A DNA stretch of 28,683 bases, taken from positions 1 through 28,683 of the forward strand of contig NBIV01000728.1 of assembly GCA_003194525.1 (NCBI GenBank), given 5' to 3'. Position numbers and translations under genes: made by a program. Source of the stretch: Gracilariopsis chorda (taxonomy: Eukaryota > Rhodophyta > Florideophyceae > Gracilariales > Gracilariaceae). Numbering within the stretch: position 1 is the stretch's first letter; every line of letters starts with the position of its first letter. This document shows positions 1-28,683 of this stretch, one piece after another. Below the pieces are notes generated by a model, which worked only from the letters and a program-made list of their open reading frames with translations, did no database searches and had not been told where the DNA came from.

Positions 1-1460
1 TGCAGATTGCACGGTGTCGTATCCCTGTGGGGGGTTCTATCCGCAAAAGTGACGGCGATGAGGAGTCACTCTCCAGCACCAACGCCTTGGCGGGCCTAGA
101 CCGAGGACTCGGAGTTCTTGCACGAAGTGCTTCCCCTTCCGCTCGAGCGTGTTGAACAAGCTCGAGATAGGTGACCCTCCACTTGTCATCGCAGTAACGA
201 GTGACAAGACTCCGGATTGCCGGGTCAAGGCCATCGATGAACATGGTACAACGTTCCCCTGCGGGGTATACATTCCCACAACGGTGCAAGGCCTTGTTAA
301 GGCGCACCGAGTAATCGGTTTCAATCTCACCTGAGCGCTGACGAGTATCTGGCAAAGCGAGGATTGCCCCCTGAGTGATGGTATTGGTGGCATAGGAGCG
401 CAAAAAAATATTGTACCGACTCCGGCCAGCAGGTTACTCCTTCCTCTGAGGCACGAGATGATCCTCTGACAGAGGTGTACTGGTCTTCTGCCACTCCCCG
501 TAAGAAATACGGTAATGCAAAATAGGCTTGCCCCTCGTTCATTCCGAGGATATCGGCTTCCGCTACAAAGCGGGAAAGAAAGTCCAACAACATAATTGGG
601 TCTTCCCCAGTAAAATACTGGTTACGCAGTGAGAGTTGCATACGTTTTATGCACTCTTTCACCTTCCCCGTGCCACGGGTGTACGTCCTAAAGAGGAATC
701 TTCGAGCCGGTAGTACCGGTAGGACAATAGGTTCCGATACAACGGGCTCGTCGTCGTTTTATTCCCTGAGGCCAGGGGTGTTCTCCTCTTGCTGCGGGTC
801 CGAATTCCACCTTGGGTGGCGGATGACCGCCTAGAGCCGGAAGAATGGCCTCGTTTCTCGTCCTCCGAATCGGAGTCCGAGGAAGTAGAACCATCTGACC
901 CGTTTCGGGATGAGTCCGATGATGTCGTAGAATCAGAATCCGAGTGATCTCGTTTGTGTTTGCGCTTATAGCGGCGTTTTTTTTCTTCCAGCATGCTGGT
1001 CTTGGTGTAACGCAGCTGGTGCCGGATCATCTGGGGACTGTTTATCCATGAGGATAAACGGCTCTAACGTCTCCAGACGGGCACGAACTCGATCAAATCG
1101 ACAGTCAACTCCTTCTATGAAGGTAGCGGGTTGCCCCAAACTCTCTAACATAGAGTTGACATCGGACCGTAAGATACGGAGATCCTCTGCGACCACCTTT
1201 GTAGGGGTGTCCATCACCTCCTCACGGAGGGTTTGGAATTCCGCGACAAGGGTGTCGTGGGCGGTCCACAAAGCGTGAACCTGAGATTCCAGGGAATTCC
1301 CTGGGGGTGTTATCCCCCGTCAGACGGGGTTCAGGTGCGGCGGCGGCCACGGCCGTAGCCAGATGAGCACCATCCACGGCATTCGATAACGGAGTCGACG
1401 TGGATTTCCGGGGGGTCCCGGGGTGGGTTTAGAGTCCTAGACGAGGCACCCCCAGCATGG
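1..1460 (-). pseudogene. gag: Decayed LTR-retrotransposon gag (Ty3/gypsy-like), 5' part, truncated by window edge
   Basis: Structural capsid/nucleocapsid precursor of an LTR retrotransposon, read right to left. From about 1278 to 966 there is a helical, coiled-coil-like N-terminal region. At about 960-830 follows a Lys/Arg then Ser/Asp-rich low-complexity linker (runs such as SDSDSTTSSDSS). From about 730 to the window edge comes the retrotransposon_gag core, with QYFTGEDPIMLLDFLSRF at about 610-560 and, in another frame, RCTMFIDGLDPAIRSLV at about 265-210. The core is open from about 408 to base 1. The copy is dead: a stop (TAA) lies near 760, the linker sits in a different frame from both neighbours, and the core changes frame by one base at a run of seven T (minus strand) near 403-409. 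Protease, reverse transcriptase and integrase would lie left of base 1. Family assignment rests on remembered gag patterns of oomycete and algal gypsy elements. Confidence 0.8.
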
Positions 1461-3350
1461 CTGGATTTAGCCCTAGTCGGGATCCGACAAACGAACCGAA
1501 CTTCGGGGTTATCTCCACCATTGTGGGAGCGACTGCAGGTAGTCGCAGGCTCCGCAGAGAAGGGCTTCCTCGACATGAGGGCCAACCGTTACGACGGGAA
1601 AACAACGGAACTTCCGGAAAACAAACAAAAGTAACCAAACCTCGACAGAGGTAAGCAAACACCAAAAACCGATTCTAGGTCGGGAGACCACTTTGTAGTG
1701 CAATGCCCCGGAAGCGGGAGTGCACCGAAAGACGTTCGGGATCTTTCCTCGTTTAGAGGTGAGCCCAGTTGGGTAGAGCCCTCCCAGGAGTGGTACGACT
1801 ATGTTGGGTTGTAAGGCCGAGGCCACCCGTCGCGACTTGCGCAGGGGGGTTGAGGCAAGAATCGGGTATCCGCAGGAGCAGTGTATGGGGGTGGTCGTCC
1901 TCTAGATAGGTGAGGTTTCGCCGTTAGTGGCACGTGCGAACATGAGCCGTGGGTAGCGGGAAAGCCACGCTGTAAAGGGAAAAAATAAGGGGGAGCTGAG
2001 TCACGAGTGTCGTGACGAAGACTAACGGCAGTGCCGGTAAATAAATCTTATACAAGGCGAACACCAAGACAGCTGGAATAATAATCCAATAATCAGGGTC
2101 CTTTAGGTAGGCAAGGGGGTTAGACTTCCCGTATGCGACGGTGCTTCCCTCCAAAGAAGAGTAGAGAAAACGCGAAGGCGGTGGGGTCAAGAGCGAGTTC
2201 CCCAGGTTGTGGTCCCTTGTTGGGGAAGGGTTACTGGTGCAACGTCAACCCGCCGGCCCACTAAGTACTAACCATCCCAGAAGTGGGTGTAAAAATAATA
2301 AATAGAATTAACTAAATTACTCCACTTTGGTGGTTCATGCCCACTACTGTGACCAACCGCCAATTGACTCTTCCGTTTCCCACGTGTCAAATCCACTATT
2401 AGTGGTCGTAGTTCATGCAATGACTACATTACCGAAACATTCGGGAAATCAACCAAGTAACAAGAATCCCTCTCTGAGGGCAATTGCAATTCAATACTCA
2501 AGGGAGGGCGGCCTTGCCGTTTCACCCTGAAATAAAGACAAGCTGTGACTCGGCTCTGAGTTTATCGCCTGCGCGAAGTGACCAAATCCTGCTGGGTTTC
2601 ACCGCGTTCAGTCTCGTTATAATCACCCGCATAGTATCACCAAGGGCCGCTGATTTGTATTACCCCGTGGGCTCGCCCACTGTTCACTGTTTTTTACCGT
2701 TTTGGTTACTTTCTATTGTGGGAACGGATAGCCGTTCGACTCAGTATTGAATTTTGCCGTGCTGGCTGAATAAGAAATACCCCCACCGCCGGGTCTCTTT
2801 CGGCTTTCCGCACTACCGCCGGGCTGTACCCTCCCTTTTGGTTTCTCACCTTTTTCCCTTTTCCCTTTCTGGAGTCTCCGTGTACCGGAATACTGCTCAC
2901 ACGGACCTGTGCACTACGTTGACCAGCTGGTAACCCGATTCTCGGTACCACCTCCGTCGGTATAGCCGGACGCCATCTCGGTTTTACACCCGAACACCGT
3001 GTGGTACGGAGGACCCTGTGGCTGCGCCTACATCGCAAGAGAGCAAGGCTGCGAACACCTTCGGAGGATTTCCCGCATAGGGATATTGCTCCACAGTCTT
3101 CTGTATTGCATACATAAGTCGTTCTGCCGGCATCTTTATCGCTCAATGGTTCGGCGTTGGAGAGGAAATAGCAAGGTTCGGGAGCCAAGCAGCCTCCTGT
3201 GTCACTTGCTCACTTTTCTGTCAGCTTGTGTTGTATATCTCATTCCAGCGCTTCGTCTCCCATCTTTCATCAAACCGAAATCTCATTACAGTTTCAATAC
3301 TTTTCATGGCCTCAAAGTTCAGGCGTGTATCATTGATACCAGATTAAAAC
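1461..3350. other. Region upstream of gag, probably leader/LTR, boundaries not found
   Basis: About 1.9 kb on the 5' side of the minus-strand gag, where the leader and 5' LTR should be. Short ORFs exist in all frames (the longest is minus 2706-3188), but none shows a recognisable domain. I could not find a convincing primer-binding site, TATA box or TG...CA ends, and the second LTR would be outside the window, so no LTR is called. Confidence 0.3.
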
Positions 3351-4540
3351 TAGAAGTATAGCGGGTCACGAGATTCTCCCCTGAGACGTACATGTTCTTC
3401 TTTCTTATCATTTAGACGCCAAATGACCTCTCCCAATATCTTAACGACGTTGTTGCTCCTTTTCATGTCCTTCACTTGTACTGGTCTTGGTATTGGCTCC
3501 CGTGTTGGACAAAGAATGAGAGCAGAAAAGTTCTTCATGGAAGCATCTTAAAATACAGAGACTGAGCTGGGTGAAAAGACACCAGAAAGTCTGACAATGA
3601 TAAAATGGTAGAGATAAACAAATAAAACATTCTTTGGACTAAAAAGCAGCAGAAGATAATTGTAAAATCGTCTCAAGAGGTTTAATATCGCACTGTGATG
3701 CTGTACAAAAGCCATGACATAACTATAGAGATTCCTTTGGGAACTTATGAATAAATCCATCTCACAAGATGAATAGAAACACATTTATTCCCAATCGATA
3801 TTTATTGGTAACACCACAGCATTATCAATTGTTTAAAATGCCCAAACTGCAAAAAGAACAAACAAATTGATTTAAAGTCCAACCATGTGCAAGAAGTGGT
3901 GAGGCAAGATACGTTTTGCATAAAATATATACAAACTGAAAGGTACTCTTTTTCAGTGTTGAGTAAGTCGTTGAAAAACTTGCCTACAAATATGTGATTT
4001 GTTGTACAAAGTAAAATGTAACCGCTAGTTTATTTTTAAAACTATTATAACGATTTTGTTTTCCTTTTATGGCTTTTAATTATTTTCCGCTTTCGTTACA
4101 GAAAGGTGAATTTGTATTTGTTTTGTATGGTTTTGGCTAATATGAGGACTTTTGTACCTTATCATTTTGGTGCAGATACTTTTTACAGGGCCTTGCTGCG
4201 CAAAGAGGTTTTTTAACGGTGGCAGCTTTGGTCAATTGCTCGAGATAGATACTAGTAGTACGCAATTATGATACTTTGTTCATAACTGCGAGGGACGGTG
4301 TGAATGGCTGTGCCAGCCGATAAGTGAAACGTGTAGACGTACATGTTTCACTGAACCTGACAGTCAGATTATCAATAAAGCCGCCGGCGGCTCTGGCTGA
4401 CCTCGTGTGTCGGTCAAGCCGCAAGGCACCACCCCCATGTTTTTTCAAGATAGAGGGGTGTGGTAACGATATTTGGGGGTATACAGCGTACTTTAAGTAT
4501 TATTTATGTTAAAAACTTCGAAATGAATGACCCATTTGTT
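3351..4540. other. AT-rich stretch with no recognisable gene
   Basis: Visibly AT-richer than both sides. It contains only short, biased ORFs (for example minus 3548-3784) and no domain, repeat or promoter I can support. Composition changes sharply at about 4560, where the GC-rich HIS7 relic begins. Confidence 0.4.
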
Positions 4541-4548
4541 GGTACTTT

Positions 4549-5915
4549 ATGATAAGAGTGTTGTTCCCTGGGACGACGCCGCTCCCATCGCGCCCGCACT
4601 CGCGCCTCACCTCCGCCACCCCCACCTCCGCTGCTGCCTCCGCCTCCGCCGCCGTTGCCGTTCTCGCGTGTAGCAGCAACCGCCTCGTACCATGGCCCTC
4701 CCCACGCGCCCCGTTGCCACCGTACTGGACTACTGCGCCGGCCTGCATAGTGCGCACAATGCACAACAAGCTCCATCAATTTGACCACGCGTTGCGCAGG
4801 TACGCCGCGAATGGACGCCAGTGTCTCGGCCTCTCTCTCTCTGACTGCATATCTCGTTCAAACGCTCCAGGAAAGCCAGACGTGGCGGGGCTCGCTGTGC
4901 TTTTGGGCGCCGTGCGCCCCCTTCGCCACGCGCCCAGTGCTTGCTTGGTCGTGCCGCATATCCGCTAGAAGCCTATGAATATATCGCGCCCGCCGCCGCC
5001 GCTGGCGGGTGATGGTACGCGTTCCTAATTTGTGCAGTCGTTTCTCGTCGATGTGGATCTTGTGATGGTGTGGAATGCGCCGCTCTGAACGAAACTGTCG
5101 CTATAGCGACAGCTCGCGTGCCGTCTTCCAAAGGGTTGGGGCGAAAACCCACATGGTGTGTCTAGATGTGCGTGAGAATGGTCAAGGCGATCTTGGTCGT
5201 GACTATGGACGACCAGTGTGGCGTTTCAGACGCGTTGTCGGGAGAGGTGTAAGACCTGTGCAAACCCATCTCGCTCACCAAGCACTACATTGAGCAGGGA
5301 GCTGACGAAATCTTCTTTCTGAATATCACTTCGTTCCGCGGGGAGCTACTGGGAGAGGCAGCAATTGTGGAAGTGCTGCGCCAGACGTCGTAGCATGTGA
5401 TTGTGCCGCTCTGCACTGGCGGCGGCATCGGGGGTTACACTGACGGCGTGGGACAGCGCTGCGGTGCGTTGGATATGGCGGCAGTTTGCTTTCGCACCGG
5501 TACGGATAAAGTATCGGTGGCAGCGACGCCGTGTACGCGGCTGAGCGTTTTTGGGTCGGGCGGCGGCGTGACATCCGGGTCATCTTCTATCGCGCAGATT
5601 TCGAATCTGTCCGGCACGCAAACAGCGAGGGTTTCAATCAACACGCGGCGCGTGCGTGTGGCAGAGACATGTTGCTTCGACACCATCCAGAACGCGGACG
5701 GGCGATGCTGTTGGTAGCAGAGTATGGTGAAGGGTGGACGCACGTCGATGCAGCTGGCGTGGGCCGTGCAGGCGCTGAGCGCCATCGAGGTCCTGCTCAA
5801 CTCGATTGCTTCGACCTACAACTAATATGGCTGGTACGCCACATGAAAACGACCGGGACCGTCCTGGTGATCGGCAGTTCCTCAATTCCTGGGAAATGCC
5901 ACTATTGCGTGTCGT
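4549..5915 (+). pseudogene. HIS7: HIS7 pseudogene (imidazole glycerol phosphate synthase, fused glutaminase-cyclase)
   Basis: The intact enzyme makes imidazole glycerol phosphate and AICAR from PRFAR and glutamine in histidine synthesis. Recognisable pieces in order: a Ser/Ala/Thr-rich stretch at 4549-4690, possibly an old plastid transit peptide; an ATG at 4692 followed by the amidotransferase start TVLDYCAG; YAANGRQCLGLSLS and DVAGLAVLLGAVRP near 4797-4922; VVPHIR; then the cyclase with MVCLDVREN (5153), PISLTKHYIEQGADEIFFLNITSFRGE (5267-5344, two overlapping blocks), CTGGGIGGYTD, FRTGTDKVSV, DAVYAAE, VKGGR, EVLLNSI and FDLQLI, ending in VIGSSSIPG near 5895. It is dead. The glutaminase nucleophile Cys of the GICLG motif reads Ser. 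There are in-frame stops in the cyclase (near 5250, 5391 and 5715) and several one-base shifts (near 5195, 5520 and 5550). Its length is about 1.25 kb against about 1.65 kb for a normal gene. It is GC-richer than its flanks. No introns are apparent, so it could be processed or derived from an intronless gene. Confidence 0.87.
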
Positions 5916-5989
5916 TCGCTGCGTACATACCCATCAGGTTTCATCAAAGCTACTTCTCTAACGCAAGAGATAAGCAGCCCTTCAGATAC

Positions 5990-7100
5990 ACCTCCTAAAG
6001 CATTGTGCTGACTCAAGAGGCGTTTAGATCTACACATTCAGAGCATGGTCAGGGGATTTCCAAGATTTGCTAACCGCTCTCTTAGTACAGCTATATGTGC
6101 GATCCATTCGTCCTTGCTCGTCTTCAATGCTTACTCAAGGAATCGGAGTTCTCGGTCTACTACGGAAAGCGAGGGATTGTGCAGACCCCATACAATCTTA
6201 TCAGGCTACCCGGTATGTGATTGACAACTTATTATGGATAAGAACACTTCACAACTACGTGTAGGTATAGGACAAATTTGCTGACGGTATGCCGTCGCTG
6301 CCCTACTTGTCTTTCGATGCTTGGACGATATCTACCCTTTGGTAATACGTATTGATGCGTACCCACGGGCAGCCAACCACAATCGTGACGGTACGATCTC
6401 CAGAAAATATCTTCACTACGAGGCTCTTACCATGTGGTAGCCGTAATCTTCTCCCCGCCACGCACCGATTTCTTGATCGTGCAAAGCGCGTCTTCTTTTC
6501 TGCCTCTTACAAGCAATTGCTCAACGCCGGCACTCCTCGTCGCCGAATTTCTATCCCTTGTTCACATACTGCGCAACCCACCCTCTTTGATTTCATTTGC
6601 GTCCGCTTGCCTCCGAAGCAATCCCGTGGGCAAAATGTGCAAGTTTAAGACCATGGTTACGAGAAGTGGGAAAAAGTACCTAACGCACATCGATTGTGGG
6701 AAGTCTAGCTGTCTGGACTCAGCGAAATACAAGCCCCAACGCAATTCAAGAGCTTATTTTCCTTGGCTTCCTTTCCTCACACTACAACTACGGTCGAGAA
6801 ATTCGCTTTTGAATCAAGAATATGTTCGATCTCGATCCTTTAGGTACCCACGGTCCTCTTTTCGGTACTGATTTGAGAATCGAGCAATTCAGCACAGGAA
6901 GAGTGGCGAGTTAATGGGTTTTACTGCACTTGCTTGGCGGTAAGGTTTCCTGCGGAGGTCCATTGACTCTTGCTATTTCGAAATACGTACATCGTCTGTG
7001 CCATAGTTCATTCGTAACAATTTGAATCTGAAAGAAACTCTGCATGAAACTGCGGTCAATAAACATTTAGCTCCAAAGTTCATTTACACTGAACACAGCT
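5990..7100 (+). other. Coding-like fragments with splice-like signals; no family recognised
   Basis: Three plus-strand open stretches read like protein but lie in different frames. One is about 6095-6211 (contains KESEFSVYYGKRGIVQTPYN), directly followed by GTATGT. One is about 6330-6433 (contains DDIYPLVIRIDAYPR). One is 6434-6871 (145 codons, contains FSPPRTDFLIVQSASSF). Upstream of the first is TGCTAAC followed by a short pyrimidine tract and AG, and upstream of the second is TTGCTGAC, both like branch points with acceptors. This could be a small multi-exon gene or another decayed gene beside the HIS7 relic. Confidence 0.25.
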
Positions 7101-7415
7101 ATTTCTTCTTCTTCATTGTAGGTCCTTGATTCCTAACGACGACAAAGATATAAGGGTAAAATCACTTAGTCAAAGTTACTTTTCTCTCCACAGGAAACCA
7201 AGGAATCTCTGCGGCCACTCTCTGATATGTCCTTGACGGACTTACCTCTTCGCTTGCGCAAACTTGGCGATTGTTCTCTCCTTGCTTGCTTTGCCAACTG
7301 ATTTTGTAGTACGTAGTGATCAACGTCCGGCTTTGCCCTGCAAGAGCAGTTGCACAAAGTGCTATTTCATTCTGTCAACGTGCTGACGCCCGCTGGGCCT
7401 GGCTAATTCTTCTCT

Positions 7416-8663
7416 TCATACGACTCCCGAGAGACCATAAATGTAAGGTCTCGTGGAGACGAGAGCTTCGGTGTTCTTCGGACGTTCGAGTGGAGGTCTG
7501 AAGTCCAGTTCGTGGCTGCACCAGACACTACCAACCTCCGTAAATATCGAATCAACGCTTCTGAGATGTCTCATCGCATACACGCGGAACATATCGAAGT
7601 CTATCGTATCTCCCAATATATCACGAAGAACAGTTTCCAATCGGTTTATGAGAGCGTCCATGACGTCCGGGAGCGGCCGTTTGAGCATCCAAAGTTGTAT
7701 CTTTACCCGACTCCTCCCGTTCCCCTCTTTTCGCCCATACTTCCGACAAGCTTTTTTCGTGCCATCAATAACAGCACCATGAGCGACACCGAGTGACTTT
7801 TCAAGACAAGAGGCAAGACAATCAGAAGAAAGCTCCGCCATTGGATCCCAAGAGTCGAAGCGCAATACATTGCGGTTCTTGCAGTCTTGGTCATCCTTTA
7901 TCCGGCTCTCAACGAAAGACAGGAAACAACTTGCTTCATCTCCTGCGCATGCACTTGCTTCTTTGGCTTGATACGCACATCTCAGTATATACTCGGATAT
8001 AGCACACATATGAATAACAAGTTCTTGCATTCTTGCGAGTGTATTGTCTTCAAACCACTTCTTTGCAATTGTTCCGTCGCTTCTGCCCGGGCTGTAGAGA
8101 GCTATTGCATTCTCGGGCAAGGAGAAGCGATGTACCCTCCTATCGCCAACCACCATATTTCGTCCATACAACAACTTTAAACCGCTGTAGACGATCCTAG
8201 AGGAGGGATAGCGAGACATGGCGTCAAAAATGTTCCTTCCCCGGCCTTCTCCTGGGAGTTTCGCCGACAGGGCACAAACGTTCTCCCACATACTAGTCTC
8301 ACCCTTCCAGTACTTCGAGCCATTCATCAAAATGCGCACGTCGTACTGCTTGACAATCTTTTGAGCAAAGGACCGCGCGTTGTAGAAAGACTTTGTGTTC
8401 TGATTTCTCAAGAGGCCATGCGCCTCTTCAGTTTCTTCGACTTCCGCATCCATACGTTCTCGTACCCAGCGCACAACATCTGGAATCGATTCAGAAAGTA
8501 CTATCTTCCGTGGTTGCAGTTCTTTTCTAGCTGCGTTTTCACGAACCTTCACATTACTGATGATCCTCTTCCTACCACTCTTTGTGATCTTCTTCGACAC
8601 TCCTTTCCAGGCAGTTGCACCTTTCGCATCGCTGTTTGAGGCCCTTGCTCTTTCTTGTGCCAT
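7416..8663 (-). CDS. Unrecognised 415-residue protein
   Basis: I do not recognise this protein. The frame is open for 420 codons from an ATG at 8678. I prefer the second ATG at 8663 (MAQERA) because its context, GGCATGG, is better for eukaryotic initiation. The first 50 residues are basic, with a nuclear-localisation-like KKITKSGRKR. The rest is mixed alpha-helical in character, with no signal peptide, no membrane segment and only scattered cysteines. Motifs that might serve for a search are KSFYNARSFAQKIVKQYDVR and SSRIVYSGLKLLYGRN. It is the longest uninterrupted frame left of the piggyBac element and shows no frameshift, unlike the relics around it, so it may be a real lineage-specific gene. 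A weak TATA-like CATATAG lies about 115 bases upstream of the preferred start. Confidence 0.6.
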   Translation of the reverse strand: MAQERARASNSDAKGATAWKGVSKKITKSGRKRIISNVKVRENAARKELQPRKIVLSESIPDVVRWVRERMDAEVEETEEAHGLLRNQNTKSFYNARSFAQKIVKQYDVRILMNGSKYWKGETSMWENVCALSAKLPGEGRGRNIFDAMSRYPSSRIVYSGLKLLYGRNMVVGDRRVHRFSLPENAIALYSPGRSDGTIAKKWFEDNTLARMQELVIHMCAISEYILRCAYQAKEASACAGDEASCFLSFVESRIKDDQDCKNRNVLRFDSWDPMAELSSDCLASCLEKSLGVAHGAVIDGTKKACRKYGRKEGNGRSRVKIQLWMLKRPLPDVMDALINRLETVLRDILGDTIDFDMFRVYAMRHLRSVDSIFTEVGSVWCSHELDFRPPLERPKNTEALVSTRPYIYGLSGVV

Positions 8664-8679
8664 GCCTCTCTTCCTCATG

Positions 8680-10440
8680 TCTAGACAATGGATTGCAGGA
8701 CTCCTTTCTTATCACTCTGAACAAGTCGACTTCCTTCATGCCAATGAATTGCTCGGTTCTGCACATCGTGAGCGCTATATGACATGGGAGGCTGTGGCTT
8801 TCAGCGAATTACGAGGAGCGTGCATATCTGCAAGGCCTTGCGAACTTTCATAGAACGCCCCTTACGGGCGTATAATTTGCGTTCGAAATGTGATGACAGT
8901 TCAGTCCCAAGAAGCTCAGAAAAAACTCAAGAAAACGTTCGTTGGAGAAACGATGCCGGCCAGTCTGTCCCAGCAATTTTTCAATGTATGTGTTGGTACG
9001 GGGCGTGATCAAGAGGTGTTGTTGGAGATGGTTGAACTGGCTCCAGCCACCTCCCAAGACCCCCACAGAAAGCGAGCGGTACGCACTAAGTAATGCCAAC
9101 GTCTTTCTCTCTTTACCTCTCGGCTGGCTCGGACATAAGCGGAATGCTTCTCGAGAGTTCGTGGTCCCAACCCTGCCCCAGACATCGCTCAATATAGCGG
9201 CTGGAGCGCACTGTCTTGCGGCACACTGCAGTGAGCCGTAAACTGACGACGCGCAGCTGCTAGGTCAAAGGCTCGGTCTGACCGTCCCTTCCTTGCACTG
9301 GATAAAGCTTTATCATGATGATGATCATCATCTACCTATCGATAACGATTTTGCAGTGATGAGGAGAATGCAATCATGATCTTCTCAAGAGCAGAGCGCA
9401 TTTGGTCGTAACTTTCTTCGATGTCCTGCAAGCAGGTGAATGAGAAGGACGAGAACAGTCAAACAAGAGACAACTGGCGATGATTGTCGATAACCAATCC
9501 CGATCACACTGGAGAGTATTTTCAGGACATGACTCTTTCTCATTATGCCGGAATTATCATCATCATGTTCAGTAACTGCTCGCCGTTTCGCCTCCTCCAA
9601 AGGGACACTATTTTCATGTCAACTTCAAAGCGGTATGGTTTCGCGTTGAAAGCGTTGACATTGCAGTGCCTGTGATGGGGTACCCGGTAGTACAAGGCTC
9701 CGTGTTGAAAAATGAGCAGTGGTCAGTTAAGCACCACAAGTGCCAAGTGTTGACATGCGACCGACACGCGTGGTCTCTCACTGCAGCCCCCTTTTGCTTC
9801 CCTTTAGAAGGGCCGTGGCTCCCTCGTTCACGAAAGTTCCTAGCAATCTTCGCGGGAGAAGCAAGTCATTTCGGAAAGGGAATACACCTACTTTCGTTGG
9901 AGGTAGAGGGCTAGCCGTGGCCTCTAGGGTTGGTGTACGGCACATGCTTTTCTCATCGTCGGGTAACGGCACCGTTGGTACCGACGGTACCCTGGGCACT
10001 GGTAATGAATTGAGGCTGTTTACCTGTGCGCAACTCGTGCGATCAGAATGTGGTGATGCGGTCACAACGTGGTATAATGCCACGTGGTGATGTGGAGAGC
10101 CTTTGGTTGGTGGAGCCACCAATATACAGCTAGCTGTATTTCGCCAACGCAGGATAACTCGCGCGTTCTATGTCCTAAACCGCCCCCTTTGCTACGAGCG
10201 TGCTGAAAACGTGACCCTCGTGGAACAAACTCTCGTGCGTGAGGAACAATCGGCCAAATCACTCACAAGCAGAGTTCATACTGTCATCAGGCGACGCTGC
10301 GCAAGGAACAAAACGCTCTGAGCTTTTTGTACTGCATCATAAAGGAGCAGGATTAGCGTATCCGTCATCTTTTCAGGGGCTCCCCAGATAAACCATCACT
10401 TTCTTGGCATCCCCGAGCGGGGATGACAGTGGCCCGAAAG
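8680..10440. other. Intergenic region, no supported gene
   Basis: Only short ORFs on both strands (none above about 116 codons), with no recognisable domain. Small sequence oddities are a run of ATG/ATC triplets near 9314-9331 and several GGTACC-centred repeats near 9975-9992. Confidence 0.4.
10124..10139. repeat. Perfect 16-bp palindrome
   Basis: ATACAGCTAGCTGTAT is its own reverse complement. It lies in an otherwise uncalled region, next to a smaller inverted pair (GGTTGGTGGAGCCACC). It may be chance, a protein-binding site or the end of a small decayed inverted-repeat element. Confidence 0.6.
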
Positions 10441-10441
10441 G

Positions 10442-10708
10442 TTGGACGTATCAGTTGCTGTGCATCAAACGCAACGACGTATACTCAAATGCATTGAAGC
10501 ACTTTTGAACGCGTTCTTAGAAGACTTGTATGGATCATCTTTGATCTCACGCAAGAGCTTTTCCGGTGAGTGCACGTTCACACCCATTAGGGTTGCTCTC
10601 TCTGACGCACATGGGAAGATTCTACCGTTGCAACAAGAGCCCGACGCAGCTTTCTGCTACAAAGTGGGGCTGAACTTGTGTGGATCCATTCCGACGCTCC
10701 CAAAATAG
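10442..10708 (+). CDS. Short open frame, doubtful
   Basis: An 88-codon open frame without a good ATG (its nominal start is TTG), upstream of the TATA box of the next gene. It reads somewhat protein-like (RRILKCIEALLNAFLEDLYG). A GTGAGT donor-like hexamer lies inside it near 10566. No family is recognised, and it may be a fragment or a chance ORF. Confidence 0.15.
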   Translation: MDVSVAVHQTQRRILKCIEALLNAFLEDLYGSSLISRKSFSGECTFTPIRVALSDAHGKILPLQQEPDAAFCYKVGLNLCGSIPTLPK

Positions 10709-10857
10709 CACATATCAGGATACTTTTTAACCAAAACTTGTGCAGTTGCTTCCGAGTGAAGATTTTCCGACAGGTGCTTTGCCGGGAGAGATCAAGGTTC
10801 AGATATTGCCATGGCATATCACGTGTTGGGGGGGCTTCGTGAAGAAGTCAACCTCTC

Positions 10858-10864
10858 TATATAA
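10858..10864 (+). promoter_or_regulatory. TATA box of the 10901/11000 gene
   Basis: TATATAA is placed 36 bases before the ATG at 10901. With transcription starting about 25-35 bases downstream, the leader to that ATG would be under about 15 bases. The in-frame ATG at 11000 (context GGCATGG) would have a more usual leader of about 110 bases. Confidence 0.55.
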
Positions 10865-10900
10865 GCGTTCTAGTGCAAGTCCCCACGCTCTCCCGTATAG

Positions 10901-12064
10901 ATGGCTACCCACACTGCCCACGAGATCCTCGATCATTCCAAGAGACTGTCTTGTTCGTCTTCAACACCAGCCCACATTTCTCCTGTTCACTTTGCAGGCA
11001 TGGACGCCGTATCGTTCGAGGAATTCAAATCTGTGCATGATCTGCCTCACGAATATGATGCAGCTACCCCTCAACACAATTTGCGCCGCAGGAGCACAGA
11101 AGCTGTCACCCTGAGATCCGTTGGGGATATGAAGCTACGTATCCGCCCACAACTCAGGAAGAAGTCATCACGGAAGAAGCTGTCGAAGATGTCGAATTTA
11201 TGCTTCAGGTCTTCCAAAGGACCCACCTCAACGCACATTATCCAACCTGTCTCTGATGTTGAACCTGAGGCACATAGTTTGTGTTTAAGGTCATCAGCAG
11301 AATTCTGTTCCATAGAAACAATCAATCTCGTGTCTGATGTAGAATTGGAAACCGAGAGGGTTCGTGACTCAGTCGAACATGTTACTGAGATGGAATCAGG
11401 AACACAAAGCGACAGTGACGTTATTGACCTTGTGTCCGAAGGAGAATCTGAGACATCTACCGGTGTAAAAGGGGAGGATTGCGGGGGAGAGCCCTCCAAT
11501 GGCAATGGAAACGTGACAAGTCGAACAGAAGCTGCCTGGAGGTTTAGAATCAAGGCTCTGAAGAAAAAGAACCCGAGAATCTTTGATAACAAGGAAGCGC
11601 GGATGGAAATTCGCACCAAAGCGAAGCAGGGCCACACGGTTTACATGGGAATCGGGGTGGACACTTCAAATTGCGATGGACTTAGAAGCGTTATGGATTT
11701 CGTTTGCTGTCCAGAATTCAACTTAAACCCGAGTGAGAGGTGGAAAAAAGAGTTGAGGACAACTGTGTCTCAGTTCTTGCGTTGGTGCGTGGCCAACTCT
11801 GCTTGCCACAAATACGACGTTTGGAAACGGAGCGCCTTGTTCGAAAATGTGTCGAACAAGACTCTTGTGGAAACGTTTCTTGGATATTTTCTTGAGCGCT
11901 GTTCCACCCGAACTTTCTACTCAAAAGCAGAACAGCTTTCCGCCATATGCGAGGCAGCTCGCCCTACCCTCAATGAAAGCCAAAGGGGGAAACTTGGCGA
12001 AGTTATCGCCATCCTCGACAGCGTTGGGCACAGGACAAGAGCAGTGGCTTTTACAAAACTCTAG
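10901..12064 (+). CDS. Protein with three SIM-like motifs and a recombinase core-binding-like C-terminus
   Basis: Intact 387-codon frame. Residues 78-97 are strongly basic (RKKSSRKKLSK), suggesting nuclear entry. Three spaced copies of a hydrophobic-plus-acidic motif follow: IIQPVSDVE (113-121), INLVSDVELE (141-150) and VIDLVSEGESE (174-184). These match the pattern of SUMO-interacting motifs. Residues about 205-250 are basic and helical. Residues about 285-375 (TVSQFLRWCVANS, TLVETFLGYFLERC, RTFYSKAEQLSAICEAA) resemble the SAM-like N-terminal core-binding domain of tyrosine recombinases, but no catalytic R-H-R-Y domain follows before the stop. It could be a domesticated or truncated recombinase-derived nuclear protein, or an unrelated helical protein. 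The start is either ATG 10901 or the better-placed ATG 11000 (residue 34). It converges on the kinase gene, with 167 bp between the two stop codons. Confidence 0.65.
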   Translation: MATHTAHEILDHSKRLSCSSSTPAHISPVHFAGMDAVSFEEFKSVHDLPHEYDAATPQHNLRRRSTEAVTLRSVGDMKLRIRPQLRKKSSRKKLSKMSNLCFRSSKGPTSTHIIQPVSDVEPEAHSLCLRSSAEFCSIETINLVSDVELETERVRDSVEHVTEMESGTQSDSDVIDLVSEGESETSTGVKGEDCGGEPSNGNGNVTSRTEAAWRFRIKALKKKNPRIFDNKEARMEIRTKAKQGHTVYMGIGVDTSNCDGLRSVMDFVCCPEFNLNPSERWKKELRTTVSQFLRWCVANSACHKYDVWKRSALFENVSNKTLVETFLGYFLERCSTRTFYSKAEQLSAICEAARPTLNESQRGKLGEVIAILDSVGHRTRAVAFTKL

Positions 12065-12202
12065 TCATCTGCTTATTGGATAGGCTTCTGTTCTAACTGT
12101 GTTGCTGTATATCTCGGAGCACCGAGCATTTAGTCATTGCAGTCCGTCTCCGAGCACTACTTTGTCCGGTACATTTGGACCAGCTCAAGCTGCAAAGTGA
12201 TG

Positions 12203-12208
12203 AATAAA
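12203..12208 (+). terminator. Candidate polyadenylation signal AATAAA
   Basis: Canonical AATAAA 139 bases after the plus-strand stop codon, just before the 3' end of the convergent kinase gene. The distance and strand fit the 10901-12064 transcript. Confidence 0.45.
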
Positions 12209-12231
12209 GGCCTGTGCCCCCATACCATAAA

Positions 12232-13017
12232 CTACTGTTTCCCACATGGATCATTGATAACGTTCAAATACTCTTCCAGTTTCTGCAGCGCAAAGATATC
12301 GTTTTCAACTTCTGAAGTCACAACACCCGTTCGGGAAAAGCCCAATGTCCCAGTCTTAGATCCCAGCGGCTCTCCTTCGCGGCGACATGAATCAAAATCT
12401 ATGAGCACTGGAGTATTACAGCCGTCGAACATCACGTTGTCTGGGCTAATATCATTGTGACAGAAACCTAAAGCGTGCAAGTGCTGAATTCCCTTCTTAA
12501 CTGACTGGATACAAAAGGCTCTATCGACTTTACGCGGACAACCATCGACGCGTTCGCGCAGGGTCTCACTGTATCGCTCGAAACAGAGCCCAACGATGTA
12601 TCCGTCTTTGACCTCACACCCCAAATACTTTGCTATGTTAGGGTGAGGGGATTTTCTCAAGATCTCACATACTTTGGCTTCCTCACGCATCACTTTCCAC
12701 AGTTGAGTGTCTTCTTCGCTTTCCTTGCATGTATACATCATCACATTTGGCCGCTTAATGTAAACCTTATCCCTTGGTGATACTGAGACATTGGTAAAGC
12801 TTTCTACATCAAAACGAGGATAAATATCGTTCCTGTCGATTTCCCGACCGTTTAATGTATGAAGATCGAGGCTTTGTAAGTCCGAGTCATATACCCGACG
12901 TGGAATTGTGGTAACAAAGACTTTCTCTTGGTCTGTGTAGAGAACGGCTGTGAAAGAAAACTTCACGACTCCCTCTTCTCCCAGCTCATATATAAATTCG
13001 GTCTTGAGCAGCTTCAT
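12232..13017 (-). CDS. Small divergent protein kinase
   Basis: Protein-kinase-like fold in 261 residues. Residues 1-80 are an N-terminal part without a clear glycine loop. VYIKRP supplies the ATP-binding Lys (88). REEAKVCEIL supplies the helix-C Glu (about 113). HPNIAKYLG precedes a hinge-like GLCFERYSETL. The catalytic loop is CHNDISPDNVMFD (D189, N194), so HRD reads HND. The magnesium loop is IDFDSC, DFD instead of DFG (D207). GTLGF and ENDIFAL (D240) close the domain, and there is no APE. All residues needed for phosphotransfer are present, so it is probably active despite its shortness. The combination HND...DFDSC is one I know from fungal and algal kinase-like proteins. It has no membrane segment or signal peptide. 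A good ATG at 13017 is the only long start. It is intact, unlike most neighbours. Confidence 0.85.
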   Translation of the reverse strand: MKLLKTEFIYELGEEGVVKFSFTAVLYTDQEKVFVTTIPRRVYDSDLQSLDLHTLNGREIDRNDIYPRFDVESFTNVSVSPRDKVYIKRPNVMMYTCKESEEDTQLWKVMREEAKVCEILRKSPHPNIAKYLGCEVKDGYIVGLCFERYSETLRERVDGCPRKVDRAFCIQSVKKGIQHLHALGFCHNDISPDNVMFDGCNTPVLIDFDSCRREGEPLGSKTGTLGFSRTGVVTSEVENDIFALQKLEEYLNVINDPCGKQ

Positions 13018-13612
13018 GGTTTACGTTCGTGTTTGGCTTAGATTTCCAAGTGCGTTAGAAACGTTCTCAGTCGATAAATGGATGATGTTGTCAACCTTTC
13101 GGGTACAGTGAACAGGGTTGAAAGATGCTGTTGGTACCATAGATACAGGACGTTTGCTATCGAATAGTATGCGACCGGTAACCCTTCAACCGTTTAACGC
13201 TTCCGTTTCAGACAAAACACATCATTTACCTTCGTAACAAATGCCAGTAGGTACGGAGGTACCAACGGTACATGATGCACAGATAGCCTTGCTCGTAGAC
13301 CCCCATCAGTCTCCGGCTGCTAGGGGTCTCTTACTGGAGCGCCAAACGCAACTTACCGTCGTGCATTTGGTGCGACCGTTCACGTACGAAGGGTGCACCA
13401 TGGGAACTTCGTAACACCACAGTGTAGAGGTCAACGGCCCCCTCAGGGCCGTTCCAAACAAGCGTTCTGGCGTACCAGCGTACCAGAGTTTTGACACTTG
13501 TACGACAGTAGTTCGCCCTCCGACAATCAAAACATCATAGGGATCCCAAGTAGTAGTTCAGCTCTTAATTCGACAACTTCCGAAATTTCGGTGAAGCACC
13601 TCCACCAAAACG
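13018..13612. other. Intergenic stretch between kinase start and piggyBac
   Basis: About 0.6 kb that should include the minus-strand kinase promoter. I see no convincing TATA box. There are several GGTACC/GTACCA repeats (near 13129, 13251 and 13468), and the small ORF at minus 13306-13530 has no domain. Confidence 0.35.
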
Positions 13613-13616
13613 TTAA

Positions 13617-13629
13617 CCCTTTTGAACCG
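13617..13629. repeat. piggyBac left terminal inverted repeat
   Basis: CCCTTTTGAACCG directly follows TTAA and pairs with the right end at 17312-17324 with one mismatch. The run CCC(T)n after TTAA is typical of piggyBac-superfamily ends. Confidence 0.9.
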
Positions 13630-13639
13630 AAACGATTAT

Positions 13640-13776
13640 CGCTACTATACTAGCGTTAAGGTGAAAGCCTTATTGGCTTGCGACGAAAACAACTGGTTCT
13701 CTGTTCGCCAGGTGTCTTCAAAGCTTAAAGCTAGTATACTAGCGCTAAAGATTACTTTGTTCTCATTGGCTTTCAC
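13640..13776. repeat. Subterminal palindromes and inverted repeats of the piggyBac left end
   Basis: Two copies of TATACTAGCG(T/C)TAA lie about 90 bp apart (near 13646 and 13736), each in a palindrome: imperfect at 13641-13655 and a perfect 14-mer, GCTAGTATACTAGC, at 13730-13743. Just inside each is one arm of an inverted pair, GTGAAAGCC (13661-13669) and GGCTTTCAC (13768-13776). They may be transposase-binding sites or promoter operators, lying just upstream of the TATA box. Confidence 0.7.
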
Positions 13777-13812
13777 ATGATTTTATGATGATGACAACCA
13801 ATTAGAACAGTC

Positions 13813-13818
13813 TATATA
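13813..13818 (+). promoter_or_regulatory. TATA box of the piggyBac transposase gene
   Basis: TATATA within TCTATATAGGG. A transcript start near 13845 would give a leader of about 150 bases to the first usable in-frame ATG at 13999. Upstream ATGs at 13876, 13883 and 13940 open only very short frames. Confidence 0.5.
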
Positions 13819-13998
13819 GGGAGATATTAGCCACAATCAGAGCACTCTTTGCCACCCGCATATCATTGCAAATTCATGCATAATGCAGAACAACGAGACA
13901 CAACTTGAAGCCTCATAACGCAGTCAAAAGTGCCCCGAAATGAACAGACTACCACCAAATATACTGACCCAATCTTACTTCTCCCATCCGCTGTTAGT

Positions 13999-16104
13999 AT
14001 GTTGTTCGCGGAAATGAACGGTTCTAAATCTAACGCCACTGCACAATTCAATGACTTAGAATGCAACTTTCACGAAGCTGGTGAAATAGACTGGCAGAAA
14101 ACGGACGACGAAGAGTTTCTGGTCATTGCTTTGGGAACAGCTGAAAAACAATCTGTATACGATACAGTGCCGTATTGCTCTTTGTGGCGCAACAGAAGTG
14201 GGTTATATTTGGCAAAGTCAGAACTTATACAACGTACTTATTCTCACAGGGATGAACTGGGATTGCTTGGGTTATTCTTGAATGAATCCTTTTTAGAATG
14301 TGTACGTGATTGGACTAGTAAAGAACTTGTAAATCGTGGGCAGAGAAGTAAGGCATTGAGAATGGACGAACTACTTGCGTATCTTGGGCTGGAACTAGCT
14401 ACATCTATACATCTTCTAAATCATCTTCGAGATTACTGGTCCAATTCAGACCTCTTAGGGATACTATTTTTCAAACAGACTATGGGACGGGATAAGTTTA
14501 TGAACATCCGAGCTTCGCTCCGTCTGTATCCTTGTTATGATTTCGATGCTGCCGTTCTTGACCCGTTGTGGCACAGCCGTCAGCTTCTTGAACATTTCGC
14601 AAGAAATGCAGCTACAATTGCGATTCCTGTTGGTGTGAGTTCTCTTGACGAAAACACAGTACGATGTAAAGGTCGTACTGGGGCTCGATCTTATATGAAA
14701 TCGAAACCGGTCAAGTTTGGGATTCACTTTTACGCTGTGGTGGGTTGGTCACACGCATATTTACATAGCGTGCAAGATAATGGTTCTGGGAGTAAGTCAG
14801 GTCAATCGCCTGTACAGCGATACACATATACATTTAGAAATCTCCGAGGTGCTGTGGAACGAAAAGTGGACGGAACACTGGTTGCTAAATCTACTTCGTC
14901 GGCGTTATGGTGCGCCCAAATGGCGCATCAGACACAACTGCACCCTACACCTTCTTGTGGACGTTTGATGGTAATGGACAACTTCTACACACGCCACGTC
15001 CTTGCCCGTCAGTTACTTTGCCTTAGCGATGGGGAGTGCAGAGTTTTGGGTACTGTTCGTTTTACCAACATTGACGGAATGAACAGACCAGCGCTGAAAG
15101 AGGCCATCGAGAGCCTCAAACATGCAAATCGTGGTGTCTGGCGTTTAGTTCAAGTGTTACAGAGAGAAGGTAGCGCAAACATGCCGGTAACAGTCGCAGA
15201 GAAAACAGGGTTTGTCGTTTTCAAAGACAGAGCAGTAGTGTCGTTTTACTCAAATGATCTCGCGGATACGCCAAGGTTACGCATTCACGCACCGGATCCA
15301 CATGCTGTTACATGCGTGCAAGGACTTGCGTCTTTACAAAGTTGGGTTGGACATGAATCTGTACGGCGAACAACCTTACAAGTTCCTGCAATTATCGTTG
15401 CTTACAACCTTTTTATGAATACTGTAGACAGGTTCGATCAATTTCGATCGACTTCGGCGACGTTGAGAAAGGAGGAGCGAGTTTCAATGAGCCTTCCTAC
15501 CTTCATCCTGGATGCGAGTATTATCAACGCCCACGCGTTATTGAACGCAATCAGCAAGAAAGGAGACACTATTATTGACCTTCAAGTCATGAAACAGAGG
15601 ATAATCAAACAGCTTGTATCGGACCACGTTACATACCAACAACAACGAGCGTCAATTTCGTCACCTACATGCCGTGAAGACGCTGCTTGTCTCCGTGTCA
15701 GGAAAGGTGGGGAAAGAAGAGACCATCATATTTTGCTCGAAACTGAGGGCAAGCGTAGCGTACGGTGTTTGCTGTGCAAAGCCCTGTCAAGATCTAACCC
15801 AGGGTACACTATCTACTCCTGTACGGAGTGCAAGTGTGGATTCCACGTCAATTGCTTCGCACTTTTCCATCAGAAAGAGGCGTTCCGAAATGTTCGTCCT
15901 GATATATACAACGCAGTGAAATCTGCCGAGGTTATACTGTCATCCTCATTACATCGCAATAGAAGAAAAAAAGTTACCGCAACCCTGAAAACCGTCCGAC
16001 TGCTGTACAAGAAGTACAACTATTGTTCTTTGAACCCCATATACGCACCACATTCATCTGGCCAAAGTCGTCTGATTCTTTCCAATGCGCATCGCGGTAT
16101 TTGA
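13999..16104 (+). CDS. piggyBac-like transposase (DDE_Tnp_1_7 family), intact
   Basis: Cut-and-paste transposase that excises and inserts the element at TTAA. The open frame runs from 13930, but its first ATG is 13999, giving 701 residues. Numbered from the ATG, the catalytic aspartates are D217 (SSLDENT, followed by GRTGARSYMKSKPVKFGIH), D327 (MVMDNFYT) and D477/D480 (NTVDRFDQF). These match the D-D-D plus D pattern of piggyBac, including the D-x2-D spacing. The C-terminus has a Cys-rich zinc-binding domain beginning near residue 590 (CLLC, then YSCTECKCGFHVNCFALFH), as in transposase-associated zinc ribbons. There is no stop or frameshift over 2.1 kb. Its last 85 bases overlap the 3' end of the convergent accessory ORF. 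An alternative is a spliced start upstream of 13930; the 5' end is the least certain part. Confidence 0.95.
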   Translation: MLFAEMNGSKSNATAQFNDLECNFHEAGEIDWQKTDDEEFLVIALGTAEKQSVYDTVPYCSLWRNRSGLYLAKSELIQRTYSHRDELGLLGLFLNESFLECVRDWTSKELVNRGQRSKALRMDELLAYLGLELATSIHLLNHLRDYWSNSDLLGILFFKQTMGRDKFMNIRASLRLYPCYDFDAAVLDPLWHSRQLLEHFARNAATIAIPVGVSSLDENTVRCKGRTGARSYMKSKPVKFGIHFYAVVGWSHAYLHSVQDNGSGSKSGQSPVQRYTYTFRNLRGAVERKVDGTLVAKSTSSALWCAQMAHQTQLHPTPSCGRLMVMDNFYTRHVLARQLLCLSDGECRVLGTVRFTNIDGMNRPALKEAIESLKHANRGVWRLVQVLQREGSANMPVTVAEKTGFVVFKDRAVVSFYSNDLADTPRLRIHAPDPHAVTCVQGLASLQSWVGHESVRRTTLQVPAIIVAYNLFMNTVDRFDQFRSTSATLRKEERVSMSLPTFILDASIINAHALLNAISKKGDTIIDLQVMKQRIIKQLVSDHVTYQQQRASISSPTCREDAACLRVRKGGERRDHHILLETEGKRSVRCLLCKALSRSNPGYTIYSCTECKCGFHVNCFALFHQKEAFRNVRPDIYNAVKSAEVILSSSLHRNRRKKVTATLKTVRLLYKKYNYCSLNPIYAPHSSGQSRLILSNAHRGI

Positions 16105-16382
16105 ACTCGTTTCCCCTTCCTTAGGAAGCCATGTCTTTCGTACGTGAACGCCTTATACGCAGATTTCCGTGCATGGTTATTGTCCTCCTTTGTTTTACCA
16201 AGAGCAGGATAAAAATGCGCTACTTTCTCGACGACTGTCGGACCTAGCTGCATCCAGTAGCACGGAGTTCCACCACAGATATGGCACGCAATGTCCTCAT
16301 TGTGAGTGGTAATAGGCGGAATGAAACGCAGTACTGCGTTTACTTCAACGGTGCTCGAATCACTTGTGGGTTCAAGGGCCAT
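16020..16382 (-). CDS. piggyBac accessory ORF: 120-residue Cys-containing small protein
   Basis: The frame is open far upstream, but the upstream part lies in GC-rich minisatellite. The ATG at 16382 (context CAATATGGC) begins the protein-like part. Features are CHICGGTPC (a C-x2-C-x4-C group), then a basic region ending RKSAYKAFTYERHGFLRKGKR, then PRCALERIRRLWPDECGAYMGFKE at the C-terminus. From memory, small proteins with this ending (G-L-x-KG-x-R, I-P-x-C, I-R-x-x-x-P, Y-x-GF) occur beside transposon genes in algae and stramenopiles; I cannot verify this here. It is encoded inside the transposon, convergent with the transposase and overlapping its end by 85 bp. It is likely a second element-encoded protein, possibly DNA-binding. 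Confidence 0.6.
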   Translation of the reverse strand: MALEPTSDSSTVEVNAVLRFIPPITTHNEDIACHICGGTPCYWMQLGPTVVEKVAHFYPALGKTKEDNNHARKSAYKAFTYERHGFLRKGKRVQIPRCALERIRRLWPDECGAYMGFKEQ

Positions 16383-16560
16383 ATTGAAGGTTTTGGTTTT
16401 TTGTGAAGTCTCATACTGGCGTTTCGATGTGTGGCTCTCATTTGAGCGGCACGCGCAATGTGATGCTTTGATGGAGTTTGCAGAGACAAAGTTGAAAGTG
16501 GCTAATGTTTGGTGCCTGTTCTTTTTCTTGCAGAATATGGTTTCCAGCTTGCATGGCGAA

Positions 16561-16608
16561 CAGCGGCAGCACAGCGACGGCGCACAGCGGCAGCACAGCG
16601 ACGGCGGC
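16561..16608. repeat. Tandem 24-bp GC-rich repeat, two copies
   Basis: Two consecutive near-identical 24-base units starting CAGCGGCAGCACAGCGACGG, at 16561 and 16585. They open a GC-rich low-complexity block that continues to about 17060. Confidence 0.8.
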
Positions 16609-16708
16609 AAAGCGGCAACGCAAAGCGGTAGCACAGCGGCGGCGCACAGCGGCATCACAGAGGCGGTGCACAACCGTAGCTCAGCTGCAGCGCACAGCGG
16701 CTGCGACA

Positions 16709-16860
16709 GCGGCGGCGCCCGGTTACAGCGGCGGCGCCTGGTTACAGTGGCGGCGCACGGCCACAGCGGCAGCGCCCTGTTACAGCGGTGGCGCACGGCC
16801 AAAGCGGCGGCCGTCGGTTACAGCAGCAGTGCGCGGTCACAGCGGCATTGCACGGCTGCA
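16709..16860. repeat. 19-bp minisatellite, eight units
   Basis: Eight consecutive units of 19 bases, consensus about GCGGCGGCGC(C/A)(C/T)GGTTACA, at 16709, 16728, 16747, 16766, 16785, 16804, 16823 and 16842, with increasing divergence to the right. The period is not a multiple of three, so the long GC-rich ORFs here are repeat artefacts. It lies inside the transposon between the accessory ORF and the right terminus. Confidence 0.85.
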
Positions 16861-17311
16861 GCGGCTGCAGCGACGGCGTACGGCGGCGGCCGCGGGGCGT
16901 GGAGGGAGCGGCGAGAGGTTGCGGTGGCGCGAGGCTGCGGAGGCGCGCAATGCTGTGCGTTTGGCGCGTGGGCGCGCGACTGCACGCGGAACAGCAGGTG
17001 CGTAAGAGTTTGCGGCTGCGTGTGGTGTGGCAGCGGTGTGAGCGTGGACGGCGCGGCGGCGCAGCTGCTGGCAATCCAGTGGGGTTTGGTAGGAGAGAAC
17101 TCGAAGGTACAAGTGATAGTATCCGATTGCGGTAGTATGTGAAGTTTTCAGAAGACTTCACATTCCAGCGCGATGCGCAGAAGTCATCATATTGTGTGTT
17201 ATGGCTCTCGCAGAATGCATCGGACGGAAATTGATTGAATCCTGAGCTTACAAGCGCTCCATTCCAACTGGATAGTTTCTTATTGCTACCATAGTAGCGT
17301 TTAGAATTCTC

Positions 17312-17324
17312 CGGCTCAAAAGGG
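17312..17324. repeat. piggyBac right terminal inverted repeat
   Basis: Reads CGGCTCAAAAGGG on the plus strand and is followed by TTAA. It is the inverted partner of 13617-13629, with one mismatch. Confidence 0.9.
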
Positions 17325-17495
17325 TTAATCTCTCAACAACCAATAGAAGTGTTTTGGTTCTCATACGTGCGTCAGATTCGCAACACAATCAACTTGCAAC
17401 AACTCACCCCACAAGAATCACGAACGTTTACTTTTCGTCCTATCAATAAGCTAACGTAATGGCTGTGAAAGCCCAAAAATAAAGGGTTTCAAATA

Positions 17496-19211
17496 GTGGC
17501 AATGTATATGTGCCCGCTTAAGCAGCTGACTGTTCACGACATACCAAAATTCGACTCTCCATCACAGTCTGGAGCAACAATTCCCGCGACAGGAACCAAC
17601 AACGCTATGCGCGCTTCAGCGTTTTGAGCTTTTGCTCCTGCTTGACGCATCTCCAATCTGTTTTTACTGCACACAACGACGGCAAAAAATGCTTTGCTGC
17701 AGTGCCAGTTGCACAAGACGCTTCATATTTCTTTCTGTCTCCTTGTAAGCAGCTGCGCGTCTTTTTGCCTTCTCTGCTTGCTTTCTACGTTTTTGGTGGC
17801 TCAATACGTTTCAAATGCGCTTCAATCACAGCAACTGAAGTAACATATGAACCAGCGGTTGTATGGAGTTGAACATGTCCATTCGTTTCCACGACGGCGT
17901 TGCGTAGTAAGATACGATGCTGCTTTTCAAACCCTGATACAAGCGCTTTCATGCTAACGTTCTCTTTCTCACTTCTTTTTGCATTTGTCAAAAGCTTTTC
18001 AAGTGGTTTAATGTTGGGACCAAGGCGTTCGATGTCCCATATTCCTGATCTGTGGAGTCTGGATCGAATTTTCGTGGACGTATGGGAGCTGTAATAGGCA
18101 TTATAAATGCATTGACCGACATAAATGCATTCAAACGTGTCTTATGGAGGGTTGCTTTGTGGAGCTTATATTGCAAAAAATGATTTGTAGGAGCTGAAAA
18201 CCGAGACATCCAATGGCTGAGTCGCATGTGACGTGTGCACAGCAGCGCTATTACGACGATAATGTTATCTTTGAAGAACTATAACGTCTTGTACTGAATG
18301 GGGGATCCATGTCCATCTAGGAGTAACATTAGATTCTGGTTATTGACACCGAGATATTTCGTTTCCTCCGCAAAAAACGAAGCCCATTGAAAGACAATAT
18401 TAGTATCAACTCCCGGGGGGTTTCGTTTAACAGATAACACGGCAGTAGGACGGGAGTACAGCGTTTGGGTGTTGCCACGGACGGTTCTTTAATGCGCCAT
18501 TTTTTCCGGGAAGTCAATCACAGGCTTGTAGGCTTTCCCACATGCACTGACAACAAACATTACCGTCACGCGATCTAGATTTCCTTTGGTGGTCAAGGCT
18601 GTCTGCTGAAGACGCAATCCAACAACTCCAATACCTTTTTCGAAAGCTCAGGCCTTTCATCTTCTCAAACGAAGCCCCGGACTGATCAGTGTTGAAAATG
18701 TAGTGTGGCTCATGCATATTGAAGTGGTTCGTTGGCGCAGACACCCTGGCAATATGCTGCCGTAAGTTGTGCGGAAGTCATTGCGTTCACCCGTTTGTCT
18801 TCCATGAGATTAACTGGCAAGATTGCTAAGTTGTACCTTCGGATGAATCGTGTTACCCAGTTCTTCGATGGTTTGTTGTTTGAAAATGGAATTCGGGCTT
18901 GGCGTGATTGAGGGCAGCATAGTAATGTACTGTTCAGCGAGATCAAGAACCCCTTTTCGAGAGTGGTGTGTTGTTTTTGGCATAATATTGTACCGCTTGC
19001 GCAATGGTGGCTTCTTCATCACTGTTAGGGACAGGGGGCCACCAAATGATTTTGGCTTCAAGTGAATTCCCGTGGTCAGAGAGGTTTGGCTTCTGGTTTT
19101 GAGACACTGAACAAGCATAGTCCCGACGTATTTGTTCCTACTGGGACGTTGCTGCTATCAAGAAATAGATTTCCCAGAGCAGTTGGTCGTTAAGCGTTCA
19201 TATATTGCCAT
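17496..19211 (-). mobile_element. Decayed pogo/Tigger-type DNA transposon
   Basis: A DDE_1-type transposase relic is flanked by a degenerate inverted repeat. The left copy at 17496-17523 has GGCAATGTATATG then CGCTTAAGC. The right copy at 19188-19211, on the other strand, has GGCAATATATG then CGCTTAACG. A TA dinucleotide precedes the left copy, as expected for Tc1/mariner-superfamily insertion; the right one is not preserved. The total of about 1.7 kb fits a pogo-like element. It starts only about 170 bp from the piggyBac right end. Confidence 0.65.
17605..19060 (-). pseudogene. pogo/Tigger-type transposase pseudogene
   Basis: Transposase of the pogo branch of Tc1/mariner, broken by several frameshifts. 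In order on the minus strand: a psq-type helix-turn-helix remnant (PLRKRYNIMPKTTHHSRKG) near 19010-18955; a CENP-B-like second helix-turn-helix (NKPSKNWVTRFIRRYNL) near 18880-18830; the first catalytic Asp in HYIFNTDQSG (Asp codon at 18685-18687, usual motif N-x-D-E-T-G); the second Asp in LMLLLDGHGS (Asp codon at 18315-18317); then fragments of the region with the third acidic residue near 18230-18130; and a Lys-rich tail ending at a stop at 17605. The span of about 1.45 kb matches a full-length transposase of about 480 residues, so this is a full copy that decayed rather than a fragment. Confidence 0.85.
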
Positions 19212-19214
19212 TTG

Positions 19215-20600
19215 GAAAACGGACATGTCTGTCGCCCATGATGCACAAGTGAGAGGAATGTTATCTATCTCGTGATTCTACAAGGAAACAAAGCGCGCTT
19301 TAATACACGCTGTTGGGACCCAAAAGCGCGCGCTATTCAAATATCGAGTTTGGTTTGGCGACAGAGGTCTCGTTCGAACAGTGAAAGAGATGCATTGCTC
19401 GCCGCAATGGACATTTTCCATCAAGAGGAAAGAATTATGGCAAATTGGGGAAGAACGCCGTTGTCAATTTTGGGTTTTTTGTCGAGTTAAGGGCTGAACG
19501 TCTACTGCTTCACAAGTTTGTATCCCGACAGCCGAGCGTTCAAATTTGAACTGACAAGATTCGCGCTTCTGCTCTCTAGAACAAATATTTCAGGACGTAT
19601 GCTGAATGCACATCCTATACTCTCCATCTGCACACCACACACACCACGCCCAACTACGCAAACCCTGCCTACTATCCTTTCTTCACGGTTTTGCCTTTGT
19701 TAACCATCCACTGCGTCACGCGATGCCGCTCATGAGCCTTCGACAAACACCGGAGGGCATAGCAGCTCGGTTAAGGTGCTTATATGACAACAAAAACACT
19801 TCTGCCCCTACGATTCCGCATTGCTGGATCAGCAAACGTCCAGCCGCTATCAAAGACATTGTCTCTAAATTCAGGACTACATGCGGTTATTGACTCTTTT
19901 CCAGAACCATAAACTAAATCAGTTCTTGATTTGGAACGAGGGAGGACGTTCCAAGTCTTTGAATGCAAAAGAAAGGGAACTAATTGCCAATACATCAGCA
20001 CATTCTGATTTGGATGTATCTGCACCTACCACACAATGTCTAGAACCCAGCAGAGAAACGACCAATATGAATGCATTGTTAACGTTTTTGTTAAACATGA
20101 AAACGAAGGATCAGATTCAGAAGTTTGCCAGAAACTGGGATTGGTAAGATGCGACACAAACAAGGAACTAGAAGCCAAAAATCATACTTCATGCCCACCA
20201 TCAAAAAGCTCAATGGTGCGATACTTGCGGAATTTTGACGTGATTCTTCAATCAAAGAAGAATCAAATTCCTTCTGAAACACTAATCAATCTTGAAATAC
20301 ATGTCGTTGATACAAGTAATTTGATTTTATAGTTAACTGCTAGAGAAGGCGCTCGATGGAGAAGAGGTGTAAATATCGCCGCCAAATTTAATGACGATGG
20401 GGTTGGCACACCTGTTTTGATAGGGCAATCTGAGAATCAAAACTTAGACCCTCTTCTAGATAGCCCTGGAAGACGTATACCATATTTTTTTCTCTATCTG
20501 AGTTTGCGTGAACTTGTTTCATACTCAGTGATGACAGTCAGGCAGGAGAAGTGATCACGAACGTCGTGTGAATTGAATTAACTCGCGCACAATTAGACAG
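19215..20600 (+). other. Uncalled stretch with short coding-like pieces
   Basis: Plus-strand open pieces at 19272-19490, 19720-19893, 19881-20147 and 20036-20334 are in shifting frames. They give a weak impression of a decayed coding region (for example VLDLERGRTFQVFECKRKGT near 19930-19990). I recognise no family, domain or repeat. Confidence 0.2.
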
Positions 20601-21660
20601 GGGAGTAGTGTGGGACTCTTTTCGGGTTACAGTTCAAAACCGATTCAGCAATCCAGCCGTTCTAGCAATAGAGGAATTTCGTGGTGACTTTGGATGCGTT
20701 GATTGTTCTCGATGTGCTTTGGCGCAGAGGTCCGCTGCATGGTTGAGAACGCACTATCGGGACTCGAAGAATGATTTCAATGTGTATTACCAAAATTGGT
20801 CTGCATCTCTGCAGAACGATCTAGACCGTTTCCTGTGACTTTCTACCACGAATAACGAATGGGTTTTTATGAATTCATCTTTTACTCTGTCTTATCTTGT
20901 TTCGAGTGTGCAGATGTGGAAACACCAGATGAAGATACAAGTCGTCTACAATTGGTCATAATGGTAACGGCGAAAGGTATTGAATATGATACTGGGTTCA
21001 ATGGATGGGAGCGCAGCGAGAACGATGTAGAACCGCAGAGGAAGAAGCGACGGTCTGCGGATTCGGCTAGCCTCACGAACAATAGAGGGAGACTTGGCAC
21101 CGGTCTTGAGATCTTCTCTACATTTGTCACAAGCACTCTCAAAAAGCCGTGCAGTTCGTGATGAGGTGAATAAAAAGGACTCAAGAATGCAGAAGAAGCG
21201 TGAACTTCTTCGTGCAAAGCTTCGGAGTCGCAAACTAGACGAGCAGCTAGTCGGGGGCGAGGATGGTGATGAAGCACAAAATGTTTTGAAGGAGGCTTCT
21301 CAGCACCACTTTAACAGTTTATTGGAAACGATTCGACGCCTTTGCTTCATTGAAGCGTACACGTCAGGTAGTGGTGGGAAACTTCGTATGCCTTCAAGAC
21401 AACTTCCATTCCCACTTTGGTTTCGTTAGTTTGCAGGACGTGCATTTACTATGAAGGCTCCCTCTCTCCGGCCATTCATCTGTTCCCATTCTACGGCATC
21501 AGAACAGCAAGAGGTTTTTTTCATAATATGAGCAGGTTTGATGAATTATGGAAGAAACAACTTCTTAGCGCCAAAACGATCACCTACAAACGTTTCATTC
21601 CAGCCATAAATGCCCCCTCAATAGTGCTCAATGACCCATTTGCTGCTTAAAGATCCTTTT
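20600..21660 (+). other. Plus-strand coding-like fragments, helical and charged; unidentified
   Basis: Successive open pieces: 20608-20838 (contains SNPAVLAIEEFRGDFGCVDC), preceded by TTAACTCGCGCACAATTAG, which looks like a branch point plus acceptor; about 20911-21161, preceded by a pyrimidine-rich TGTGCAG; 21094-21429 (contains KKRELLRAKLRSRKLDEQ, coiled-coil-like, with a one-frame shift from the piece before); and 21417-21650. The charged helical content continues across the frame shift, which suggests one decayed or intron-containing gene. No family is recognised. Confidence 0.3.
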
Positions 21661-21764
21661 CTATGTCTCTGTTGACAAGCACATCGACTTCACCAAATCA
21701 TGCAACATTCAATCAATGACCGGATGTTCACACCTCGTGTTTTTGTCGCATCATAGCCCTCTTC

Positions 21765-22228
21765 CTAAGGAGATCTTTTTCGTACTGGAGCAAAAGCTCC
21801 GAGAAGGTTCTCGAATATCTCTGCTTTCCGGTTCAGAGGGGCATCTTCGATGAGGCTCAGGGGATTTTCTGGAATATTGGAATACACTGGGATGACGCCC
21901 GCGTTGACAATACACATGTCCAATCCGTTTAAGCTTCCGTGAAACAGGAATGCAGAATGCATCGCTTCACGCAGTGCGTTGTTCTACCTGAAAGACAAAA
22001 TATGTTTGAAACTCCTCCAGAGATGTGGCCGTGGGGTAAAATGTCGTTCAAAATTCTCGTTACCTCGAAAAAGTCTTTGGACCAGTTGTTGTGTTTCTTA
22101 ATACCAGTAGCAACCGTGAAAATGTTGAGATCGAAGATGATATAGTTGGTATTATACTTCACATCTTTCACAACGATCTGTATGTCCTTGAGCATATTAT
22201 AAATTTGTGACGGGCATCTTGAAATCCA
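21765..22228 (-). pseudogene. metH: Methionine synthase (MetH type) pseudogene fragment, pterin-binding domain
   Basis: The intact enzyme transfers a methyl group from methyltetrahydrofolate through cobalamin to homocysteine. This relic covers about 150 residues of the folate (pterin-binding) barrel: IIFDLNIFTVATGIKKHNNW and LPHGHISGGVSNI (about 22140-22000), then in a second frame LREAMHSAFLFHGSLNGLDM, CIVNAGVIPVYSNIPENP and LIEDAPLNRKAEIFENLLGA (about 21977-21795). These match the conserved blocks IIFDPNI-ATGIEEHNNY, SGGVSN and LREAMHS-FLYHA-GMDMGIVNAG-VYDDIP. A one-base frame change lies near 22000, and a TAG at 21984-21986 falls within the segment. The homocysteine, cobalamin and activation domains are absent nearby, so it is a dead fragment. 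Confidence 0.87.
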
Positions 22229-22261
22229 GCGTGAATGCACACCGCCAGTATGAATTAAATG

Positions 22262-22297
22262 AATGCCGTTGCGAAAGCAAGCATTCGCAACGGCATT
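22262..22297. repeat. Perfect 14-bp inverted repeat (hairpin)
   Basis: Arms AATGCCGTTGCGAA (22262-22275) and TTCGCAACGGCATT (22284-22297) are perfectly complementary across an 8-base spacer. It sits just upstream (in minus sense) of the methionine synthase homology, where that homology breaks off, so it may mark a rearrangement junction or a small fold-back insertion. Confidence 0.8.
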
Positions 22298-22393
22298 TCG
22301 CAGCATTATAAGAATGCATTCGCACCTGACCGTGCGCAAGTAGCATCTCCTCTTCCGTCAAAAACGCATCCAAAAAACGCTACTGCACACACC

Positions 22394-22648
22394 ATGCAAG
22401 CAGAGCATCAAGTCATTGATAGCGACGCAATCATCTAGAAAGAACTGCCAAGTATCTATGACAGAATGTTGACCGACAGGCTACTTGGAATATCTGAGTT
22501 GGACTTCGAAAAGAAACTACAAACGTGTCGGAGAAAATCGGGCTACCACATGCCACTTGACAGTTTAAATGGTTCAGAACGGGCTGCAAACGGAGAGATT
22601 CGTGCGCTGACCAGAGTGAGAATCAATGCTGCTTCACATCGGGTATAG
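22394..22648 (+). pseudogene. Short ORF with one in-frame TAG; unidentified
   Basis: An ATG at 22394 in the good context CACCATGC opens a frame with one TAG at 22436-22438 after 14 codons, then continues for 69 more codons (contains DRMLTDRLLGISELDFEKKL) to a TAG at 22646. The amino acid composition on both sides of the first TAG looks protein-like. No family is recognised. It may be a recently broken gene or the first exon of a spliced gene. Confidence 0.3.
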
Positions 22649-22649
22649 C

Positions 22650-25350
22650 TGATGCGGTTGAGTGGATGTCAGCGATGAGAGCTGTTGAATGCTGAGATTT
22701 GCCGTTGTTATGGAAATTGTTTATAAACATTTCCCGATGTGGTTTGCAAAGTTGCCGTCAATAGTCTTCTCACGGTTTTCCTTATGTATGTGGGGCGCAG
22801 CAGTTCTTGAATCGCAACTTGTTTCGTGAAAAGGTGCATGTGAACAGCTTTCTTCGTCACGCCAATGAGAAAGATTTGTGGAGTACTTGCGAGAATCGGC
22901 CAACAATTTCGTCAAACAACACATAGCAAAGTGCGGAGGCGCTTTTAAAGCGGTCGAAGAAGTGGACGTTTGGGATATGGAAGAATCACTTGCCATTTTT
23001 GATGACCTTAACAAGACGCTGCCATTTTTGGTGGCACTGAATGACGTGGCACAAGTGTGAGTTAAGGAGCCGTGGCGTGTGGAAAGTCACAATTTGGAAT
23101 GGTAGCAACTGACTCAAGTGTTTTTGACCGCCGATAATGAAATGGTTATTGATCGAGGTTCGAACGAAAGGTGGGTTTATGCGCTATGGCGTCTGAGTGA
23201 TTCGGCTGCGAAGACGTGCAAAAGCTGGTGAAAAGCATGGAGTGGTGTAATGCGATGGGCGTCAGAAGCCGAAAGGATGATTGGAATTGCATGTATTCCG
23301 GGATAGTGAGACAGGTTTATTGCGTCCTGTTTGATTGCAAACGACGTGATGCGCATTTGGAAAGCGATGTATGCGTGTAGTAAGCCAATTGTCGGACGCA
23401 GTGGCGCCGGAAAGAATGATGGAATGATGGCGGGGGTGGAGGCGGTTGTTGAGCAGCGTTTACTGATGGCGGCGCTGTTTGCGGACGGAGTGAACGGTCT
23501 CAATGGCATGCGAGCGTTTTGGATATTTGTGCCTGCCGGGTTGCTCAAACAATGATGTTGGGTGTGGTAACGGGGATGACTAATTGGTGAAGACGTTGGC
23601 GCCGTTCTGATTTGCCCAGTTTGATGCTATAACATGGTGCACGCTGGCGTTTGTATAAGTTAACCGTACCGCTGTTTGAAAAATTTAGCTCGCCATTATT
23701 TTTGTTGAGCTGCGGACTTGGAATTCGGTGCAATGAAGCAAAGCCGCCATGGCAAAAAAGGAACGCAGTACAAGTGTCTCTTAACGGTTAGCTCCTGTTG
23801 ACCGGGAGTTCGTTATAATCATCCAGGATATCTGCTAGCTTGCCGTCGCCGACCTGGATGGAAAGTCGTGAAAGTTCCTACGTCTTACTGGACGTACGCA
23901 TCAGTCACGAGTCTGTTTTCAGAATAAATCCAATCGTTGCTTCCCTGAATTTATTTGCCTCAAGGAACAGCTCTAAACGAGCCTTTGGAAAAGGGTTTTC
24001 TAGTGTTTTCTCGGGGGCCTCTGCTTGGGTAGCATGATGATACATGCTTCGCCCGGTTCTTTTGTCTGATCCAGCCGGTGATATAAGGATTGGACAAAAA
24101 GACGTCGTCAATGGTTTCTATGGCGCCAAAATTGTACAGGCAAAGCACCGTGGTGGTGTGCACCTTACCAAACGATCTCTAGAGGGTGAATGAAGAGGTG
24201 CAGAGAAGAAAGCGATTGTCGTCAGAAAGGAAACGCTTCTGCGGTTGAAAACATCTTCGGGACCTGATACTTTCTTCAAATCATATGTAGCCCAGTGAGT
24301 GTAGCACGGCTAGTCGTTTGCAGTTACTGGCTACGGTAGAGGAGTAAGTATTGCACATTCTTCGGTCTCTTAGCAAACACCCGCGCTACGAGGAATTAGT
24401 GTATGCATGTGCGTAGAAGAGCAGGAGGTGTATTTCTAGCACTACCTCAAAGAGAATAGTAGAGCACATGATGTTGAGGTGGCCTTTTGCAAGTAGAACC
24501 AGGCGCCAAGAACTATCTCTATTGATCTAAATGAAGGGCATGGATATTGGCAGTTTGATTCAACAGTTGTTCTTACTTGGTTGTGCTTTAATGTGGAAGG
24601 AAAGCTTTTAGCAGAAAAAAAAGGACATTTGCCCCAGAACAAATATTAAAACCGGAAAAGAGACTAAAACGTCTATTGAAGATACCAGATTGCTTGTTAC
24701 GTGTCTCTGGTGAGAATTTGTGCACCATTTCTTTCTGCTCATAGATCTTCAACTTGTAGTAGGTGTTGTATTCATTCTATGCGGTGAACTCTTGACCTAA
24801 ATACACCTACAGTCGTACTACAGACTGTAACAAAGGCAGCAATCTCTGCTTTGGACGTAGTCTTCGACAGAAACCTTGCCTTCCTCCATTTTGTGCTGTC
24901 TTATTCTTCAGTGGAATGGTTTGCACACTTCAACAATCGCATTAAGTCTCAGCACCTGCTCTCTTGGATAAAATTGCGTTTTTCATGGACTCCATGCAAG
25001 AGTACAAATTATTCAACTGGAAGTCACTCAGCCTGATACCAACACCACGCTTTGGAACGTTAAAACTAGCTCAAGTAGTTCTAATCATCTCCCACAAAAC
25101 TATAACGGTAATATGGTGATTGTTTCACCATCGCACTCGCCTACAGTGTCTCAGAATCCGCGCAGACTGAGCTTAGTCAAGTGAATCGCAGATCCATGAA
25201 ACGGTCCCTGTCAAATACTGTAACCCATGAAACTCAGCTACACTACACGAAGAGCTTGCAGATGCTTTCTCACCCACCTGCCATCCGTCATCAATTCGAA
25301 TGGGCTCCCACTGCAAGAGCAGTGAGATGTCATGTCTCTCTTTTTCAACA
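22650..25350. other. Long stretch with no supported gene
   Basis: Scattered open pieces only. Plus 22878-23060 (FVEYLRESANNFVKQHIAKCG, VEEVDVWDMEESLAIFDD) and plus 23100-23215 look coding-like and could belong with the broken ORF starting at 22394. Plus 23331-23555 and minus 23177-23548 overlap in a GC-rich patch, and I cannot choose between them. From 23560 to 25350 I see nothing I can support. Confidence 0.25.
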
Positions 25351-25351
25351 T

Positions 25352-26102
25352 CTAATACTTCTTAAATATTAAATCCCGAACCTTGTACGCCGTGTGAACC
25401 TTCTGGGCAATTCTCTTCAGGTCCAGTTCGATTTCACTCGTATCGTACCACTTCCTGCAGTACTTGCACGCCTTAGGCAGCTTCTTTAAATGCCCAGATG
25501 CGTCCGATGATTTCTCTCTATGGTCACGCGACCACAATCTGGAGTCCCTTGCAATGCCAAGTTCACAACTGCATTGCAATAGTTACGCACCACATCTTGA
25601 AGCAGCACTAGAAGAGCAGGATCGAAAACTGATCTTCCGTTGGGAAGTCCTGAAGGCCAAGCATTTGAAAAAGATTCCAACGCATATCTCCAACGTATTC
25701 AGTTGATGTTGAATCCATCAAAAGTACGTCACACAAAGATCGAACACATTCGAGCTCAGATTTCTGGATCCTGTCTGTCACAGGTTTGAGGTCCAACAAG
25801 ACACGAGGAAATTTCAAGGATGGAGACTTCTCTCGCATTTTATATAGCTTCCCTAGGCGTTGAGGGGTTAGGCTTCTAACCAGCGACTTCAATTCTTCAG
25901 CAAATTCATCTCCTCTCGATTTCAAGCAGCGCTTCTTCGATTTCGGTTCGTCTTGCTTACTTTGTTCTGAGCAGTCCAATTCCATGTTACACTCCATCTC
26001 TTCTGTTCGCAGTCTCTGCACCTCTGGCAGTCTACTCACCTCTTCTACGACGTGTGTATACAATACTGCGATCGTAGGAGACGATACGGCTGGAAAATCC
26101 AT
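25352..26102 (-). pseudogene. Broken hypothetical protein gene
   Basis: I do not recognise this protein. An ATG at 26102 opens 164 codons rich in charged residues, with a basic patch (KSKKRCLKSR) and helical blocks (DEFAEELKSLVRSLTPQRLGKLYKMREKS given in part: FAEELKSLVRSL). The frame stops at 25608. Reading continues in a second frame (VFDPALLVLLQDVVRNYCNA, about 25640-25560) and then a third (ARDSRLWSRDH to KYCRKWYDTSEIELDLKRIA, ending at 25352). Three successive protein-like frames on one strand suggest one gene of about 250 residues with two frameshifts. Short introns are possible but have no clear signals. Confidence 0.4.
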
Positions 26103-26341
26103 TCCATTTGAACTAATAAAATATGCTGATTACGGTATACTCGTAGCCTGTTTGAACTTCACACTTGTGTCTCTTCGAACTATCCATTCAAGTTGGAGAC
26201 TCTTGTGGCAGGCATTGCACCATAATTAAAGCGATGTACTAAAATGGACCAAATTATACCCCAATTACAGGATGAAACCTTAAGTGACAAAGAGACTTTC
26301 CCTCCACAGGCTTCTCAACAATCCCTGCGTACCGCACTCCG

Positions 26342-28088
26342 TCAACTTTTCTGGCTCTTTGGGGTGGCCAGTAAGAGTATAGAGGACGATGAATACACTA
26401 TGGAGAGCCCCAGACTCCTGGGTTCCACGATCAATTGGCGAAACATCTTCTTGAATAACCAGCCCAGGAACCTGGTTCGTGCAGGATCGTGGAATACTGA
26501 GGCTTCTGATGGATTCCAGTGATTCAGATGATCTAAAAGGCTACCTGCGATAGCGGCAGTTTCAAGGCTTTTTTTTGCAAATCCCTTTTTGTCCCAGCTT
26601 CTCACAAGATTCTCGAGATTGCCAAAAAGGTGGTGCCGTTGATGCCATTTGATCTAATGGTTCCATGCGCTTTCCAACCACACCTTCTTCATTGCCAAAT
26701 ATTTTCTTTGATCTCGGGGAGTAACGGCTGTTCTCACATCTCAGTGCTTCCCTCCGTGGCTTCATCGAATGCAAGGTGGGGTACTTCAACGTTAACCTAT
26801 GATGAAGAAAAATGGTACCAATAGATAGATTAGTCAACTCACTGTATACGGCTACGAACCGGGCACATGATCTCTGGATTTGATCGCAGTTCGTTTTGTA
26901 GTTTGTTTTAATATTCTTCAAGACCCCCAGGTCTAGCTGAGAGGCATTAGAAGCACACAGAATATGGGCCCTGTTGATTAAATCCCGGCCTACCAGCACA
27001 TCAAGGGCCGGGGAATGGACAGATGTCCAACACGTATTTCGAGTTGGACTTCAAACCAACTTGGATAGAAGTAGGTGGTTGGGAAGCTAATCTTGAACAT
27101 CTGCACATATCGGCAAAGCTGTGGACGTTGCACGGTTTTCCCGTGCAGTGGGCATATATTTGCTATCCTCGGCGTTGCCTTGGACTCTAAGGACAGGATA
27201 TCCTCGAACAGCTGGAACGCACGCTTCAACAGTGGACATTTTCGTGTAGAGAGACCCTTCCTCTTTTTTGAATCAAACCTGGCACTCGTTGCAATATCTG
27301 TGTCCATTGCTGAACATTGAGCATTGAGCATAATGTTCAAACCAGTGAATCGTAGCTTATCTTACAGCCGTAATCCGTCTCGAAAGTTCGACAACAGACG
27401 TTGTAATTTACTGGAAGCCTTTTGCCGGGCCTTTGCAACCATTGTACAAAACGTTTGAGGCCTTTGGCAGAAGGAGGCTCTGCGTTTTTCATTCGGTCTG
27501 TCTGGGTTCTTTCCATCACGTGTTGAGTCGGAATTTGCCTACCCAGGCTTTCCCCTCATTCAAACAACACTTCTCCAAAGTCGTTTGAGATTGATTCCGA
27601 CTGCTTTTGCGCGTTTAATAAGTACAACATGTGCCAGTTTCGCATCTGATGCTACCAATGCGGATAAGGCCCTTGAACGTCTATCTAAAGCATGAACTCG
27701 TAGAGGAAGGCCAAATTCGCTTTGAGGTGAAATATACGTAGCAATGGGGTAACCTCTTTCTTCGGGAGGTGTACTAGAATACAATTAGGCGATAAAAATA
27801 GGTCAAAACTGAGCTAGAAACAACTATACTCAAAAAGAGGTGAACACTAACTAGAATCTAACATCCCTCTCCCCTACCTGTAGATTTTACCCTGTCGTAA
27901 ATGATCAAGACAACGGTTGACTGGGTTTAATTTGAAGCCAGATTCTGGGGGAACTAGAATCAGATTCGTTCGGGTTCCGATTGCAGAGTGAATGGGACCA
28001 AATGCTCATCCTCGACATGGTTCAGGATTTCACCGTCGTTTTCGGTAAAATTAGGTTTGCCCGTGAGGTGTTCGTAATGCTCAGCCAT
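26342..28088 (-). pseudogene. Run of overlapping broken minus-strand ORFs, possibly a decayed element or gene
   Basis: Minus-strand open pieces follow one another in different frames: 28088-27960 (42 codons from an ATG, acidic: HLTGKPNFTENDGEILNHVE), about 27960-27870, 27784-27560, 27519-27337, 27340-26990, 26999-26562 and 26605-26342. Near 27010-26960 the text VGHLSIP continues in the next frame as ALDVLVGRDLINRAHI. That vaguely recalls the end of a retroviral-type aspartic protease, but I find no D-T/S-G active-site motif. No reverse transcriptase motif is visible. I treat it as an unidentified decayed coding region. Confidence 0.3.
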
Positions 28089-28141
28089 GTATTGAAAGAG
28101 AAACAACCCAAAAATATAATCTAAAATCGTCATAATACCAC

Positions 28142-28560
28142 TGTTGGTAGCGAAACGGAAGAATGTTCAGGCACTGCTGGAACACACGTGTAGAGTGTTC
28201 CAGCAGCTTCTAAAGCATTCTTAGCTTGGCTGGCTCAGCGATACTACTCTATTGTAGTTACGCTGGCGCCAGAAGACGGAGTTTTATTGGTCAGTATGGA
28301 GCTCCAGAGGCTTCTAGAATCCAATGGAGTAACCTAGACACAGACATGAGTAAGTAAAAAGTAGTAATGCGTTCTTGCGTGGTAGTGCGTGCTCTTGGAC
28401 TCTATAAAAGGGCAGGTCTGACCAGCTCAACATCACACTCATACACAAACCTCATTCCTCAACTATTCTCACTCTTTCAATCAACTAGTCAACCATCATT
28501 TGCATCTAGTGAGGCGTTTGCCGCTAGGTGCATACTTGGGGTGGGAAACTGCCGTCACTA
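28142..28560 (+). promoter_or_regulatory. Pol II promoter-like block, possible 5' LTR
   Basis: It starts with TGTTGG at 28142 and contains a perfect 12-bp inverted repeat (CTGCTGGAACAC at 28174-28185 and GTGTTCCAGCAG at 28195-28206), an inverted CCAAT box (ATTGG near 28287) and a strong TATA box, TATAAAAG, at 28403-28410. A pyrimidine/CA-rich leader without ATG follows to about 28500. This layout fits a long terminal repeat of a plus-strand retrotransposon continuing beyond the window, or the promoter of an ordinary gene whose coding part lies to the right. I see no clear primer-binding site or CA terminus, so the LTR reading is unproven. Confidence 0.45.
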
Positions 28561-28683
28561 ATACTGGTTGAAGAGCATCAAGCGTGGAAGCGAGACGAGC
28601 AGTATGTACCAAAGGTGCTTCTGTAGTCTATCACCCCTACTGGAGTTCTGCTCAAAAAACGGTGTCGGGCGAAAGACCTGACG

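What the first reader, a model, noticed from the sequence alone, without database searches (positions are those of the whole stretch)
13613..17328. Two-gene piggyBac element with convergent, 3'-overlapping accessory gene
Both ends (TTAA duplication, matching 13-bp repeats) and an unbroken transposase mark a complete, probably recent insertion. Inside it a second ORF on the opposite strand (16382-16020) has a Cys cluster and a conserved-looking C-terminus and overlaps the transposase end by 85 bp. Classical piggyBac elements are described with a single transposase gene, so a conserved partner, possibly for DNA binding or regulation, would be notable. The overlap could also give antisense control.
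Basis: partly seen in the sequence, partly recalled or inferred. Interest (0 to 1): 0.75.

Follow-up and report, generated by a model that had tools for sequence, protein, structure and literature searches.

The report
Algal piggyBac with conserved second gene
A jumping gene in the red seaweed Gracilariopsis chorda carries, besides its transposase, a second small gene related to the zinc-binding tail of the animal P2X7 receptor; selection has kept that gene in related elements, so it probably helps the element to move.

Summary
Mostly confirmed. The element is a complete 3,716-bp piggyBac insertion with TTAA ends; a 96% identical empty site exists. ORF2 (16382-16020, minus) is a real gene: it matches Pfam P2RX7_C, the P2X7 'ballast'/KolX domain. 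All 15 P2RX7_C matches in this genome sit tail-to-tail beside a related transposase. So do 43 of 50 rows of a wider ORF2 search within 2.6 kb; five more are convergent at 3-7 kb, two have no related transposase nearby. Between subfamilies both genes are under purifying selection; after insertion both decay neutrally.

Two claims fail. The 85-bp overlap is private: the transposase stop (16015-16017) is TAA in 5 of 5 other insertions read and TAC only at this site; the ancestral genes end 2 bp apart. 'Recent' is doubtful: the site is duplicated and the copy has many private changes.

The genome is Gracilariopsis chorda. A 2022 paper (PMC9587614, passages) already says in one sentence that a few piggyBac families encode a KolX-like protein. 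So: new member of a known kind; its role as transposition accessory is inferred.

The parts
13613..17328 (+). complete piggyBac-type element, TTAA to TTAA
   Evidence: empty site with one TTAA on C476 (304/304 nt, 96%) and C375 (95%); near-full copies elsewhere
13613..13625 (+). left terminal repeat TTAACCCTTTTGA, including TTAA target duplication 13613-13616
   Evidence: shared by copies with other flanks
17316..17328 (-). right terminal repeat, including TTAA 17325-17328
   Evidence: the motif TTAACCCTTTTGA also stands beyond ORF2 in the diverged copies on C240, C5, C30, C277 and C287
13999..16104 (+). ORF1, transposase (701 aa as read here from ATG; ancestral length 672 aa, ending at codon 16015-16017)
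   Evidence: PF13843 E 1.7e-29; aligns with piggyBat and piggyBac structures; candidate catalytic D217, D327, D477 invariant in 5 of 5 aligned proteins
15766..15858 (+). cysteine-rich C-terminal zinc-finger-like part of the transposase
   Evidence: weak C1/PHD matches below cut-off; aligned to the C-terminus of piggyBat
16015..16017 (+). lost transposase stop codon: TAC here, TAA in L004-L008
16020..16382 (-). ORF2, 120-aa P2X7-ballast/KolX-like accessory gene (coding 16382-16023, stop 16022-16020)
   Evidence: PF20478 E 1.2e-7, 32.3 bits against cut-off 23.5; purifying selection between subfamilies; four Cys invariant in 7 of 7 aligned proteins
16555..16947 (.). G+C-rich tandem repeats upstream of ORF2 that hold the ORF2 frame open by chance as far as 16817

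Best explanation
This is a two-gene piggyBac element. ORF1 is a DDD transposase that moves the element into TTAA sites. ORF2 is a small zinc-binding protein of the P2X7-ballast/KolX kind, read convergently and ending 2 bp from the ancestral end of ORF1. It most likely works in trans in the nucleus as an accessory of the transposase, binding it or the element's ends, as accessory proteins do in other two-gene DNA transposons (Harbinger Myb-like protein, MuDR MURB; both recalled). Elements that keep ORF2 propagate and those that lose it do not, so it is selected along active lineages, while each inserted copy drifts. Shown: gene, domain, conserved pairing and order, selection. Inferred: zinc binding, nuclear action, help rather than inhibition.
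For: PF20478 match over its cut-off. 15 of 15 PF20478 rows in the genome lie convergent beside a related transposase. 43 of 50 ORF2-like rows do so within 2.6 kb, none in another orientation. 24 of 25 related transposase places that reach residue 670 have an ORF2 row (exception C89:219820). Window against C240: identity at codon positions 1, 2, 3 of 76, 90 and 40 of 116 (Fisher P 5e-11), pN 0.28 against pS 0.80; ORF1 gives pN 0.17-0.25, pS 0.83-0.85. Across 7 copies of one subfamily changes are neutral: N/S per site 1.15 for ORF1, 1.00 for ORF2. C33, C36, C41, C98 are invariant in 7 of 7 aligned proteins. The 12 best Foldseek hits are all P2X7.
Confidence: 0.6

Rival explanations
1. ORF2 is selected because it counters host silencing or regulates the element (anti-silencing factor or copy-number repressor), not because it takes part in the cutting and joining.
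For: The same selection pattern is expected. Some piggyBac-group elements in the same genome do without it, as expected of a control function. The ballast domain has no known catalytic role (PMC9859053, passages: function called unclear).
Against: No direct evidence for either role; a repressor would be expected to be lost often in spreading lineages, whereas 24 of 25 places with a transposase 3' end show ORF2.
Confidence: 0.25
2. The two genes overlap at their 3' ends and control each other by antisense pairing of coding ends.
For: In the window the frames overlap by 85 bp; on C64 by 14 bp. Stops 1-9 bp apart imply that the untranslated 3' ends of the two transcripts overlap (inference).
Against: The window overlap is a stop loss private to one insertion site: TAA in 5 of 5 other insertions. 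In one search the stops are 2 bp apart on C84, C21, C469, C20, C240, C5 and C277, 1 bp on C30, 4 bp on C62 and C35, 9 bp on C75, without overlap; the C64 overlap is again a lost stop, present in its near relatives C62, C35 and C56.
Confidence: 0.05
3. ORF2 is a passenger: a captured host or foreign gene, or a nested insertion, without a function for the element.
For: Single copies show neutral decay and several ORF2 copies carry stops.
Against: Conserved order and spacing in subfamilies whose ORF2 proteins are only 30-60% identical, with codon-position bias; no ORF2-like row was found in another orientation to a related transposase.
Confidence: 0.05

Closest known systems
[quoted passage not shown] passages read)
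   Different: The paper says most of the seven conserved Cys are missing there; here four Cys are invariant in 7 of 7 aligned proteins. Its Data S6 could not be opened here, so it is unknown whether this family is among them. Gene order, selection and stop spacing do not appear in the passages seen.
[quoted passage not shown]
   Same: Second protein of a TTAA-duplicating DNA transposon with the ballast fold.
   Different: Different transposase superfamily; Kolobok termini are 5'-RR...YY-3' (PMC9587614), here the ends after TTAA begin CC; only the last third of the Pfam model is matched here.
P2X7 receptor ballast domain, Nanor and other ballast proteins (PMC7016195, passages)
   Different: No channel; four instead of seven or eight Cys; GDP site not examined.
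Two-gene DNA transposons with an accessory protein (Harbinger, MuDR; recalled)
   Same: Transposase plus a second gene; MuDR genes are also convergent (recalled).
   Different: Unrelated proteins and superfamilies.

Membership tests
piggyBac superfamily | TTAA target-site duplication | tested here: met
   empty site with one TTAA over 304/304 nt, 96%
piggyBac superfamily | DDE_Tnp_1_7 transposase with three catalytic Asp | tested here: met
   PF13843 103.7 bits, cut-off 22.4; D217, D327, D477 invariant in 5 of 5 proteins; the match to piggyBac D268/D346/D447 uses recalled numbering together with the alignments, which print the regions of the first and third but not of the second
piggyBac superfamily | C-terminal cysteine-rich zinc domain | tested here: inconclusive
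   C1/PHD matches below cut-off; aligned to the piggyBat C-terminus in a low-scoring stretch
Kolobok superfamily | termini 5'-RR...YY-3' beside TTAA | tested here: not met
   element begins CCCTTTTG after TTAA; rule from PMC9587614
P2X7 ballast / KolX protein family (Pfam P2RX7_C) | match to PF20478 over the curated cut-off | tested here: met
   32.3 bits against 23.5, model positions 138-192 of 192
P2X7 ballast / KolX protein family (Pfam P2RX7_C) | seven (to eight) conserved zinc-binding Cys | tested here: not met
   four invariant Cys: C33, C36, C41, C98 in 7 of 7 proteins; C98 aligns with P2X7 residue 572
P2X7 ballast / KolX protein family (Pfam P2RX7_C) | ballast fold | tested here: inconclusive
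P2X7 ballast / KolX protein family (Pfam P2RX7_C) | guanine-nucleotide site and zinc binding | not testable with these tools
   needs protein

The most novel reading that the evidence does not exclude
The ballast/KolX-like protein is a portable module of TTAA transposition: it was exchanged between two unrelated TTAA-duplicating superfamilies (Kolobok and piggyBac) and helps to choose, open or restore TTAA sites. In this genome the DDE_Tnp_1_7 elements that have it use TTAA, and the larger group without it is flanked by CTAG.
Probability: 0.12. Interest if true: 0.75.

Novelty: new member of a known kind. Interest (0 to 1): 0.45.

Why it matters
piggyBac is usually treated as a one-gene system (recalled). 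Here many diverged relatives in one red-algal genome keep a second gene under selection, which gives a tractable set for asking what KolX/ballast proteins do in transposition. That question has a wider reach, because PMC9587614 derives the ballast tail of vertebrate P2X7 from such a transposon protein while the role of that tail is described as unclear (PMC9859053, passages).

Tried and rejected
Coding overlap as a conserved feature: rejected. 'Recent insertion': not upheld. ORF2 as a chance or passenger frame: rejected. A first protein search with ORF2 alone found nothing at E <= 0.001 among 3 candidates; the profile found 6 proteins at E <= 0.01 among 369 candidates. Scans of viral contigs with ORF2 and with ORF1 gave no relative. 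The role of TTAA choice for ORF2 is weakened by classical piggyBac elements that use TTAA without it (recalled).

Searches for print. Only PMC9587614 was found to join piggyBac and a ballast/KolX protein.

Limits: the proximity count used the transposase rows plus 11 rows picked by hand. Its row for C99 is next to a PF13843 match not shown to be of the window's group; the nearest related one lies 3.3 kb off, so I do not count C99 among the 43. The 50 rows are 48 places, as C4 and C45 are each split in two. Searches of this genome score only the best candidates, so counts are lower bounds. In the alignment of 18 genomic ORF2 pieces, decayed copies included, the four Cys are not all kept (C72, C75, C1:515 and C22 lack one or more). 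The neutral-decay count used 7 of 8 copies (L002 dropped as identical to L001); L001 and L003 are the same insertion. Within-subfamily pairs C240/C277 and C64/C62 give N/S ratios of 3.5 and 0.7 on few changes. The joined flanks of a CTAG-group copy on C90 found no uninterrupted site, those of one on C228 did at 74-80%.

Full report
Identity of the genome. The window is contig C709 of a 91.3-Mb genome. A protein named by its source as BWQ96_04952 of Gracilariopsis chorda (P0002) is 100% identical over its whole length to a place on C64, and the source contigs of P0002 and P0003 have the same lengths as C64 (339,463) and C35 (382,455). So the genome is that of the red alga Gracilariopsis chorda.

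The element. The stretch 13613-17328 begins and ends with TTAA and the 13-bp repeat TTAACCCTTTTGA. Joined flanks with one TTAA match an uninterrupted site on C476 over 304 of 304 nt at 96%, and on C375 at 95%. One search lists nine near-full places of the element at 94-100% identity (one in two pieces). Three of them, the window, C835 and C458, are the same insertion with its flanks; window and C458 flanks are 98.7% and 97.4% identical. Copies on C84, C21 and C4 have other flanks and TTAA on both sides.

ORF1. The frame reads 701 aa from ATG 13999. It matches DDE_Tnp_1_7 and aligns with piggyBat and piggyBac structures. D217, D327 and D477 are invariant in 5 of 5 aligned proteins. Codon 673 (16015-16017) is TAC in the window, C835 and C458 and TAA in L004-L008, 5 of 5 other insertions read. 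The relatives P0007, P0008 and P0017 from other sources also end near this point. So the last 29 residues here and the 85-bp overlap are the product of one lost stop. The ancestral stop lies 2 bp from that of ORF2. In more distant copies whose stops are both in place the gap is 1-9 bp: 2 bp on C240, C5 and C277, 1 bp on C30, 4 bp on C62 and C35, 9 bp on C75. C64 has lost the transposase stop too and overlaps by 14 bp; in several other loci one stop or both could not be placed.

The pairing. One search lists 15 P2RX7_C rows in the genome; 15 of 15 lie convergent beside a relative of ORF1. A search with ORF2 gives 50 rows, 48 places. Of these rows 43 have a related transposase within 2.6 kb, facing tail to tail: 33 (its 34 less C99), 7 from the loci (C8). 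C99 has one at 3.3 kb; C130, C201:19234, C44 and C374 at 5.8-7.0 kb, also convergent; C88 and C36:154105 have none near in those lists. No row lies in another orientation. In the other direction, 25 rows reach residue 670 or beyond and 24 have an ORF2 row beside them (exception C89:219820). Outside this species, an ORF1 relative (P0007, 65%) and an ORF2 relative (P0001, 57%) are both on a contig of 3,093 bases from the same source, which suggests one contig with both genes.

Selection. Between subfamilies synonymous change is saturated while the protein is kept. For window against C240, codon positions 1, 2 and 3 agree at 76, 90 and 40 of 116 (Fisher P 5e-11), against C287 P 3e-10, C19 4e-5, C64 8e-4; pN 0.28, pS 0.80. 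ORF1 behaves alike: pN 0.17 and 0.25, pS 0.83 and 0.85. Within the subfamily, over 7 copies, ORF1 has 231 replacement and 64 silent changes (1.15 per site ratio) and ORF2 35 and 11 (1.00). So inserted copies decay freely, while the lines that spread keep both proteins. That is the signature of a gene used by the element, not by the host.

Comparison within the genome. The 30 best DDE_Tnp_1_7 loci belong to another group: 30 of 30 match its transposase, 0 of 30 match ORF1 or ORF2 at E <= 1e-3. Their ends read GTGTCTATC... and are flanked by CTAG: 25 of 28 left and 25 of 28 right ends found. Uninterrupted sites related to the flanks of one such copy exist at 74-80% identity; for another none was found.

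What is known. PMC9587614 (passages) shows that KolX of Kolobok has the ballast fold and says in one sentence that a few piggyBac families encode a protein like its C-terminal part, without most of the seven Cys. PMC7016195 (passages) defines the Cys motifs of the ballast domain and does not mention transposons or algae (0 occurrences of the terms tried). PMC9859053 (passages) calls the role of the ballast domain unclear. So the kind of element is in print; the conserved tail-to-tail pairing, the selection on both genes and the four-Cys site in a red alga are what this work adds, as far as the eight paper searches named under Tried and rejected show.

Mechanism. I favour an accessory of the transposase acting in the nucleus (0.6 in all), with regulation or anti-silencing as the main rival (0.25). 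Zinc binding, location and direction of effect are inferred. The boldest reading, a module tied to TTAA transposition and shared by Kolobok and piggyBac, fits the TTAA/CTAG contrast but is weakened by TTAA piggyBac elements elsewhere that lack the gene (recalled).

Noticed in passing
L024-L053 (30 loci): A larger DDE_Tnp_1_7 (piggyBac-like) group in the same genome is flanked by CTAG instead of TTAA (25 of 28 left and 25 of 28 right ends found) and has no second gene; a paper search for piggyBac with CTAG listed nothing on this in its four titles.
   Followed up: partly
window 16555-16947: G+C-rich tandem repeats (units of 13-38 bp with CAGCGGC) between ORF2 and the right end; they keep several frames open without evidence of coding.
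   Followed up: partly
contigs C709 (window), C835, C458: The insertion with its flanks occurs on three contigs: C835 has no mismatch in the aligned stretch but small gaps, C458 is 95-99% identical; haplotype contigs, assembly duplicates or a segmental duplication.
   Followed up: partly
window 12235-13017 (-): 261-aa ORF with a partial protein-kinase match (Pkinase E 2.4e-12).
   Followed up: no
window 7419-8678 (-) and 10901-12061 (+): Two long ORFs (420 and 387 aa) without a Pfam match over cut-off.
   Followed up: no
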